Assembly (NCBI GenBank): GCA_021414245.1
Contig: JAIOOU010000004.1
Span: forward strand, 310,001-374,000
Length of the DNA stretch: 64,000 bases
Direction of reading: 5' to 3'
From: Chloroflexota bacterium
GTDB lineage: Bacteria > Chloroflexota > Anaerolineae > Anaerolineales > Villigracilaceae
Positions 1 through 64,000 of the stretch are shown one piece after another. The first letter of the stretch is position 1. Each line of letters opens with the position of its first letter. Made by a program: the position numbers and the translations under genes. The notes under the pieces are model-generated. The model did not search any database, was not told where the DNA came from, and saw only the letters and a program-made list of their open reading frames with translations.

Positions 1-1
1 C

Positions 2-1096
2 CTGCGGGGCGGTCCGCGAAACGTGCATGCGCTTGGGTCGAAGAATTCCCCGGTGGAGGCCGATCTGGTCAAGCCGGAAAATCCGCCGGATGTATATTTC
101 TTCCTGCTTGATTCCTACGGCCGGGCGGACCTGCTTCAGCAGGCCTATGGCTTCGATGACAGCGGGTTCGTCAATGAGCTGGAGCAGCGCGGCTTTTTTG
201 TGGCCAAGTGCAGCCAGAGCAATTATGTCAGGACGGAGCTTTCACTGGGTTCCTCGCTTAACATGGAATACCTGCAGGACCTCAATGATGCTTTTAAGCC
301 GGACACCACCGCACGACGCGTGTTGTGGGATTCCCTCAAGTACAATGCCGTGCGGTATAACTTTGAAAGCATGGGCTATGAAACAGTGACCTTTGCGACC
401 GGCTTTGACTGGCTGGATGTGAATGATTCCGATCATTTCATCAGCCCGCCCCCGGCCTCCTCCGGGATGACCGAGTTCGAAGGCTTATTCCTGCGCACCA
501 CTCTCGCGCGCTACGCACAGGACCTTGGCCTGGTGGATCCGGATTACCTCCTGGGTGTTGGGTTCCGGGACCGTTTCAACAACATTTTCGATAACATGGA
601 GAATGTGGCAAAGATTCAGGCGCCCACCTTTTCATACATTCATGTCATTTCGCCTCATCCGCCCTTTGTCTTCGATCCTGAAGGCAACCCCACCTATCCC
701 CCCGATTTTTGGAATGATCAGCGCCAGTACCCGGCCGACCTGTATCAAAAAGGCTACGTCAACCAGGTGCAGCACCTGAACACGAAGATGCTGCAGGCCA
801 TTGACACCATTGTGGCGAATTCGGACACGCCGCCGATCATCATCATTCAAGGCGACCACGGTCCGTGGCTGCAACCGAAGAACAAACGCTTCTGGAATCT
901 CACGGCGATTTATTTCCCGGACCATAGGGACCGGTTGTATGCGTCCATCACGCCGGTCAACATCTTCCGCCTGGTGTTCAACACCTACTTCGGCGGGAAA
1001 TATGATATTCTCAAGGATGTCAGTTATTTTTCCCCGGTGCCCAATCTTTACGATTTCAGCGAAGTCCCGCATCCCTGTGACTATCCAAACAACTAA
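2..1096 (+). CDS. Sulfatase-fold membrane transferase/hydrolase, 5' end off window
   Basis: The frame is open to the left edge, so the gene begins upstream; a GTG at 23 is only an internal candidate. Counting from that GTG, the core of the alkaline-phosphatase/sulfatase fold is visible: a metal-binding Asp in FFLLDSYGR (about residue 30), a probable Thr nucleophile in NYVRTELSLGSSLN (Thr71), the ISPHPPF segment and a GDHGPW metal site near the C-terminus. There is no Cys-x-Pro-x-Arg, so it is not a formylglycine sulfatase; the Thr pattern fits phosphoglycerol or phosphoethanolamine transferase-like enzymes, which usually carry N-terminal membrane helices (here off window). It is first in a chain of overlapping genes (TAATG with the next), which suggests a role in modifying a surface glycan. 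The substrate is unknown. Confidence 0.75.
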   Translation: MRGGPRNVHALGSKNSPVEADLVKPENPPDVYFFLLDSYGRADLLQQAYGFDDSGFVNELEQRGFFVAKCSQSNYVRTELSLGSSLNMEYLQDLNDAFKPDTTARRVLWDSLKYNAVRYNFESMGYETVTFATGFDWLDVNDSDHFISPPPASSGMTEFEGLFLRTTLARYAQDLGLVDPDYLLGVGFRDRFNNIFDNMENVAKIQAPTFSYIHVISPHPPFVFDPEGNPTYPPDFWNDQRQYPADLYQKGYVNQVQHLNTKMLQAIDTIVANSDTPPIIIIQGDHGPWLQPKNKRFWNLTAIYFPDHRDRLYASITPVNIFRLVFNTYFGGKYDILKDVSYFSPVPNLYDFSEVPHPCDYPNN

Positions 1097-2064
1097 TGAA
1101 ATACACCGTCCTGCTCACCGCCCCCTATATGCTTCCCTTCCTGGACCGGTTTCGGCCCGTTCTTGAGAAATATGGATTGGAACTGATCGTGCCCGAAGTA
1201 CATGAGCGCATGGAAGAAACCGACCTGTTAAAATACGCCGGCCGGTTTGATGGCGCCATCTGTGGAGACGACCGGTATACCGCCCGGGTCCTCGAAGCCT
1301 GTACCCCGCGTTTGAAGGTCATCTCCAAATGGGGGACGGGGGTCGATTCCATCGACGCCGAAGCCTGCTCCCGGTTAAATGTCAGACTCTGCCGGACGCC
1401 GAATGCCTTCACCACCCCTGTCGCGGACACAGTCCTCGGCTATGTGCTGGCTTTCGCACGTAGAGGTCCGTGGATGGACGCCGCCATGAAACGCGGCGAG
1501 TGGCGGAAGATCCCAGGCAAGTCCTTAAGTGAGTGCACACTGGGTGTGATCGGCATTGGCAACATCGGCAAGGCCGTCACCCGCCGCGCGAAGGCTTTTG
1601 GCATGCGCGTGCTCGGCACGGACATCATCGAGATCGATCACGTCTTCCTTTCCGAATCCGGCATCGAAATGACCAGCCTTGAAAAACTCTTGTCGAATTC
1701 CGATTTTGTCACCGTGAACTGTGACCTGAATCCCACCTCCCGTCATTTGATGAACTCGAACACCTTTTCCCTCATGAAGCCCGGCGCGGTCCTGATCAAT
1801 ACTGCGCGCGGTCCCATCGTGGATGAAAATGCGCTTGTGGCCGCGCTGAGATCCGGTCAGGTGGGAGGCGCGGCCTTGGATGTTTTCGAGCACGAGCCAT
1901 TGCCGTTGGAGAGTCCATTAATGAAAATGGACAATGTCATGCTTGCGCCGCACAATTCCAATTCCAGTCCCACCGCCTGGGAGAGGATCCATTGGAATAC
2001 CATCAGGAATTTGGTCGAAGGCCTGGGGCTGGAATACAAGGAAGGATCAGAAAAGAATGGCTGA
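1096..2064 (+). CDS. D-isomer-specific 2-hydroxyacid dehydrogenase (SerA-like)
   Basis: A 322-residue NAD-dependent dehydrogenase of the D-2-hydroxyacid family. The Rossmann fingerprint GIGNIG lies at residues 153-158, and the catalytic triad is readable as Arg238 (NTARGP), Glu267 (FEHEP) and His286 (LAPHN). There is no C-terminal ACT domain and the length is short, so this is not a full 3-phosphoglycerate dehydrogenase; the substrate is likely another 2-hydroxy or 2-oxo acid. The ATG overlaps the previous stop by one base (TAATG) and the 3' end overlaps the following SDR gene by 8 nt, so it is co-translated with glycan-locus genes. A role in making an acidic sugar or a non-sugar substituent is inference. 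Confidence 0.85.
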   Translation: MKYTVLLTAPYMLPFLDRFRPVLEKYGLELIVPEVHERMEETDLLKYAGRFDGAICGDDRYTARVLEACTPRLKVISKWGTGVDSIDAEACSRLNVRLCRTPNAFTTPVADTVLGYVLAFARRGPWMDAAMKRGEWRKIPGKSLSECTLGVIGIGNIGKAVTRRAKAFGMRVLGTDIIEIDHVFLSESGIEMTSLEKLLSNSDFVTVNCDLNPTSRHLMNSNTFSLMKPGAVLINTARGPIVDENALVAALRSGQVGGAALDVFEHEPLPLESPLMKMDNVMLAPHNSNSSPTAWERIHWNTIRNLVEGLGLEYKEGSEKNG

Positions 2065-2818
2065 ACCCAAAACAGTTTTAATTACAGGGGCGGGCGGCGG
2101 GATTGGACGCGCCTGTGTGCATCATTTTTCGAAAAAAGGCTGGCGTGTGATCGGAGTGGACCGGTCGGATTTCGGGAATGATTTCCCGAAGAATGGACAT
2201 TTTGTCAAAGCCGATATTTCACACCCCGATTCCGCCGAACAGATTTTTAAACAGGCCCGGGACTTTACCTCCACTTTGGACGCCCTTGTCAACAATGCCG
2301 CGGTACAGGTCGCAAAACCTTTGATCGAAACCACGGTCGAGGAATGGGACGCCGTAATGGCCTCCAATTTGCGATCCGTGTTCTTGTTCGTCAAACTTGC
2401 GCATCCGTTGATGAAAGCCGCCGGAAACGGCGCCATCGTGAATGTTTCCTCCGTGCATGCCATTCAGACCTCCGCCAATATCGCCGCCTACGCCGCCTCA
2501 AAGGGCGGCCTGCTGGCCCTGACCCGCGCCATGGCGATTGAATTTGCACCCGATAATATCCGTGCCAATGCCGTTCTGCCGGGTGCGGTGGATACTCCCA
2601 TGCTGCGGGCCGGCCTCGGCCGCGGACATGTTGGCGGCGGGAATGTGCAGGATCGCCTGGATAATCTGGCGCGCAAAACGGTCAACGGGCGCGTGGGGAC
2701 TCCGGAGGAGATCGCGAGTGCCATTTATTTCCTGGCGGATCATGAGCAATCCTCCTTCATGACGGGCCAGGCACTTGTGATCGACGGCGGTGCGACCGCA
2801 AGATTGAGCACTGAATAA
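2057..2818 (+). CDS. SDR-family oxidoreductase
   Basis: A classical short-chain dehydrogenase/reductase of 253 residues. It shows the cofactor motif TGAGGGIG (10-17), NNAA (79-82), a catalytic Ser near 131-132, and YAASK with Tyr145 and Lys149. The C-terminal MTGQALVIDGG is typical of FabG-like SDRs. The start at 2057 is chosen because translation from there begins directly before the Rossmann strand and is preceded by GGAAGGA; longer upstream frames add unrelated residues. It overlaps the dehydrogenase upstream by 8 nt and the next gene by 1 nt (TAATG). With its neighbour it probably catalyses successive oxidoreductions on a glycan precursor; the substrate cannot be told from sequence. Confidence 0.88.
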   Translation: MAEPKTVLITGAGGGIGRACVHHFSKKGWRVIGVDRSDFGNDFPKNGHFVKADISHPDSAEQIFKQARDFTSTLDALVNNAAVQVAKPLIETTVEEWDAVMASNLRSVFLFVKLAHPLMKAAGNGAIVNVSSVHAIQTSANIAAYAASKGGLLALTRAMAIEFAPDNIRANAVLPGAVDTPMLRAGLGRGHVGGGNVQDRLDNLARKTVNGRVGTPEEIASAIYFLADHEQSSFMTGQALVIDGGATARLSTE

Positions 2819-3219
2819 TGGCGGCGAGATCGAAGAAGTCCGGCACGCCGGCCAAAAGGGACAGAGCCAATGAGGAGCAGCGTAGGAAATTGGCGCGGAC
2901 CCTGTTCTTTTTTAATGCCGTCATCTGGCTGGCCGATGTGGTGTATGTGTACTTCGACATGGCGGTTGTGAACAATAACCAAAGTGCGGCAGACATCGCC
3001 TCCATTTTTGTCCTGTTCAGCGCGGTCGTTTTTTTTGCGGCCGGAATGCTGCTTGGCAGGCCGGGGAAAATATCCTATTATTTCGCCCTGCTGGCCGCGA
3101 CACTCAACCTGATCTTTTGCCTGATGAATTTCTCCAACTTTTTCTTTTTGATCACCCTGCTTGTGGACGCGGTCATTCTCTGGCTGCTTTACCAGCTTCG
3201 TCGAAGCATCCTTGTGTGA
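2818..3219 (+). CDS. Small integral membrane protein, function unknown
   Basis: A 133-residue protein with a basic, charged N-terminus (about 28 residues rich in Lys/Arg) followed by four hydrophobic stretches at about 29-52, 62-82, 86-106 and 108-125, and a basic tail (LRRS). I do not recognise the family. It lies between an SDR and a DUF115 gene with a 1-nt overlap upstream and a 2-nt gap downstream, so it is almost certainly a translated member of the glycan operon. A subunit or accessory role in the membrane is possible, but nothing in the sequence shows it. Confidence 0.7.
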   Translation: MAARSKKSGTPAKRDRANEEQRRKLARTLFFFNAVIWLADVVYVYFDMAVVNNNQSAADIASIFVLFSAVVFFAAGMLLGRPGKISYYFALLAATLNLIFCLMNFSNFFFLITLLVDAVILWLLYQLRRSILV

Positions 3220-3221
3220 AA

Positions 3222-4037
3222 ATGAAACAATTCCTTAAGTCCGCACTGCCAGCCCCGATCCTTCAAACGGCGCGGAACACCTACGACGCCTTTCGCCGCC
3301 TTCCCCAGCTTCCTGCCGCCTACTTGCATCCCTGGCGCAGGGAGAGCATCCGCCGCCTGGCGGAGTTGAAGAATATTCATAAAGGCCGGCGCGCTTTTAT
3401 CATCGGGAACGGTCCCAGTCTCAGGCAGACGGATCTCGCCAAGTTAAAGAACGAGATCACCTTTGGGATGAACCGCATCTATTTGTTGTTCCCCGAGCTT
3501 GGTTTTCAGACCACTTACTTTTGCGCCACCAATGACCTGGTCATTGAGCAGTTTCATCAGGATATTCTTGGCCTGCCCATGCCGAAGTTCCTGGCCTGGC
3601 GTTCGCACCGTCATTTTGACCCGATCCTGCCGCTCTCAACCATTCCCACCTTTGTGTACACCTCCTACACCGGTCCCGGCTTTTCGCACGACGTGCGCGG
3701 GCGGGTCTGGGAGGGCGCAACGGTCACGAATCTTGCGCTCCAACTCGCCTTTCACATGGGCATTCAGCAGGTGATCCTGATCGGCGTGGACCACAACTTC
3801 ACGTCCAAAGGGGATGCGAACAAGACCGTGGTCTCGGAAGGCGACGACCCCAATCACGTTCACCCGAATTATTTCGGCAAGGGAGTCAAATGGCAGCTGC
3901 CCGACCTCGACACGTCCGAGATCGGCTATGCTTTCGCGCGCGAGCATTTTCAAAAGGCCGGGCGCGAAGTCATTGATGCGACGGTCGGGGGCAAGCTGAT
4001 GGTCTTTCCCAAAGTGGACTACAATTCCCTCTTCTGA
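3222..4037 (+). CDS. DUF115 / MptE-like protein
   Basis: A 271-residue protein with the DUF115 hallmark GNGPSL at residues 62-67, preceded by a hydrophobic strand (RRAFIIGNG), then FGMNRIYLLF and a later ILIGVDHNF strand. The family is annotated after archaeal 6-hydroxymethylpterin diphosphokinase (MptE), but many bacterial members lie in surface-polysaccharide and flagellin-glycosylation loci and are thought to act on sugars. The start at 3222 is chosen over an upstream in-frame ATG at 3117 because that one lies deep in the preceding membrane-protein gene. It overlaps the next gene by one base (TGATG). The context makes a glycan-related role more likely than a pterin role; this is inference. 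Confidence 0.8.
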   Translation: MKQFLKSALPAPILQTARNTYDAFRRLPQLPAAYLHPWRRESIRRLAELKNIHKGRRAFIIGNGPSLRQTDLAKLKNEITFGMNRIYLLFPELGFQTTYFCATNDLVIEQFHQDILGLPMPKFLAWRSHRHFDPILPLSTIPTFVYTSYTGPGFSHDVRGRVWEGATVTNLALQLAFHMGIQQVILIGVDHNFTSKGDANKTVVSEGDDPNHVHPNYFGKGVKWQLPDLDTSEIGYAFAREHFQKAGREVIDATVGGKLMVFPKVDYNSLF

Positions 4038-5518
4038 TGAAAAGCCCGCCTCTTTCGCAAACCCGCATCTGGTTCGCCAGCCTGGTCTTTTTGCTTGCCC
4101 TGGGCGGACTCCTGCGCCTGCTTGACATCACCGATCCGCCCCTGGATTTCCAACCTTCGCGCCAACTGCGCAATTCACTCGTTGCGCGCAATATTTATTA
4201 TTCCCTCCTGCCAAGTGCAACCGACGAACAAAGAGCATTGACCGAATCCTTTGCGAAGTCGGTCGGGCAGTACGAGCCGCCCGTCATAGAGACTGTTGTG
4301 GCCTTGAGTTATTTTGTCGCCGGTGGTGAGACTATTGCTGTGGCCCGGATCTGGCAGGTATTCTTCTTGCTGGCCGCCGGGATTGCCTTGTTTGACCTGA
4401 TGCGCCGGGCCACCTCGCCCTGGGCGGCTCTGTTCGCGCTGGCCTATTATCTGGTCCTGCCGTTTTCCGTGCAATCCAGCCGTTCGTTCCAGCCGGATCC
4501 CTTGATGACATCGGCCTTTGTGGGGGGCATCTACTTTTTATATCGCTGGTCCGAAGATCAAAAATGGAAGTGGGCACTTTGGGCGGGGGGCCTGCTTGGC
4601 TTTGCAACCTTCGTCAAGATCGTGATCGCCTTTTTTGTTGGTGGGGCGGCCATCGCGTTGGTGTTGTTCACGCTGAGGAAGGATTTCTGGAAATCGAAAC
4701 AGGTCTGGACCATGGCGGGCATGATGATTCTGCCGGCTCTATTCTATTATGTGCTGCTCAATCACGGCCGTTCCACTGAATACTTTTTCGCGTGGACCGT
4801 GACTCTGCTCAAGCTCATTACCAGCACTGACTTTTACACCAAATGGCTGGCCTTTATCGGGGGGCTGTTCGGGATGACCGTTATCTTCGTGAGCCTGGCT
4901 GGTGCGTTGATCGCGCCTGCGCGCCTGCGTTGGTTGTTGATCAGCTTGTGGGTTGGCTATCTTTTGTACGGCCTGACCCTTCCGTTTCAAATGTACACAC
5001 ACAGCTATTATCATATTCAACTGATCCCCATTGTGACCCTCGGGCTGGCCGTCGTGGCTAAACCGTTGATCGAAAGCGTGGCAAACCTGGGCGCGGGAAG
5101 AAGCGTTCCCTTCGTCCTGCTGATCGTGGCCGTTTTCGGGTTCCAGGCTTGGGTATCCCGTTCCGTTTTAATGGCCGAGAGTTTTCGTCACGAACCCGCC
5201 TTTTGGGAAAATATCGGCCGGCAAATTCCTGCCGAAGGCAGGACCATCGCTCTGACCCAGGACTATGGTTTTCGGGTGATGTTGTGGGGCTGGCGGGATG
5301 TGGATTTGTGGCCTCTGGTCACGGATCTGGCCGAGATCAAGAACGGCGGCAGTGATGCCTCTCAAAACTTCGCCGAACTGACCGCCGGCCGGGATTATTT
5401 TCTGGTGACTGCCTTTGGTCAGCTGGATAAACAACCCGGCTTGAAAACGATCCTGGATGGTTATCCCGTCCTTTCCGAGGGCGACGGATATGTACTGTAT
5501 GATTTGAGAGCCAAATAA
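4037..5518 (+). CDS. GT39-like polytopic glycosyltransferase (PMT/ArnT type)
   Basis: 493 residues with about ten hydrophobic helices. The first helix (11-29) is followed by an acidic extracellular loop with [14 protein letters not shown] (30-43), matching the first-loop acidic motif of the dolichyl/undecaprenyl-phosphate-sugar-dependent GT-C fold. A soluble-looking C-terminal domain follows the last helix (about residue 375 on). GT-C enzymes transfer a sugar from a lipid-phosphate donor on the outer face of the membrane. It is translationally coupled to the DUF115 gene (TGATG). The acceptor, whether protein, lipid or growing polysaccharide, is unknown. Confidence 0.78.
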
Positions 5519-5535
5519 GACGCGGGCGGGTATAC

Positions 5536-6474
5536 ATGACTCTCGTCTCCATCATCACCCCCTCCTACAACCAATCTGCGTATCTTGAACAGACTATTCA
5601 ATCGGTCCTGGCCCAGGATCACGCACGCATCGAATACCTGCTCGTGGATGGCGCGTCCACGGATGGCAGCCTGGAGATCATCAAAAAGTATCAGGACAGG
5701 CTGGCCTGGTGGGTCTCTGAAAAAGACAATGGACAGGCTGAGGCCATCAACAAGGGCTTTGCGCGCGCCACGGGTGAGATCGTAGCCTGGTTGAACTCGG
5801 ATGATTATTATCTGCCTGGCACGGTCAGCGCGGCGGTGCGGACCTTTGAGGAGAATCCGGATGCCGTGCTGGTCTATGGAAACATGCTGGCCGTGGATGA
5901 ACACGGCCGGACCTTCAACACCTTGAATTACAAACCATTGTCCCTGCAAGACCTGTTGTGCTTCCAGATCATCGGCCAGCCCGCGGTCTTTATGCGCCGC
6001 TCCGCCCTGCAAAATTCCGGCGGGCTGGACCCCGCCTTTCATTTTCTGTTGGATCATTTTCTTTGGATCAGGCTTGCCTGGCAGGGTCCCATCCTGCACG
6101 TGGACCAGACCTGGGCCGCCGCGCGGTATCATGCCGAGGCCAAGAACCGCGCCAAAGCCGCCGAATTCGGGCGCGAAGCCTTCCGCATTTTGGAAGCGGC
6201 CGCACAGGATGAAACTCTCGCGCCGATCCTCGCCAAAGTTGACCGCCGCGCCCGCGCCGCCGCGCACCGCGTGGACGCGCGTTACCTGCTGGATGGCGGC
6301 CAGCCTGCCGGGGCCCTTTCCGCCTGGACGCGGGCACTGCTCCTGCATCCGCCCACGGGGCTGGCCAGGCTGAATATTTTAGGCTCGGCCCTCCTGAAGT
6401 TGCTGGGCTTGGGAAAGATCAGGGAAAAAATATTAAAGCGCCGAGAGGCAAATCACCAAGAAAATCAAAAGTGA
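5536..6474 (+). CDS. Family 2 glycosyltransferase
   Basis: A GT-A fold glycosyltransferase of 312 residues. It begins with [10 protein letters not shown], has the nucleotide-sugar Asp in VDGASTDGS (38-45) and the metal-binding LNSDD at 86-90. The catalytic domain ends near residue 220; the rest is an Arg/Ala-rich helical tail. The first 95 residues closely match the GT2 gene at 11880 (shared RIEY, LAWWVSE, AINKGF and AWLNSDD blocks), so the two are recent paralogues, but the C-termini differ. The stop codon lies inside the left arm of a strong terminator hairpin, so this gene ends the first glycan transcript. Confidence 0.88.
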
Positions 6475-6504
6475 CAGTAATCATGGACTGTCACTTTTGA
6501 TTTT
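6461..6504 (+). terminator. Rho-independent terminator after the first glycan operon
   Basis: A perfect 18-bp inverted repeat pairs 6461-6478 with 6487-6504 around an 8-nt loop. The right arm ends in TTTTGATTTT, giving a U-rich tail. The GT2 stop codon (6472-6474) sits inside the left arm. Confidence 0.85.
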
Positions 6505-6833
6505 ATAACTTTTGTTTCCAATAAAACCTCCGTTTATTCCAAATATGACCCTCTTTTGCAGCAGGAAAGCCTTTCGATTTTACGTTACAATACTCTCCGC
6601 ACTGGTAGTGGATGTCTCTTTTAGACTCTGAGCGTTTTGGATGAGTTCCCCCGCTAGTGTTTGGGAATTCTGATGGCGGCCTCAATCCTAGCTGAAGATG
6701 TGATAGTATTTTAATCTGGAATCTCGCAACATTGTAACGCCTCTGTTTTTCTACGCTCCGACAATGGCACCAGTTCACTGCTTAATCCGTGCCGACTTTG
6801 CTGGCAGATATGAAATTAAAAGGATGTAATTAT
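6505..6833. other. AT-rich intergenic stretch at the left edge of the insert
   Basis: 329 bases between the terminator and the lipoprotein sulfatase. Base composition shifts here to visibly AT-richer sequence. I see no convincing gene, tRNA or strong hairpin. An AAAAGGA Shine-Dalgarno for the following gene lies at 6818-6824. This may be the left junction of the inserted segment. Confidence 0.5.
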
Positions 6834-8396
6834 ATGTTCAATAGATTATTTCGGTTTGATCTAGCTGTGGTCTTTATGCTTTTATGTCTATTGTTTTCAA
6901 GTTGTAGAACGCCAGAACATGAATTAGGTGTTGTTCTGCCGAAGGAAAATCGCCCCAATATTTTATTTATCATTGTTGATGATTTGGACTCAAAATTAAA
7001 CTCGATTGATTACATGAAAAACCTGCAGGATTTGATGATTGCTCGTGGGACCTCTCTAGATGATTTCCTGATTTCAAACCCGCTTTGTTGCCCTTCACGA
7101 ACAACTGTTTTGCGAGGACAATACACTCATAATCACCAAGTCTATAATAACACAGCGCCGGATGGTAGTTTCTCAAAATTTAAAGAAGTAGGTGATGGTG
7201 ATTCAGCACTGGGAGTGTGGTTGCAAGTGGCCGGTTATCGCACGGCATTGATGGGAAAATTTCTCAATGGTTTTCCTTTTCCAAATGACAGATTGTACAT
7301 TCCTCCGGGATGGTCTGAGTGGGTAAGCCCAGCCAAAAAAAATGCGTATGATGGATATGATTATGTCTTAAATGAAAATGGCTCTTTGGTGGTTTATCCT
7401 CCGGATGAGGTGAATTATTTTACAGATGTATTAAGTCGGAAAGCAAAGGATTTTATCCAGCGCGCAGCAGTTGATAAGGTTCCGTTTTTTCTCTATCTGG
7501 CTCCATTTGCACCGCATGCTCCAGCAACACCGGCCCAAAGACATTTGAGTTTGTTTCCATCAGTAACGATACCTGTGACACCCTCATTTAATGAGGCCGA
7601 CGTATCGGACAAGTCAGATAATATGAGTCGTAATCCATTGTTATCCAATGAAGAAATCATAAAAATTAATAAGGTATATCGCCAGCGGATCCTTTCGATG
7701 CAAGCTGTTGATGAAATGCTTGCCGAATTAATTAAAACCCTTAAGGAAAATGGCCAGCTTGAAAACACTTATATTGTTTTCACATCTGATAATGGATATC
7801 ATTTAGGACAGCATAGGTTGCTTGAAGGCAAGGGCACTCTTTACGAGGAGGATATCGTCGTGCCATTTATCGTTCGTGGGCCCGGCATTCCTGAAGGGCG
7901 TTTGATTTCGGGCTTGCTCGCAGGGAATGTGGATATTGCCGCGACGATAACTGACTGGGCAGGCATCATTCCCCCTGCATTTGTGGACGGGAGATCTTTG
8001 GCTGGTGTTCTGGCAGGTGAACCTGTTAACCCGATCGATTGGCGACAGGGTTATCTTTTGGAGGTTTATCCAGGTAATAGTCCTGTAGATGCGAGAATTA
8101 ATCCTGCCGTCACGTCTGCTAATATTCTTCAGACCATATTAATGTTTCCTTTTCTTCCGCAAAGATTCCTTGATCCCATAAATATTGGGATTCGAACAAA
8201 TCAATATCTGTATATGGAACACGCAAATGGATTTGTTGAGTTGTATGACTTAAAAAATGATCCTTTTGAATTGGAGAATATAGCCAATCAAGCTGATCCA
8301 GGACTTCTTGAAAAGCTTTCCACCTGGGTAAGAGACCTTTCTAATTGCAAGGCGGACTCGTGCCGGAAATTCGATTCCAGGCAATTGTCGCAATAA
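6834..8396 (+). CDS. Lipoprotein sulfatase (formylglycine type)
   Basis: 520 residues. A signal peptide ends in LLFSSC, so Cys24 is the likely lipidation site. The mature part starts with RPNILFIIVDDLD (metal ligands Asp49/Asp50) and carries the FGly motif Cys85-Cys-Pro-Ser-Arg89 in PLCCPSRTTVLRGQYTHNH, a pattern typical of N-acetylglucosamine-6-sulfatase-like enzymes. SDNGYHLGQH and the C-terminal LYDLKNDPFELENIAN are also sulfatase landmarks. The start at 6834 has AAAAGGA nine bases upstream; an upstream GTG at 6789 would add residues before the signal peptide. Activity would need a formylglycine-generating enzyme, not seen in this window. Codons are AT-rich, unlike both flanks, suggesting transfer. 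It may trim sulfate from the local glycan or from environmental polysaccharides. Confidence 0.9.
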   Translation: MFNRLFRFDLAVVFMLLCLLFSSCRTPEHELGVVLPKENRPNILFIIVDDLDSKLNSIDYMKNLQDLMIARGTSLDDFLISNPLCCPSRTTVLRGQYTHNHQVYNNTAPDGSFSKFKEVGDGDSALGVWLQVAGYRTALMGKFLNGFPFPNDRLYIPPGWSEWVSPAKKNAYDGYDYVLNENGSLVVYPPDEVNYFTDVLSRKAKDFIQRAAVDKVPFFLYLAPFAPHAPATPAQRHLSLFPSVTIPVTPSFNEADVSDKSDNMSRNPLLSNEEIIKINKVYRQRILSMQAVDEMLAELIKTLKENGQLENTYIVFTSDNGYHLGQHRLLEGKGTLYEEDIVVPFIVRGPGIPEGRLISGLLAGNVDIAATITDWAGIIPPAFVDGRSLAGVLAGEPVNPIDWRQGYLLEVYPGNSPVDARINPAVTSANILQTILMFPFLPQRFLDPINIGIRTNQYLYMEHANGFVELYDLKNDPFELENIANQADPGLLEKLSTWVRDLSNCKADSCRKFDSRQLSQ

Positions 8397-8535
8397 TTTA
8401 GAAAGTTACAATACTTCATATATTTTTGTTTTGTGGAAACTTCGATTTGTGTGCCATAACATGAATATAAGGAATAACAAGAGACTAATCCCCCGGAGTT
8501 TACTCACAGAGCGCATAAAAGTCTTTCTTGAAATT
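8397..8535. other. Non-coding AT-rich spacer after the sulfatase gene
   Basis: Nothing recognisable between the sulfatase stop and the MITE-like element. A short open frame from 8431 to 8679 runs straight through that element and has no ribosome-binding site, so it is not called as a gene. The whole stretch 8397-9457 reads as insertion debris. Confidence 0.5.
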
Positions 8536-8634
8536 AGAACTTATCTCAAAAATACCCTTGCAGGGCAAAAGTCCCAAATTTACAAGGGAAATCCGGCAGT
8601 TTTAGGGACTTTAACCATTTTTGAGATGACTTCT
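8536..8634. mobile_element. MITE-like element, about 99 bp, with imperfect terminal inverted repeats
   Basis: The left end (8536-8553) and the reverse complement of the right end (8617-8634) match at 16 of 18 positions, including an exact ATCTCAAAAAT core. A flanking T on the left and A on the right extend the match to 19 positions and give TTA/CTA at the borders, compatible with the 3-4 bp target duplications of IS5-type elements. A second inverted repeat, AAAGTCCC (8568-8575) with GGGACTTT (8605-8612), lies inside, so the element can fold on itself. It contains no gene. The family assignment is tentative. Confidence 0.6.
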
Positions 8635-8712
8635 AGTAAAAATCTCTTCGATCTACATCCATCTGTGGTGGTAACGTAAAGTCAAGGGAGCATCGGGCAG
8701 ATTGGTTGCTAA

Positions 8713-9099
8713 ACACTAGGGCAATTTCTCGCCCTTCTGCCAATAGATCAAGACGGAAAACGGAAAGACGTCTCTCTGGGTCAAATAGCCATTTGGGTAC
8801 TACGCAGACTCCCTAGCCTATTGCATCAAGCCATCCAATCTCTGCCAGCTGATTCGTTCATTACTCCCCAACCTGGTATTCCTTTTTTTGTGCAGAACAA
8901 AGAACCAATGCGACTGTTTGAACTATTGCAAAACCGCCAACGAGCCTCAATTTGCTGTCTCTGACCCCAAAATGGGCACATTTTGTGTGATCAGGCTCCC
9001 GGTGTACTTCAAAAGGACGGTCTGCTTTTTAGCAGTACTGTGCCTGCGAATATGGCGGACCCAAACCCATATGCAATTAGGATTATTCTGCGGCGGTAG
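8713..9099 (+). pseudogene. Degraded open frame with one in-frame TGA
   Basis: One reading frame stays open from 8713 to 9099 apart from a single TGA at 8962-8964: about 83 codons before it and 44 after. The first part reads protein-like (for example VSLGQIAIWVLRRLP and MRLFELLQNRQR) but lacks a start codon with a Shine-Dalgarno. I do not recognise the family. It lies between the MITE-like element and an IS3-family remnant, so it is probably part of a decayed mobile or acquired gene. Confidence 0.35.
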
Positions 9100-9123
9100 A
9101 CTAGGCTAACCATCAACAACTGA

Positions 9124-9275
9124 TGTCGTGACGAATGCCTACAGCTTGAATGGTTTTCATCCCTGCCGGACGCCCAGGTTGTAATCGAGGACTGGTATTT
9201 GCACTATAATACCCAGCGACCTTACCATTAGGTTACAAAACTCCAGCAGCCTTTGCTGCCCAGTACTCTACCTAA
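9124..9275 (+). pseudogene. IS3-family transposase (OrfB) C-terminal remnant
   Basis: Translation from 9124 gives RDECLQLEWFSSL, then VVIEDWYLHYNTQRPYH, the hallmark end of the DDE integrase core of IS3-group transposases, including the catalytic-region Glu in IEDW. The frame then stops at 9229-9231, and a +2 shift resumes with GYKTPAAFAAQYST to a stop at 9273-9275, the usual GYxTPAEFA tail of these proteins. The N-terminal two thirds and OrfA are missing, and the frame is broken, so it is inactive. It marks past IS activity in the AT-rich insert. Confidence 0.8.
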
Positions 9276-9457
9276 TTTCAACCTGCTCAAACTCTTATTC
9301 CAATTGACCACAAAAACTAAAGCAGGTCACTTCCGCACAATTTTATCTAATCTCAGATTGAAGCCTGTTGTGCTTCCTGTCTCTAAAAATCCGGTTCTGT
9401 AGTGTAATCAATCGTTCAGTTTGAATTAACCGACTCAAAGGAAGGATTTATTATAGA
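9276..9457. other. Spacer between IS remnant and membrane-protein gene
   Basis: No gene or clear hairpin is seen. It may include the decayed right end of the IS3-type element. A ribosome-binding site AAGGAAGG for the next gene lies at 9438-9445. Confidence 0.4.
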
Positions 9458-10960
9458 ATGCGATACGAATTACAGAAATACGAAACCTCCATCTTTCATT
9501 ACATAATTGGAGCGTGCACTGTAGCCATCTTGGTCACTATCGGCATGTATATCTATTTAGGCACTTTCTCGCGCTACCTTGGGGATGATTATTGTGAAGC
9601 TATGCTAATAAAAGATGCTTCTCCACTAAAGGCTGTGATCGAACGCTATACCATTGGTACATGGCCTAGGGCCACCATGCGTTATTCCAACTTGTTTTTT
9701 GAAGGATATAGTGAGCTTCTTGGAAAAGACGGCATGCAAATTACCATTACTTCCTTCGCATTTCTTTGGGTTCTCGGCTTGATTGGATGTGTTCATGAAA
9801 TCCGAATATTCTTGGATTTGGATGGTTCAATACAAGTCGATATTTTCCTGGGTGCTTTAGTTGCTTTTTTTAGCTTTTTACAAGCGCCGAATCTTTTTCA
9901 AACAGTGTACTGGCGTTCAGCCATGATGACGCATTTTGCGCCATTGGTGTTTGGCTCCTTCCTAGGTGCTTTTTTGGTTAAACAAATAAGGTGCGCAGAA
10001 TGCCAATCGCATTCGATGTTAATAAACCTGTTCGCTTTCTTTGCTGCGTTTATCTTTGCGGGATTTTCAGAGCCCCCAACCACTACTGCTCTCACGGCCC
10101 TGCCCTTGATAATAATTTTTGTTTGGGTTTGGGGAAAGTCTGCATTCAAACAAAAACAGCTCAACCTGCTCTTTTGCACATTCGCAGGTATATTTGTAGG
10201 GTTGGTTGTAATGCTCCTTTCACCAGCCACTGCGAATGCGTCTCAGGATAAAACTCTGAATATCATCGGAGTGTTAAGGGATTCGTTTTTGTATAGCTAT
10301 CTCTTTATGGTTGATTCTCTTCGTACTCTTCCGGTTCCGTTCGCTATTTCTGCATTGATTTCTATCATTCTCGTTTGGTTTTACAGGCTAGCAGAACCGT
10401 TCAAATTGCACACTAAACATAAGTATCAGATAATGCTCGCTTTGATAGCTGTGCTATTTTTGACGTGGCTGCTGATCGCGGCTGGTTTTTCACCCAGTGT
10501 TTATGGACAGGGTTTTCCTGAAGAGCGGGCGCGTTTTCTTGCACGGACCGAAATGATTGTCGCTGTTATGCTAATAGGTTCTTTCATTGGGTTGCTGCTA
10601 AAGGAATTGTATTTTAGATATCGCACGTTGTATGTTTATTGGATGGTTTTATCCGCCTTCTCTGCGTTCTCCATTCTGTACCCATTACGGTCAGCATATC
10701 ATATTTACAAATACGACCTCCCGGAATTTCGCGTCCGCGCCGAGCTGTGGGATCTGCGGAATGCATATATTGTTCGGCATTCTAACATGGGCGAAAAAAA
10801 TATCATTGTCCCCGCTTTTTCAGGTGTTTACAAAATTAAGGAGTTGGACAGTAGCACAAAGAACTGGGTGAATCATTGTGCAGCACAATATTATGATTTG
10901 GAATCGATTCAGGCTGTGACCATGCACGGCACTAATATATTTGAATATTTAGATGAATAA
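9458..10960 (+). CDS. Polytopic membrane protein, possibly DUF6056-like
   Basis: 500 residues with roughly ten hydrophobic helices. After the first helix (about 15-35) comes FSRYLGDDYCEAM, a luminal acidic DD motif, and ATMRYSNLFFEGYSE. This layout (helix 1, acidic first loop, many helices, short C-terminal tail) resembles DUF6056 and other GT-C-like membrane proteins of surface-glycan loci, but I could not confirm the family. It is AT-rich like the sulfatase. Its last 8 nt overlap the start of the GC-rich sulfotransferase gene, so an acquired gene has been joined translationally to the resident locus, or the insertion junction lies at this point. Confidence 0.6.
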   Translation: MRYELQKYETSIFHYIIGACTVAILVTIGMYIYLGTFSRYLGDDYCEAMLIKDASPLKAVIERYTIGTWPRATMRYSNLFFEGYSELLGKDGMQITITSFAFLWVLGLIGCVHEIRIFLDLDGSIQVDIFLGALVAFFSFLQAPNLFQTVYWRSAMMTHFAPLVFGSFLGAFLVKQIRCAECQSHSMLINLFAFFAAFIFAGFSEPPTTTALTALPLIIIFVWVWGKSAFKQKQLNLLFCTFAGIFVGLVVMLLSPATANASQDKTLNIIGVLRDSFLYSYLFMVDSLRTLPVPFAISALISIILVWFYRLAEPFKLHTKHKYQIMLALIAVLFLTWLLIAAGFSPSVYGQGFPEERARFLARTEMIVAVMLIGSFIGLLLKELYFRYRTLYVYWMVLSAFSAFSILYPLRSAYHIYKYDLPEFRVRAELWDLRNAYIVRHSNMGEKNIIVPAFSGVYKIKELDSSTKNWVNHCAAQYYDLESIQAVTMHGTNIFEYLDE

Positions 10961-11876
10961 GAAATCCTCAATTCTGGTGACAGGCGCACATCGCAGCGGG
11001 ACCACCTGGGTGGGCAGGATGCTGGCTTCCAATCCGCAGACGGCCTACATCAGCGAACCGTTGAACGTGCAGCATCGACCGGGGGTCCTTCGTGCGGAGG
11101 TGAAGCACTGGTACAAGTACATCACCGAAGAGAATCAAGAAACCTATCTTCCCGCTTTTGAAGAACTTCTCCGATTTCGATATCATCTGCTGTCCGAATT
11201 GGGGTCCCTGCGTTCCCGCAAGGACCTTTTGCGCATGGGCCGGGACCTGTCCATTTTTGCCGCCGGCGCCCTGCGCGGTCAACGGGCGCTTTTGAAGGAT
11301 CCCTTTGCCGTGTTTTCGACCCCATGGTTTGAGAAAAAATTGAACTGCCAGGTCGTGATCACGGTCCGGCATCCCGCTGCGTTTGCCAGCAGCCTCAAGC
11401 GCCTGAACTGGCCCTTTGATTTTTCCGACCTGCTCAACCAGCCCATGTTGATGCGCGATCATTTACAGGCGGACCGCGCAGGGATGAGCTCGATCGGGCC
11501 AGACGATATCATCGGCCAGTCGGCATTGCTCTGGCGGATGATCTATCGTTTCGTTCATTCGACCCGCGGCCTGTTCCCGCATTTCCACATCGTCCGCCAC
11601 GAAGACCTTTCCCTCGACCCTGTTGGGGGATATAAAACTCTGTATCAATCTCTTGGTCTGACCTTTGATGACAAGGTGAAAGACACCATCCTCAACTCCA
11701 GCAGTTCGGAGAATCCGGCCGAGCTTTCCAGAAAAAAAGTACACTCCGTGAAATTGGACAGCCGCGCCAACGTGGACAACTGGAAAAAACGCCTGAGCGC
11801 GGAGGAGATCACCCGCATTCGCAGGATGACCGAGGGCGTATCCGATCTTTTCTATTCAGATGCCGAGTGGGGATAA
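10953..11876 (+). CDS. PAPS-dependent sulfotransferase
   Basis: A 307-residue sulfotransferase-fold protein. The 5'-phosphosulfate loop is HRSGTTWVGRML (13-24). The 3'-phosphate-binding segment is VRHPAAFASSLKRL (about residues 138-151). Both are diagnostic of enzymes that move sulfate from 3'-phosphoadenosine-5'-phosphosulfate to a hydroxyl or amine. No signal peptide, so it works in the cytoplasm on a nucleotide- or lipid-linked precursor. GC content returns to that of the main locus here. It is followed three bases later by a GT2 gene. With the second sulfotransferase at 14742 it implies a sulfated surface glycan. Confidence 0.85.
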   Translation: MNKKSSILVTGAHRSGTTWVGRMLASNPQTAYISEPLNVQHRPGVLRAEVKHWYKYITEENQETYLPAFEELLRFRYHLLSELGSLRSRKDLLRMGRDLSIFAAGALRGQRALLKDPFAVFSTPWFEKKLNCQVVITVRHPAAFASSLKRLNWPFDFSDLLNQPMLMRDHLQADRAGMSSIGPDDIIGQSALLWRMIYRFVHSTRGLFPHFHIVRHEDLSLDPVGGYKTLYQSLGLTFDDKVKDTILNSSSSENPAELSRKKVHSVKLDSRANVDNWKKRLSAEEITRIRRMTEGVSDLFYSDAEWG

Positions 11877-11879
11877 AAA

Positions 11880-12656
11880 ATGAAGCCCCTGCCCATGCCT
11901 CTCGTCTCCATTATCACGCCATCTTTTAATCAAGCGCGCTTTCTCGAAGCCACGATCAAATCCGTGTTGGGACAGGATTATCCGCGCATTGAATACATCA
12001 TCGTGGATGGCCGGTCCGCTGACGGCAGCGCGGACGTCATCCGAAAATATGAAGGGAAACTGGCCTGGTGGGTCAGCGAGCCGGACAAAGGTCAGACCGA
12101 TGCGATCAACAAGGGTTTCAACCGCGCCAAAGGCGATATCCTGGCCTGGTTGAACTCGGACGACACCTATACCCCCGGTGCAGTCGGGCAGGCTGTCAAA
12201 TATTTAATTGAAAACCCGGAAGTTGGGCTGGTCTACGCCGATTGTAATTTCATCGACGAAGATGACCGGATCATCGGAAAATTCAACGCTGCACAGACTG
12301 ACTTGCGCCGTCTGCGCGAAGGCTACGTTCATATTCCACAGCAGACCATGTTCTTCCGCGCGAAATACTGGCGGGAACTCGGCCCGCTCGACCCGTCCTT
12401 TTATTTTGCAATGGATTATGACTTGTGGACGCGCATCGCCGCCAAGGCGCCGCTGAAATATCTGCCGGGCAAGGTTTGGGCGAATTTCCGCATCCATACC
12501 ACCAGCAAGACCAGTGTGGCCGACGAGCGCGGCTGGCAGGAAATGCTGCGCGTTCATTACCGCGATGGCGGTGGTTTTTTCTCGTTGATTGTGGCAAAAT
12601 ACCATCTGAGAAAGTTGATCGGTCCGCTCTGGAAGTGGCGTATCAAACCAAAATAG
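11880..12656 (+). CDS. Family 2 glycosyltransferase
   Basis: 258 residues of GT-A fold: [10 protein letters not shown] at the N-terminus, VDGRSADGS, and LNSDD as the metal-binding DxD equivalent. An in-frame ATG at 11895 (MPLVSI) is an equally possible start; 11880 is kept because GGGGAT lies at a suitable distance. It is a paralogue of the GT2 gene at 5536 over the catalytic half but has a different, shorter C-terminus with an IRP..K tail. It transfers a sugar from an activated nucleotide donor in the cytoplasm. It sits between a sulfotransferase and a Wzz-like gene. Confidence 0.88.
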
Positions 12657-12694
12657 GCGGGCGGGATTTCCTGCGCTCGCAAAAGAAAAGGTCC

Positions 12695-13309
12695 ATGAAT
12701 TTCATTCTCACCTCCCCCTCGCTCGATGATCTTGTCCGCTTGCTAAAGGCCTGGCGCTTTTGGGTGCTGGGCGCCTTGCTGGGTGCCCTGTTGGGTGCCG
12801 CACTTTACTACGTATTTCCGCCCGCGTTTCAAGCGCGCGCCACGGTCAACGTGGACTTTAATCTCGAGCAGGCCTGGCCCCAGGACACGGATCGTCAGCA
12901 GTTCTATTATCTCGAACGCGAAAGCCGCAAGCTCGAGGAACTGGCCTGGTCCGATGACGTGATCGACGGGCTTTCCTCGCAATTTGCGATTTCCTCTCAA
13001 GACCTGCGCAGACGTGTTTTACAGCTTAGCCAACCGGCCGAAGCCGGCTGGCATTTCTATGCCGATGACCGCGACCCCAAGCAGGCGGCCGCGCTGGCCT
13101 CGGCCTGGGCGGAAGCCTTCGCTGCCCGGGCACAGGCGGATATCGATGCAGGGGCGATCAATGAATTTGTAAAACTGGAAGTCACCCAATCCGCGGGACT
13201 GCCCGTGGAGCGGCGCATCCCTCTCAGCGGATACCTGCTGGCTGGTTCGACAGGTTTCCTGACCCTGGCTGTTTTTGCCCTGCTCTTCCTCAAGCCGAAA
13301 AACACATGA
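12695..13309 (+). CDS. Wzz-like polysaccharide co-polymerase (short)
   Basis: 204 residues with the chain-length-determinant layout: helix 1 at about 20-41 (Gly/Ala/Leu-rich), an external domain with helical segments, and helix 2 at about 178-198 followed by a short basic tail. FQARATVNVDFNLEQAWPQD after helix 1 matches the beta-strand start of Wzz domains. It lacks a tyrosine-kinase domain and is shorter than typical Wzz (about 320 residues). The start at 12695 is chosen because earlier in-frame codons lie inside the GT2 gene. It overlaps the Wzy-like gene by 4 nt (ATGA), and the two presumably set glycan length together. Confidence 0.78.
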   Translation: MNFILTSPSLDDLVRLLKAWRFWVLGALLGALLGAALYYVFPPAFQARATVNVDFNLEQAWPQDTDRQQFYYLERESRKLEELAWSDDVIDGLSSQFAISSQDLRRRVLQLSQPAEAGWHFYADDRDPKQAAALASAWAEAFAARAQADIDAGAINEFVKLEVTQSAGLPVERRIPLSGYLLAGSTGFLTLAVFALLFLKPKNT

Positions 13310-14745
13310 AAGAATTCCTTCGTCAGCCTGGAAAACTCATGCGCCTTCTGTGGGGTGCGGCCCTGCTGACCCTGCCGGTCACGAGCTTTCGTTGGTTCCC
13401 TTTTGTAGGCGAGGGCACGTTTGTCCGCCCGCTTGCGTTGTATCCGCTGGCGGCCTTGCTTCCGCTTTTACTGATTCTGGCCTGGCGCGGGAGGATTAAA
13501 TTAAATTGGACAGGCGCCTGGGTCCCGCTCGGAGCGTTGATCCTGTTCATGGTCGCAGTGACCAGCTTTGGGCTGGTCATCGATCCGATCCCCTTGCGTG
13601 GACAGTTCTATGCGGGCCGGGCCATCCGTGCGATGGCGACTCTCGCCATCGGCCTGTCATTTTTTATCAGCGCCATGTGGATGAACAGGAATGAAGACGA
13701 TCTGCGTTTCTCAGTCCGCTGGCTGTTTGCCGGCCTGTGTCTGGACCTGGCATGGAGCGGATTGCAGGCCGTTACTTTTTATACCGGTCTGTTGAAAAAG
13801 GAAATGGTCACGCACTGGCAGCTGGCTTTTTCCATGCGTGAGCTGGTGCGCACGAACCGCATCTCAGGGCTGGCCTATGAACCGGCCTGGCTTGCCGGAC
13901 AGCTTGCGACGACCTTTATCCCGTTCCTGTTCGCCGCCGTGTTGACCAACTTCCGCATCTCACGCCTGAAGTGGCTGGAGCCTGTCCTGCTGGCTTGTTC
14001 GTTGCTGGTGGTGCTGGCCACTTATTCACGCGGCGGGCTGTTGGTGACCATGGCTGCCGCCGGGCTTACATTTTTATTTCTTGGCCGGGGGGTCCTGCGT
14101 TCAGTGTGGACCTGGTTTGCCGGCGGCTTTCGCGGCCGTATTTTGGATGCGGCGATTCGGATTGGCATGATCCTGGTGGTGGTGGGTGTGATCGCAGGGG
14201 CCTTCCTTTTTCTCAGCCAGAAAAATTTTTTCCGCCGCTTGTGGGAGATCGATGCCGCCAGCCTGAGTGAATATCTGGTGGATATCAATGCCGGTGCGCG
14301 CGGTGCGTACTCCGCGGGCGCGCTGGCGGCATTTGAAGAACATCCCTGGACGGGTGTCGGCTTGGGCGGGAGCGGGTTTTACATTTACCAGAACCTGCCC
14401 GACTGGTCCCTGACCACCGTGCCGGAGATCGCAAAACAATTAAACCCGGAAAATCGTTTGTATCCCAACCCGAAGAACATTTATGTGCGCATGCTGGCCG
14501 AGACCGGCCTGATCGGTTTCTTTTTATACCTGGCTTTTCAGTTTTATATTTTGGGCGAAACCCTCAGCTTGTTGCGGTGGCCGGTCCCCTGGGCGCGTTT
14601 TGCCGCCGCGGCCGGGGTGTTTGCATGGTTGGCGGTCACCTTTTATAATTTCACCCAGGATTCGCTCACAACGCCGAATATCTGGCTAATTTCAGGTATC
14701 ATGGTGGGGGTCTCTTACAATTCATCGAACAAGGAAATCAAATGA
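13306..14745 (+). CDS. O-antigen ligase / Wzy-like polymerase
   Basis: 479 residues with about eleven membrane helices. The Wzy_C-type landmarks are present: ATYSRGGLL before a helix, then a long external loop containing HPWTGVGLGGSGFY and NPKNIYVRMLAETGLIGF. Proteins of this fold polymerise or ligate lipid-linked oligosaccharides on the outer face of the membrane; polymerase and ligase cannot be separated by sequence alone. The neighbouring Wzz-like gene favours polymerase. It overlaps both neighbours by 4 nt (ATGA). Confidence 0.85.
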   Translation: MKEFLRQPGKLMRLLWGAALLTLPVTSFRWFPFVGEGTFVRPLALYPLAALLPLLLILAWRGRIKLNWTGAWVPLGALILFMVAVTSFGLVIDPIPLRGQFYAGRAIRAMATLAIGLSFFISAMWMNRNEDDLRFSVRWLFAGLCLDLAWSGLQAVTFYTGLLKKEMVTHWQLAFSMRELVRTNRISGLAYEPAWLAGQLATTFIPFLFAAVLTNFRISRLKWLEPVLLACSLLVVLATYSRGGLLVTMAAAGLTFLFLGRGVLRSVWTWFAGGFRGRILDAAIRIGMILVVVGVIAGAFLFLSQKNFFRRLWEIDAASLSEYLVDINAGARGAYSAGALAAFEEHPWTGVGLGGSGFYIYQNLPDWSLTTVPEIAKQLNPENRLYPNPKNIYVRMLAETGLIGFFLYLAFQFYILGETLSLLRWPVPWARFAAAAGVFAWLAVTFYNFTQDSLTTPNIWLISGIMVGVSYNSSNKEIK

Positions 14746-15470
14746 TCGTTCTTTCAGTGGGAATGCCGCGCGCGGGTTCGGGCTGGCACTATAATTTAAT
14801 CCATGACCTTATGAAGACCACGGGCTGTGCGGACGCCCGCGATATTCGCACGAAATATGGCCTGCAAAAGATCCTGACCGAGGTCAACTGCAATATCGGT
14901 GTGCTGTCGGCCAGGCGACTTGGAATGGTATGCCTGCCGGCCCTGTTGGGGAACACTTTCGTCATCAAGGCTCATGCGGGACCGACAAATGCCTCGCGTC
15001 TGCTCTCGACCCTGGGCCTGCTGCGCATCACTTACATCTATCGCGACCCCCGCGATGCCATGCTTTCGGCCTTTGACTTCGGCCAGCGGGCGCTGGCAAA
15101 GGGCAGGCCGAATGCCTTCTCCTACCTGGACGATTTCGACAAGAGTGTTGAATTCATGATGGAATATGTCCATATTTGGGAAAAATGGATGGCCGAGAAG
15201 AATGTGCTTGTCGCCCGCTATGAAGACCTGCTGACCAGCTATGATGCCGAATCCGCCAAACTGGTCAACTACCTAAAATTGGACGGAAACCGGCCCGAAG
15301 TCGGCAATGTGATCGAAAATTACCGTCCTGGAGCTTCTGACGGCCAGCAGGGTCTGCATTTCTATAAGGGCAAGATCGGCCGCTTCCGTGAGTTTTATAC
15401 CGCCGAACAAAAATCGGTCTTAAATGCGAAACTGGACACCTATCTGGTGCGCATGGGATACGAAGCCTGA
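14742..15470 (+). CDS. Sulfotransferase-family protein
   Basis: 242 residues. The P-loop-like 5'-phosphosulfate motif is GMPRAGSGWHYNLI at the N-terminus, and YIYRDPRDAMLSAF is the 3'-phosphate-binding segment. The C-terminal FREFYTAEQK resembles the end of type-1 sulfotransferases. The Thr normally found in the loop (SGTT) is replaced by Gly-Ser-Gly-Trp, a variation also seen in bacterial homologues. It is the last gene of the locus, coupled by ATGA to the Wzy-like gene. It is only distantly similar to the sulfotransferase at 10953, so the two probably sulfate different positions or acceptors. Confidence 0.8.
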   Translation: MIVLSVGMPRAGSGWHYNLIHDLMKTTGCADARDIRTKYGLQKILTEVNCNIGVLSARRLGMVCLPALLGNTFVIKAHAGPTNASRLLSTLGLLRITYIYRDPRDAMLSAFDFGQRALAKGRPNAFSYLDDFDKSVEFMMEYVHIWEKWMAEKNVLVARYEDLLTSYDAESAKLVNYLKLDGNRPEVGNVIENYRPGASDGQQGLHFYKGKIGRFREFYTAEQKSVLNAKLDTYLVRMGYEA

Positions 15471-15502
15471 CAAGGTGTAATTCAGCTGTAACGTCAAGTA
15501 AG

Positions 15503-15531
15503 TTGCGCAACCCTGTGTTTTTCGTTATTAT
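15503..15531 (+). promoter_or_regulatory. Candidate sigma-70-type promoter for the histidine kinase
   Basis: TTGCGC (15503-15508), a 17-nt spacer and TATTAT (15526-15531). The ATG of the kinase is only nine bases beyond the -10 box and there is no clear Shine-Dalgarno, so the transcript may be leaderless. Confidence 0.5.
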
Positions 15532-15540
15532 TGGAATGTT

Positions 15541-17292
15541 ATGATGCGAAGGTATGATACACCCTACATGGCGGACTGGTTCGCCATATCATTGCGCTGG
15601 ATCATGCTGGTGGGCGTGACTGTTTCGCTTGGGTTGGGCGGGAAACTGGAATTGTCCATTTCCTGGCCTCTGGGCATCATGATCGCATGGAATCTTGCCA
15701 TGACCGCCCTGGCCAGCTTGAACGTGCGCATGAGGTTTCATCGCCGCATCAACATTCTGGTGGACCTGCTTTTGGCGGGCGCCTTTTTTTGGGTGCAGGG
15801 TGGCTCCCATGGGCCCGCATTTTGGGTCGGGTTGCTGCCCATCCTGACCGGTTCGATCTTTTTTGAATTTCTTGGCGGTTTGATTACCGCCTTGTTGTTC
15901 TCCGGCCTGGTGATCTATATGGGGATGAAAGTCCAGGATGAACTTTCCCTCGCCATTACCGTTTCGGTGACACTGGTTGTCTTGAGCGTTGTTTTCGGTT
16001 TCCTCGGCCGTCGGATCATGATCCACATGAGGCGTAACCGTTCGCTCTATTTTGATACGGAGGAAAAGCGCCGCTCGATCCAGAATGAACGAATGCGCGC
16101 GATCTACGAGTTGACCTCGGCCCTGTCTTCGACCTTGAGCTATAAACGTGTGCTTGAATCCGCGCTGGATATGAGCGCGGCCGCCTTAAATCCCGATCCG
16201 GAACAGCTGGTCAGCGACCCGTTGGTGGGCGTCGTCATGTTGTTCAACGGTGGCAAACTGCGCATCGGCTCGGCCAGGCGTTTTACCACCGCGGATATGC
16301 GCGTCACCTTCGATGCGGCGGAAGGCATCCTCAAAAAAGCCCTTGATGAGGGCGAGCCGATCCTGTTCAAGGACATCGGTTACGATCCCGAACTTGGGCG
16401 TGTGGTTGCGCTTCGGACCTGCACCAGCGGATATTGTTTTCCGCTGCGAAGCGGTTTCAACGTGTATGGGGCCCTGCTGTTTGCCCATCCCGACCCCGAC
16501 TACTTTAATTCGGAACGCCAGAGCCTTCTGGATATTATCGGCCGCCAGGCTGTGATCGCCATCCAAAATGCGCGCCTGTATCAGGATCTGGTCGAGGAAA
16601 AAGAGCGCATGGTCGAGGTCCATGAAGAGGCGCGCAAGAAACTGGCCCGTGATCTGCACGACGGTCCGACCCAATCCGTTGCAGCCATGGCCATGCGCCT
16701 GAATATTGCGAAACGCATGATGACCAAGGATGTCAACGCCGCCAGTGAGGAGATCACCAAGCTGGAAGAGTTGGCGCACCGCACCACCAAGGAAATCCGG
16801 CACATGCTGTTCACCCTGCGCCCGCTGATCCTGGAATCCCAGGGCTTGACCGCGGCTGTACAGGCCATGTCCGATAAGATGCTTGAAACCTACAGTCAGA
16901 AAGTGACTGTTGCCATCGATGAACGGGTAACATCCCAGCTGGAAATGGGCAAGCAGGGCGTGATTTTCTACATCATTGAAGAAGCGGTCAACAATGCCCG
17001 CAAGCATGCCGCCGCCGAGACGATCGCCGTGCGCCTGCGCCAGGTGGAAGTGGGCATCGCCCTATTGGAGATTGTCGATAACGGCGTAGGTTTTGACATC
17101 AAGGCCATGGCCCAGTCGTACGATCAGAGGGCCAATAGCAGTCTTGGCATGATCAATCTGCGTGAGCGGGCCGAGCTGGTCAACGGCCTGTTCCAGATGG
17201 ATTCCGCCCTGGGCAAGGGCACCAAGGTGCAGGTCTACATCCCCCTGACAGAGGATGCTGCAGACCGTTTGCATCACGCGCGATCCAGATAA
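15541..17292 (+). CDS. Sensor histidine kinase, membrane sensor-GAF-HisKA_3-HATPase
   Basis: 583 residues. About five or six membrane helices (15-160) form the sensor, followed by a coiled linker, a GAF-like domain (about 185-345) and a NarL/DegS-type kinase. The dimerisation/phospho-acceptor motif ARDLHDGPTQS has His373; the HATPase part shows the N-box EEAVNNARKHA (480-490) and DNGVGFD. HisKA_3 kinases normally signal to a LuxR-type response regulator, but none is in the next genes, so it is an orphan here. An alpha/beta hydrolase gene follows after one base. The stimulus is unknown; two Cys residues in the GAF domain (LRTCTSGYC) may respond to redox or bind a cofactor, which is speculation. 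Confidence 0.88.
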   Translation: MMRRYDTPYMADWFAISLRWIMLVGVTVSLGLGGKLELSISWPLGIMIAWNLAMTALASLNVRMRFHRRINILVDLLLAGAFFWVQGGSHGPAFWVGLLPILTGSIFFEFLGGLITALLFSGLVIYMGMKVQDELSLAITVSVTLVVLSVVFGFLGRRIMIHMRRNRSLYFDTEEKRRSIQNERMRAIYELTSALSSTLSYKRVLESALDMSAAALNPDPEQLVSDPLVGVVMLFNGGKLRIGSARRFTTADMRVTFDAAEGILKKALDEGEPILFKDIGYDPELGRVVALRTCTSGYCFPLRSGFNVYGALLFAHPDPDYFNSERQSLLDIIGRQAVIAIQNARLYQDLVEEKERMVEVHEEARKKLARDLHDGPTQSVAAMAMRLNIAKRMMTKDVNAASEEITKLEELAHRTTKEIRHMLFTLRPLILESQGLTAAVQAMSDKMLETYSQKVTVAIDERVTSQLEMGKQGVIFYIIEEAVNNARKHAAAETIAVRLRQVEVGIALLEIVDNGVGFDIKAMAQSYDQRANSSLGMINLRERAELVNGLFQMDSALGKGTKVQVYIPLTEDAADRLHHARSR

Positions 17293-17293
17293 C

Positions 17294-18139
17294 ATGCCTC
17301 TTATCTCAAACCTGTATTATTTTGCCGGCCCGGCAGAGAACCAGGACCTCAATCGCCCGCCCGTGATATTGCTTCATGGGGCGGGCGGTGATCATTTATC
17401 CTGGCCCCCGCAGATCCGCCGGTTGGAAGGTTGGAGTGTTTTTGCCCCCGACCTGCCCGGGCATGGAAAATCGGAAGGCGCAGGCAGGCATTCCGTCGCT
17501 GAATATGCAGTGGATGTGATCGCATTTCTGGATGCATTACAGATCCGTCAGGCGGTCATCGTGGGGATTTCCATGGGCAGCGCGATTGCGCTGCAACTTG
17601 CCTTGAAATATCCCGAACGCGTTGCAGGGCTGGGATTATTCTGTGGCGGCCCCAAAATGCGGGTTGCTCCAGCCGTCCTTGAAACTGCGGGAAATGAAAA
17701 CACCTTTGAATCCGCCGTGGACATGATCAACGAAAATTGTTTCAGCGTTCATGCGCCAAAGAATCTCGTGCAGCTTTCCAAAAAGCGGATGATGAATATG
17801 CGGCCGGCTGTTTTGCTCGGGGATTTTCTGGCGTGCAATGAATTTGATGTGACCGGACACTTGGGGCAGATCGATCATCCTGCGCTGATCATGTGCGGTG
17901 CCGGGGACCGGATGATGCCGGTCAAATTTTCAGAAGCTCTTCGGGACGGAATCGCCAACTCGCAGCTGTGTGTGCTGGAAAATGCGGGACACATGGTCAT
18001 GCTCGAACAGACGGATTCGGTCGTGGAACTGCTTCAGCAATTCCTTGTCTCGCTTGCCCCGCGCTTGAAAAAGACGCGAAAAAAGCGCGTCAAACTTAAT
18101 CCGGATGCCGGTCCTGCGCAACCGGCAGAATCAGCTTGA
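17294..18139 (+). CDS. Alpha/beta hydrolase
   Basis: 281 residues. The oxyanion strand is LLHGAGG (27-32), the nucleophile elbow GISMGS has Ser93, the acid is likely Asp205 (CGAGDRMMP) and the base His233 (NAGHMVM). The C-terminal 25 residues are Lys/Arg-rich (KKTRKKR) and unusual for the fold. The start at 17294 is directly after the kinase stop; an upstream frame from 17255 overlaps the kinase. The fold covers esterases, lactonases and peptidases, and no substrate is indicated. The 3' end overlaps rdgB tail-to-tail by 9 nt. Confidence 0.85.
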   Translation: MPLISNLYYFAGPAENQDLNRPPVILLHGAGGDHLSWPPQIRRLEGWSVFAPDLPGHGKSEGAGRHSVAEYAVDVIAFLDALQIRQAVIVGISMGSAIALQLALKYPERVAGLGLFCGGPKMRVAPAVLETAGNENTFESAVDMINENCFSVHAPKNLVQLSKKRMMNMRPAVLLGDFLACNEFDVTGHLGQIDHPALIMCGAGDRMMPVKFSEALRDGIANSQLCVLENAGHMVMLEQTDSVVELLQQFLVSLAPRLKKTRKKRVKLNPDAGPAQPAESA

Positions 18140-18733
18140 TGGATGGATCCTTCTTAAGATCGGAATTGCATTCATGACCGCCCTGGCCCGATGGCTGAGG
18201 CGGTTTTTTTCATCCATTTCCAATTCCGCCATGGTCCGGCCCAATTCCGGGAACAGAAAGATCGGGTCATAACCAAAGCCGCCGGAACCGCGTTCCTCCG
18301 GGATGATCTCTCCATGGCAATTTCCCTCTGCGATTTCAACCTGCATGCCCGGAACTGCAATGGCGATCGTGGCATGGAAGTGAGCCGTCCATGGCCTGGG
18401 CTTGCCCTGCAGGTTTGCGATCATGTAGGCGCGCCGGTCGGCATCAGTTGCATCCGGTTTAGGGGAATACCGCTTGGAATATAGCCCTGGCGCTCCACCG
18501 AGGGCGTCCACTTCAAGGCCGGAATCATCTGCCAGTGAGATCAGTCCGCTGACCTGCGCGAAGGCGACAGCCTTTTTGACGGCGTTTTCGACATAGGTTA
18601 GACCATCCTCTTCCACGTCGAGATCCATGTCGAGGTCGGCTGGCGTAACGAGTTCAACCCCGGCATCCTTTAGCAGATCCTGCAGTTCCTTCACCTTGCC
18701 ATTGTTATTGGTCGCGATCAGCAGTTTGGTCAT
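18131..18733 (-). CDS. rdgB: XTP/dITP (non-canonical purine NTP) pyrophosphatase
   Basis: 200 residues of the Ham1/RdgB family: an N-terminal LLIATNNNGKVKEL substrate loop and SLADDSGLEVDALGGAPGLYS, the family's most conserved block, followed by GFGYDPIF near the C-terminus. It hydrolyses dITP, XTP and ITP to monophosphates, cleaning the nucleotide pool. The ATG at 18733 is chosen because it lies directly before the first beta strand. Its 5' end overlaps the end of queG by 29 nt, so the two are co-transcribed. Confidence 0.93.
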   Translation of the reverse strand: MTKLLIATNNNGKVKELQDLLKDAGVELVTPADLDMDLDVEEDGLTYVENAVKKAVAFAQVSGLISLADDSGLEVDALGGAPGLYSKRYSPKPDATDADRRAYMIANLQGKPRPWTAHFHATIAIAVPGMQVEIAEGNCHGEIIPEERGSGGFGYDPIFLFPELGRTMAELEMDEKNRLSHRARAVMNAIPILRRIHPSS

Positions 18734-19754
18734 GTTTACCTTTAATATTTTGTATTGCCCATTGCGCATGCTCGCGGATAAGAGGTTCGTCGTCTAGCGC
18801 AGCCTGTTCGAGCCTGGGGAGATCGTTCTGATCGCCGTTATTGCCGGTGGAGACGGCCAGGTTGCGAATATATCCCCTGCGTTTGGTCCGCCTGACCGGA
18901 CTTTTCTTGAAGCGTTGATTGAACTCAACGGATGTCAGGGTCAGGTCCGAGGTCAAAACCGGAAGCGGGATTTTCGGCTCGAAGGCGGGATCGGCCGGGG
19001 CGGAGAAGCGATTCCACGGGCAGACCTGCTGGCAGACATCGCACCCGAAAATCCAATCCTTCATCAAAGGACGCAGATCTTCCGGGATGTTCTCCTTGAG
19101 CTCTATCGTGAGATAGGAAATACAGCGGCGGGCGTCGAGGCTGCGATCCGGCAGAATACATTGGGTGGGACAGGCCGTGAGGCAGCGAGTGCAGGTGCCG
19201 CAATGATCGCTGATGATCGGGTGATCCGGTTCGAGTTCAAGGTCAAGCAGGATCTCGGACAGAAAAAAAGTCGAGCCCGCCTTGGGGTTGATGAGCAGGG
19301 TGTTCTTTCCGATCCAGCCGAGGCCTGCGCGTTGGGCAAGTTCCCGCTCGAGGATGGGACCGGTGTCTGAGTAATAGCGGTTGGTGACCGGATGGCCGAC
19401 CTGTTCTTCGATGAACTCGACCAGGCTTTTCAAGCGCACTGGAAGAACCTCGTGATAATCATCCCCGAGGGCATAGGATGCGATCTTCGGACCGGGGAGT
19501 TCGTTGGAAACCGGCGAATAAGGCGTGGCCAGCACCAGAATGGACTTGCATTCGGGCAGGATCTGTTTCGGGTCGGCCCGGCGGGTGCGGCTGCGGTCTT
19601 CGGCAAGATAAGTCATCATGCCGTGCAGGCCGGCGTTCAGCCATGATTCAAAAGTGGAATAATGCGCGGGGGGCCTGGAAGAAGTAACGCCAGCCAGGGT
19701 AAACCCCAGCTGGCGCGCTTTTTCCTTGATTGCCTGTTTAAGTGCGGCAGTCAC
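18705..19754 (-). CDS. queG: Epoxyqueuosine reductase
   Basis: 349 residues. It reduces epoxyqueuosine to queuosine in tRNA using cobalamin and two [4Fe-4S] clusters. The first ferredoxin-like motif CGTCTRCLTACP has Cys185, 188, 191 and 195, and the second CDVCQQVCP has Cys238, 241 and 245. The probable proton donor is Asp130 in YYSDTGP. A HEAT-like repeat at the C-terminus (DEPLIREHAQWAIQNI) is usual for the family. The start lies 2 nt after the stop of an FW-domain lipoprotein gene, an odd partner for a tRNA-modification enzyme. The end overlaps rdgB. Confidence 0.93.
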   Translation of the reverse strand: MTAALKQAIKEKARQLGFTLAGVTSSRPPAHYSTFESWLNAGLHGMMTYLAEDRSRTRRADPKQILPECKSILVLATPYSPVSNELPGPKIASYALGDDYHEVLPVRLKSLVEFIEEQVGHPVTNRYYSDTGPILERELAQRAGLGWIGKNTLLINPKAGSTFFLSEILLDLELEPDHPIISDHCGTCTRCLTACPTQCILPDRSLDARRCISYLTIELKENIPEDLRPLMKDWIFGCDVCQQVCPWNRFSAPADPAFEPKIPLPVLTSDLTLTSVEFNQRFKKSPVRRTKRRGYIRNLAVSTGNNGDQNDLPRLEQAALDDEPLIREHAQWAIQNIKGKHDQTADRDQ

Positions 19755-19756
19755 TT

Positions 19757-20371
19757 TTACTTGACGATGATCTTCACAAAGATGGCCTTACCAAAAGGTA
19801 TGCCCTTGGGATTTGTCATCTGCCAGGCGCTGGTGTATTCGCCGATCTTGGTCGGCGCTTTGAAGTTCACGGAGATCTCCACTTCCTGGCCGACTTCGAC
19901 CAAGACCCCCAAGGGAACCGGCTGGCCGTCCATTTTTTCGCCATAGGAATAGATCAAGCCGTATCCATCCCCCCAGGCGCAGGCACCTGTATTTTTTATC
20001 TTCCAGGTCTTGATGAATTCCTGACCGGGTGTCATGGCGGTGCCGTCCAGAATGGTCACATCCACTGTGGTGGGATCGAAGGAAAGATCGTCACATAATT
20101 CGCCGGGAGTCCCCAGGGCAATTTGAGTTGGATCGGTTGCGAAGACCGGGGCAGGCGTTTCGGTCGGCGGCTCCTGGGTGGGTGTCTCCGTGGGAGGCAG
20201 GGGGGTGGGCGTAAAGGCCGCGGCCGTGAGTGTGAACTCGGCCACCACCGTGTAGGCAGCGGAAGTCCGTACGGCAAGCACATCAGGGGTCGGTTCGATG
20301 GGGGTGGCGGGAGCACAGGCCGCGAGGATCAGCATGCCTGTCAGTGCAAGGATGGGAAGTTTATATTTCAT
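19757..20371 (-). CDS. Lipoprotein with NBR1-type (FW) Ig-like domain, copy 1
   Basis: 204 residues. The lipobox ILAAC places lipidation at Cys19. A Thr/Pro-rich linker (about 50-85) leads to one Ig-like domain (about 97-204) of the kind found next to BRCA1 in eukaryotic NBR1: a strand-turn motif KTWKIKNTGACAWGDGY, then a WQMTNP strand and the ending FVKIIVK. The FW (four-tryptophan) domain is known as a protein-binding module in NBR1; in bacteria its function is unclear. AGAGG lies seven bases before the ATG. It is the last of five tandem paralogues and is followed 2 nt later by queG. Confidence 0.85.
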   Translation of the reverse strand: MKYKLPILALTGMLILAACAPATPIEPTPDVLAVRTSAAYTVVAEFTLTAAAFTPTPLPPTETPTQEPPTETPAPVFATDPTQIALGTPGELCDDLSFDPTTVDVTILDGTAMTPGQEFIKTWKIKNTGACAWGDGYGLIYSYGEKMDGQPVPLGVLVEVGQEVEISVNFKAPTKIGEYTSAWQMTNPKGIPFGKAIFVKIIVK

Positions 20372-20407
20372 AATAGAACCTCTTTTTTTCCGTATGGATT
20401 CCTGATT

Positions 20408-21121
20408 CTATTTGACGGTGATCTTTACATAAACGAGCGGGCCAAAATAGTTCCCTGAATCATCCCGTAATTTCCAGTACCCGACGTAATCCCCGGGTGT
20501 TTTTGGAGCGGTTAGTTTTAGAACGAAATTTTGGGTGCGGTCGGGTTTTGTGTAATCCTCGGGTTTGTTCTTCGGAAGAACGATGTTATATCCTTCAAAT
20601 CCAGGAGTGGAGAGATCGGCCATAAAGGCAAATGTATAGCCTTCGTCCCAGGTGCAGGTCCCTGTGTTTCGAATGTCCCAGGATTTCTGGAAACTCTTTA
20701 AGGGTGGAAGGACGGTACCGTCTTGCACACCGTCTTCGCTCTCAAACGCGCCGTCGTTACAGCCATTTTTTGTGGCTCCAATGGGGCCGCTCAGTCCGAC
20801 TGTTGGAACCTGTGAAGCAAAGGGGGTCAACCCGGGTTGCTGGGTATTAAATGCGAATGGCGTACCTAAAACCGCAAAGGTGGGAGCTACAAGCAGGGTT
20901 GCTGTCGGTTGGGAAGTGTTGGTTGGCATCGGAGTCGGCGGAATCGCCAGGGCAGTCTGGGTCTGTTGAATGGCGGCCTGGGTTAATACAGCGCCAACAG
21001 ACTGGGTTTGAATGAATGACGGGTCCTGTTCAGGAGCGGGAGTGGCTCCCAAATTGCATGAGCTTAAAATGGCGGCCAGCATTGTTGCCGCTGCCAGCCA
21101 GATTGACTTGCTAGATTTCAT
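20408..21121 (-). CDS. Lipoprotein with NBR1-type (FW) Ig-like domain, copy 2
   Basis: 237 residues from the ATG at 21121, which has an ideal GGAGG eight bases upstream; an in-frame start at 21136 lacks one. Lipidation is predicted at Cys22 (LSSC). A low-complexity Thr/Pro/Gln region is followed by an FW domain containing KSWDIRNTGTCTWDEGY and ending with FGPLVYVKITVK. A Cys-containing loop (KNGCNDGAF) precedes the domain and probably forms a disulfide with the TCTW Cys, as the same spacing occurs in the paralogues. It is anchored outside the cytoplasmic membrane. It lies 36 nt before copy 1 and may share its transcript. Confidence 0.85.
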   Translation of the reverse strand: MKSSKSIWLAAATMLAAILSSCNLGATPAPEQDPSFIQTQSVGAVLTQAAIQQTQTALAIPPTPMPTNTSQPTATLLVAPTFAVLGTPFAFNTQQPGLTPFASQVPTVGLSGPIGATKNGCNDGAFESEDGVQDGTVLPPLKSFQKSWDIRNTGTCTWDEGYTFAFMADLSTPGFEGYNIVLPKNKPEDYTKPDRTQNFVLKLTAPKTPGDYVGYWKLRDDSGNYFGPLVYVKITVK

Positions 21122-21161
21122 ATTAGTGACCTCCAAAAATAGTAACTTTATTATAACGCAC

Positions 21162-22445
21162 CTACGGGGTCGGCGTATTTGTTGGAGTTGACGTGGCGGT
21201 ATTTGTTGGAGTAGGTGTGAGAGTAGGAGTAAAGGTCACGGTCGCGGTTGGCGTGGATGTAAAAGTTGCCGTGGCTGTGGCGGTCGGCGTGATCGAAGCG
21301 GTGGGCGTCGGCGAGGGAACGCCCTGACGGATAATATAAGGGTTAAGCCAGATGGCTTTATCGGCATTGTTGGCGCCATTAGCATCCACAACCAGGATGA
21401 ACTTAACGGTTTCACCCGCCAGACTGCTTAAGTCGAGGTCGACCGGGTAAAACTTGCCTTCATAGATTTCATGCCAGCTCGCCAGTGTTTTGATCTGCCC
21501 GTTGTTCTTGTAATCCAGCCGGAAGATCACGTCACATTTTTGGGAGTTGTGCTGGCAATTTACCAGAGCCCGGAAACGGTCCCCGGTCTGGACGGGGAAT
21601 GAGGGATATTGTCCGTTGATGACGCCATTGTTCTTATCCTGGGGAACGGTCAGCAGGCCGGGCTCATCCTCAGTCGCGCCGTTTTCCATGACGGGTGCAT
21701 TTAATTTAATGACATATCCGCTGGAATCCCCGTTCGTTCCGGGGCAGGGCAGGGATCCATTGCCATTCGACCAGTCGGCGTTGCAGTAATTAACAGCAAA
21801 TTCATAGGCCACAAAGGCAGGGCCGGTCACTTTGATATCCACCCATATTGCCGTATCGGCCAGGGTGCCGATGCCAAATAAGACACCCGAGGCATTTCGT
21901 AATTTCCAATACCCTCGATAATTCCCGTCCTTGTTTGGAGCGGTCAATGTAACGGGAATCTCGATATACTCCCCGGGACTAACGTTCCCGGCAAGTGCAA
22001 CGGCTGACGGTCCGCTCATGGCATCCCCGCCCGTAAATACCAGGGCATAGGAAGGTGTCCAGGAGCAGGTGCCTGTGTTCTTAATGCGCCAGATCTTGAC
22101 GAAGGTATTATTGCGGGATACAAAACTGCCGTCTGGATAGGTCACATCGCTGAGGAATTGAGCCGAGTCACATCTGGACACGGGGGCTGGTACTTGCGGG
22201 ATCGCAGTATTCGTTGCCGCGACAGTTCCATTCGCAATCGTGGCGGAAGGCAGGGGTAAACCCGGGGTAGCCGTGAAACCACTTTGCGTGCCCCCAGCTT
22301 CGAGGGTTTGAGCAGACTGGGTATAAAGGCCGTTTAAAGTCGCGAAGGTATCCGGCGTGGCGGATTTGCTCGGCACATTACAGGCCAGTTGAACGAGAAT
22401 GAGGATTGCAATAAAAAGAATGAAGGGGGATTTTTGTTTAAACAT
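21162..22445 (-). CDS. Lipoprotein with FW domain, extra beta-rich domain and Thr/Pro tail, copy 3
   Basis: 427 residues from the ATG at 22445 (GGAG five bases upstream). Lipidation at Cys22 (VQLAC). An FW domain (about 95-200) carries KIWRIKNTGTCSWTPSY. A second beta-rich domain (about 210-375) contains TGDRFRALVNCQHNSQKCD and resembles carbohydrate-binding-like sandwich modules, though I cannot assign it. The C-terminus is about 50 residues of Thr/Pro repeats (PTPTNTATSTPTNTP) and ends there without another domain, unusual because such linkers normally join two domains. A longer frame upstream to 22661 runs into the next gene and is rejected. Confidence 0.82.
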   Translation of the reverse strand: MFKQKSPFILFIAILILVQLACNVPSKSATPDTFATLNGLYTQSAQTLEAGGTQSGFTATPGLPLPSATIANGTVAATNTAIPQVPAPVSRCDSAQFLSDVTYPDGSFVSRNNTFVKIWRIKNTGTCSWTPSYALVFTGGDAMSGPSAVALAGNVSPGEYIEIPVTLTAPNKDGNYRGYWKLRNASGVLFGIGTLADTAIWVDIKVTGPAFVAYEFAVNYCNADWSNGNGSLPCPGTNGDSSGYVIKLNAPVMENGATEDEPGLLTVPQDKNNGVINGQYPSFPVQTGDRFRALVNCQHNSQKCDVIFRLDYKNNGQIKTLASWHEIYEGKFYPVDLDLSSLAGETVKFILVVDANGANNADKAIWLNPYIIRQGVPSPTPTASITPTATATATFTSTPTATVTFTPTLTPTPTNTATSTPTNTPTP

Positions 22446-22506
22446 GGTTTCTCCGTATAATCGGTTTCCAAGGATTAAAGACGAAGAGAAGGTAGGAATG
22501 GTTCCC

Positions 22507-22541
22507 TTTGAAAAGGCCAGCGGGAAGCTGGCCTTTTCAAA
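22507..22541 (-). terminator. Rho-independent terminator of FW lipoprotein copy 4
   Basis: A 15-bp stem (22507-22521 with 22527-22541) and 5-nt loop directly after the stop codon at 22543. On the minus strand the stem ends in an A/T-rich arm (TTTG...CAAA). Confidence 0.75.
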
Positions 22542-22542
22542 T

Positions 22543-23499
22543 TTACTGGCAGTTGTAACTAAAACCTGCCCTCGGAAATTCCATATAGACCGGGCTCGTG
22601 ACTGTAACGGCCATCCAGCGATTGTCATTCGGTGAGGCTCCCAGATGGAGTTTCCATTCACGGGAAACGGTTTTGGAACCGGCCGCTGTCATTTTTATCG
22701 TACCTTTCCCATCCTGGCTGTTACCGTCGCTCTGGGTCCATAAATACGAGAATTCAAGAGGACCGTTTGTTGTAAAAGTGGCGTATACGGTATATGTGGT
22801 GTTTGTCGGGCAGCCTGTCGCCGGAGTGCGGACAACATCGTATACCACTGAAGTCACTGAATATTCGGGGGCTTCCGCAGTGGAGACAACGATCTTTGCA
22901 TAGAACGGGGCGCTGTAACTGCCGACACCAAATTCAGTGCCATCCGGGGTTTGCAACATCCATTCCGATTTATAGGTGCCTTCTGTAAGAGGCGCAGTAA
23001 GTACGAGGGCGATCGGTATGGTCGCGCCAGGGCCAGTTGCCTGGGGCAGGTCATATACGTAGGCTCCTCCCAGAACATCACCGGACCAGAATACTATTTT
23101 ATAGCCTGTATTCCAGACACAAGTGCTTGTATTTGTAATCTGCCAGGTTTTTGTAAAGACCTGGCCGGGTTTGTAGATCGTCCCATCAGGGACGGTTTCA
23201 CTGGACAGGCTTGCGCTTGCGCACGCCCCACCGGAGTTGGAAATGGGCCGAGTCGGGGAGGCTGGAGGCACAAGCGGGGTCAATGTTGGGATGAATTGTA
23301 CAGGGGTCTGGGTGGCCTGCGTTTGTGTTGGGGCCGGTGTATCAGTGGCCTGTGATGCCGCATTCTGTGCAGCGACAGTTTGTGCAACGGCTGTGGCGAT
23401 AAAGGGATCGTTGGAGGTTCCCGCACCATTGCATGCGGCAACCAGAAAGGTTGTGACCAGGATTGTATTGATCAGGTTGGATTTTATCAGTTTGAACAT
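22543..23499 (-). CDS. Lipoprotein with FW domain plus second Ig-like domain, copy 4
   Basis: 318 residues. Lipidation at Cys23 (LVAAC). A Thr/Gln/Pro linker leads to an FW domain (about 92-205) with KTWQITNTSTCVWNTGY and the ending FYAKIVV. A second Ig-like domain (about 212-318) with CPTNTTYTVYATFTTNGP follows and is related to the C-terminal domain of copy 5. A terminator lies directly after the gene and another lies between it and copy 5, so it is probably transcribed alone. The two-domain layout suggests a surface-exposed binding protein; the ligand is unknown. Confidence 0.83.
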   Translation of the reverse strand: MFKLIKSNLINTILVTTFLVAACNGAGTSNDPFIATAVAQTVAAQNAASQATDTPAPTQTQATQTPVQFIPTLTPLVPPASPTRPISNSGGACASASLSSETVPDGTIYKPGQVFTKTWQITNTSTCVWNTGYKIVFWSGDVLGGAYVYDLPQATGPGATIPIALVLTAPLTEGTYKSEWMLQTPDGTEFGVGSYSAPFYAKIVVSTAEAPEYSVTSVVYDVVRTPATGCPTNTTYTVYATFTTNGPLEFSYLWTQSDGNSQDGKGTIKMTAAGSKTVSREWKLHLGASPNDNRWMAVTVTSPVYMEFPRAGFSYNCQ

Positions 23500-23534
23500 T
23501 TTTTTCCTTTCATATACTGAAATGATTATACTGT

Positions 23535-23566
23535 TAAAAATAAGCGCCCGGAAAACCCGGGCGCTT
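23535..23566 (-). terminator. Rho-independent terminator of FW lipoprotein copy 5
   Basis: A perfect 10-bp GC-rich stem (23542-23551 with 23557-23566), 5-nt loop, followed on the minus strand by TATTTTTAAC. Confidence 0.85.
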
Positions 23567-23592
23567 GGGATATTAATTTTCTTGCAAATGTA

Positions 23593-24504
23593 TTATGGGC
23601 AGGTGAACGTGGCGCGCCCGAATTGTTGATGATTGGGACTGTCTATATATATATCTGTCCAGGAGCTGCTGCCTGCCACGCCAAAATAAACTGGTTCCGT
23701 GAAAGACTGCGTTCCTGCAGAAGCAAAATTCAGGGTCCTGGGAAGCGTATCCGTGCCTCCGTCACTGAATATTCTATGAAGATTTACCGTTCCCGCCCCA
23801 TTTGTGGTGACATTAACCGTGTAGCTGAAATTGGGGCAGGTCCCTGTAACGTTAAAGGTGACGCCGGTCACGGCAAATACAATGGCAGGGGGTAATGTGT
23901 AGGTGGGGGTTACGGAATTCTGGACCTTGATCTGCACATAAAATTGGTTGAATAACACACCTGAACCATCCCGTAATTTCCAGTAGGCGGTGTAATCTCC
24001 AGGGGTTGCAGGAGCGGTTAAATTAACCGAAATATCCACGCTTTGCCCGGGGTTGACATTGCTGGTCAGTGCCTGGGTGGCCGGGCCGTTCATCGAATTG
24101 CCGCTTGAAAATACTATGGCATAGGATGGGGTCCATGTACAGGTGCCCACGTTCTTGATGCGCCAGGTCTTTGTAAAGGCCTGGGAGGGCGACACAATGG
24201 TGCCGTCCGGAATGGTCACATCCGTAATGAATTGCATCAAGTTGCAATTGGATGTGGCGGTGGGAACAGGTGTGTTTGTATTTGCATTTGTCGGTATAGG
24301 TGTAAGGGTGGCCGGTTGGGATAAAGGGGTGAAACTTGGTGTGACTGCGCCGGGCAGAGGTGTGGCGCTTAATACGGCGGCCAGGGTTTGTGCAGCGGCG
24401 GTACCGACCGTATCTTCACCGGTGGTCCCGGAAGGCAGGTTGCAGGCACCAAGGAATAGGGCGGCAATTATCAAAAAGTTGAGCGGGCGTAATTTTTTTT
24501 TCAT
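23593..24504 (-). CDS. Lipoprotein with FW domain plus second Ig-like domain, copy 5
   Basis: 303 residues, with AAGGAG just before the ATG. Lipidation at Cys21 (LGAC). The FW domain (about 85-200) contains KTWRIKNVGTCTWTPSY, very close to copy 3. A second Ig-like domain (about 207-303) ends with FGRATFTCP. Copies 3 and 5 share long blocks in the FW domain (TPSYAIVFSSG against TPSYALVFTGG; SPGEYIEIPV against NPGQSVDISV), so the array grew by local duplication. It is the first gene of the array in the direction of transcription and ends at its own terminator. Confidence 0.85.
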   Translation of the reverse strand: MKKKLRPLNFLIIAALFLGACNLPSGTTGEDTVGTAAAQTLAAVLSATPLPGAVTPSFTPLSQPATLTPIPTNANTNTPVPTATSNCNLMQFITDVTIPDGTIVSPSQAFTKTWRIKNVGTCTWTPSYAIVFSSGNSMNGPATQALTSNVNPGQSVDISVNLTAPATPGDYTAYWKLRDGSGVLFNQFYVQIKVQNSVTPTYTLPPAIVFAVTGVTFNVTGTCPNFSYTVNVTTNGAGTVNLHRIFSDGGTDTLPRTLNFASAGTQSFTEPVYFGVAGSSSWTDIYIDSPNHQQFGRATFTCP

Positions 24505-24575
24505 TTTTTCTCCTTCGTCAAGAAGGTATTTTACCGCAGGTTCACTTTCCTCATATCCCCCGCATTTCTCATCTG

Positions 24576-24607
24576 AATAAAAACAGGAGTTGTGAAAACT
24601 CCTGTTT
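24576..24607 (-). terminator. Rho-independent terminator of the BMP-type ABC operon
   Basis: A 10-bp stem (24581-24590 with 24598-24607) and 7-nt loop, 41 bases after the ATPase stop codon, followed on the minus strand by TTATTC. Confidence 0.7.
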
Positions 24608-24648
24608 GGGTGAAGCGGATAAAGGTCCCGAAGGATGCGCTGAACGGT

Positions 24649-26220
24649 CTAAGCGGTTTCCACGTGGGCGCCGGCCATCCAAAGTCCAAGCTGCTCGCGG
24701 GTGGCCTTCTTGGATTGGACGATCGCAACAATCTGTCCGCGGTACATGACCGCGATGCGGTCGGAGAGCGCCATGATCTCGTCCAATTCCGCCGAGATCA
24801 ATAATACAGCCACACCGCGATCCCGCATTTTGATGATCTCGCTGTGGATGTATTCGATCGAGCCGACGTCAAGCCCGCGGGTGGGCTGGTTTGCAATGAC
24901 AAGCTTCACGCTGCGGCTGAGCTCGCGGGCCACAATCACCTTTTGCTGATTGCCGCCGGAGAGCTTGCCGGCATTGACGAAGGGCGAGGGTGTGCGCACA
25001 TCAAAGGACTTGATCAATTTACGCGCATTTTCATCAAATACTTTGGGCTGCAGGACGGCACGCCGGCTGAAGGGGGAATGATAGTAATCACAAAGCGCCA
25101 TGTTATCGGCCACACTGTAGGAGAGGACCAGACCATGGCGTTGGCGATCCTCCGGGATGTGGGCAAGGCCGGCTTCCGTGATCGTGCGCGGCGGTTTGCC
25201 TGTCAGGTCCTGACCGTCAATGGTGACTTTTCCACCGGCGGGAGAGCGCAGGCCGGTCAATGCCTCCGAAAGTTCAGTTTGACCGTTGCCCTGCACCCCG
25301 GCGATGCCAAGTACCTCCCCCCCAAACACGGAGAAGGAGACATTGTGGACGGTCTCCAGATTGCGTTGGTCACGCACGGAAAGCCCTTCCACCTTAAGGA
25401 CTTCGCCTTCGGCCTTATGATCCTTCTTGTCCACCGTCAGGATCACCTGGCGGCCGACCATCATGTTGGCCAATTGAGCGGAATCCGTTTCGGCGGGTTT
25501 GACGGTATTGATCACGCGCCCGGCGCGCATGACGGTGATGCGGTCCGCCACGGCGAGCACTTCCTTAAGCTTATGGGTGATGAAAATGATCGAGACGCCG
25601 CGCGCGGTCAGGTCACGCATGATGCGGAAGAGGTCTTCCGCTTCCTGGGGAGTGAGTACAGCCGTGGGTTCATCGAGAATTACGATCTCGGCGTTGCGAT
25701 AGAGGGTCTTGACGATCTCGACGCGCTGTTGGATGCCGACGGGCAGGGAACCGACCATCGCATTTGGATCGACGTCCAGGCCGTATTGCTTTGAGATCTC
25801 GGTGATTTTCGCCGAAACAGCAGCCCGGTCAAGAGAGCCGCGTTTGACCGTTTCATCGCCGAGCATGACATTTTCCGCCACGGTAAAGACGGGGATGAGC
25901 ATGAAGTGCTGGTGTACCATGCCGATGCCGAGGGCGATCGAGTCGTTCGGAGATTGGATCACGGCGGTTTTTCCGTTGACGATGACTTCGCCCTTGTCGG
26001 GATGGTGCAGACCATAAATGAGATTCATTAAGGTGCTTTTACCGGCGCCGTTCTCGCCAAGCAGGGCATGGATCTCGCCTTTGCGAAGGTCAAAATTAAC
26101 ACTATCGTTGGCGAGCACCCCCGGAAATTGTTTCGTGATGCCCCTGGCTTCAAGGACAATATTTTCGTTGGCTTTCCTGGTGTCGCCGGTTTTCCTGGTA
26201 TTACTGGTTTTTTTTGTCAT
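24649..26220 (-). CDS. BMP-type ABC transporter ATP-binding protein (two ABC domains)
   Basis: 523 residues with two ABC domains in tandem. The first has a canonical Walker A (GENGAGKST) and signature LPVGIQQRVE; the second has the relaxed loop GVQGNGQTE and signature LSGGNQQKV. This asymmetric pairing is typical of the ATPases of sugar and nucleoside importers of the CUT2/BMP type, such as NupA. An N-terminal Lys/Thr-rich extension of about 20 residues precedes the first strand. The ATG at 26220 is chosen because the longer frame runs into the permease gene. The operon order on the minus strand is substrate-binding protein, permease, permease, ATPase. Confidence 0.9.
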   Translation of the reverse strand: MTKKTSNTRKTGDTRKANENIVLEARGITKQFPGVLANDSVNFDLRKGEIHALLGENGAGKSTLMNLIYGLHHPDKGEVIVNGKTAVIQSPNDSIALGIGMVHQHFMLIPVFTVAENVMLGDETVKRGSLDRAAVSAKITEISKQYGLDVDPNAMVGSLPVGIQQRVEIVKTLYRNAEIVILDEPTAVLTPQEAEDLFRIMRDLTARGVSIIFITHKLKEVLAVADRITVMRAGRVINTVKPAETDSAQLANMMVGRQVILTVDKKDHKAEGEVLKVEGLSVRDQRNLETVHNVSFSVFGGEVLGIAGVQGNGQTELSEALTGLRSPAGGKVTIDGQDLTGKPPRTITEAGLAHIPEDRQRHGLVLSYSVADNMALCDYYHSPFSRRAVLQPKVFDENARKLIKSFDVRTPSPFVNAGKLSGGNQQKVIVARELSRSVKLVIANQPTRGLDVGSIEYIHSEIIKMRDRGVAVLLISAELDEIMALSDRIAVMYRGQIVAIVQSKKATREQLGLWMAGAHVETA

Positions 26221-26228
26221 GGCGGCCT

Positions 26229-27341
26229 CTATTTCTCGTAGGGAACGCCATCTGCAGCAGGGGGCGTGGTCTTGCCGATGATACCTGTCAGAATGATCAT
26301 CGTAAGAATGTAAGGCGTGAGGCCCACGATGTAGGATTGCTGCAAAAAGGCCCATTGGGGAGGGATGACATCCCGGAAGATCTGCATGTTAATTTGCAAG
26401 GCTTGGGATGCGCCAAAAACCAGTGCGGCAGCCCATGCCCCGATCGGAGTCCAGTTGCCAAAGATCATGGCGGCCAAGGAAATAAAACCGCGGCCGTTGG
26501 TGAGCAGGGGCTCGAAGGACGGGACGGATTCGATTGTGAAGTACGCGCCTGCAAGCCCGGCGAACATGCCGCCGATGATGACGTTGGCATAACGCATTTT
26601 GGTGACGTTAATTCCCACCGTGTCCGCGGCCTGGGGGTGTTCGCCCACGGCGCGGGTGCGCAGCCCCCAACGGGTGTTGAACAAAACATAATGGGAAACA
26701 AATACCAACAGGATGGCAGCGATGGCAATTGGTTTTTGATCAAATACGCGGTTGATGGCCTGTACGTTCTGCAGGCAGGTCGTGGCAGCGCCACAGATGG
26801 GCGTGAATAATTCTGTAATTGGAACATGGAGGGTGGGCAAAACGCCGGGGGAGTTTGGCACCGTCCCGCCAAAGACGCTGAGTTTTCCAAAGAACAACTG
26901 GCGGTTTAAAAAGCCGGTCAGGCCAACCGCCAGGATATTGATGACGGTCCCGCCGATGATCTGGTCCACTTTAAAGGTGATGGAAAGTGCTGCGTGCAGC
27001 AAGGACATGATGGCGCCGGTGAGAACCGCAAAAAAAACACCCAGGGCGATGCTGATTCCGATTCCCAGTTCAAAGACGTGGAACATATAGATCGCGCCCA
27101 CCCAGCCGAAGAACGCAGCCATGAGCATCATGCCTTCAATGCCGATGTTGACCACACCGGCGCGCTCACAGAATACACCCGAGAGTGCCCCCAGGGTAAG
27201 GGGTGTTGCAACTGCAATGGTGGTTGCCAACATGCTGGTAATGATCAACAGCGGAGGCTGTTTGGTGTGCCCAACCATGACCACCACACCAAAGAGGACG
27301 ATAATGATCAAAGCAATAAAACTGAACCGTTTCCAATCCAT
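26229..27341 (-). CDS. BMP-type ABC transporter permease (second)
   Basis: 370 residues with eight to ten helices. LGALSGVFCERAGVVNIGIEGMML near the N-terminus is the signature of the BPD_transp_2 permeases that pair with BMP lipoproteins (NupQ/YufQ type). It is longer than usual because of an insert with a CGAATTC-like Cys-containing loop between helices (PICGAATTCLQNV), which could form a disulfide outside the membrane. It lies 8 nt before the ATPase gene and 9 nt after the other permease, so the three are one transcript. Confidence 0.88.
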   Translation of the reverse strand: MDWKRFSFIALIIIVLFGVVVMVGHTKQPPLLIITSMLATTIAVATPLTLGALSGVFCERAGVVNIGIEGMMLMAAFFGWVGAIYMFHVFELGIGISIALGVFFAVLTGAIMSLLHAALSITFKVDQIIGGTVINILAVGLTGFLNRQLFFGKLSVFGGTVPNSPGVLPTLHVPITELFTPICGAATTCLQNVQAINRVFDQKPIAIAAILLVFVSHYVLFNTRWGLRTRAVGEHPQAADTVGINVTKMRYANVIIGGMFAGLAGAYFTIESVPSFEPLLTNGRGFISLAAMIFGNWTPIGAWAAALVFGASQALQINMQIFRDVIPPQWAFLQQSYIVGLTPYILTMIILTGIIGKTTPPAADGVPYEK

Positions 27342-27350
27342 GATTGTCTC

Positions 27351-28478
27351 CTAGCCTCCCCAGCCGCGGGTGAGGACGACACGTTCACCCTTGGATTTAA
27401 TTCGATATATATAGCGGATGATGGCGTCGGCGGCCACAAAGAGCAGGATTAAAGCCTGGATTACGGAGATCAGGTCCACGGGCATTTGAGTCAGGAATTG
27501 CATTCGGCTTGAGCCGTTACGCATGGCCGCAAAAAGCAACGCGGCAAGTACAACTCCCAGCGGGTGGGACCTGCCCAGCAGCGCAATCGCAATGGCGTCG
27601 TATCCGTATCCAATTGAGAATCCAAGCTCGTGACGATAATTCAAGCCGGTGACTTCGATGGACCCGGCCAGGCCGGCCAGCATGCCCGAGAGCATCATGG
27701 TCAGGATGATGGTCCGCTTTACGTTGATGCCCGCATATTGGGCGGCATCCGGGTTTGCTCCCACCGTGCGGATCTCAAAGCCGAGCGTGGTTTTGTTAAG
27801 CAGCCACCAGATAAAGAAGGCGACCAGTAAGGCAAGGACGAATCCCCAGTGCACCCGCAGGCCGTCGAAAATGGCCGGCATGCGCGCGCTTTCGGCAATC
27901 AAAGGGGTGCGCGCAATCACGTTGGTCGGGCTTTTATCCTTCATGACTCCATTCAGGAGAAAGGAGGTTGTGTTCAAGGCGATGTAATTCATCATGATGG
28001 TATTGATGACTTCATGTCCACCCGTATATGCTTTCAAGGCGCCTACAATCCCCGCCCAAATCCCCCCCATGAGCATGCCAATAATAATAGCCAGCGGCAG
28101 GTGGATGTAGATTGGCAGTGAAAAGCCCAGCCATTCAGGGAGGGCGTAGCCAATCAGGGCTGAAAAAACAGCGCCGACGGCCAATTGACCTTCCGCGCCG
28201 ATATTGAATAATCCGCCTTTGAATGCCAGCGCCACCGCGAGGCCTGCAAAAATGTATGGGGTTGCCCAAACAGCAGTTTCACTTAATGCCTTCTTTGAGC
28301 CCAGGGAACCTTCAATGAGACCCTTATATGCAAGAAACGGATCCCCGCCAACCATTTTGATAATGATCCCGCCGAGGATCACGGCAGTCAGGATGGCAAG
28401 AACAGGGATTAAACTGGCGTCTGATATGGATTGTAATATTCGCATGACAGGCGAACTGGATTGCTTATCTGATTGCAT
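27351..28478 (-). CDS. BMP-type ABC transporter permease (first)
   Basis: 375 residues from the ATG at 28478, which has GGAG six bases upstream; an in-frame TTG at 28514 lacks a site. Helical permease of the BPD_transp_2 family (NupP/YufP type), with GLFNIGAEGQLAVGAV, the family's cytoplasmic-loop signature, and AGINVKRTI later on. It forms the heterodimeric channel with the permease encoded 9 nt downstream. A terminator separates it from the substrate-binding gene upstream, so it is transcribed by read-through or from its own promoter. Confidence 0.88.
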   Translation of the reverse strand: MQSDKQSSSPVMRILQSISDASLIPVLAILTAVILGGIIIKMVGGDPFLAYKGLIEGSLGSKKALSETAVWATPYIFAGLAVALAFKGGLFNIGAEGQLAVGAVFSALIGYALPEWLGFSLPIYIHLPLAIIIGMLMGGIWAGIVGALKAYTGGHEVINTIMMNYIALNTTSFLLNGVMKDKSPTNVIARTPLIAESARMPAIFDGLRVHWGFVLALLVAFFIWWLLNKTTLGFEIRTVGANPDAAQYAGINVKRTIILTMMLSGMLAGLAGSIEVTGLNYRHELGFSIGYGYDAIAIALLGRSHPLGVVLAALLFAAMRNGSSRMQFLTQMPVDLISVIQALILLFVAADAIIRYIYRIKSKGERVVLTRGWGG

Positions 28479-28633
28479 CCTTTGCTCCAGTCGAACTTGT
28501 GAATTATTAGTCAATTATATCAAACAAGTGCTGTTCTTCCGTGTAATTTTGGCAACAAATCCCACCCGAAATGTATCCTTGTGGGTCGGCAGGAAATTCG
28601 ATTGCGGGGATGAAGTATTGATGTGATAAATCA

Positions 28634-28667
28634 AAAAGGGAAGGAGGTTTATGCCTCCTTCCCTTTT
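28634..28667 (-). terminator. Terminator/attenuator after the BMP lipoprotein gene
   Basis: A perfect 14-bp stem (28634-28647 with 28654-28667), 6-nt loop, with a T-run on the minus-strand side. It lies between the substrate-binding gene and the permease genes and would make the binding protein more abundant than the membrane components. Confidence 0.85.
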
Positions 28668-28691
28668 ATTACAAACAAAACACTAAATTAC

Positions 28692-29825
28692 TTACGGCTT
28701 GGCGGGGGAAACGTTGGTCTTGATGGAACCATCGAGCAGACCGGCGTTGATCGCTTCCATTGCAGCCTTGACATCGGCGGAAACTTCACCGTCCATATCG
28801 TGGTAAGGTGCATAGCCGGCGGTGCCGGTGAAATTGCCAGCGACAATTGTGCCGTCTTTGGCGGCAGCAATCAACTGGGCAACTCCGGGGGTGATGAGTT
28901 TCATTGCGCTGGAGAGCATGCGGGGGGCAGCTTCGGGCAGGGTCAGGTATTGATCGGCATCCACGCCAATGGCGTACTTGCCAGCCTGGGCGGCGGCTGT
29001 GATGGCGCCGTTACCGGTCACACCACCGCAACCAAAGATCGCATCCGCACCCTGGTCCATCATGGATTTGGCGGTTTGGGCGCCCCATTCAGGATCGGTG
29101 AAGGTCTTATCGAAACCCACATCGCTGTGATAAACAACGAACACTTCGGTGGTGGTGCTATTCATGCCATCGGCATAGGCGGCGCCGGCTTTGTAGCCTT
29201 CACCATAGCGCCAGACGGGAGGAACCACATCGGTACCGCAAACGGCGCCGATCTTGTGGCTCTTGGACTGCATGGCAGCGAGGGCGCCAACCAGGAAGCC
29301 AGCCTGATCTTCGGGGAAGTTCAAACCGGTTACATTCGCGGAGTCATCAGCTTTGTCGTCTGTGTACTGCCAGGCCTGGAACTGATCCACGCCGATGAAC
29401 TTGACATCGGGGTATTGCAGGCCGGCGGCCAGAGTAGCTTCACCGAGACCGAAACCAACGGTCACGATCACATCGAAACCAGAATCAGCGAAGGTGCTGA
29501 TGTTCTTGGCGTAATCCTTGGCATCGGAGGTCTCGATAAATTGGACCAGATCGGCCACGCCATCAGCCTGGGCTTGCTGAACGCCTTCCCAAGCGGATTG
29601 ATTGAAGGACTTGTCATTGACCTTGCCCACATCGGAAACGAGACCGACACAAAAGACTTCGGGCTTGGCGCAATCTTCCTGGGTCACCGCAGCGGCAGGA
29701 GCCTCGGTCGCGGAAGCGGCGGGAGCCTCAGTAGCCGCGGGGGCTTCAGTGGCAGGGGTGCCACAGGCTGCGAGGATCATCGAAGCGACGATCAACATAG
29801 CCATCACATAATATAACTTTTTCAT
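28692..29825 (-). CDS. BMP-family substrate-binding lipoprotein
   Basis: 377 residues. Lipidation at Cys21 (ILAAC) is followed by a linker of TEAPAA repeats to about residue 48. The mature domain starts with VGLVSDVGKVNDKSFNQSAWEG, the fingerprint of the PnrA/BmpA/Med family that binds purine nucleosides. GCGGVTGNGAITAA and IGVDADQYL are further family blocks. It feeds the permease-ATPase genes downstream, so nucleoside uptake is the best guess for the system. GAGGAG precedes the ATG. A consensus-like promoter lies 75-103 bases upstream. Confidence 0.92.
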   Translation of the reverse strand: MKKLYYVMAMLIVASMILAACGTPATEAPAATEAPAASATEAPAAAVTQEDCAKPEVFCVGLVSDVGKVNDKSFNQSAWEGVQQAQADGVADLVQFIETSDAKDYAKNISTFADSGFDVIVTVGFGLGEATLAAGLQYPDVKFIGVDQFQAWQYTDDKADDSANVTGLNFPEDQAGFLVGALAAMQSKSHKIGAVCGTDVVPPVWRYGEGYKAGAAYADGMNSTTTEVFVVYHSDVGFDKTFTDPEWGAQTAKSMMDQGADAIFGCGGVTGNGAITAAAQAGKYAIGVDADQYLTLPEAAPRMLSSAMKLITPGVAQLIAAAKDGTIVAGNFTGTAGYAPYHDMDGEVSADVKAAMEAINAGLLDGSIKTNVSPAKP

Positions 29826-29899
29826 TTTTCTTCTCCTCTAGAAGAGTAAGGGATTTAACGGCCTGCCGGTTCATTTCAGCATAGCCTTACGACTTGGCA

Positions 29900-29928
29900 A
29901 GTATAAATCTATATTTTTTATTGTGCAA
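29900..29928 (-). promoter_or_regulatory. Sigma-70-type promoter of the BMP importer
   Basis: Read on the minus strand: TTGCAC (29928-29923), a 17-nt A/T-rich spacer, TATACT (29905-29900). The start codon is 75 bases downstream of the -10 box. Confidence 0.65.
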
Positions 29929-29940
29929 GTACGAACAATG

Positions 29941-30948
29941 TTAAGGCCTGGAAAAGGTTACATTTGTCTTAATTTGTCCCGTTAACAGCGCAAATATCAG
30001 GGTATCCAACTCCTTTGTGTAATTTTCAGGAAAACTCTGGTCAAGGGGAATATACTGAATCTGACTGAAGAGCGGCTCATCGGCATTTCCATCCTTCAAC
30101 ATACGCATCAAATTCTGGACCTCCAGGCTGGCGTTGCCATAAATGGAGGTCAACACACTCGAGCCGGATTCTCCCAAAGCTGCCCGTTGATCCCTTTCCG
30201 CGCCGATCACATCGACCCCGGCTTCCGAAGCCGCCCGCAAGGCACCCTGCCCTGTGACTCCGCCGGCGGCGAAAATCACATCCGCTCCGCGTTCGATCAA
30301 TTGGCGGGCTGTCTCGTATCCCCAAGCCTCATCTAAAAATAATTTATCCCGGTCCCCATTTTCACGGTAGATCACCTGGGCGATGATGTTTTCATCCACG
30401 AATTTTGCCCCCGCCCGGAATCCTTCGCAATACCTCCACATCGAATCAATGCCCGAAGTCTCACAGACCGCGCCTACGATCCGTGTTTGTGAGATGCGCG
30501 CGGCGGAAGCTCCTGCCACGAAACCGATCTGATCCTCAGCGAAAGTGACCGGGATGAGATTGGGACGCGATTCCTCCCGGGCTTGATTCATGCCGATAAA
30601 AACAGTATCAGGATACAGCTCCGCGGCTTGAAGCGTTTCGTCCTGCAATCCGGCCCCTGTGGTGAGGATCGCATCGTATCCCTTTTCGGCGAAGTAGGCG
30701 ATGTTTTTTTCGTAATCGCGGGTATCGATCGATTCAATGAAATCAGCGCGGTCGATGGCTCCCTTGTCCTTGGCCGCCTCCAATCCAGCCCAGCTGTCTC
30801 GGTTGATCCCATGATCGTCCAGCCCTTGTGTGTCGGTCACGAGGGCGGCGCAAAAGACCTTTTGATTAAAACAATCTGACGATTGCAGGCAGCCCGGAAG
30901 ACTGAGCCATACAACCGTCAGAAGGATCAGGTTTGCAGCAGAACGCAA
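29941..30948 (-). CDS. Second BMP-family lipoprotein, without its own permease
   Basis: 335 residues. Lipidation at Cys20 (LPGC). It aligns along its length with the BMP protein at 28692 (VFCAALVTDTQGLDDHGINRDSWAGLE; VTFAEDQIGFVAGA; GGVTGQGALRAA; WRYCEGFRAGAKF) but lacks the long repeat linker and has diverged in the ligand pocket: the usual NDKSFNQ is DDHGINR. It begins 4 nt after an MFS transporter gene and not with the ABC genes. It may bind a different ligand for the same permease, or act as a receptor, as Med and BmpA-type proteins do in other bacteria. Confidence 0.85.
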   Translation of the reverse strand: MRSAANLILLTVVWLSLPGCLQSSDCFNQKVFCAALVTDTQGLDDHGINRDSWAGLEAAKDKGAIDRADFIESIDTRDYEKNIAYFAEKGYDAILTTGAGLQDETLQAAELYPDTVFIGMNQAREESRPNLIPVTFAEDQIGFVAGASAARISQTRIVGAVCETSGIDSMWRYCEGFRAGAKFVDENIIAQVIYRENGDRDKLFLDEAWGYETARQLIERGADVIFAAGGVTGQGALRAASEAGVDVIGAERDQRAALGESGSSVLTSIYGNASLEVQNLMRMLKDGNADEPLFSQIQYIPLDQSFPENYTKELDTLIFALLTGQIKTNVTFSRP

Positions 30949-30952
30949 TTTT

Positions 30953-32233
30953 TTATCCCTGCACGGTCGCTTCGCCGTGTTTCACTCCGAGCATGAGCCA
31001 CAAGGCGATCAGCATGAATACCGGCGCGATCAACATGATGATGTTGTAATTGTCTCCGGTCAATTGAATGGCAAAACCGTTCACGTTCGGACCGACAATC
31101 GCGGAAAATGTGGAGAATAAATAATACAGGCCGGTAAAGGTGCCGATGCGCGCCGCGCTGGTCAGGTCAACGATCATGGGCAGGGAGTTGATGTTGACAA
31201 AGGCCCATGCCGCGCCGCCGAAGATTAACAGAACGCCGGCCAGGGTGAGCATGCGCGCACCGCCTTCCACCAGCGGAATCCCCACCAGGGGCAGGGGCGC
31301 AATGCCGGTCAACAGGGCGCTGGCAGGTGTGATGTACAGCAATACCAATATGATCGAGAGAATGATCAGACCCATGGAGATCGTGTTGCGCCGGCCGATC
31401 CTGCCGGCGATGAAACCGGAGGGAATGGCGAATAATACAAAGAAGAGCGGCAGTACCGAAAGCAGGGTGGCCCCGTCTCCTTCATGCAGTCCGAGGTGGT
31501 TTTTGGCATACAGGGTGAAGAAGGTATCAACCGCGGAAAAGCCGATGAACCAGAAGAAGATGGCAAAAAGGATGCGAAGTCCGCTTTTATCCTCGCTGGT
31601 AAAGACCTCACGCAGACTTGCGAAAATCCCTGGTTGGGTTTCCATCTCGCCATATTCCTTTGGCTCTTCAATAAAAAGGTATACCACCAGCGCGGAAATC
31701 AGAACCAATCCTGACCCGAGCCAGAACGGGAAATTAGGGCTCATCTTATACAGCAGTCCGCCTGTTTGCAGCGCAATGATGGTGCCAATTCCACCCATGA
31801 AATTGATGATCCCATTGGCCTGGGAGCGGAATGCTGAAGGGGTGATATCCGGCATAAGTGCGATGACAGGAGTGCGCCAGACAGCTGCACTCAATAAAAG
31901 GGTGCTGGTACAAGCCACGAAGAGCGGCAAAACGGCAGGAAGAGGGATTAATCCAAATGCAACGGCCGTGACCGGGGCACCGATCAGCAGGAAGGGGATG
32001 CGGCGGCCCAGGGGCGTGCGCAACCTGTCCGACCAGGCGCCGACGGGCGGTTGGATGAATAGGGCGGCGATATTGTCCAGGGTCATGAAGAAACCGATGA
32101 TGATGGGGGAGAGGTGAAATTTATCCGCAAGGAAGATTGGGACAAAGGCATTGTATACCCCCCAGACCACACTTAACCCAAAGAATCCGAAGCCGAGCAG
32201 GAAGGTCTTGCCGTAGTTCAGTCTTGTTGCCAT
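30953..32233 (-). CDS. MFS transporter, SLC45/GPH-like
   Basis: 426 residues with twelve predicted helices. The loop between helices 2 and 3 reads GAWSDRLRTPLGRRIPFLLIG, close to the RTRxGRRRPF-type loop of SLC45/GPH sugar symporters, so a sugar is the likeliest substrate. The ATG at 32233 has GGAGG five bases upstream; an in-frame TTG at 32245 is disfavoured. It lies 33 nt downstream of trmD and 4 nt upstream of the second BMP gene. A carrier and a BMP binding protein in one transcript is unusual. Confidence 0.82.
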   Translation of the reverse strand: MATRLNYGKTFLLGFGFFGLSVVWGVYNAFVPIFLADKFHLSPIIIGFFMTLDNIAALFIQPPVGAWSDRLRTPLGRRIPFLLIGAPVTAVAFGLIPLPAVLPLFVACTSTLLLSAAVWRTPVIALMPDITPSAFRSQANGIINFMGGIGTIIALQTGGLLYKMSPNFPFWLGSGLVLISALVVYLFIEEPKEYGEMETQPGIFASLREVFTSEDKSGLRILFAIFFWFIGFSAVDTFFTLYAKNHLGLHEGDGATLLSVLPLFFVLFAIPSGFIAGRIGRRNTISMGLIILSIILVLLYITPASALLTGIAPLPLVGIPLVEGGARMLTLAGVLLIFGGAAWAFVNINSLPMIVDLTSAARIGTFTGLYYLFSTFSAIVGPNVNGFAIQLTGDNYNIIMLIAPVFMLIALWLMLGVKHGEATVQG

Positions 32234-32266
32234 GATTTCCTCCAAAGTGTCGCAGCTTTTGAATGA

Positions 32267-33028
32267 TCAATGTTCAACGTTTTTCAGGCGTTCGATGAAC
32301 TTTTTGTCCTCTTTGCTTAAATCCGTTTTTTCCAGCATGTCCGGTCTTTTGTGAAAGGTCCGCAGCAGGGCCTGCTCGCGACGCCATTTGTCGATTTTCT
32401 TATGATCGCCTGAGAGCAGCACATCGGGGGCTTTCCAGCCGCGAAACTCGGGCGGACGGGTGTAATGGGGATATTCAAGCAGACCCATGGCGTGGGAGTC
32501 GTCCTGGGCGCCGGTCGGGTCACCGAGCACATCCGGCAGCAGGCGTGCAACGGCGTCGATCAGGATCAGCGCGGGCAGCTCTCCGCCGGTCAGCACGTAA
32601 TCACCGATGGAAATCTCATCGGTCACCAAATGTTCGCGGATGCGTTCATCGATCCCTTCGTAACGGCCGCACAGCAGGAGAATGCGTTCGTGCCGGGACA
32701 ATTCCTGGGCGATGGCCTGGTTGAAGACGCGTCCCTGTGGGGTTAGTAAAATAATTGGAACGACTGAAGCAGCTTCCGGCGGGGTCTGATCCGCTTCCAA
32801 TCCCAATGCGGATTCAATGGCTTCAAATACAGGCTCGGGTTTCATCACCATTCCGCCGCCGCCGCCGTAAGGCGTGTCGTCGGTGGTGTGGTGCTTGTCG
32901 TGTGCGTAATCGCGGATGTTGTGAACGCGCACGTTGATCAATCCCCGTTCAATGGCGCGTTTGATGATGCTGGTTTCGAGATAGGAGGGGAAAACTTCAG
33001 GCAGGAGGGTGAATACCTCAAATTGCAT
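32267..33028 (-). CDS. trmD: tRNA (guanine-N1)-methyltransferase
   Basis: 253 residues of the TrmD SPOUT family. The N-terminal [15 protein letters not shown], the loop [16 protein letters not shown] and the knot [12 protein letters not shown]...[13 protein letters not shown] are all present. It methylates G37 of tRNAs reading CNN codons, preventing +1 frameshifts. In many bacteria trmD lies with rpsP, rimM and rplS; here it heads an operon with an MFS transporter and a BMP lipoprotein, so the usual ribosomal context is lost. Confidence 0.95.
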
Positions 33029-33099
33029 GCAGGGATTTTAGCATAGAATTTTTTTCCGACTCCGGATGTTAGAGGCAAATTAGAGATTAAACCCCTTGC

Positions 33100-33129
33100 T
33101 TGACCGGGATTTGTTAAAAATGGTAATAT
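33100..33129 (+). promoter_or_regulatory. Sigma-70-type promoter for the TPR genes
   Basis: TTGACC (33100-33105), 18-nt spacer, TAATAT (33124-33129). The ATG at 33136 is six bases after the -10 box, at the expected transcription start. Confidence 0.65.
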
Positions 33130-33135
33130 GATTGC

Positions 33136-34413
33136 ATGTATCTAAAAGGAAGCAAATGGAGTATGAACCGCAGGCGGACCCGTCCGAACTGGTTTCGCAT
33201 CATCCTGTTGTGCCTGCTGGTGCTGGGCGGTTCGTATGTAAACCGGTATATCATCCCCTATCAACCACAGATTGGTGTGCCTTCTCCCACGCCGACCCGA
33301 TCGCCTGAATCCTTTGTCTCAGAAGCGCAGGATTATTTCAAGAACGGAAAGTTGATCCCTGCGATCGCCTCCTATCAACAGGCGATCATATCGAATCCGC
33401 AGGACCCGGCTGTGTATGTGGCGTTGGCCCGTGTCCAGGTTTTCGCCGGGCAGTATCTGGCGGCGGAGGAGAGTGCGCGCTCCGCCATTTTGCTTAATAA
33501 CGACAACTCCATGGCTCACGCCGTGCTTGGCTGGGCGCTGGGTTTTCAGGAAAAATATATCGAGGCGGAGGACAGCATCAAGACCGCCCTGAGTTTGGAC
33601 GCCAACAACGCGCTTGCGCATGCCTATTATGTCGAAATTCTGGTGGGATCGGGTTCGTTTGATGTTCTCGAGAAAGCCATTGAAGAATCAAAAGTGGCGA
33701 TTGCGCTTGACCCCAATGCCCTGGAAACCCACCGGGCCCGCGGGATCATTTACGAAGCCACACAGAATTATGATGAAGCCATTGGCGAATTCAACCAGGC
33801 CATCACCATCAACCCGAAAATCCCGGATCTATATCTTAAACGCGGGCTCAATTATCGGGCCATCGGCAGTTATGTGGATGCGATCAACGATTTTAATACC
33901 GCGGATTCGCTCAACCCCGATGATCCCACACCTGATTATTACATTTCACGCACATACGCCACGAGCGGCGAATACGGGAAGGCCATGCAATATGCCGAGT
34001 CTGCTGTGGCCAATAACCCGGTCGACACGAACCTGCACGGCAACCTGGGCGTGATGTATTACCGTAATTCCTATTTAACCGAAGCGATCGAACAGTTCGG
34101 CTACGTGATCCATGGCGGCTTTACCTCGGATGGAAAGAAAATCGAGCCGATGGAGCTTGTGCCCAACAATGTGTACATTGCGCAATATTATGCCATGTAC
34201 GGACTGGCACTCGCCAAGACCAACAAATGCGGCGAGGCATTGGACATTGCGCGCACCATTTTTGAGCGTATTCCAGGCGATGAAGATGCCGTGTTTAATG
34301 CCAACGCCATTGTCAGCCGCTGCCAGCAAAATCTCGAACAGACGGCAGTCCCGAATCCGACTTCGACCGAAACGGGTCCGGCTTCGACAGAGACTCCCAC
34401 CCCAGCACCATGA
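33136..34413 (+). CDS. Membrane-anchored TPR-repeat protein 1
   Basis: 425 residues from 33136, where translation would be leaderless; an ATG at 33163 (MNRRRTRPNW) preceded by AAAGGAAG is the alternative. One N-terminal helix (FRIILLCLLVLGGSYV) anchors it, followed by a Pro/Thr linker and about eight TPR units (about 55-400) with the usual pattern of small residues and PxxxxxY/L helices, for example ALDPNALETHRARGIIYEATQNYDEAIGEFNQAI. The C-terminus is Thr/Pro-rich. TPR arrays are scaffolds. It is coupled by ATGA to a second TPR gene and lies directly before groESL. No partner can be named. Confidence 0.8.
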   Translation: MYLKGSKWSMNRRRTRPNWFRIILLCLLVLGGSYVNRYIIPYQPQIGVPSPTPTRSPESFVSEAQDYFKNGKLIPAIASYQQAIISNPQDPAVYVALARVQVFAGQYLAAEESARSAILLNNDNSMAHAVLGWALGFQEKYIEAEDSIKTALSLDANNALAHAYYVEILVGSGSFDVLEKAIEESKVAIALDPNALETHRARGIIYEATQNYDEAIGEFNQAITINPKIPDLYLKRGLNYRAIGSYVDAINDFNTADSLNPDDPTPDYYISRTYATSGEYGKAMQYAESAVANNPVDTNLHGNLGVMYYRNSYLTEAIEQFGYVIHGGFTSDGKKIEPMELVPNNVYIAQYYAMYGLALAKTNKCGEALDIARTIFERIPGDEDAVFNANAIVSRCQQNLEQTAVPNPTSTETGPASTETPTPAP

Positions 34414-35858
34414 ACATCTATCACAAACGCGCCATTTTCCGCCGCCGCAACGAATCCAGTGTATACCGCATGTTCTTTTGGATCACCTTGATCCTTGCCG
34501 GGGTCTGGCTGATTCGTTCGGTTAATCGCGGCGATATTAAACCTTTGTTTTTGCCCACCCCCACTCCCACACGTTTGGCAGTGTCCTACGCTCAGGAAGG
34601 GGAGGCAAAGTTCACTGCCGGCCAATTGAACGATTTCACAGATGCCAACGGTACGCTGGTGCCCGGTGCAATTTCATCCTATCTGGAAGCCGTTAAGGTC
34701 GATCCGAACAACGCACGCATGTGGGCGGACCTTGCACGTGTCCAGGTTTATTCCTCCGCCATGCTGGTGGGGGAGGAGGAAATCAAAGCCCGCCTTGCGG
34801 AGGCGCTTGTCTCCGGAGAAAAGGCTGTTGAGCTTGCGCCGGATGATAGCTACGCCTTCTCCATATATTCCTTTGTACTGGATTGGAATGCCAACCCCAA
34901 ACTTTTGCGCGATGAAAGGAAAGTGCAGGAGCTGCTTGCCAATGCAGATAAGGCCGCTTCCAGGGCTCTTGTACTGGATCCCTCCAATGCGCTTGCCCTG
35001 GCTTTTTCCGCAGAGATCCTGGTGGATGAACAAAAATGGCCCCAGGCCAAACAGAGGATCGAGCAGGCCCTTGCAGTTGACTCCTCCCTGATGGATGTGC
35101 ACCGTGTTCATGCGGCTGTGCTTGAGTCGCTGGGCGATTATGCGGAAGCCATCAAAGCCTGGGACCGTGCCATTGAGATCAATCCCAACCTGACATTCCT
35201 GTATCAACGTGCGGGTGCGGATTACCGTGTTCTGGCCTTCAACAGTTTGAATGAGGAAGTGCAGAACCAGCTTTATTTAAAATCCTTGGAATACTTCGAT
35301 CGCACAGCAAGTATTAACAAACAGCTGGGCGTGAATGACCCCGCGCCCTATCTGTCGATTGCAAAGACTTATTCCCAGATGGGCCAGTTTTTCATAGCCA
35401 TTCGAAACGTGCAAAAGACGATCGAATTTCAACCCAGCCGGGCGGAATTTTACGGCGAGCTGGGGGTGCTGTATCACAAAAATCGCAATTATGAGACCGG
35501 CATCCTGGCTTTTAAATGCGCCATTGACGGCTGCACCGAGGAGGAATCCTGCGACGGTCGCGGCGGGTGCGGGATCAACGATATAAAAGTGGCCGTCGTT
35601 GGACTGCCACTGACCAGTACCACGATTTATTATTATGACATTTATGCCTCTGAGCTTGCCGCTTTAAGCACCCCCAAGAACGATCATTGCGACAAAGCCT
35701 TGGAAGTGGCATCGAAGATCGAAGCCTCGGATTTTGACAACGATCCAAATATCGCGGCAGATGTGGTGGTGGTGCGTAGTATTTGTCCGCTGGCTTCCCA
35801 GGAGCCTACAGCCACCCTGCAGCCGGTTTTGAGCGGAACCGCTACAAGCAGCCCCTAG
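34410..35858 (+). CDS. Membrane-anchored TPR-repeat protein 2
   Basis: 482 residues. An N-terminal helix (MFFWITLILAGVWLI) and a LPTPTPTR linker precede TPR-like helices to about residue 380. A Cys-rich insert (CAIDGCTEEESCDGRGGCG) near 370-390 contains four Cys within 17 residues and could bind a metal or form disulfides; the first TPR protein lacks it. The overall plan and several blocks (ISSYLEAVKVDPNNARMWADLARVQVY against IASYQQAI...VYVALARVQVF) show that the two genes are tandem paralogues. It ends with a Thr/Ser-rich tail. Confidence 0.8.
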   Translation: MNIYHKRAIFRRRNESSVYRMFFWITLILAGVWLIRSVNRGDIKPLFLPTPTPTRLAVSYAQEGEAKFTAGQLNDFTDANGTLVPGAISSYLEAVKVDPNNARMWADLARVQVYSSAMLVGEEEIKARLAEALVSGEKAVELAPDDSYAFSIYSFVLDWNANPKLLRDERKVQELLANADKAASRALVLDPSNALALAFSAEILVDEQKWPQAKQRIEQALAVDSSLMDVHRVHAAVLESLGDYAEAIKAWDRAIEINPNLTFLYQRAGADYRVLAFNSLNEEVQNQLYLKSLEYFDRTASINKQLGVNDPAPYLSIAKTYSQMGQFFIAIRNVQKTIEFQPSRAEFYGELGVLYHKNRNYETGILAFKCAIDGCTEEESCDGRGGCGINDIKVAVVGLPLTSTTIYYYDIYASELAALSTPKNDHCDKALEVASKIEASDFDNDPNIAADVVVVRSICPLASQEPTATLQPVLSGTATSSP

Positions 35859-36008
35859 CGGTCAAGTCCGCCGCAATCCAGGCTGTCGTTTGATGGTTTG
35901 GGATGAAATCAAATATTCTTTGCTGAACCAGCTTACATTTATGAGCGAGGGGGGCCGTCTGTTGAGCAGATCTCACATCAGAGTTTTGTAAGAAATTATA
36001 CGATCCCC

Positions 36009-36037
36009 TTGACGGTGCCCGTAATACTGGGTAATAT
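36009..36037 (+). promoter_or_regulatory. groESL promoter
   Basis: TTGACG (36009-36014), 17-nt spacer, TAATAT (36032-36037), a good sigma-A-type promoter. The CIRCE operator starts five bases after the -10 box. Confidence 0.8.
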
Positions 36038-36041
36038 TGAA

Positions 36042-36068
36042 TTAGCACTCGGAGCTATTGAGTGCTAA
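36042..36068 (+). promoter_or_regulatory. CIRCE operator (HrcA binding site)
   Basis: A perfect TTAGCACTC (36042-36050), nine bases, GAGTGCTAA (36060-36068). This is the textbook CIRCE element, bound by the heat-shock repressor HrcA. It covers the transcription start region of groESL. hrcA itself is not in the window. Confidence 0.97.
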
Positions 36069-36115
36069 TTTCGTGCTAATCCAAAAAATCCAAAATTCCT
36101 CACAGGAGAAAAGAA

Positions 36116-36412
36116 ATGGCAAAGTTATCGTTTAAACCTTTGGGTGCCCGTGTGCTCATTGAACCAGTCGAGCAGGAAGAAGTGACTGCGGGTGGAATTG
36201 TTTTGCCCGAAACTGCAAAGGAAAAACCCCAGCAGGGCAAAGTCCTGGCCGCCGGCCCCGGTGACCGCAACGAAAAAGGCGAGCGCGTGGCCATGGACGT
36301 GAAGGTTGGCGATCTCGTGCTCTTCGCCAAGTATTCAGGCACTGAAGTCAAGATGGAAGGCAAGAAATTGCTCATCATGCGCGAGAGTGACCTTCTCGGT
36401 ATCGTCGGGTAA
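36116..36412 (+). CDS. groES: Co-chaperonin GroES
   Basis: 98 residues: [16 protein letters not shown] at the N-terminus, the mobile loop [19 protein letters not shown] that contacts GroEL, and the C-terminal ESDLLGIVG. It caps the GroEL folding chamber. AGGAGAAA precedes the ATG. It is the first gene of the CIRCE-controlled operon, so it should be heat-induced. Confidence 0.97.
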
Positions 36413-36445
36413 TCCCAACCAAATAACAAATCAAGGAATAATACT

Positions 36446-38107
36446 ATGGCTGCTAAACAGATCGTATTTTCAGAAGAAGCCCGCCGCAAACTTAAGAACG
36501 GCATGACCGTGGTTGCCAACGCCGTTTCTGCGACTCTCGGACCCAAAGGCCGCAATGTGGCAATCGACCGCAAATTCGGTTCTCCGAGCATCACCCACGA
36601 CGGTGTTTCCGTCGCCAAGGAAATCGAGCTCGAAGACCCGTTCGAGAACATGGGCGCCCAGCTCCTCAAGGAAGCCGCCCAGAAGACCAATGATATCGCC
36701 GGGGACGGCACCACCACCTCCACCGTTTTGGCTTATGCCATTGTAACCGAAGGCCTTAAGGCCCTCGAAGCCGGTTACAACCCGATGCTGCTCAAGAAGG
36801 GCATCGAACTCGCCACCGAGACCATCGTGGCCGAGCTCAAGAAGAATTCCACCAAGATCGACACCCGTGAAGAAATTGCCTCCGTCGCCACCAACTCCGC
36901 CGCTGATTCCGAGGTGGGTGAGTTAATCGCTGATGTGATGGACAAGGTCGGGAAGGACGGTGTCATCACCGTTGAAGAATCCAAGACCATGCAGTTCGAA
37001 ACCGAATTCGTCGAAGGTATGCAGTTCGACCGCGGTTACATCTCGCCCTATTTCATTACCAATGCCGATCAAATGGAAGCCCAGATCAGCGACGCCTATG
37101 TCCTGATCTACGACAAGAAGATCTCCGCCGCACAGGACATTGTTCCCCTGCTCGAGAAACTGGTCCAGCTCGGCAAGCGCGAACTGGTCATCATCGCTGA
37201 GGATATCGACGGCGAGGCCATTGCCACCCTTATTTTGAACAAGATCCGCGGCATGCTGAACGTGCTCGCCATCAAGGCCCCCGGCTTTGGTGACCGCCGC
37301 AAGGCCATGCTGCAGGATATTGCCTCCCTCACCGGTGGACAGGTCATCTCGGAAGAGACTGGCCGCAAGCTCGAAACCACCACCGTGCAGGATCTTGGCC
37401 GCGCCGAGAAGGTCGTCTCCGACAAGGAGAACACCACCATCATCGGCGGAAAGGGCAAGAAGAGCGACATCGATGCCCGCGTCAAGGAGATCCGCATCGA
37501 GATCGATAAGAGCACCAGCGATTACGACAAGGAAAAACTTCAGGAACGCCTCGCCAAACTTAGCGGTGGTGTTGCCATCATCCGCGTGGGCGCCGCAACT
37601 GAAACTGAAATGAAGGAAAAGAAGCACCGCGTCGAAGATGCCCTTTCCGCAGCGCGCGCTGCCGTGGAAGAAGGCATTGTCCCTGGCGGTGAGATCTCCC
37701 TCATCAACGCCGCCTCCAAGCTCGACAAACTCGCCAAAGCCCATGCCGAGGACGAGAACGAAGAGATCAAGGTCGGCATCAACATTGTCAAGAAGGCACT
37801 TGAAGCCCCGATCCGCAAGCTGGCTTCCAACGCCGGACAGGACGGCTCCGTCATCATCGATACGGTCCGCCGCACCGCTGCCGAAAAGAAGAACGTCAAC
37901 ATCGGCTTCAATGTGCTCACCGGCGAATACACCGACATGATCAAGGCCGGCGTGATCGATCCCGTGAAGGTGGTTCGTGGCGCTCTCGAAAACGCCGCTT
38001 CCATCGCCGCGATGATTCTCACCACCGATGTGTTGATCACCGATGTGCCCGCCAAGGAAAATGCTCCTGCCATGCCTCCGGGCGGCATGGGCGGCATGGA
38101 TTACTAA
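36446..38107 (+). CDS. groEL: Chaperonin GroEL
   Basis: 553 residues, the usual length. [27 protein letters not shown] (nucleotide-binding, with the catalytic-region Asp), the apical domain, [12 protein letters not shown] and the Gly/Met-rich tail [10 protein letters not shown] are all present. It forms the double-ring ATP-dependent folding machine with GroES. A strong terminator follows 20 bases after the stop. Confidence 0.98.
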
Positions 38108-38127
38108 ACCGTTTCATCTACAGTTTT

Positions 38128-38165
38128 GTAGGGACACAGCCTGGCTGTGTCCCTACGTTTTTAAT
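38128..38165 (+). terminator. Rho-independent terminator of groESL
   Basis: A perfect 13-bp stem (38128-38140 with 38144-38156), 3-nt loop, then GTTTTTAATTT. Confidence 0.9.
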
Positions 38166-38166
38166 T

Positions 38167-38172
38167 TATAAT
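38167..38172 (+). promoter_or_regulatory. -10 box directly before the parvulin-like gene
   Basis: A perfect TATAAT seven bases before the ATG at 38180. No good -35 is seen (only GC-rich terminator sequence upstream) and there is no Shine-Dalgarno, so a leaderless transcript is possible. Confidence 0.45.
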
Positions 38173-38179
38173 TCCAGCA

Positions 38180-39067
38180 ATGTCTTCAAATCCCCGTTTA
38201 TTGCCCCAATTGATTTTCGCCCTCGTTTTTGGATTAAGTGCCTGCGCTTCATTCGGACCGAAAAGCACGCCCACTCCCGAATTGCCGACTTCCACTCCCG
38301 TGCCTCCCACTCCCACGCCTCCGCCTTCCGTGGCGACGGTCAACGGGGAATATATCACCCTGGCTGAATACCAGGCTGAATTGGGCCGGTATAAGGCCGC
38401 GCAAACCGCGCTTGGTCTGACGGTAACCGAGGCGGATGCCGACAAAACCGTCCTCGAAGACCTGGTCGCGCAGTTCCTCCTTGCGCAGGCCGCCCGCGGG
38501 AAAAATTTCGAATTGACAGAGGCAGATCTTCAGTCCCGGATCGATGCGCTGGCTGGCCAGCTTGGAAGCGCAGATGCGCTCACCTCGTGGGAGTCTGCCC
38601 ACGGGTACGACGATGCGTCCTTCCGAATTGCCTTGAAACGTTCGGCTGAAGCAGCATGGATGCGCGACAGGATCGCTGCAGGGGTTCCCACGGTTATGGA
38701 GCAAATTCACCTGCGCCAGATTTTGACCTATAATGAGGAGGACGCACGCGCGGCCCTTGAGGAACTGAAAGCCGGTGCGGATTTTGATGAACTGGCTGCA
38801 CGCTTTGACCCGGTCACCCTTGGCGAATTAGGCTGGGTGCCGCGCGGCTACCTGTTGGACGCAAAAGCCGATGAAGCTGTCTTTGCTTTGCAGGCCGGTG
38901 AATACAGCGATGTGATCGCCACGGATGCAGGCTTTCATATTTTCAAGGCCCTCGAAAGAGGCGATCATGCCCTGACTCCTGACGCATTGCTAACCATGCA
39001 GGAGCTTTCTGTGAAGAACTGGCTGATCGACCAGCGCGCAAATAGCGCCGTCGTTCTGGCCCCGTAG
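38180..39067 (+). CDS. Parvulin-like peptidyl-prolyl isomerase lipoprotein
   Basis: 295 residues. Lipidation is predicted at Cys22 (LSAC). A Thr/Pro linker (about 30-50) leads to a SurA/PrsA-like N-terminal helical domain (VATVNGEYITLAEYQAELGRYK) and a rotamase domain (about 173-265) with IHLRQILTYNEEDARAALEELKAGADFDELAARF, LGELGWVPRG and a final GFHIFKALER. It should fold or chaperone exported proteins outside the membrane. It follows groEL on the same strand but after a terminator, so it is separately transcribed; the grouping of folding genes is notable. Confidence 0.87.
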   Translation: MSSNPRLLPQLIFALVFGLSACASFGPKSTPTPELPTSTPVPPTPTPPPSVATVNGEYITLAEYQAELGRYKAAQTALGLTVTEADADKTVLEDLVAQFLLAQAARGKNFELTEADLQSRIDALAGQLGSADALTSWESAHGYDDASFRIALKRSAEAAWMRDRIAAGVPTVMEQIHLRQILTYNEEDARAALEELKAGADFDELAARFDPVTLGELGWVPRGYLLDAKADEAVFALQAGEYSDVIATDAGFHIFKALERGDHALTPDALLTMQELSVKNWLIDQRANSAVVLAP

Positions 39068-39120
39068 GAAATCATCCCGCCGCGTTCAGGGCGGCAAAAG
39101 TTAATCTTTGGAGTCGCACA

Positions 39121-39858
39121 ATGAGTAATTTCAATTACAGCTACGATGATGAACCGGCCGGGAATCAAAAGGCAAGGCTTGAGCTATGGGATATGTTAAG
39201 CATCCTGATGCTTTTGGTGACCGTTTGTCTGGTTGCGTATTTTGCCGCGGTTTTCCTTTTCCCGAATTCCGCCTTGAATCCCTTCCCGCCCAATCAGGTT
39301 GACCCTTTTGCGCCGCCCACGCCCACGATCACAGCCATTCAATTGGAACCCACCTGGACCGTCACACCACCCGTCCTGGTCACGGATACTCCGACCCTGC
39401 TGCCCACCTTTACCCTGGAGCCCTCGCCAACCTTGTTCTCGCTGGTTCCGCCCACGGATACCCCCACTGTGACTCCCACGCCCAAGGCGCCGTTCTCTGC
39501 AACAGTCACGTATATTGACAGCACCATTATCCATCCTGAAGCGGCCTGTAACTGGCAGGGAGTGGGCGGAACAATCGTGGACGCCAACAATGCCGACATG
39601 TTAAGAATGACCATTCGTCTGGTTGGCTTTTACAACAGTAAGACCAAAAACGAATTGACCGTCAGCAGTATTGCCCCTGCATATGGAAAATCCGGTTACG
39701 AATTTTTCCTCGGGTCCGTGCCGATCTCGTCGAAGAAGGAATTGTATATTCAGATCCTGGACCAGGCCGGCCTGCCGCTTTCTGATAATATTTATATTGA
39801 CACCTTCAATGATTGTTCGAAAAACCTTGTTCTGGTGCGGTTCAAGAAGAACCCGTAA
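39121..39858 (+). CDS. Membrane-anchored protein with Thr/Pro linker, function unknown
   Basis: 245 residues. A short cytoplasmic N-terminus is followed by one helix (about 24-48, MLSILMLLVTVCLVAYFAAVF), a long Thr/Pro-rich linker (about 55-122) and an outer beta-rich domain (about 123-245) starting FSATVTYIDSTIIHPEAACNWQG. The domain contains CNWQGVGGTIVDA and later NDCSKNLVLVRF, so one disulfide is likely. I do not recognise the domain. A perfect 20-bp bidirectional terminator follows. Confidence 0.65.
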   Translation: MSNFNYSYDDEPAGNQKARLELWDMLSILMLLVTVCLVAYFAAVFLFPNSALNPFPPNQVDPFAPPTPTITAIQLEPTWTVTPPVLVTDTPTLLPTFTLEPSPTLFSLVPPTDTPTVTPTPKAPFSATVTYIDSTIIHPEAACNWQGVGGTIVDANNADMLRMTIRLVGFYNSKTKNELTVSSIAPAYGKSGYEFFLGSVPISSKKELYIQILDQAGLPLSDNIYIDTFNDCSKNLVLVRFKKNP

Positions 39859-39867
39859 AGTGGAACC

Positions 39868-39912
39868 CATAAAAAAGGACCGCTGTCAAACAGACAGCGG
39901 TCCTTTTTTATG
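39868..39912. terminator. Bidirectional terminator between convergent genes
   Basis: A perfect 20-bp inverted repeat (39868-39887 with 39893-39912) and 5-nt loop. A- and T-runs at the two ends let it work for both the + gene ending at 39858 and the - gene ending at 39921. Confidence 0.92.
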
Positions 39913-39920
39913 GCATGGTC

Positions 39921-40841
39921 TTAACCAACTTCCAAATTCCATTGCTTGTATTTCGGGTTTTTGGCATGGACAATATTGTCGAATACCTCACGTAATTTTG
40001 CGGTGATGGGTCCCATGGAACCGGTCCCGACCGGGCGGTGGTCTATTTTTGTCACCGCCACCACCTGCGCAGCCGTGCCGGTCATGAACATTTCCTCGGC
40101 AATGAATACCTCCGTCCGGTCGATGGAGCGCTCCACCACTTCCAGGCCCAATTCGCTGCGCGCCAGTTCAATAATGGATCGGCGCGTGATGCCCTCGAGG
40201 ATGTTGTCTGTGATCGGCGGTGTGATCAGCACCCCGTCGCGCACCATGAAAATATTCATGGCCGAGCCCTCGGAGACGTGGCCGTTCTGGTCGAGAACGA
40301 TCGCCTCATCAAAGCCCGCGCGGTTGGCGTCGGTCTTGATCAGGGCGGAGTTGGCATATGCCCCGGCCACTTTGCCGCGCGCCGGGATGGCATTGTCGTC
40401 GATTCGCCGCCAGGAGGAAAAGGTCAGGTGTGCATTCGAATCATTCTTGACGTATTTTTCAAAGGCCATCACGAACAGGGAGAATTCATCCTTCAGATCG
40501 TGCAGACGCACACCGATGCCCATGTCTGATTTATAAATGGTGGGCCGCAGATAGACATCCTGCTTCCAGTCATCGGCCTTCAAGACATCCAGCGTCAACT
40601 GGATTAGGCTTTCCTCATCGTAGGGAACTTCCATCGACATCATGCGGGCGGAATTCAGCAGGCGGTGATAATGGTCAAATGGACGAAAAACGAAGAGACG
40701 TTTCTTCTCTTCGTTCCAGTATGCCCGCATTCCGCTGAAAACAGCGGTGCCATATAAGAATCCATGTGTGGCGATATTTATCTTTGCGTCACTTAAAGGG
40801 ACGATCTTTCCCTCAAAGAAGGCGTGCTTCGAAAGATCCAC
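39921..40841 (-). CDS. ilvE: Branched-chain amino acid aminotransferase
   Basis: 306 residues of fold-type IV PLP enzyme. HGFLYGTAVFSGMRAYW, RLLNSARMM, the PLP-lysine region (YANSALIKTDA) and GHVSEGSAMNIFMV, the phosphate-binding block, all match IlvE. It makes or degrades Leu, Ile and Val. The start is placed at GTG 40841, five bases after GGAGG; the longer frame would need a TTG at 40853 that lies on the Shine-Dalgarno itself. Confidence 0.9.
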   Translation of the reverse strand: MDLSKHAFFEGKIVPLSDAKINIATHGFLYGTAVFSGMRAYWNEEKKRLFVFRPFDHYHRLLNSARMMSMEVPYDEESLIQLTLDVLKADDWKQDVYLRPTIYKSDMGIGVRLHDLKDEFSLFVMAFEKYVKNDSNAHLTFSSWRRIDDNAIPARGKVAGAYANSALIKTDANRAGFDEAIVLDQNGHVSEGSAMNIFMVRDGVLITPPITDNILEGITRRSIIELARSELGLEVVERSIDRTEVFIAEEMFMTGTAAQVVAVTKIDHRPVGTGSMGPITAKLREVFDNIVHAKNPKYKQWNLEVG

Positions 40842-40945
40842 TTGCACCTCCAAAAATAAGATGGGATGTCACTTGCGCGGAAATTATACCCGATTCACTC
40901 CGCTTCCTTTTTGACCCTTTGCCTGTCCCGCCCTTGCAGATCCCC

Positions 40946-40973
40946 TTGACGGCTGGGGGATTCCTGCTAAAAT
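40946..40973 (+). promoter_or_regulatory. Sigma-70-type promoter of the ArsR-DUF2087 operon
   Basis: TTGACG (40946-40951), 16-nt spacer, TAAAAT (40968-40973), 41 bases before the ATG at 41015. Confidence 0.65.
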
Positions 40974-41014
40974 TCAATTTGATACTCGTCTAATTAGATT
41001 TACGGAAGTGAAAT

Positions 41015-41563
41015 ATGAATACAAACCCTGAAATGCTCGATATCCTGAAAGCCCTGTCCGATGCGGACCGGCTGCGCATCATTGGTCTGTTGACCCGCCA
41101 GCCGGCCAGCCGCAGCGACATCGTCGAAAAGCTCGCTCTTCCCCTTCGGGAGGTCGTGGATCACCTCGCCTTCCTGGAACAGGTCGGCGTGCTGCACCAG
41201 GAGCACGACCAATACAAGTTGAATGAGGGCAAACTGGCCGGCCTGGCGCGTGAAAACTTTGCGCGTGAGCGGCCCTCGTATGTCCCCGCGCCCGAACTTG
41301 ACCCGGTCTCGAAAAAAGTATTGAAGGCCTATCTCAATGCAGATGGAAGCATCCGGCAGGTGCCCAACCAGCCCGCCAAACTGAAGGTGATCCTGAATTA
41401 CCTTCTTCAAGCTTTCGCCCCATCCACGAATTACACGGAAAAGGAGGTCAATCAGATCCTGCGCCGTTTCCATGAAGATACGGCCGGGCTGCGCCGTGAC
41501 TTGGTGGATGCCAATATGCTGGCCCGTGAAAGCGACGGTTCGCGCTATTGGAGAATAATATGA
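41015..41563 (+). CDS. ArsR-type HTH regulator with DUF2087, copy 1
   Basis: 182 residues. An N-terminal winged-helix of the ArsR type (about 5-75; LKALSDADRLRIIGLL is the family's first helix) is followed by DUF2087 (about 95-180) with KTIPAQ-like SIRQVPNQPAKLKVILNYLLQAF and NQILRRFHEDTAGLRRDLVDANML. No metal-binding Cys motif is visible. The first-helix recognition part is degenerate compared with copy 2 (LREVVDHLAFLEQVG against ASTVSHHLARLAQEG), so the copies may recognise different DNA. The stop overlaps the GIY-YIG gene by 4 nt (ATGA). Confidence 0.85.
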   Translation: MNTNPEMLDILKALSDADRLRIIGLLTRQPASRSDIVEKLALPLREVVDHLAFLEQVGVLHQEHDQYKLNEGKLAGLARENFARERPSYVPAPELDPVSKKVLKAYLNADGSIRQVPNQPAKLKVILNYLLQAFAPSTNYTEKEVNQILRRFHEDTAGLRRDLVDANMLARESDGSRYWRII

Positions 41564-41928
41564 AATCAAGAAAAGATATTAATAGGGAGTATTTGGAAAG
41601 GGTCAAGCCGGCGGGAGTCTATCAGGTAAAAAATACCGTGAATGGCAGGGTCCTGCTGGGGAGCAGCCTGAATCTCGAGGGACCCTTGAACCGCCATAAG
41701 TTCATGCTCAAGATCGGAAGTCATACCAACAAGGAATTGCAGAAGGACTGGGATGAATTCGGCCCGGATAAATTTGTCTTTGAAATTCTGGAGCAGGTCC
41801 AGGTCAGGGATGACCCGAATTTTAATCTGCAGGATGAGTTGACCCTCCTGGAACAGATCTGGCTCGAGAATCTTCAGCCTGTTGGCGGGCGGGGCTATAA
41901 CATCAATGAAAAAATTCGCGAAGCCTGA
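41560..41928 (+). CDS. GIY-YIG nuclease-family protein
   Basis: 122 residues from the ATG at 41560, overlapping the upstream stop (ATGA); TTGGAGAA serves as Shine-Dalgarno. The GIY-YIG fold is shown by GVYQVKNTVNGRVLLGSSLNL (the GIY is GVY and the YIG is LLG), the conserved NRHKFMLKIGSH helix and the catalytic-region Glu in LLEQIWLENL. The replacement of the YIG tyrosine by Leu may impair nuclease activity. It is flanked on both sides by ArsR-DUF2087 regulators, suggesting a three-gene unit. Its target is unknown. Confidence 0.8.
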   Translation: MKSRKDINREYLERVKPAGVYQVKNTVNGRVLLGSSLNLEGPLNRHKFMLKIGSHTNKELQKDWDEFGPDKFVFEILEQVQVRDDPNFNLQDELTLLEQIWLENLQPVGGRGYNINEKIREA

Positions 41929-41958
41929 TGCAAACGACATGCACAGCGGAGAGATCAA

Positions 41959-42531
41959 ATGAGCGATGAAATTGTCTCCTTCTTTAAAGTCTTTGCCGAT
42001 GCGAACCGGTTGAAGATTGTGGGCCTGCTGGCCCAGCAGCCGTACAGTGTCGAGGAATTGGCCGCCTTGCTCAATTTGAAGGCGTCCACGGTTTCACACC
42101 ATCTTGCCCGGCTTGCCCAGGAGGGATTGGTCAGCGCCAAAACCGAGAGTTACTACAATGTGTATCAACTCGATGAAAAGGCGCTGCAAGCCAGGTCCCG
42201 GGACCTGTTCTCACAGGAGAATTTGGCCGCCTCGGTCGTGGATGTGGATGCGGACGCGTATGACAACAAGGTGGTCGGGGATTATGTGCGCAAGGACGGA
42301 AGTCTGAAGACCATTCCCGCCCAGCGAAAAAAACTGGAAGCCGTATTGCGATATCTGGTCAAGGCTTTTGAAGTCAACAGGAAATACAGCGAGAAAAAGG
42401 TCAACGAGATCCTGGGGCGTTATCACGAAGACACGGCCAGTTTGCGGCGCGAATTGGTCGGCTATGGACTATTGAAGCGTGAAGGCGGCGGAGGGGATTA
42501 CTGGCGCGAAGAAAAACGTTCCAACGGTTAA
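41959..42531 (+). CDS. ArsR-type HTH regulator with DUF2087, copy 2
   Basis: 190 residues, same layout as copy 1: HTH (about 5-75; FFKVFADANRLKIVGLLAQQPYSVEELAALL) and DUF2087 (about 100-185; VVGDYVRKDGSLKTIPAQRKKLEAVLRYL, KVNEILGRYHEDTASLRRELVGYGLL). The recognition helix LKASTVSHHLARLAQEG is classic. The final residues EKRSNG are encoded by the left arm of the terminator palindrome at 42511. It is the last gene of the operon, 30 nt after the GIY-YIG gene. Confidence 0.87.
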   Translation: MSDEIVSFFKVFADANRLKIVGLLAQQPYSVEELAALLNLKASTVSHHLARLAQEGLVSAKTESYYNVYQLDEKALQARSRDLFSQENLAASVVDVDADAYDNKVVGDYVRKDGSLKTIPAQRKKLEAVLRYLVKAFEVNRKYSEKKVNEILGRYHEDTASLRRELVGYGLLKREGGGGDYWREEKRSNG

Positions 42532-42548
42532 CCGTTGGAACGTTTTTC
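42511..42548. terminator. Perfect 38-bp palindrome terminating two convergent genes
   Basis: The arms 42511-42529 and 42530-42548 are exact reverse complements (the loop must form from the central GTTAAC). The stop codons of both the + gene (42529-42531) and the - gene (42528-42530) fall at its centre, and each gene's last six codons read EKRSNG from the same palindrome. T-runs at both ends make it bidirectional. Confidence 0.93.
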
Positions 42549-43745
42549 TTTAAGGAGGAAACTTTCATCCCCGCCCAGGGACTTGTTGAGCGGAGCCGAA
42601 TCCAGGGCCAGCACGCGGCTGTTCGCAAAGAAGGCAAAATCGAAATTCGTGGAGTCGCCCGCTTTTTTACCGGGGACAGGCATCAGCCGCGCGGTAAGCG
42701 GTTTGTCCAGGCGCATTGCCAGGGCGGACAGGTCCAGTAGCAGCGGCGCGATCTGTTCGGCAGTGGTATCGCCCGGCAGCGGGACAGTGTCCAGTCCCGT
42801 TCCGCATACAGCGGAATAAAGCAGTGCATCTTTTATGGTGAGTGTTCCTTCCGCGGCGCGCCGGGCCAGACCGGAATCCTCCAGGATGGGCTGCATGAAT
42901 CCGCTGAAGCCGGTGTGCGGAAAATCTGCGCGGTCAACAGCTTCGGTCAGGATGGCGGCGGCGGCCAGCGAACCGTGCAAGCCAATTTTCGATACGCCCA
43001 TGTTTTCAACGGCGCGGCCGAGCGAATGGGCGTCATCCGGGAAGGGAGCCAGGGAGAAATCAATGCCAAGAAACCGGGTGCCCGGCAATTCGATGGCTGA
43101 GACCCGGGCCAGTGCCTGACCATGTCTGGTGATCTCGGAAATTAAATGATTTCGGCCGTCTTCCAAATTATTTCCATTTGCGAAGGCGTTCACCGCCAGG
43201 TCCGCGGACTCGGTGGCGATCGCGAAGGCCGGTTCGTCGCGGTCGTGATAGGCGGCCGGGAAGAAGGGCGAACCCGCTTTGACGTTGGCCAAAGCCGCGA
43301 AACGCAGGTTGGCGAATCCGTCCCCAGTGATCGTGGACGCCTGTCGGATGACCTGCGCACAGGCGCGGACCGCCTGCAGCGAAATGCCGTTTTTCCTGTC
43401 TGCCATGACGCCGCCAAAGAAGATATTCTCGCTGGCGGCGATCGCATCGGGGATGACGGCATAACTTTCCGGAAATTCGGTCAACGCAGGCCCGAGCGCG
43501 GCATAAGCAATTCCAATCTGCGGCAGGATGCCTGCCACTTCCTGCGCCAGACGAGGTAATTGCTTTGTTTTACCATTTAATAATTGCGGAAAAGGAATTG
43601 TGGCCAGGCGCGTGGTCTGTACTTCATAGCCCGCCGCTTCATACGCGGACTTCGCCCGGGCCAGAAATTCACCTGCTTTTCGCAGGGCGCTTTCATCAAA
43701 TGGATATTTGGGATTCAGAAAATACGTGATCGAGCGAATTTTCAT
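42528..43745 (-). CDS. DUF711 (UPF0210) family protein
   Basis: 405 residues. The N-terminal SITYFLNPKYP, Ala-rich body, HGSLAAAAILTEAVDRADFPHTGFSGFMQPILEDSGLA and the block VCGTGLDTVPLPGDTT match DUF711 proteins as I know them; these are related to pyruvate-formate-lyase-like or Glu-binding folds in some annotations, but function is not established. The last codons lie in the shared terminator palindrome. It is the last gene of the infC operon, 6 nt after the rRNA methylase gene. Confidence 0.82.
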   Translation of the reverse strand: MKIRSITYFLNPKYPFDESALRKAGEFLARAKSAYEAAGYEVQTTRLATIPFPQLLNGKTKQLPRLAQEVAGILPQIGIAYAALGPALTEFPESYAVIPDAIAASENIFFGGVMADRKNGISLQAVRACAQVIRQASTITGDGFANLRFAALANVKAGSPFFPAAYHDRDEPAFAIATESADLAVNAFANGNNLEDGRNHLISEITRHGQALARVSAIELPGTRFLGIDFSLAPFPDDAHSLGRAVENMGVSKIGLHGSLAAAAILTEAVDRADFPHTGFSGFMQPILEDSGLARRAAEGTLTIKDALLYSAVCGTGLDTVPLPGDTTAEQIAPLLLDLSALAMRLDKPLTARLMPVPGKKAGDSTNFDFAFFANSRVLALDSAPLNKSLGGDESFLLKEKRSNG

Positions 43746-43751
43746 TTTGCC

Positions 43752-44540
43752 TCATCGTGCTGTTTGATATTTTGTCCGCTGTCTTACCACTTCAAACATC
43801 AGCACGGACCCGGCCACGCCCGCATTCAATGATTCGATGTCGCCGGTCATGGGAATGCTGATCCTTTGATCTGCCATTTCCCGCGCCTGTTCACTGGCGC
43901 CCTCCGCTTCACCGCCAATGACCAATGCCAGCTGCAGATGCAAATCGGTCTCCCAACAGGCTTGACCATCCATGTCAGCCAGAAGAACTTGCAAACCTGC
44001 CAACTTGACAACCCGTCTTATCTCATCCCAGGTCATCGAGCGGATCGGCAGCCTGAAATGTGCACCCATGCCGGAACGGACGACCTTTGGCGCGAATGCA
44101 TCGGTTGTTTCGGGGGGAAGTAATACTGCTTGCACGCCAGCCGCAGCGGCGGTCCGCAGCAGGGTGCCGAGATTACCCGGGTCGCGAATTTGATCGGGGA
44201 TGAGGATGAAATTTGGCGATTCGGGCAGTGGAATTTGTTGTTCGTCCAAAACGGCCAAAATGCCTTGCGGGGTCTCGGTTTCGCTCAATGACTTCATTAT
44301 GCCGCTTGAAACCATTTCACACTCCACACCCAGGGATGTTAGTTTTTCAACAAGCGATTTGCCGCGCTCATTTAATGGTTCCTCATATAAAACAAGGCGG
44401 AAGGGCCAGCTTGCCGCCGCGGCATCCTCCACCAGGCGGATTCCCTCTGCGAGAAAAGCGCCTGTTTCGCGGCGTTCTTTTGCCCGGCCCAGCAGGGCGC
44501 GGACCAGTTTGATCTTTGAGTTTTGATTGGAAGTGATCAT
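43752..44540 (-). CDS. TrmH/SpoU-family RNA 2'-O-methyltransferase
   Basis: 262 residues. The N-terminal part (KIKLVRALLGRAKERRETGAFLAEGIRLVEDA) is the substrate-binding L30e-like domain. The SPOUT part shows motif 1 DQIRDPGNLGTLLRTA, motif 2 LALVIGGEAEGAS and motif 3 ISIPMTGDIESLNAGVAGSVLMFE, which forms the SAM-binding knot. It 2'-O-methylates ribose in rRNA or tRNA; RlmB, TsnR and TrmH types cannot be told apart from this. Its position behind rplT suggests rRNA. Confidence 0.9.
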   Translation of the reverse strand: MITSNQNSKIKLVRALLGRAKERRETGAFLAEGIRLVEDAAAASWPFRLVLYEEPLNERGKSLVEKLTSLGVECEMVSSGIMKSLSETETPQGILAVLDEQQIPLPESPNFILIPDQIRDPGNLGTLLRTAAAAGVQAVLLPPETTDAFAPKVVRSGMGAHFRLPIRSMTWDEIRRVVKLAGLQVLLADMDGQACWETDLHLQLALVIGGEAEGASEQAREMADQRISIPMTGDIESLNAGVAGSVLMFEVVRQRTKYQTAR

Positions 44541-44562
44541 GAGGTTTGGGGGAAAGTCCGGA

Positions 44563-45126
44563 TTATTTCCAGACCATCGTTTTCCATTTTTCAGTAAAGA
44601 CGGCGATCGCGGATTGATCGAACAGCGTCAGACGGACGACCTTCAGCATGGATTCGGTTTCCCTGAAATATTCCTCGATGGTTTTGTAAAAAATACCGGC
44701 GGCACGGTCCTTGGGAAAGCCGAAGATGCCCGTGGAAATGGCCGGCATGGCAATGGAGGAACATTTCAAATCGTCAGCCACGCGCAAGGAGCCTGTGATG
44801 GCATCTGCCAGCTTGTTGTCCTCGTCGCCGTCGCCCCAGACAGGGCCCACAGCGTGGATCACATATTTCGCAGGCAGTGCCCCGGCCGAAGTCCAGGCCG
44901 GATGCGCGTGAGGGACCGGGCCGTGGTCCCGGACCCAGCGATCGCTTTCCTCCTGGATGACATCCCCGCCGCGCCGGGCAATGATCCAGGCCACACCGCC
45001 GCCGTGCTGCAGATGTCCGTTGGCCGGATTGACCACCGCGTCCACGATCTCCTTGGTCACATCGCCCTGAACGAGCTGCAGGCTTTGCCCGGTGGATAGA
45101 ATGCGCTCTGCCAGGATGAAATTCAT
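44563..45126 (-). CDS. Macro-domain protein (ADP-ribose/OAADPr hydrolase-like)
   Basis: 187 residues. QGDVTKEIVDAVVNPANGHLQHGGGVA is the macro-domain ADP-ribose-binding strand and loop (with the Asn-Gly-Gly pattern), and ISTGIFGFPKDRAA is the second loop. Such proteins bind or hydrolyse ADP-ribose or O-acetyl-ADP-ribose. It lies 60 nt after rplT, past a strong hairpin, and 22 nt before the rRNA methylase gene. A functional link to translation is not evident. Confidence 0.9.
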   Translation of the reverse strand: MNFILAERILSTGQSLQLVQGDVTKEIVDAVVNPANGHLQHGGGVAWIIARRGGDVIQEESDRWVRDHGPVPHAHPAWTSAGALPAKYVIHAVGPVWGDGDEDNKLADAITGSLRVADDLKCSSIAMPAISTGIFGFPKDRAAGIFYKTIEEYFRETESMLKVVRLTLFDQSAIAVFTEKWKTMVWK

Positions 45127-45152
45127 TTTGCAATTTTACCCCCGTTAAATGG

Positions 45153-45181
45153 CACAGGGACCGGCGTCGCCGGTCCCTGTG
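45153..45181 (-). terminator. Strong hairpin after rplT, terminator or attenuator
   Basis: A perfect 13-bp GC-rich stem (45153-45165 with 45169-45181) and 3-nt loop, 5 bases after the rplT stop. The minus-strand tail has only a weak T-run (ATTTAAC), so partial read-through into the macro-domain gene is likely. Confidence 0.65.
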
Positions 45182-45186
45182 GAAGA

Positions 45187-45528
45187 TTACTTTGTTTTCG
45201 CCACAACCGCGGCGAAGGCCTGCGGGTTGCGGACTGCGATATCGGCCAGCATCTTGCGATTGAGCTCGATATTCGCCTTTTTGAGCGAGGCCACCAATTT
45301 GCTGTAGGTGGTGCCGTTCAAACGGGCGGCCGCATTGATGCGGGCGATCCATAACTTGCGCAGATCGCGTTTGCGGACGCGGCGATCACGGGTGGCGTAC
45401 CATAGGCTTTTGAGCATGGCCTCGTTCGCACGCCTGAACAACAGGTGCTTCGAGCCGCGCTGGCCCTTCGTGATCTTCAAAACCTTTTTGTGACGTAGAT
45501 GCCCTTGCGGGCCTCCTTTTACGCGCAT
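45187..45528 (-). CDS. rplT: Ribosomal protein bL20
   Basis: 113 residues. HRHKKVLK-like [24 protein letters not shown] and [17 protein letters not shown] are typical bL20, which binds 23S rRNA early in assembly and represses its own operon in several bacteria. It is the third gene of infC-rpmI-rplT, with a 97-nt gap after rpmI that could hold a regulatory structure. Confidence 0.96.
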
Positions 45529-45625
45529 TTCCTTACCTCCTGCAAACTCGCGGGCGTCGGCAGGTCATGCCAGTTGCGTACACCCGAAAGCCGCACATAA
45601 AAATTGACGATCCCAGGAATAACGA

Positions 45626-45856
45626 TTATTCCATGTTGGGGGCGAGACGTTTGATGCGTTTAATGTACTTGCGACCTTTTACCACGATCGTTTCGCTCAA
45701 TAACGCCTTGGTGCGGTCCGACGTGCGGCGGCGTAAATGGCTTTTGCCGCCTTTGGTTCGCACAAGTGTGCCGGAGCCGGTCAGACGAAATCTTTTGGAT
45801 GTCGCCTTGTGGGTCTTCAGCTTTAATTTACCAGACTTCTTTGCTTTGCGAGGCAT
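45626..45856 (-). CDS. rpmI: Ribosomal protein bL35
   Basis: 76 residues, highly basic: MPRKAKKSGKLKLKTHKATSKRF and KGGKSHLRRRTSDRTK are the bL35 signature. The C-terminal extension RKYIKRIKRLAPNME is a little longer than in E. coli. It lies between infC and rplT. Confidence 0.95.
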   Translation of the reverse strand: MPRKAKKSGKLKLKTHKATSKRFRLTGSGTLVRTKGGKSHLRRRTSDRTKALLSETIVVKGRKYIKRIKRLAPNME

Positions 45857-45940
45857 TGCTGTTCGCTCCTTTCAGAAAAATTAACCACGGGATTCGTGCC
45901 TGCCCGTGGACTATCAACCTGTTCAGGGACTTGCTGCTCT

Positions 45941-46513
45941 TTAGGCTTCCGCTTCCGGCTTAACCTCGGCCTGTTCGGCCTTTTCCTTCTTTTTCACCGC
46001 GCCTTTGGCAGGGGCCAGCACCACGAGCATGGTACGGCCTTCCATTTGCGGCGGGACTTCCACCACTGCCACATCGACCAGATCCTGGACGATCTCGCGC
46101 AGGTCTTCGAGCGCAATTTCGGGGTAGTCCATTTCGCGCCCGCGGAATTTGATCGTGACGCGCACCTTGTGTCCCTGGCCAAGCCAGCGGCGGGCGTCAT
46201 CCACCTTGAAGCCGCGGTGCGCTCCGTTCGTCTTGGGGCGCAGGCGGATTTCCTTGATCTCGACCTTGGTTTGGGCCTTTTTGGCTTCGCGTTCCTTCTT
46301 CGTCTTTTCGTAAATGAACTTTCCAAAATCCATCACACGGCAGACGGGAGGCACGGCTCCAGGGGAGACCTCGACCAGATCCATATCGGCATCGCGCGCG
46401 ATTTGCAAAGCCTGGCGAATCGGCACAACTCCGACATTGCCACCGTCCGGTCCGATTAAGCGGACCTCGTTGACGCGGATACCTTCATTTACTCGAAATT
46501 CGTTGGCGCTGAT
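45941..46513 (-). CDS. infC: Translation initiation factor IF-3, with a probable AUC start codon
   Basis: 190 residues if translation starts at ATC 46513. The conserved IF3 N-terminus (SANEFRVNEGIRV, EVRLIGPDGGN) is encoded upstream of the first ATG/GTG/TTG-type codon, a GTG at 46426, which would delete about 29 residues of the N-terminal domain. The in-frame codon two before the ATC is TAG, so translation cannot start further up. A near-perfect AGAGGAG lies six bases before the ATC. The linker and C-terminal domain (DLREIVQDL, PQMEGRTMLVVLAP) follow, then a Lys/Glu/Ala tail. IF3 rejects non-canonical start codons; E. coli infC uses AUU for autoregulation. Confidence 0.93.
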   Translation of the reverse strand: MSANEFRVNEGIRVNEVRLIGPDGGNVGVVPIRQALQIARDADMDLVEVSPGAVPPVCRVMDFGKFIYEKTKKEREAKKAQTKVEIKEIRLRPKTNGAHRGFKVDDARRWLGQGHKVRVTIKFRGREMDYPEIALEDLREIVQDLVDVAVVEVPPQMEGRTMLVVLAPAKGAVKKKEKAEQAEVKPEAEA

Positions 46514-46519
46514 ATGCTA

Positions 46520-46608
46520 CTCCTCTTTATCAATGAAACAAATCCAGCCTGGAAGCGGCTGGTTTTTTAGCGGGGCGAATGATACCATGAAGGCGGGTGA
46601 ATCGTCAA
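46520..46608 (-). promoter_or_regulatory. infC promoter, leader hairpin and Shine-Dalgarno
   Basis: Read on the minus strand: TTGACG (46608-46603), 18-nt spacer, TATCAT (46584-46579), giving a leader of about 60 nt. The leader holds an A-run and a 6-bp hairpin (46562-46557 with 46549-46544), then AGAGGAG (46526-46520) before the ATC start. The hairpin is a candidate site for L20 or IF3-linked control, which is speculation. Confidence 0.6.
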
Positions 46609-46641
46609 CGAAAAGGCGGCGGCAGGGGGCGGGCGGCTAAA

Positions 46642-46671
46642 AAAATAGAGCCGGGCGATCGGCTCTATTTT
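46642..46671 (-). terminator. Rho-independent terminator of trxA
   Basis: A 12-bp stem (46642-46653 with 46660-46671), 6-nt loop, followed on the minus strand by a run of T, three bases after the trxA stop. Confidence 0.88.
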
Positions 46672-46674
46672 GCA

Positions 46675-46998
46675 TTACACATGCGGTGTGACTTTTGCGC
46701 TCAGTTTGTCTTTCGGCTGAAAACCGGTCATGCGTTCCTTGATCTCGCCGCCTTTGAAGAGCATGAGGGTGGGAATGCCCATGACTCCGTACTGCATCAT
46801 GATGTTCGGGTTTTGGTCCGCGTCGAGCTTGACGACCTTGACCTTGCCCTCCCATTCACCGGCCAGCTGCTTCACAATGGGTTCGATCATCTTGCACGGC
46901 TGGCACCAGGTTGCGGTGAAATCCACCAAAACGGGCAGGTCCGCGCCGATTACTTCCTGTTGAAAATCTGCTTCTGTTACATAATTTAGATCTGTCAT
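46675..46998 (-). CDS. trxA: Thioredoxin
   Basis: 107 residues of thioredoxin fold. The active site is ATWCQPCKMIEPI, so the usual WCGPC has become WCQPC. The cis-proline loop MGIPTLMLFKGG is intact. It reduces protein disulfides in the cytoplasm. The Gly-to-Gln change between the cysteines should alter the redox potential; such variants occur naturally. It is a single gene with its own terminator, divergent from the tRNA-Lys gene. Confidence 0.93.
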   Translation of the reverse strand: MTDLNYVTEADFQQEVIGADLPVLVDFTATWCQPCKMIEPIVKQLAGEWEGKVKVVKLDADQNPNIMMQYGVMGIPTLMLFKGGEIKERMTGFQPKDKLSAKVTPHV

Positions 46999-47045
46999 TT
47001 TTTGCCTCCGGGTTCCTAGACGCAGCGTTGTTTTCGATTATTACG

Positions 47046-47074
47046 TTGACGTTCCAATTTTCACGTGATAAAAT
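47046..47074 (+). promoter_or_regulatory. tRNA-Lys promoter
   Basis: TTGACG (47046-47051), 17-nt spacer, TAAAAT (47069-47074), 18 bases before the mature tRNA. Confidence 0.75.
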
Positions 47075-47092
47075 GCAGTCCGCTTTAGTGAT

Positions 47093-47164
47093 GGGCGCGT
47101 AGCTCAATGGCAGAGCAGTGGCCTTTTAAGCCATTTGTTGAGGGTTCGAGTCCCCCCGCGCTCA
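47093..47164 (+). tRNA. tRNA-Lys (anticodon TTT)
   Basis: A full cloverleaf: acceptor GGGCGCG (47093-47099) pairs with 47157-47163 with one G-U, D-arm GCTC/GAGC, anticodon loop CTTTTAA with TTT, and T-arm containing GGTTCGAGTCC. The discriminator is A at 47164. The 3' CCA is not encoded. The 3' part of the gene is repeated twice downstream. Confidence 0.95.
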
Positions 47165-47371
47165 CAAGCTGTCCTCCTGTTTGTCGGGAGGACTTTTTGT
47201 TTTGTTGAGCGTCCCCGCAGGGGGATGTTATTCGAGTCTCCGCGCTCACAAGTTGTCCTCCTGTTTTGCCGGGAGGACTTTTTGTTTTGTTAAGCGTCCC
47301 CGCAGGGGGGATGGTATTCGAGTCTCCGCGCTCACAAGTTGTCCTCCTATTTGGGAGGACTTGTTGTTTAA
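47145..47371 (+). repeat. 86-bp tandem repeat of the tRNA-Lys 3' end plus terminator (2.6 copies)
   Basis: TTCGAGTC occurs at 47145, 47231 and 47317, exactly 86 bases apart. Each unit contains the tRNA T-arm/acceptor 3' end (..CCGCGCTCACAAG), an intrinsic terminator (GTCCTCC...GGAGGAC followed by Ts; stems at 47171-47193, 47255-47278 and 47341-47360) and a GCGTCCCCGCAGGGG stretch. The last copy ends in a shortened terminator. The 5' half of the tRNA is not repeated. Only the first terminator is needed for the tRNA; the third lies just before the end of the convergent HEAT gene. Confidence 0.92.
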
Positions 47372-47372
47372 T

Positions 47373-48368
47373 CTATTCGTCCTGGTCCGTTTCCTCGAGT
47401 TCGTCCTCGTCGAGCTCATCTTCGTCGAGAGACAACAGGTCGAACTTGTTCAGTTCCTCGGTGAAATCCAGATTTTCGAGGGCGTCTTCCAGGAATGCAA
47501 CCGCGTCTTCATCTTCCGTGTTTTCGATCAAATTGAGCAGGTAGATGCGGGCGTCATCCCCGCCGATCTGGGAAAGGGACCAGATCGCACCCGCGACCAC
47601 ATCGTCATCCTCCTCTTCCTCCTCGAGCATTTGCAGCAGGATTGGACCGGCGTCCTGGATGATGAGTTCGCCGGCGGCTTCCACGGCCGCGAACCGAATG
47701 CGCGGATCATCGTTGAGCAGCATGCTGACCACATCTTCATTCCAGCGTTCGTCGTGGGAGCGGCCCATGGCGCGCAGGGCGCTGGCGATCCAGGTCGGGT
47801 CCGCGCGTTGAAAGGCGGATTCGATCAGGCCTTCCAGTTCCGTCCGCGAGGAGTATCCCAGCGCTTCCAGGCAGCGTTTTCGCAGGACCGGGGTGTCTTC
47901 GCTTCTGACGATCGAGATCAGCGCGTCTTCCGCCTTGCGCTGGATGGTTCCCGGAAGTTTTTCCAGTTCGCCCAGCAGAATGAATTCGCCGAGCAGGTTG
48001 GCCGCCTCCATGCGCGGATCGAGTTCCGGATCGTTTAAGAGAATGTCCGTTAATTTGACGGCAAGCTTCGGGTCGTCTGATTCGGCCTGCAGTCGAATGG
48101 CGCGGGACCGCACCTCTGCATCCGTGTCGTCCAGCAGGGAACGGCCAATGTCAATGTAGGAAACGATGTTGTCCGTGTCCATGTTGTTGATCAGCTGGTC
48201 GAGCAGGAGCAGTTTGCGGGCCGGTTTGACGCTCGGCCAGATGTCCAGGAACAGGCGCAGGGACTTCGGGTCGAGGTCCGAATAATATTGCAAATGACTC
48301 TGCGGGATGTCCTTTTTGGAATCCAGCAGGTGGTCGAGTATGTTTTGAAAGGTGGGGGTTTCTGCCAT
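47373..48368 (-). CDS. HEAT-repeat protein
   Basis: 331 residues from the ATG at 48368, one base after the stop of the protease gene (TAAT-ATG), so translation is coupled. Helical HEAT units (about 70-290) contain motifs such as AEVRSRAIRLQAE, PRMEAANLLGE and PRIRFAAVEAAGEL. The C-terminus is extremely acidic (LSLDEDELDEDELEETDQDE). The last repeat region has a run of Glu/Asp (EEEEEDDDVV). HEAT proteins are binding scaffolds; no partner is evident except the upstream site-2 protease. Confidence 0.85.
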   Translation of the reverse strand: MAETPTFQNILDHLLDSKKDIPQSHLQYYSDLDPKSLRLFLDIWPSVKPARKLLLLDQLINNMDTDNIVSYIDIGRSLLDDTDAEVRSRAIRLQAESDDPKLAVKLTDILLNDPELDPRMEAANLLGEFILLGELEKLPGTIQRKAEDALISIVRSEDTPVLRKRCLEALGYSSRTELEGLIESAFQRADPTWIASALRAMGRSHDERWNEDVVSMLLNDDPRIRFAAVEAAGELIIQDAGPILLQMLEEEEEDDDVVAGAIWSLSQIGGDDARIYLLNLIENTEDEDAVAFLEDALENLDFTEELNKFDLLSLDEDELDEDELEETDQDE

Positions 48369-48369
48369 A

Positions 48370-49482
48370 TTAAGGGTGGGGAATCTGAACAGGATTGACG
48401 AAATCCATGACGTTGACAAAGAGCATCAGCCCGATCAGCAGCAGCATGGCGATCCCGTTGACCATGTTTTCCCATTCGGCCGGGATGCGTTTGCGGAAGA
48501 GGATCTCGGGCAGGGTGAAGAGAATGCGTCCGCCGTCCAGCGCAGGGATGGGGAAGAGGTTCATCACGCCCAGCGAAATGCTCAGGACGCCGATCAGGTT
48601 CAGGGTCCAATTGGTGGGTTTGGGCGCGCCGCCCGCGGCCGGTGTGGTGACCGCTTCCTGGCGGGTGGAGACATCCTCCTGCACGGCCACGTCGAACATG
48701 CTGTAGATGCCTTTGAAGCCCACAAAGCGCGCATCTTCAGGCGCGATCGCGCCGCGGATCAACGCGATGGGCAGGTACACAATCGTGGCGGCCTGCAGGC
48801 CCGTGACCGTGAAGCCGCCCGTTACGCTTTCGATGAAGGTGGCCGGCCGGGTGGGATAGGTGAGGCCCACTCCCAACGCGCCTTCGCTTTTATTGCGGGT
48901 CGAGAGCGGCGTGGCGGTCAAGGTGATCTTTTCGCCGTTGCGGTCGATCACGAATTCAACCGGCGTATCCAGGTTCTGCTTGATCAGGGCGATGGTCGCA
49001 TCGATGTCGGTCACGCTCTGGCCGTTGACCGTCAGCAGGATGTCGCCGCTTTGAATGCCGGCCTGTTGGGCCGGGGAGTTCTCGCCGATCGACTCGATCT
49101 TGATCGAGCCGGGCACAGCCACGCCTTCAAATGAAATCAGGAAGGAGAACACCACGATCGCGGTCAGCAGGTTCATGAGTGGGCCGGCGAAGAGCACGAC
49201 CAGTCGTTTCCAAGGGCTGGCAAAGCTGAAGCCTCCGGGGACGGTGGGATCGTTCTCGCCTTTAAGGCGGACAAAGCCGCCCAATAACAGGGCATGGATC
49301 GTGAATTCGGTCCCCTGCCAGGTGAAGAGGGTCACCAGTTTTTTGGAGGGCAGGCCGATGCCAAACTCCTCCACGGCCACGCCCGCCCAACGCGCGGCAA
49401 TGAAGTGACCCAGCTCGTGCACAAATATCATTCCGCCCAGGGCGAAAATGAAGATGATCAATGTTACAAAACCAGATACCAT
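48370..49482 (-). CDS. rseP: Site-2 metalloprotease (RseP-like), M50 family
   Basis: 370 residues. The zinc site HELGH is at residues 22-26 in the first helix; a second motif NLFPIPALDGGRIL provides the third ligand Asp. One PDZ domain (about 115-190; AQQAGIQSGDILLTVNGQSV) lies between the helices. It cleaves membrane proteins within the bilayer, for example anti-sigma factors. Neither an anti-sigma factor nor the usual neighbours (dxr, uppS, cdsA) are beside it; it is coupled to the HEAT-repeat gene. Confidence 0.9.
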   Translation of the reverse strand: MVSGFVTLIIFIFALGGMIFVHELGHFIAARWAGVAVEEFGIGLPSKKLVTLFTWQGTEFTIHALLLGGFVRLKGENDPTVPGGFSFASPWKRLVVLFAGPLMNLLTAIVVFSFLISFEGVAVPGSIKIESIGENSPAQQAGIQSGDILLTVNGQSVTDIDATIALIKQNLDTPVEFVIDRNGEKITLTATPLSTRNKSEGALGVGLTYPTRPATFIESVTGGFTVTGLQAATIVYLPIALIRGAIAPEDARFVGFKGIYSMFDVAVQEDVSTRQEAVTTPAAGGAPKPTNWTLNLIGVLSISLGVMNLFPIPALDGGRILFTLPEILFRKRIPAEWENMVNGIAMLLLIGLMLFVNVMDFVNPVQIPHP

Positions 49483-49593
49483 TTTTTATCCTTTCACGCG
49501 CATTTACCGCGCGGTCAGTAAATTATATCCTTGTTTTATTTTTCAAAATTTAGGATTGGATGAGTAAAACCGGCATGTTCTTGAAGATGCGAA

Positions 49594-49617
49594 ACCGCCA
49601 GGTCTTTCCCTGGCGGT
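49594..49617 (-). terminator. Hairpin after the decarboxylase gene
   Basis: A 9-bp stem (49594-49602 with 49609-49617), 6-nt loop, 18 bases after the stop on the minus strand. The T-tail is weak (TTTC), so its strength is uncertain. Confidence 0.6.
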
Positions 49618-49634
49618 CATTGGTGAGGATGGGT

Positions 49635-50600
49635 TCAGATGAGTCGGGCGGGCCCGCCGACGCCGGCCACGAGCACTTCGCTCACGCCGGGAAGTTCGCT
49701 TAAGCGCTTCCGGACCGCCTCAACCTGCCCGGAAGGACAAAGGACATGCACATTCGCCCCGGCATCCACCGTGTAGGCGGCGGGAATGCCCCCGGCGCGC
49801 CACTCGCGCACCGCGTGAAAGATGCCGACCGTGGCGGCCTGCCAGTACATCAGCGGGGGCGTGGAGGTCATCATGACCGAATGCATCATGTCCGAGTCGT
49901 GTTCGATGATGTTCGCAAAGGCTTCGAAGTCCTTGTTGAGGATGGCCGTGCGGCAGATCTCCAGCCTGCGCGAGGTATCCGCCACGCGCGCCGCCTGCAG
50001 CGGACTTGTGCCAGCGATGGCATGACCTTCCGTGGAGCCGGTCTTCTTGTGCGCGGCGTTGACCACCGCGATGCAGTCGGTAAGTTGCCAGTGTTCCGGG
50101 GGGGCGATCGAAACCGCCAGTGAGTCCCCGTCCCCGCTGCCCATCCGCCATTCGACAAATCCGCCCGGGATGGAGCGCGATGCCGAGCCCGAGCCGCGCC
50201 GCGCCAGCCGCGATAACTGCGTCTCGGACAGGGACAGGCCCGCCGCGCGGGAGGAAGCGAGCGCGAGGGCTGCGAAGGCTGCCGCCGAGGAGGCGATGCC
50301 CGCACCCGCGGGGAAATTGTTCGTGCTGGAAACTTCCGCGCATTCCTGGATATTCGCCATCTCACGCACCAGGTCGAGGATGGAGGAGACGCGCTCGAGT
50401 CCCTTGCCGGTCACGGCGCGCTCGTTGATCGTGAGCGAATCCTGCCCAGCCGAATGGAAGGTGACCGTTGTGCGGGTGAACAATCCATCCAGGTTCATCG
50501 AGATGGAGCCGTTGACGGGCAGGCGTAACGAATTGTCACGATTGCCCCAGTATTTAATGAAGGCGATATTGGGATGGGCTTGGGCGGTAAAGGTTGCCAT
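49635..50600 (-). CDS. mvaD: Mevalonate diphosphate (or phosphomevalonate) decarboxylase, GHMP family
   Basis: 321 residues. HPNIAFIKYWGNRD with Lys16, SISMNLDGL, the phosphate loop PAGAGIASSAAAFAALA, and the catalytic Asp in YTVDAGANVHVL match the decarboxylase branch of GHMP kinases. It converts mevalonate diphosphate to isopentenyl diphosphate with ATP. Chloroflexota are known to include homologues (Roseiflexus) that use phosphomevalonate instead and need isopentenyl phosphate kinase; sequence reading alone cannot decide. No other mevalonate genes are in the window. The usual GLASSA has become GIASSA. Confidence 0.82.
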   Translation of the reverse strand: MATFTAQAHPNIAFIKYWGNRDNSLRLPVNGSISMNLDGLFTRTTVTFHSAGQDSLTINERAVTGKGLERVSSILDLVREMANIQECAEVSSTNNFPAGAGIASSAAAFAALALASSRAAGLSLSETQLSRLARRGSGSASRSIPGGFVEWRMGSGDGDSLAVSIAPPEHWQLTDCIAVVNAAHKKTGSTEGHAIAGTSPLQAARVADTSRRLEICRTAILNKDFEAFANIIEHDSDMMHSVMMTSTPPLMYWQAATVGIFHAVREWRAGGIPAAYTVDAGANVHVLCPSGQVEAVRKRLSELPGVSEVLVAGVGGPARLI

Positions 50601-50790
50601 GTGCAGAGTTTATCATGAAGGACGCATCTGCATACTCCGGCACGGCTACTTGGGGGGATGCCTTTGCTGGAAGCGTAAAAGATGGGTTCGTAATGCCTTC
50701 GTACTTCCTTCGTACACGGTTCGTAAGGCTTGGTTGCCATATATGGGGGTGACCCGCTTGCCCGGTGCGGACTCTTGCGCCTGCCACGCA

Positions 50791-50839
50791 TTGACCGCAG
50801 GTCTGCGAACCGCATATAATCTTTTTGAGACCTGCGGTC
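50791..50839 (+). promoter_or_regulatory. Consensus promoter overlapped by a pair of dyads
   Basis: TTGACC (50791-50796), 18-nt spacer, TATAAT (50815-50820). GACCGCAGGTCT (50793-50804) and AGACCTGCGGTC (50828-50839) form a perfect 12-bp inverted repeat across the promoter, and each half is itself a GACC-3-GGTC dyad. This arrangement looks like an operator pair, or a hairpin at the 5' end of the transcript. It lies just before the RHS fragment. Confidence 0.55.
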
Positions 50840-50876
50840 GCAAGTCTCGACGGGCGAAACTGCAGATTTCCAAAAC

Positions 50877-51869
50877 TTGGTTTCGACAACGGATGGTAAC
50901 GGAAGCTTGACAACCCAGCAGCGCTACCTGCCCTTCGGCGGCGAGCGGACAAATATTGGAGTCATCACCCAAACGGATCTCGGTTATACGGGGCAACGTG
51001 ACCTCGGCATGGGTTTGATGGATTACAAGGCACGTTTCTATTCGCCTTATATCAACCACTTTTTACAACCGGATACTATTATTCGTAATCCAGCAAAGCC
51101 TCAAACATTTAATAGATTCTCTTACGTAATTAATAACCCAATTAATCGAATCGATCCGTCCGGCCATGATGACTGGTGGTGTGGCACAGCATCCTGCTCT
51201 TACAATTATTACAATAAAAGTAATTACAGCCCTGAAGCAGAACTTGAATATATTAAATCAGAAACTGGTAAGAAATACAATACAACTTTATCGAATGAAG
51301 GTGATCGAAATTGGGACATAAAAAGTGCAAGAGTTGTCGATTTAGCATTGAATACTATGAATGATGCGGTAGGCGGCAATCTGAACATGATCATTGGCAA
51401 CCCAGTTCTACGACTATTTAATTATAAGCCAACTGATGAGTGCCCAAAAGGTTGTACTTATAATGGGATAACGCATCCAAACTTGGTAGTGAATTTCTAT
51501 ATCACATCAACGCTGCGCTTGCAAAATGCGTTTCATGAATTTGGGCATGTTATAAATTACTATCTAAACAATGCTATTACAAATGAAATGAGTCAGACTC
51601 CAGGACGTATAGATGGGACTTATGTTTTTGGTGGTAACGGTATAGGTATTTTGCCGATAGATGCTTTGGTATATTCACCCAAAGTCGCTGATCCTTATCA
51701 TGAGGGCGGGTCAGAAGCTATTCAACATAAATCTCTTGATTCTGACGAGCAATGGGCAGATATGTGGGCCAACTATGCTATTGGAAATTGGAACTTGATT
51801 ACTGATAAAGGTGCTTTAATTAATGACAGTGTAGGTAATTATTTGTCACCTTACATGGTTAATAAATAA
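50877..51869 (+). CDS. Truncated RHS-repeat protein tip with C-terminal HExxH domain
   Basis: 330 residues from a TTG without a Shine-Dalgarno; the frame is open from 50829 (after a TGA). It holds the RHS core (RYLPFGGERTN, TGQRDLGMGLMDYKARFYSP, FLQPDTI, NRFSYVINNPINRIDPSGH, residues 1-97), where toxin domains begin in full RHS proteins. The C-terminal part (98-330) has FHEFGH with His220 and His224, and EQWADMWANY with Glu291, so a gluzincin-like zinc metallopeptidase is likely. The large RHS barrel is missing. Low GC. The following lipoprotein may be a partner. Translation is uncertain because no start signal is clear. Confidence 0.7.
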   Translation: MVSTTDGNGSLTTQQRYLPFGGERTNIGVITQTDLGYTGQRDLGMGLMDYKARFYSPYINHFLQPDTIIRNPAKPQTFNRFSYVINNPINRIDPSGHDDWWCGTASCSYNYYNKSNYSPEAELEYIKSETGKKYNTTLSNEGDRNWDIKSARVVDLALNTMNDAVGGNLNMIIGNPVLRLFNYKPTDECPKGCTYNGITHPNLVVNFYITSTLRLQNAFHEFGHVINYYLNNAITNEMSQTPGRIDGTYVFGGNGIGILPIDALVYSPKVADPYHEGGSEAIQHKSLDSDEQWADMWANYAIGNWNLITDKGALINDSVGNYLSPYMVNK

Positions 51870-51892
51870 TATAATTATCAAAAGGTGATGTT

Positions 51893-52729
51893 ATGTTTTG
51901 GAAAATACTTTTTACAGTCTTCATATCCTTTATGCTACTGATGGGCTGTGCCGTTCGCCCTGCTGGTACGCCTACCTATCCATCTATGACTGAAGTGGAT
52001 AATATTCCTACCTTGCTTATGTCTCCTGCAACTGAAGAGAATTCTTTGTCAACAAATACCCCAATGGCATTAAATCTTAAAGATGAGATAAGCCATCGAT
52101 TAATTTACGGGGAAGATTGCCAACAGCCGTGTTTCTTAGGCATTATGGTAAATAGCAACATTGAAGATGCTGTTGGATATATAGAAAAGCTTGATTTGCC
52201 TTTGAAAGTAACCCAAGGTAGCACAGGCAATGCATATTTTTCTCCCATTAGGGGAGATGGCTTTCCTGAGATTTCACTTATATTTACTGAAAAAAATGGA
52301 TTTGTACAAACACTAAATGCCAAGATAGATGGGAGAGGAGTAAGCCAAGAAGAGTGGAAATTCTATTCTCCGGAAAATATTTTAAAAAAATACGGTATTC
52401 CTGATAATGTTGAAATCTTATTTCTTAGCAATGGTGAAGCACCAGAAAACCCTGGATATGCAATGGTTTTTTATTACAATGAAATCAAACTGGTTATAAA
52501 CTATATTTTTGGGTTGTTTGATAATAAAGCTACTTTGACAGCTTGTCCCAATGAAACACAGTTTGAATTAATTGATGTTTGGCTAGGAAATGTGCTTGAT
52601 TATCAACAAGCACGAGGTGTATCTTTAGAAAAAGCCACTTCACTAACGATTAGTCAATTTTATGATTTAATGATGGAAGGCTCGAAAAATGTATGTTTTA
52701 ATTTAGATATAAGAGAATTTCCCCAGTAA
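51893..52729 (+). CDS. Lipoprotein next to the RHS tip, function unknown
   Basis: 278 residues, with AAAGGTGATG close to the ATG. Lipidation is predicted at Cys19 (LLMGC). A Ser/Thr/Pro-rich stretch (20-60) is followed by a domain with CQQPCFLGIMVNSNIEDAVGYIE, resembling a PCWxGIxPG-type repeat seen in small Chloroflexota lipoproteins as far as I recall; this is not confirmed. CPNETQFELIDVWLG and CFNLDIREF add two more Cys. It is AT-rich and 23 nt after the RHS gene, so it could be the immunity protein; being outside the membrane would fit a toxin acting there. Function not shown. Confidence 0.6.
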   Translation: MFWKILFTVFISFMLLMGCAVRPAGTPTYPSMTEVDNIPTLLMSPATEENSLSTNTPMALNLKDEISHRLIYGEDCQQPCFLGIMVNSNIEDAVGYIEKLDLPLKVTQGSTGNAYFSPIRGDGFPEISLIFTEKNGFVQTLNAKIDGRGVSQEEWKFYSPENILKKYGIPDNVEILFLSNGEAPENPGYAMVFYYNEIKLVINYIFGLFDNKATLTACPNETQFELIDVWLGNVLDYQQARGVSLEKATSLTISQFYDLMMEGSKNVCFNLDIREFPQ

Positions 52730-52961
52730 AAGCTATCGTCGTTCGATCGCTCGGCGCGGGTGTACCCTTTCGGGCATTACATCCTCACCCCGCCGGGTAT
52801 TGACCTTGCCCCACCCTTCCCTCCCCAAATACGACAGCCAGATTTATGCTGTGAATATAAAGTTATCATGTCGGATTTGGGGAGGGTGTCCGATAGGACG
52901 GGTAGGGTAGGATTCTTTACCCCCGCTGGGCATGGGTCGCAGGTCTTCGGACAGTTCGCAC
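52730..52961. other. Intergenic stretch with a long imperfect inverted repeat
   Basis: No gene is seen. A 17-bp inverted repeat with one mismatch pairs 52819-52835 with 52870-52886 around a 34-nt A/T-rich loop. There is no T-run behind it, so it is not a standard terminator. GC content rises again past about 52740, marking the right edge of the AT-rich RHS segment. Confidence 0.5.
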
Positions 52962-52993
52962 AAACAACCCTCGCGCAGGGTTGTTTTTTTGTT
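52962..52993 (+). terminator. Rho-independent terminator
   Basis: A 10-bp stem (52962-52971 with 52977-52986), 5-nt loop and a run of seven to nine Ts. It lies 233 bases after the lipoprotein stop, so it ends either that transcript or a small RNA from the preceding stretch. Confidence 0.8.
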
Positions 52994-53135
52994 TATGCCC
53001 TTTCCGCGCCCGGCTGCGGCCTTAATATGACCCGTGTTGTCAGCTCAATGACGTTTACTTCCCAACTACTTGATAAAGGCGATGTTGCCAGGATGCCGCC
53101 TCCGGATATCACCCGATGATTCATGCAGAATAAGA

Positions 53136-53165
53136 TATAATGTCGCTTCCTAATCATTAGAAAGG
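53136..53165 (+). promoter_or_regulatory. marR -10 box, palindromic operator and ribosome-binding site
   Basis: TATAAT (53136-53141) is followed by the perfect 11-bp palindrome CTAATCATTAG (53150-53160) and AAAGG (53161-53165), ten bases before the ATG at 53176. The palindrome over the start site is a plausible site for autorepression by the MarR protein. No clear -35 box is seen. The 150 bases before it hold no gene. Confidence 0.5.
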
Positions 53166-53175
53166 CTAACTAATT

Positions 53176-53619
53176 ATGACGAAATTGCTTGAAGCCTGTG
53201 CGCATGAGTTGATGGATACGGCCCCCCAGATCGTCCAGGCCATCCGCGTGGAAATGCGCCGCGGCCGCGGTTCCGATCTTTCGATCCCCCAGTTTCGGTC
53301 CCTGGCTTTCATACAACGCAATCCGGATTCCTCCCTGTCGGATGTTGCCGAACATCTTGGCCTGACCCTGCCGTCTGTTTCCAAACTTGTGGATGGGCTG
53401 GTCAAACAAAAACTGGTCAGCCGGCTGGCATCCACCACGGACCGGCGGCGGCTTATCCTGGCGCTGACGCAGGCGGGCACCGCCATCATGAATTCCTCCC
53501 GCGCCGCGGCACAGGCGGAACTGGCGGCCAAAATCAGCAGTCTTTCCGGCGCCGAACTGGAAACCGTTTGTAAAGCCATGCAGCTTTTACGCCCGGTCTT
53601 TGTCAACAAGGGCAGGTAA
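53176..53619 (+). CDS. MarR-family transcriptional regulator
   Basis: 147 residues. The winged helix (about 40-110) reads SIPQFRSLAFIQRNPDSSLSDVAEHLGL...SKLVDGLVKQKLVSRLASTTDRRRLILALT, with the DRR(R) wing signature. It probably represses its own gene and the MFS exporter 23 nt downstream and is released by small phenolic or drug-like ligands, as is usual for the family. Confidence 0.92.
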   Translation: MTKLLEACAHELMDTAPQIVQAIRVEMRRGRGSDLSIPQFRSLAFIQRNPDSSLSDVAEHLGLTLPSVSKLVDGLVKQKLVSRLASTTDRRRLILALTQAGTAIMNSSRAAAQAELAAKISSLSGAELETVCKAMQLLRPVFVNKGR

Positions 53620-53642
53620 TTCTTTAGGAGTTTATTGTAATT

Positions 53643-54929
53643 ATGAAAAGACCCATGATCGAACCATCCAATCAGCCTGTGGAACCGATTTTGTCCAGCC
53701 TGCCTGCGGGCCCGGAGAGCGGAAACACGACCTTTGTGGCCATGCGTCATCGCAATTACCAGCTTTACTTTGGCGGGCAATTAATTTCCAATATCGGCAC
53801 GTGGATGCAGGCCATTGCACAGGCATGGGTGGTCTATCAGATCAGTCACTCCGAGTTGATCCTGGGCCTGGTTGCGTTTGCCTCGGCCATTCCCACCTTA
53901 TTGATCTCGCCCTGGGGCGGGGTGGTGGTGGACCGTGTCTCGCGGCGCAGCCTGCTCATGATGACCCAGTCAGGCGCCATGCTGTTGGCGTTTGTCCTGG
54001 CCGGGTTGACTTTTACGAATACGGTAAAGGAATGGCACGTGATCGTGCTGGCGGCCTTGCTGGGCCTGGTCAACGCTTTTGACGCCCCGGCCCGCCAGGC
54101 CTTTGTTCCGGAAATGGTCGGTAAAAGGGACCTGCCGAATGCCATCGCCTTGAACTCGATGATGTTTAACAGCGCCCGCGTGATCGGTCCGGCCATCGCG
54201 GGATTGATGCTGGCTGCGGTCGGCGCTGCCTGGTGCTTCACCCTCAATGGGATCTCCTTCTTTGCCGTCCTGATCGGTTTGTGGCTGATGAAACTGCCTC
54301 CCCGCCGTGTTGTCCAGCAGACAACCTCCCCCTGGCAGCAGCTGGTTGGGGGTGTCAAATATGCAGCCGGCAACCGGGAGATCTCGGGCCTGATCCTGTT
54401 GTCCCTGGTCTTCAGTATTTTTGGGATTTCGTATTTCACGGTATTGCCTGCCTTCGTGGAGAAGGTCCTTCATCAGGGGGCGGTGGCGTATGGATGGGTG
54501 AACGCAGCTTCCGGATTGGGGGCCGTGACCGGGGCCCTGCTGCTGGCAAACCGGGTCAGCAACGGCCGGCGCGGACAACTGCTGGTCATCACCAACATTG
54601 CCTTTCCGCTCCTGTTGATCGCGTTCTCTTTTACAACCTTGTACCCGCTGTCCCTGGTTCTGGCTTACGGGCTGGGCGCTGGCTTCATGGTGCAGTTCAC
54701 CACCATCAACACGCTTCTGCAAACGCGGGTGGAGGATGAATTCCGCGGCCGGGTCATGGGGCTGTATACCATCACCTTTTTTGGATTCGCGCCCTTTGGA
54801 AATCTGGCGATCGGTGCCCTGGGTGAAAAAATGGGACTGGGCTTTGCAATGACCCTGTTCGCGATCTGTTCGTTGATCCTTTCCCGCCTGGTTCTGATCA
54901 AGACGCCGGAAGTGCAAAAACTTCCCTAG
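53643..54929 (+). CDS. MFS exporter (MFS_3/EntS-like)
   Basis: 428 residues with about twelve helices. FRALRHRNYQLYFGGQ-like FVAMRHRNYQLYFGGQLISNIGTWMQ at the N-terminus and GVVVDRVSRRSLL in the 2-3 loop are typical of the EntS/MFS_3 branch, which exports siderophores, macrolides and other small molecules. It is the second gene of a MarR-regulated pair. The substrate is unknown. Confidence 0.88.
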   Translation: MKRPMIEPSNQPVEPILSSLPAGPESGNTTFVAMRHRNYQLYFGGQLISNIGTWMQAIAQAWVVYQISHSELILGLVAFASAIPTLLISPWGGVVVDRVSRRSLLMMTQSGAMLLAFVLAGLTFTNTVKEWHVIVLAALLGLVNAFDAPARQAFVPEMVGKRDLPNAIALNSMMFNSARVIGPAIAGLMLAAVGAAWCFTLNGISFFAVLIGLWLMKLPPRRVVQQTTSPWQQLVGGVKYAAGNREISGLILLSLVFSIFGISYFTVLPAFVEKVLHQGAVAYGWVNAASGLGAVTGALLLANRVSNGRRGQLLVITNIAFPLLLIAFSFTTLYPLSLVLAYGLGAGFMVQFTTINTLLQTRVEDEFRGRVMGLYTITFFGFAPFGNLAIGALGEKMGLGFAMTLFAICSLILSRLVLIKTPEVQKLP

Positions 54930-54960
54930 TTAAATAGCTCAAGGGTTGGGGCGGGCAGCT

Positions 54961-55962
54961 TCACGCCGGCAATTCCGGAGAGTTGATCCTCCAGTTCGTT
55001 TTGAAACCCCGCGCATCGCGCAGAAGGACCGGGCTTCCATCGGCCCGCAGACCAAAGGTCTGGAGACCGTACAGTTCGTACTCGATGATTTGAGTCCCGT
55101 CCGACAGGCTGAACGGCAGTTCCGGCCAGAATTCCAGGTAATCGGTGCGGATCCACATATCGCCATTCATGACTTCGGGATTGGTAAGGAAGGGAGTAAA
55201 GCAGTCGCGTCCCCTCGAAAGTTTGATCATTGTGTTCTTTGTAGTGAAGGCATTGAACTTGTGCACGATCAGGCGCATATCCTTGTCGAAGAAGGTTCCA
55301 TCCAGGTCGGTTGCGTAACAACTGGAGGCATGGATGTTGGCGTATTCCATCATTTTGGAATATTCGACATCAAAGTGCAGCTTGATCTCTTTTACCACCA
55401 CGAGGTTGGCCGCCCAGGTGAGTCTTTCGATCGTGGGCGGGTCCGTCGGGACGTTGATCCAGCCCGCCGCGGGGATCAGGATCTTCTCCTTGATCGTGTC
55501 TCCGTTCAGCCTGCCGAGATAATCCAGGACGGGCTCCGTGAGCGGAATGCGGGCGCCTTTTCTTCTATCACCGATGGTGTTGAAAGTGACCGTATGGGGA
55601 TAGGCGCTTAATTTGCCGACCTGACGCGGGGCAAAGTTCCATTTGGGATTTTGCCAGTCGACCAGCAGCGTGGCGATCCTGCCTTTGCGTTTTATTTCAG
55701 TGATCGGCCGGGTGGTGGAAGCGGAGGGCGGATGGGGGGCAGGGTTGGCTGCCGGGGGAGCCGCCGGATCCGGGACAACATGCCATTTAATATATTGCTG
55801 CTCCGCGCCGGCGTTCACCCATCCTCCACCGGTCAGATGAAGCCATTGATATTTATTCTCCGTGGCGGTGATGACCACATTGGCGCCGATGGTAAAGATG
55901 ATGTTCCCGCTGACGGGCTTGTCCAGTACATCGCGTTTGATCAGGGTTGTGCCGGTGATCAT
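54961..55962 (-). CDS. SH3-like domain protein with unknown C-terminal domain
   Basis: 333 residues. No signal peptide is seen. The N-terminal 65 residues (TTLIKRDVLDKPVSGNIIF, VVITATENKYQWLHLTGGGWVNAG) read like a bacterial SH3 domain. A Pro/Ala linker (66-88) leads to a domain of about 240 residues with many aromatic residues, for example TLLVDWQNPKWNF, AAGWINVP and DMWIRTDYLEFWPELPFSL. I do not recognise this domain. It lies between convergent and ABC-F genes and appears to be transcribed alone. Confidence 0.7.
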   Translation of the reverse strand: MITGTTLIKRDVLDKPVSGNIIFTIGANVVITATENKYQWLHLTGGGWVNAGAEQQYIKWHVVPDPAAPPAANPAPHPPSASTTRPITEIKRKGRIATLLVDWQNPKWNFAPRQVGKLSAYPHTVTFNTIGDRRKGARIPLTEPVLDYLGRLNGDTIKEKILIPAAGWINVPTDPPTIERLTWAANLVVVKEIKLHFDVEYSKMMEYANIHASSCYATDLDGTFFDKDMRLIVHKFNAFTTKNTMIKLSRGRDCFTPFLTNPEVMNGDMWIRTDYLEFWPELPFSLSDGTQIIEYELYGLQTFGLRADGSPVLLRDARGFKTNWRINSPELPA

Positions 55963-56059
55963 GGTGCTCCAATTCTTCCTTTAACTTTAAGGGAGGTGCG
56001 CGGCCAATGATGTCAGTATACATTTTCCCGTTGTTTTTGTCACCGGTGATTCATGGATG

Positions 56060-57892
56060 TTAATGGTGCAGCTTTTCCAGTTCCTCCCACCTGTGATACG
56101 CCCGGGCCAGTTCATCCTGCATTTCCTTTAACTGATTGACCACGCGCGTGATCTCGGCGCTCTCCTGTTGATAGAAGGATGGCGTGGCCATCTCCGCGGT
56201 CAGAGTATGGATCCCGGTCTCCAGCTTTTCGATGCGCTGCGGCAATTCGGCAAGTTCGCGCTTTTGGGATTCCAGTGCGCGCTGTTCCTTGTAGCCGGGT
56301 TTTTTGGGGGACTCTGTCGAAGAGGGCGGTTCATTTCCCACGCTGATGGCTGGTTTGCGCGGTTTTGACTCGGGTTTCGCTGATTCATTTTGCCGCTGCC
56401 AGTCATCGTATCCGCCGACCGTTTCGATGACCTGTCCGCTGCCGTCGAGCGCGAACGTGCTGGTCACAATGTTGTTGAGGAAGGCGCGGTCGTGGCTGAC
56501 CAGTAAAAGTGTGCCCTCGTAATCAAGCAGAAGATCTTCGAGGATCTCGAGGGTCTCCACGTCCAGGTCGTTGGTGGGTTCATCCATCACGAGCAGGTTT
56601 GCCGGCTGGGCAAACAGGCGCGCCAGCAGGAGCCGGTTGCGTTCACCGCCCGAGAGCGCGCTGATGGGCGCGTTGACCCGGTCCTTCGAGAAAAGAAAAT
56701 CCTCAAGATATACATTCAAATTGCGCGTCCTGCCATTAATGGTGACATTGTCACTGCCCTGACCGACGTTATCCAATACGGATTTGCTGTCGTCCAATTG
56801 CGCGCGCAGCTGGTCAAAGTAGGCGATCTCCAGATTTGTCCCGTATTCGATGCTGCCGCCCTGCGGACTCAACTCGCCCAATAACAGGCGCAATAAAGTC
56901 GTCTTGCCGGACCCGTTCGGGCCAATGATGCCGATCTTGTCACCGCGTTGAATGGTGGTTGTGAAATCGCTGACGATGGATTGACCATTAATGGAGTAGT
57001 TTACATTTTCTGCTTCGATCACCAGTTTGCCGGAGCGTTTTTCCGCCTGGATTTGCATGCGGACTTTGCCCGGGCGTTCGCGGCGTTCAAGCCGCTGTTC
57101 GCGCAGGCGTTTCAGCGCGCGCACACGCCCTTCATTGCGCGTGCGCCGGGCCTCGATGCCTTTGCGGATCCAGACCTCCTCCTGGGCCAGTTTCTTGTCG
57201 AAGAGCACGTTTTGTTCCGCTTCCGCGGCCAGCATGGCCTCCTTGCGTTCCAGGAAGGTGGTGTAACTGCAATTCCAGTCGAACAAACGGCCGCGATCCA
57301 GTTCAACGATGCGCGTGGTCAGCTTTTGCAGGAAAACGCGGTCATGGGTAACGAACAACATCGTGCCGCCCCAGCGTTTTAAGAAACCTTCGAGCCAGTC
57401 AATCGAGGCGATGTCGAGGTGGTTGGTGGGTTCATCCAATAAAAGCAGGTCCGGTTTTTTGACCAGGCCGCGCGCCAGCATGACCCGGCGTTTCATTCCC
57501 GCCGAGAGGGTCTCGAAACGTGCCTGCGCATCCAATTGCATGCGCGAGATGACCTGTTCGACCTGAAGCTGTCCCTGCCAGTGATGCTCATCGGTGCCGG
57601 GAGCAGACTTCGGTGAGTCGAGACCGCCGGCGACCATGTCAAAGACACTGCCGGTGACCGCTGTGGGGACTTCCTGGGGCAGGTAGGCTACCTGTATATT
57701 CTGTTGACGGGAGACGCTGCCGCTTTGAGGCAGAATGTCGCCGTTGACCAGCTTGAGCAGGGTGGATTTGCCCATGCCGTTGCGTCCCAGGAGCCCCACC
57801 CATTCGCCCTGTTCGATCTGAAGGTTGATCCCGTCAAAAAGCCGCGGTCCGCCAAAACCGAGGCTTACATCCTGTAAACTGATTAATGCCAT
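56060..57892 (-). CDS. ABC-F family ATPase (Uup-like)
   Basis: 611 residues from the ATG at 57892. Two ABC domains with Walker A GRNGMGKST and GPNGSGKTT, signatures LSAGMKRRV and LSGGERNRL, and Walker B LLLDEPTNHLD and LVMDEPTNDLD. The linker between the domains (about 235-310) is rich in Arg/Glu, and the C-terminal 70 residues form a coiled coil (LESQKRELAELPQRIEKLE), the Uup-type CTD. ABC-F proteins act at the ribosome or in DNA transactions and have no membrane part. The longer frame to 57961 adds unrelated residues. Confidence 0.93.
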   Translation of the reverse strand: MALISLQDVSLGFGGPRLFDGINLQIEQGEWVGLLGRNGMGKSTLLKLVNGDILPQSGSVSRQQNIQVAYLPQEVPTAVTGSVFDMVAGGLDSPKSAPGTDEHHWQGQLQVEQVISRMQLDAQARFETLSAGMKRRVMLARGLVKKPDLLLLDEPTNHLDIASIDWLEGFLKRWGGTMLFVTHDRVFLQKLTTRIVELDRGRLFDWNCSYTTFLERKEAMLAAEAEQNVLFDKKLAQEEVWIRKGIEARRTRNEGRVRALKRLREQRLERRERPGKVRMQIQAEKRSGKLVIEAENVNYSINGQSIVSDFTTTIQRGDKIGIIGPNGSGKTTLLRLLLGELSPQGGSIEYGTNLEIAYFDQLRAQLDDSKSVLDNVGQGSDNVTINGRTRNLNVYLEDFLFSKDRVNAPISALSGGERNRLLLARLFAQPANLLVMDEPTNDLDVETLEILEDLLLDYEGTLLLVSHDRAFLNNIVTSTFALDGSGQVIETVGGYDDWQRQNESAKPESKPRKPAISVGNEPPSSTESPKKPGYKEQRALESQKRELAELPQRIEKLETGIHTLTAEMATPSFYQQESAEITRVVNQLKEMQDELARAYHRWEELEKLHH

Positions 57893-57999
57893 GAATGATC
57901 TTTTCCTTTGAGGGGGAAAATATACTACGAAAAAATGAATTGATGTCCGCCACTTGTACATGCCGGACTTCCATGCTGAATTCCGGGCGTTTGTTGAAA

Positions 58000-58039
58000 A
58001 AGGCCCCGCGGATGGGATCTCCCATGTCCGCGGGGCCTT
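58000..58039 (-). terminator. Rho-independent terminator of the acylation operon
   Basis: A 13-bp GC-rich outer stem (58000-58012 with 58027-58039), extended by an inner 5-bp stem (58013-58017 with 58020-58024), with a T-run on the minus strand. It starts nine bases after the stop at 58048. Confidence 0.9.
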
Positions 58040-58047
58040 GCAGGGAT

Positions 58048-59082
58048 CTATTCGAGCATGAAGCCCGGATAATAAAGAGGCAGGTCCTGCATGTTGCGTT
58101 CCGCGATCTCGATGATGATAATATCCGGCTTGAATTTCTGAATGGTTTCCTTTGTCAGGTATTGAGACATGCTTTCCAGATGAACGAAATCCGATCTGCT
58201 GAAATTCATGCTCATGTAATTATCGAGATAATTGGCGCCAAATGAATCGTGGAACATGAGCAGCGTGGGCAGATCGCTGCCCGGGATCCAGGAGGCCTGG
58301 TCGTAGCTGCGAAAATCCCCGGGGTGCAGGGTCTGCACAAAGGATTCGGCGGGCGCGTACATCAGGCTGAGTTCCTTGATCGTGCTTAGAGTCATCATGC
58401 TTGGGATTTCGCGCACGTCCGGGCCGGTGGTGATGTATTCCAGATCCGAGGGCGGGTAGGGTTCAAGTTCCGGAAATAAGGGTTGGAGGTCATTGATGAT
58501 CGCCATGTAGGCCACCAGGGCGCCATAGCCGTTCCAATGGGTGTCGGTTTTGTAGAACACATCCCGTTCCTTGTTGGCTGCCCTTAAGGCGGGTCTGAGG
58601 TCGAGCACTGGAATGTTATTGCTTTGCAGATAGGCGAGCAGGTTGTCAAGCCGGGAGGGAACAGCCAGCGATTTGATCTCGGCGGGAACGGATTCCGGAT
58701 AGATCGTGGGCTTGTTGGGAGCCACGGTCACCAGGAGCGTGATCCCTTCCGATTTCAAGTATTCATTCAGGGTGATCAATCCTTTTCCAATGATTTCCTG
58801 GTTATCCAGGGTGCGCAGGTTTTGATAATCATCGATATTGCCCTGCCCGGTATAGTTCATCCAGCCATTGTCGCCCATCAGGGCCACAGGGAAGGTCCGG
58901 TCGCCGATTTTCATGCGCAGCAGGGTCGCTTGCTGGATCAACACAAATCTTTTGTAAAAAGCCTCCTGAAAGTTCGCGATGCCGGAGCCGGCGCTCTTTA
59001 TCATGATAAAGAGGAACGAGCCCATCATGAACAGAACGAAGAACTGGGTGTATCGGGTGCGCAGGTTGGGTGCAGTAAACAT
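58048..59082 (-). CDS. AlgJ/AlgX-like SGNH acyltransferase
   Basis: 344 residues. One N-terminal helix (FFVLFMMGSFLFIMI) is followed by an outer domain: GDNGWMNY, TVAPNKPTIYPESVP, the DxxHW-like TDTHWNGYGA with catalytic Asp/His, and FHDSFGANY with the Ser nucleophile. These are the marks of the AlgX/AlgJ SGNH family, which O-acetylates polysaccharides with acyl groups delivered by an MBOAT partner. That partner is the gene 16 nt upstream. The target is probably an exported polysaccharide or cell-wall polymer. Confidence 0.87.
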   Translation of the reverse strand: MFTAPNLRTRYTQFFVLFMMGSFLFIMIKSAGSGIANFQEAFYKRFVLIQQATLLRMKIGDRTFPVALMGDNGWMNYTGQGNIDDYQNLRTLDNQEIIGKGLITLNEYLKSEGITLLVTVAPNKPTIYPESVPAEIKSLAVPSRLDNLLAYLQSNNIPVLDLRPALRAANKERDVFYKTDTHWNGYGALVAYMAIINDLQPLFPELEPYPPSDLEYITTGPDVREIPSMMTLSTIKELSLMYAPAESFVQTLHPGDFRSYDQASWIPGSDLPTLLMFHDSFGANYLDNYMSMNFSRSDFVHLESMSQYLTKETIQKFKPDIIIIEIAERNMQDLPLYYPGFMLE

Positions 59083-59098
59083 GGTTGTATCCCGGTGG

Positions 59099-60550
59099 TT
59101 AGAATTTTGCGTAGAGAACTGGGAAAAAGTTATAGCTTAACAGCAGTGCGATCCCCGCGATGAAGAGAATGACAAGAGCGGTATCTTCCAGGACCTGGAA
59201 GAGCAGATAAAAATGGGCCTGACGGTTTTCCACGTTCGCACGGATCCGGTTCCAGACCGATGAGATCGGCAGGGAGAAGAGAACCCCTGCTGCGAGTGCC
59301 ATAAGGAAGGAAGGCTCGATAAATGGCAGGGGGGTTGTCACACTGAACGGCAGCAGGGTCAGGCCGGCGGTGTCCCCAGCCAGGCGGCGAAAGAATTCAA
59401 AGGCGAAATCCAGCGAACTGGAACGAAAGAAGACCCACGCCGCCATGACAACGGCCAAGGTATATGCATGGCGAATGGGCCGCCAGAGCCATTTTAACAA
59501 GCGCGCGAGTCCCAGGTTTTCCACGACCAGGGCAATTCCGTGCACCGTCCCCCAGACGATAAAGGTGGGCTTAAATCCATGCCAGAGACCGGTTAACAGG
59601 AAGACGACCAGGATGTTGAGCGACTGTCCGATCCATGGGATGCGCCGGCGTTCGAGCGGGTAGAACACATAATCCCGAAACCAGGCTGCAAGGGTGATAT
59701 GCCAGCGCCGCCAAAAATCACCAACGCTTTGGGCAATGTATGGGAAATTAAAGTTCTCGGGCAGCTGGATCCCCATCATCATGCCCGCGCCGATGGCCAT
59801 GTCAATATAGCCGGAGAAATCAAAATAGATTTGAAGTGTGTATGCGATCAATGCCAGCCATGCGAATTTCGGCTCCACATCCGCCGTGGGCAGATTAAAG
59901 ACGGCGTTGGAAAACAGGGACATCTGGTTTGCGATCAGGGCGCGTTTCACAAAACCGGCCAACAGACGCCGGAAGCCGGCCGCGAGTTTCTCCGCGGATG
60001 GATGGAGCTCCTGCATTTGAAGCGCGAATGGCTTGTAGCGGGTGATCGGTCCCGATAAAAGCTTTGGAAAGAACAACACATAGGCGGAGAAGGCAATAAA
60101 GTTTCTTTCGGCCGGCGTGTCGTCCCGCCAAACGTCCACGAGATAGGAGATCAATTGAAAAACAACATAGGAAAGGCCGATCGGCACGGCCAGCTGGGCG
60201 GCGGGGGACACCCAGTTTTGAGGGAAATGGATTCGTATCAAACCCGCTTCGCCGAAGGCTGTGGTGAGTTTGAAGAAGGACAGGACCAGGATGTTGAGCG
60301 CAATCCCGATCCAAACCCAGATCGAATAAGAACGGCCTTTTTCCTTTGCCCGGGCAATGACCAGTCCCAGCAGATACCCCAGAATTAAGAGGCCGCCCAG
60401 CCACAATACGGCAGCCTTTTGACCCCAGGCAAGAAACGCAATGCTTGCGGCTAGAATGACGGGCTGTTTAAAACGCTGACCGCAGGGCAGGTAGACCAGC
60501 AGGAAAACCGGCAGAAACAGGAAAAGAAATACCAGTGATGATATGTCCAT
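59099..60550 (-). CDS. MBOAT O-acyltransferase (AlgI-like)
   Basis: 483 residues with about eleven helices. LEFLFLFLPVFLLVYLPC at the N-terminus, FSGYIDMAIGAGMMMG, PENFNFPYIAQSVGDFWRRWHITLAAWFRDYVFYPL and GLWHGFKPTF with the catalytic His are typical of AlgI/DltB/PatA proteins, which pass acyl groups across the membrane. Together with the AlgJ-like gene it forms a minimal two-gene polysaccharide acylation module, without the glycosyltransferases that usually accompany it. Confidence 0.93.
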   Translation of the reverse strand: MDISSLVFLFLFLPVFLLVYLPCGQRFKQPVILAASIAFLAWGQKAAVLWLGGLLILGYLLGLVIARAKEKGRSYSIWVWIGIALNILVLSFFKLTTAFGEAGLIRIHFPQNWVSPAAQLAVPIGLSYVVFQLISYLVDVWRDDTPAERNFIAFSAYVLFFPKLLSGPITRYKPFALQMQELHPSAEKLAAGFRRLLAGFVKRALIANQMSLFSNAVFNLPTADVEPKFAWLALIAYTLQIYFDFSGYIDMAIGAGMMMGIQLPENFNFPYIAQSVGDFWRRWHITLAAWFRDYVFYPLERRRIPWIGQSLNILVVFLLTGLWHGFKPTFIVWGTVHGIALVVENLGLARLLKWLWRPIRHAYTLAVVMAAWVFFRSSSLDFAFEFFRRLAGDTAGLTLLPFSVTTPLPFIEPSFLMALAAGVLFSLPISSVWNRIRANVENRQAHFYLLFQVLEDTALVILFIAGIALLLSYNFFPVLYAKF

Positions 60551-60923
60551 GAGTTAGCAACTCCCCTTAATAAGGATTAACAGGTCGCCGGCTGTGTTCA
60601 ATTTTTTGGCGCGGGCTGAATTGGAAAATTGTGAAATTCTTTCTTCCATGACCTGTCCTTTGATTCCCAAGTTTCAGTAAAGAAGGTATTACCCGGTCGG
60701 CTATCTTGTGTATCCGCTTTTTGTTCCCGGAACGTGGACAATATACTACGAAAAGGGGAAATTTGCGGCTTTCGGAGCGGCCTGCAATTCTGGAGGAATC
60801 CGTTGCGGGGCAGATCCTGTGGAGTACGGGCGGCCCGTAAGCGGGTCGGAGGGATGCGTTGTAACTTTCCTCATTGAATCAAATGACATCCGTCCATTTG
60901 GAAAAATGGACGGGCCGGGAATA
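60551..60923. other. Intergenic stretch upstream of the iron operon
   Basis: About 370 bases without a convincing gene. A frame from 60708 to 60944 has no Shine-Dalgarno and no recognisable protein. A perfect 9-bp hairpin (60891-60899 with 60904-60912) with a 4-nt loop lies just before the DtxR operator. The string AATATACTACGAAAA at 60740-60754 also occurs at 57919-57933. Confidence 0.5.
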
Positions 60924-60939
60924 ATAAGGGCAACCTTAT
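60924..60939 (+). promoter_or_regulatory. Candidate DtxR-type operator upstream of the feo operon
   Basis: ATAAGG-4-CCTTAT, a perfect 6-4-6 palindrome 21 bases before the ATG of a DtxR-family regulator gene. It is compatible in length and AT-flanked core with DtxR/IdeR-type operators (TTAGGTTAGSCTAACCTAA) but not identical. AGAGG follows at 60948. Confidence 0.6.
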
Positions 60940-60960
60940 CTTAATCAAGAGGCACCCCTT

Positions 60961-61629
60961 ATGACCATCCAACCATTAAGCGAAAGCACGGAAATGTATT
61001 TAAAAGCCATGGCGGAATTGAATCAGCATGAGACGGTTGCCATTGGGCGTTTGGCGGGGCGGCTGAATGTGACTGCGGTCTCCGCGAACGAGATGGTGCG
61101 GCGCTTAAGCGAGCAGGGACTGGTGAAGCACACGCCGTATAAAGGTGCCGCCCTGACCAAAAAAGGCCGTGAGGCAGCCGGCAATGTCGTCCGCCGCCAG
61201 AGATTGTGGGAATGTTTTTTGCACGATCAGCTGAAGATCGAATGGACCCAGTTGTATGAATATGCCTGTTCGCTGGAACATGCCACTGCGCCGGAGGTGA
61301 CCGAGGCGCTGGCTGTTTTTCTTGGAAGCCCGAAGACCTGTCCGCACGGAAACCCGATCCCGGCGGCGGATGGCTCGTTCACACCATTGAATGGGATTCC
61401 ACTCAGCGAAGTATCCGTGGGGCAAACGGTGCGCGTGCTGGCGGTCAACGCCTCTGCAAAGGAAGTGATCGTACATTTGCACGAACGCGGACTCCTGCCC
61501 GGGCGAAAAATCAAGGTGACCGCTGCGGCGCCGCTGCAGGGCCCCCTGACCTTGCAGGTCGAAAACAGGGAAGTCGCCCTGGGTCTGCATCTGGCGGAGT
61601 TTGTCATCGTGGAAATCCATTCAAAATAA
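60961..61629 (+). CDS. DtxR-family iron/manganese-dependent regulator
   Basis: 222 residues. HTH domain (about 5-70; ALGRLAGRLNVTAVSANEMVRRLSEQGLVKHTPY with TEKGR-like LTKKGR), a dimerisation/metal domain (about 75-135; VRRQRLWECFL, LEHATAPEVTEALAVFLGSPKTCPHGNPIP) and a C-terminal FeoA-type SH3-like domain (about 148-222). Metal ligands such as Cys84-region Glu, His107 and Cys127 can be proposed but not proven. It starts the operon dtxR-feoA-feoB and probably represses it when iron is ample. Confidence 0.92.
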   Translation: MTIQPLSESTEMYLKAMAELNQHETVAIGRLAGRLNVTAVSANEMVRRLSEQGLVKHTPYKGAALTKKGREAAGNVVRRQRLWECFLHDQLKIEWTQLYEYACSLEHATAPEVTEALAVFLGSPKTCPHGNPIPAADGSFTPLNGIPLSEVSVGQTVRVLAVNASAKEVIVHLHERGLLPGRKIKVTAAAPLQGPLTLQVENREVALGLHLAEFVIVEIHSK

Positions 61630-61638
61630 CGAGGGAAC

Positions 61639-61896
61639 ATGGAATTGCCGGAAACCACCCAATTGCATTTGTTACAACCGGGCCAGCGCGGCACGATCAT
61701 CCGTATTCACGGACAAAGTGCCTTGCGCCGCCGTTTTGCCGAGATGGGCATCATTAAAGGGGAGACGATCCTGATCGAACGGAATGCTCCCCTGGGCGAC
61801 CCGGTCGAATACTTCATTAAAGGTTATCACCTGGCTTTGAGAAAGGAAGAGGCGGCACAGATCGAAGTGGCTTTAAAGAAGGATTCAAATGGCTGA
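61639..61896 (+). CDS. feoA: FeoA
   Basis: 85 residues, SH3-like: [66 protein letters not shown] is readable as the FeoA core (only the parts RRRFAEMGI and [10 protein letters not shown] are strongly conserved). It is a cytosolic partner of the FeoB ferrous iron transporter. GAGGG precedes the ATG. It overlaps the GTPase gene by 8 nt. Confidence 0.93.
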
Positions 61897-62395
61897 TCTG
61901 ACGATCGCGCTGGCGGGCAATCCCAATGCCGGCAAGACCACCATCTTTAATCTGTTGACGGGCCTGCACCAGCATACGGGCAACTGGCCCGGCAAGACCG
62001 TTGAAAAAAAGGAAGGGGAGGCCCGGTTTGGCGACCTGCAGATCAACGTGGTTGACCTGCCCGGCACCTACAGCCTGACGGCCTATTCGCCGGAGGAGAT
62101 CATTGCCCGGGATTTTATGATCGAAGAACGCCCGGATGTGGTCATTAATGTCTTGGATGCGACCAACCTGGAGCGCAACCTGTATTTGACCGTTCAAATT
62201 CTGGAATTGGATGTCCCTGTGGTGATCGCGTTAAACATGGCCGATGACCTGCGCAAGAATGGCGCGAAGATCGATCTCGGGCAGCTTTCGCAGCTGCTGG
62301 GCGGGATTCCCGTGGTCACCACAACCGCCAATCAGGGCCGTGGTATTTCCGAGCTGATCTCGAGGGCCGTTCGCGCGGCGGGAAAAATATCGTGA
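61889..62395 (+). CDS. feoB: FeoB G-protein domain as a separate gene
   Basis: 168 residues that match only the N-terminal G domain of FeoB: G1 GNPNAGKT (10-17), G3 DLPGTYS (56-62), G4 NMAD (116-119) and the G5-like [12 protein letters not shown] near the end. It stops at TGA 62393-62395. The next gene, in the -1 frame and overlapping by 4 nt (GTGA), encodes the rest of FeoB. A one-base indel at the AAAAA run (62383-62387) would fuse them, so either a true split gene or a sequencing error is possible. Confidence 0.9.
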
Positions 62396-64000
62396 ACACA
62401 CCCTCCCGGACTTTTTTCAGACTCGATTATGGTGGCAAGCTGGAACGCGCCATTGCGCGGCTCATGGCCGGATTTGACGAAAACGACTTTGATGCGGGGC
62501 GCTATCCCCGCCGCTGGCTGGCCATTAAACTGCTGGAGGCCGATGCGGACATTCTGAGTCGCGTGCAGGAAATGCCGAATGGGGCGCAGGTCATTGCGCT
62601 GGCGGGGCAGAATGCCGAATATTTGAAATCCATGCTCGGGGATGAGGTGGATCTGCTCACTGCCGACCGGCGCTACGGATACATCAACGGTGTTGTGCGC
62701 CAGGCGCTTCAACGTCCGTTGATCGACCGCATCACCCTGACCGACCGTATTGACGACATCGTCACACACAAGTGGCTTGGCCTGCCCTTTTTCTTTGCCA
62801 TCATGTATGTGATCTTTAGACTCGTGATCGATGTTTCCGCGCCGTTTCTGGATTGGACCGACATGGTCATCAACGGGCCGGTCGCACACCTCTTCTCGTT
62901 CCTTCTGGACCTTGCAGCTGCTCCCGCGTGGATGCATTTCCTGGTCGTTGAGGGAATCGTGGCGGGCGTCGGCGGGGTGCTGGTCTTCGTGCCCGGGCTG
63001 CTGATCCTGTATTTCTTCCTGGCCTTGTTGGAGGATTCGGGCTACATGTCACGCGCCGCCTTTGTGATGGACCGCTTCATGCGGATCGTGGGCCTGCATG
63101 GCAAGTCCTTCATCCCGATGATCCTTGGTTTCGGCTGCGCCGTGCCGGCCATTTACGCCACACGCACCATTGCCAGCCGCCGTGATCGCATCCTGACGGC
63201 TTTGCTGGTTCCCCTGATGTCCTGTTCGGCACGCCTGCCGGTGTACGTGGTCTTTGGGCTGGCCTTCTTCGGAGCGCGGGCCGGCACGGTCATCTGGGCC
63301 ATGTATGCGCTGGGTATTCTGGTGGCCATGCTGGCCGGCATGGTCTTTACCCGCACCATTCTCAAACCCGATGTTTCCTCCGCCTTCGTGTTGGAACTTC
63401 CGCCATATCGCCAGCCTGCGTTGAAAAGCGTGTTGATTCATATGTGGGAGAACACGCGCGAATTTGTCCGCAAGGCCGGGACGACGATTTTGTTCGCCTC
63501 CCTTGTGATGTGGCTGCTGCTCAATTTGCCGTGGGGCGTGGATCATCAGCGTGATTCGTATTTTGGGAAAGTCAGCGGCATGATCGCCCCCGCCTTTGCG
63601 CCGCTGGGATTCGGAAACTGGCAGACCAGCGGCGCCCTTGTCACGGGTTTCATGGCCAAGGAGATCGTGGTCAGCACCATGAGCCAGGTTTATTTGAGAG
63701 GGGAGGAGGTCCAATCCACGGCCCCGCTTTCTTTTGGAGCCGAGGTTCTGAATATGGGGGGCGGTTTTGTGACTGCGGCCATCGACTCGGGAAGGATATT
63801 GTTAAGCATCCTGCCCGGCGTGGACCTGGTCCCGGCCGACCAGGCACCCGATGACACGGCCTTGAGCCTGGCCTTGCAAACGCAATTCACTCCCTTGAGT
63901 GCCCTGTCCATGCTGGTGTTCGTACTGCTGTATGTGCCCTGCGCCGCCACCCTGGGCGCTATCAAACATGAGTTCGGGACTTCCTGGGCGCTCACTTCCG
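62392..64000 (+). CDS. feoB: FeoB membrane domain as a separate gene, 3' end off window
   Basis: 536 codons are visible from a GTG at 62392 to the window's end, with no stop. The first about 115 residues are the helical cytosolic spacer of FeoB ([31 protein letters not shown]). Then come the membrane domain blocks [21 protein letters not shown], with the conserved Cys of the pore, [16 protein letters not shown], and [12 protein letters not shown]. It imports Fe2+. It lacks a G domain of its own and would depend on the protein of the overlapping gene upstream. Confidence 0.9.

Follow-up and report, generated by a model that had tools for sequence, protein, structure and literature searches.

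The window analysed here, a stretch of 64,000 nucleotides from a Chloroflexota genome, carries five neighbouring minus-strand genes between positions 24504 and 19757, named p5, p4, p3, p2 and p1 in the order of transcription (Table 1). The first-pass annotation had described them as five genes each with a lipobox, a Thr/Pro linker and an FW domain, and both this description and its coordinates proved right. A 499-aa open reading frame was considered for p3 and rejected, as its start lies too far upstream; the ATG preceding the lipobox, at 22445, gives a protein of 427 aa. The array is flanked by genes that we take to be an ABC transporter ATPase upstream and homologues of queG and rdgB downstream. 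In the window, the p1 stop codon lies 2 bp ahead of the queG open reading frame.

Table 1. Genes and terminator-like sites of the array, with positions in the window, in the order of transcription.
Feature	Position	Strand	Product	Description
p5	23593-24504	(-)	303 aa	predicted lipoprotein; FW domain ~23923-24246; second beta domain ~23602-23871
hairpin after p5	23542-23566	(-)		terminator-like; 11-pair stem, T tail
p4	22543-23499	(-)	318 aa	predicted lipoprotein; FW domain ~22885-23223; second domain ~22546-22866
hairpin after p4	22511-22537	(-)		terminator-like, with T run; read by eye (missed in the window by the script rule)
p3	21162-22445	(-)	427 aa	predicted lipoprotein; FW domain ~21822-22172; CBM51-like jelly roll ~21330-21821; Thr/Pro tail 21165-21320
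p2	20408-21121	(-)	237 aa	predicted lipoprotein; single C-terminal FW domain ~20411-20761
p1	19757-20371	(-)	204 aa	predicted lipoprotein; single C-terminal FW domain ~19760-20095
queG and rdgB homologues (presumed)	18131-19754	(-)		downstream of p1; from the open reading frame list

The hydrophobic start of all five products ends in a lipobox-like Cys (LAAC, LSSC, QLAC, VAAC and LGAC), called by pattern rather than with a trained predictor, and on this pattern p1-p5 classify as bacterial lipoproteins, that is, proteins with a signal peptide ending in the lipobox Cys. Each protein also has a linker of 65-98 aa rich in Thr, Pro, Ala and Ser, with a Thr+Pro content of 29-42%. The motif KTWxIxNTGTCxW, previously given for every copy, is a fair summary of the FW domains but inexact in some of the five: the corresponding stretches are KTWKIKNTGACAW in p1, KSWDIRNTGTCTW in p2, KIWRIKNTGTCSW in p3, KTWQITNTSTCVW in p4 and KTWRIKNVGTCTW in p5.

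The identity of these domains as FW domains of the NBR1 type is supported by the Pfam profile, by sequence searches against the PDB and by the predicted fold of p3 and p5. An HMM search placed all five proteins well above the PF16158 cut-off of 28 bits: p1 scored 90.8 (E = 1e-25), p2 76.3 (3.2e-21), p3 87.0 (1.5e-24), p4 74.7 (1e-20) and p5 94.0 (1.1e-26). PF16158 was the only Pfam family over its cut-off in p1-p5, with no PB1, ZZ, UBA or HTH domain, and NCBIfam gave nothing above its cut-off for the same proteins. A PDB sequence search with p5 retrieved ILRUN (1.7e-14) and NBR1 (8.5e-11), and a p3 profile matched just the three FW proteins at E < 0.1. AlphaFold2 models were obtained for p3 (pLDDT 89.8, from an alignment of 29 sequences that omits the truncated p3 rows of loci L070, L085 and L091) and for residues 84-303 of p5 (pLDDT 92.3, from 44 sequences, out of 67 p5 and p4 rows). 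Their FW parts matched ILRUN (6vhi) with Z 17.0 and rmsd 1.4 over 108 residues for p3, and Z 16.8 and rmsd 1.4 over 107 for p5. The matches to NBR1 had Z 15.1 (p3) and 15.4 (p5), and those to the Ams1-bound FW domain of CtNbr1 (7vqo) had Z 14.8, rmsd 1.5 over 102 (p3) and Z 14.5, rmsd 1.6 over 101 (p5). Both predicted models have the Ig-like beta-sandwich of 4ole, 6vhi and 7vqo. We saw no sign of another Ig family or of a missing Trp pocket: the profile is that of FW, and the pocket residues are largely present. The four conserved Trp of the FW domain are all found in the p3 copy of the window; three are kept in the others, the fourth being replaced by Tyr in p5, p4 and p2 and by Phe in p1.

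Two of the genes had been said to add a second Ig-like domain. The products of p5 and p4 do carry an added C-terminal domain of about 100 aa, that of p4 aligning with that of p5. Neither has a Pfam match; the p5 domain is all beta in the AlphaFold2 model, and matches to the whole two-domain p5 model span tandem sandwiches (transglutaminase, RbmA) with high rmsd. The presence of an added domain therefore stands, while its Ig-like or fibronectin-like character is something that we infer from the p5 model. The beta-rich domain and bare Thr/Pro tail ascribed to a single gene belong to p3. Its tail has 52 aa with 65% Thr+Pro, and the domain, of about 164 residues, has in the predicted model a CBM51-like fold, a likeness that by itself shows no function. 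The best match was CBM51 2vmh (Z 14.3, rmsd 2.9 over 134, 12% identity), and the single-domain CBM51 entries from 2vmh to 2vnr gave Z 14.3-13.4; the next folds were meprin alpha (Z 12.1) and the MAM domain of neuropilin (Z 12.0). The domain has no match in Pfam, CBM51 profile included, and no PHROG was found for the domains of p3.

This fold raises the possibility that the proteins are glycan-binding adhesins, with heads that attach to environmental polysaccharides, the CBM51-like domain of p3 foremost, and with FW as a companion domain. In related genomes, the unit formed by the FW and second domains of p3 is also matched inside larger reading frames. In the genome of the window, two FW domains share an 856-aa frame with an agarase-type galactose-binding-like domain. 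An adhesive role would also speak to wastewater Chloroflexota, whose adhesion mechanism is called unclear in the available part of PMC10746286, although the present host may not be a wastewater member. However, the CBM51-like domain occurs in only one of the five proteins, at 12% identity and with no Pfam match, and we consider this explanation unlikely for the array, though a serious competitor.

The pocket of the FW domain offers a different perspective. According to the available part of PMC9233695, residues F651, D654, D658, W672, L762 and W763 of CtNbr1 form a pocket that takes the N-terminal Gly-Gly of Ams1, and Ala at any of F651, D654, D658 and W763, which line it, abolishes binding. 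We placed the equivalent positions by counting on the aligned stretch of CtNbr1, which stops short of the last strand, and scored a frameshifted p3 row as a miss. With these conventions, the equivalent of D658 was Asp in 29/29 p1, 30/30 p2, 31/32 p3, 31/31 p4 and 36/36 p5 domains. W672, the pocket floor, was Trp in all p1 (29/29), p3 (32/32), p4 (31/31) and p5 (36/36) rows and in 21/30 of p2, the remaining 9/30 having Phe. Phe at F651 was found in 21/29 p1, 14/30 p2, 31/32 p3 and 36/36 p5 rows, and an acidic residue at D654 in 29/29, 30/30, 31/32 and 36/36, respectively. As aligned, p4 had these residues in 1/31 and 8/31 rows, its loop having been shifted by the aligner; placed by hand, the p4 of the window has Leu at F651, Glu at D654 and the loop length of human NBR1. 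The pocket loop of p1 has a 3-residue insertion. At W763, where the equivalents, like those of L762, were placed with the FG anchor and p3 as guides, we found Trp in 27/32 p3, Tyr in 25/31 p4 and Tyr in 32/36 p5 domains; p1 was mixed (11 Phe, 9 Tyr and 7 Ile among 29), as was p2 (11 Trp, 9 Ser and 7 Tyr among 30). R743, which CtNbr1 needs, is Asn in p3 by hand count. In the window, the set F651/D654/D658/W763 is full in p3 and changed to varying degrees in the other four. Read from these alignments, the predicted pocket is complete in p3 save for R743, nearly so in p5, and altered in p1, p2 and p4. The pocket Asp and Trp could also be conserved for folding, a point that weighs against a docking role, as do the absence of R743 from p3 and the pocket changes in p1, p2 and p4.

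The variation among copies would suit proteins that serve as structural spacers, in which the FW and other beta domains extend from or pack within the envelope and the pocket goes unused: only one of the five copies in the window keeps the fourth Trp, and p1, p2 and p4 show variable pocket residues. Against this, FW forms the C-terminal tip of p1 and p2, an odd spot for a spacer, and D658 is near invariant with D654 mostly acidic, so that we hold a purely structural role to be quite improbable. It is very unlikely that the pocket serves instead to link the membrane anchor to the wall by gripping a free amine in the peptide or cross-bridge of peptidoglycan. This otherwise conjectural idea draws on a shared chemistry, the known ligand being a small residue whose amine is free (available part of PMC9233695); against it, p1-p5 gave no Pfam domain in addition to FW.

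A second conserved feature of the array domains is a pair of Cys residues, one lying five residues ahead of the F651 position and the other in GTCxW. The two Cys ranked first and second by relative entropy, a measure that favours rare residues; by plain weighted frequency each stood at 0.91, behind one Trp and one Asn at 1.0. We collected 478 distinct FW domains from all loci, excluding rows of fewer than 80 residues; 2 were cut and 3 lacked the anchor, leaving 473 scored domains, 453 of them with both Cys. Three further rows were then dropped (L091, frameshifted; L225, with masked letters; and L211, mis-anchored, which has both Cys), giving 470 domains. Both Cys were present in 453 of these, most of them close relatives, and neither in 13; 4 had the first only and none the second only. 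A hydrophobic segment was found upstream of 441 of the 453 two-Cys domains and was absent from the other 12. Among domains with the first Cys only, the last strand supplies another Cys in those of L100 (twice) and L101 and none in that of L109. The 13 domains without either Cys comprise 8 from Chloroflexota and 5 comparators from plasmid records: two of the latter have an HTH in front and are presumably cytosolic, one from Mycobacterium has no upstream hydrophobic segment, and two from Nonomuraea have the segment and other Cys residues. Since 8 of the 13 carry an upstream hydrophobic segment, exported FW domains without the pair do exist, and the pair is dispensable outside the cell. The GTCxW Cys position is occupied by Val in human NBR1 and CtNbr1 and by Glu in ILRUN, and the upstream position by Val in ILRUN. 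From this pattern we infer that the two Cys form a disulfide. On the tree the first Cys changed 7 times and the second 9 times; a branch-independent test of the pair was underpowered, with 2-3 pairs on well-supported branches and a median p of 0.5.

The genes had also been proposed to have separate terminators, which holds in part. Besides the hairpins of the window (Table 1), of which the window scan lists the one after p5, a script found terminator-like hairpins after p5 in 18/28 loci and after p4 in 14/27, counts made without a shuffle control. After p3 and p2, in contrast, none was found, either in the window or in any of the 28 and 29 loci, respectively, and these genes run on into queG. 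Single terminator or promoter sites are weak evidence because the counts in the window lie near the shuffle means (13 terminator-like sites against 9.5, sd 3.5, and 7 promoter-like sites against 5.2, sd 2.3). The distance from the p1 stop to the aligned start of QueG was at most 16 nt in 24/25 loci. The p3-p2-p1-queG stretch looks like one operon, and the queG and rdgB homologues are probably co-transcribed with p3-p2-p1. Rfam gave no match at 18000-30000.

This genome has 18 PF16158 matches. Each member of the set made up of this genome and its 40 sampled relatives has at least one; among 400 genomes sampled from the phylum, this one included, 116 have a match and 93 a match over the cut-off, and none of 14 well-known control genomes had any. 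A scan of named genomes with the p3 alignment found 311 relatives, the best 80 of which all bear names of Chloroflexota, the phylum to which we take their genera to belong. One of these 80, filed under Candidatus Villigracilaceae, is 71% identical, which falls inside the range for the genus of the window.

The array itself is conserved in order. In all 34 loci with at least three members, from four genera, the genes follow p5-p4-p3-p2-p1 on one strand. All five members occur in 20 loci: the window, 11 further loci from its genus and 8 from three other genera in the family, p2 being doubled in one of these 8. Recent doublings of single members were seen for p5 (L075 and L162) and p2 (L156), and in two genomes the set is split between two places (L158/L159 and L160/L161). 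We did not find the array in three genomes of two further genera (g20 and g21), where the best p4 match had 35-41% identity. Across the 38 array loci, the presumed ABC ATPase of the window was matched upstream in 25 and the presumed QueG downstream in 25; several of the loci without flank matches end at contig edges, and four (L076, L082, L084 and L087) had at least 5 kb upstream without the ATPase. The flanking genes are conserved too, and slow rearrangement alone could keep the array together, which also counts against a docking role.

In a tree of 190 FW domains (124 columns, SH-aLRT support only, 90 of 187 inner branches open), the domains group by slot across genera: p1 with 29 rows (support 99, starred), p5 with 36 (97, starred), p3 with 32 (87) and p4 with 31 (88). 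The p2 domains are divided between two adjacent groups, one of 24 rows (90) and one of 6 (93), so that their orthology is supported by position more than by the tree. The array being common to four genera and its slots grouping across them, the earlier suggestion that the five arose by recent local duplication is not borne out; we rejected recent tandem duplication for p1, p3, p4 and p5, the tree leaving p2 undecided. Nor, by eye, did the two p5 subtypes go with particular types of upstream ABC transporter. A phage or plasmid origin was likewise left without support: 50,697 phage records gave no match, one scan of viral contigs gave 12 pattern matches and no relative by tblastn, and matching plasmid records numbered 5 out of 72,556.

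The best reading of p1-p5 is that they are predicted surface binding proteins. More specifically, we propose, with a probability of roughly 45%, that they are lipid-anchored, stalked docking heads that hold the N-termini of partner proteins, stiffened by a disulfide, the five slots having different partners. The lipid anchor and flexible Thr/Pro stalk would present the FW head at the cell surface. In its aromatic and acidic pocket, of the kind used by fungal Nbr1, the head would grip an exposed peptide, for which a partner's free N-terminus is the likeliest candidate. A disulfide from the Cys before strand 1 to the GTCxW Cys would rigidify the head for extracellular life. Because the heads differ in pocket and added domains, and the five slots are kept across four genera, different partners are most likely, which could be the cell's own secreted proteins or surface components of neighbours. 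A bolder extension is that bacteria use disulfide-locked extracellular FW domains as readers of free N-termini, capturing specific secreted proteins by their first residues; this would be an extracellular counterpart of the way Nbr1 picks its hydrolase cargo, and it may be the earlier function of the domain. We put it forward as speculation, more probably wrong than right by a wide measure.

The five-member set, with its near-intact p3 and p5 pockets, predicted disulfide and clear orthologues, provides compact domains for peptide-library and structural work. The array bears on the origin of the cargo-binding module of NBR1. Its products are also candidates for the surface proteins of Anaerolineales, whose phylum includes the wastewater members with the adhesion question raised in the available part of PMC10746286.

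FW domains in bacteria, Chloroflexi included, were described in 2012 (PMC3357945) and named again later (PMC9233695); the available parts of these papers give them no function, and public annotation calls some bacterial proteins NBR1-Ig-like. Our search of titles and abstract openings, with subscription papers mostly outside its reach, returned no FW lipoprotein arrays and no Cys pair in bacterial FW domains. Relative to the literature searched, the array of five slots, the paired Cys and the presence of such a pocket in exported proteins are new, and the occurrence of FW in Chloroflexi was already known.

Among known systems, the Chloroflexi FW proteins of PMC3357945 share phylum and domain with the array proteins and are described, in the available part of that source, by presence only. 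The bacterial XRE-FW proteins of the same source, with examples from Gordonia and Rhodococcus, resemble the array proteins in having FW in the C-terminal half and a pocket loop reading DVTVPDGT or DITIPDGT. The differences are an HTH in the XRE-FW proteins, against a lipobox and no HTH in the array proteins, and the absence of the Cys pair from the former. The second domain of p3 shares its predicted jelly roll with CBM51 (2vmh and others), at the low identity and outside the Pfam profile as given above. Compared with the NBR1 autophagy receptors, p1-p5 lack PB1, ZZ and UBA, and none is an NBR1. To the FW domain of NBR1 and ILRUN itself (PF16158, N_BRCA1_IG) they are alike in profile, in predicted fold (p3 and p5) and in the order of the Trp and Asp residues of the pocket, and they differ from it by their predicted lipid-anchored export and their Cys pair.

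Two subtypes of the FW domain occupied the slot of p5, the array gene adjoining the ABC transporter genes, with either the WTPSYAIVF or the WSGYSLVFDSG type at any one locus (loci L068-L092 and L150-L162). Each of them occurred in the window's genus as well as in other Villigracilaceae genera, a pattern that looks like the sorting or swapping of an old pair. Upstream of the array, the place of the transporter was taken by one of two different ABC transporter operons, depending on the species; identity to the window's ATPase was 72-91% in one operon type and 61-64% in the other. Since a hairpin followed by a T run, identified by eye, lies 3' of the ABC ATPase gene, p5 is probably not transcribed from the transporter operon.

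The window's own genome also encodes an FW domain fused to a CAP domain (PF00188, E 4.1e-14), in a protein with a lipobox-like start. Further FW domains from this genome (L100 and L101) are divergent: the Cys of GTCxW is missing, but their last strand carries one, apparently as an alternative staple. FW proteins of Nonomuraea (L249 and L251), with a hydrophobic segment upstream, lack the usual Cys pair and carry other Cys inside the domain, perhaps a convergent staple.

Coordinates of the features described
Feature	Locus	Positions
Hairpin and T run	window	24581-24607
ABC transporter genes	window	24649-28514
FW-CAP protein	L096	4691-5770
Divergent FW protein	L100	5863-7311
Divergent FW protein	L101	4697-5521
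Nonomuraea FW protein	L249	1829-2833
Nonomuraea FW protein	L251
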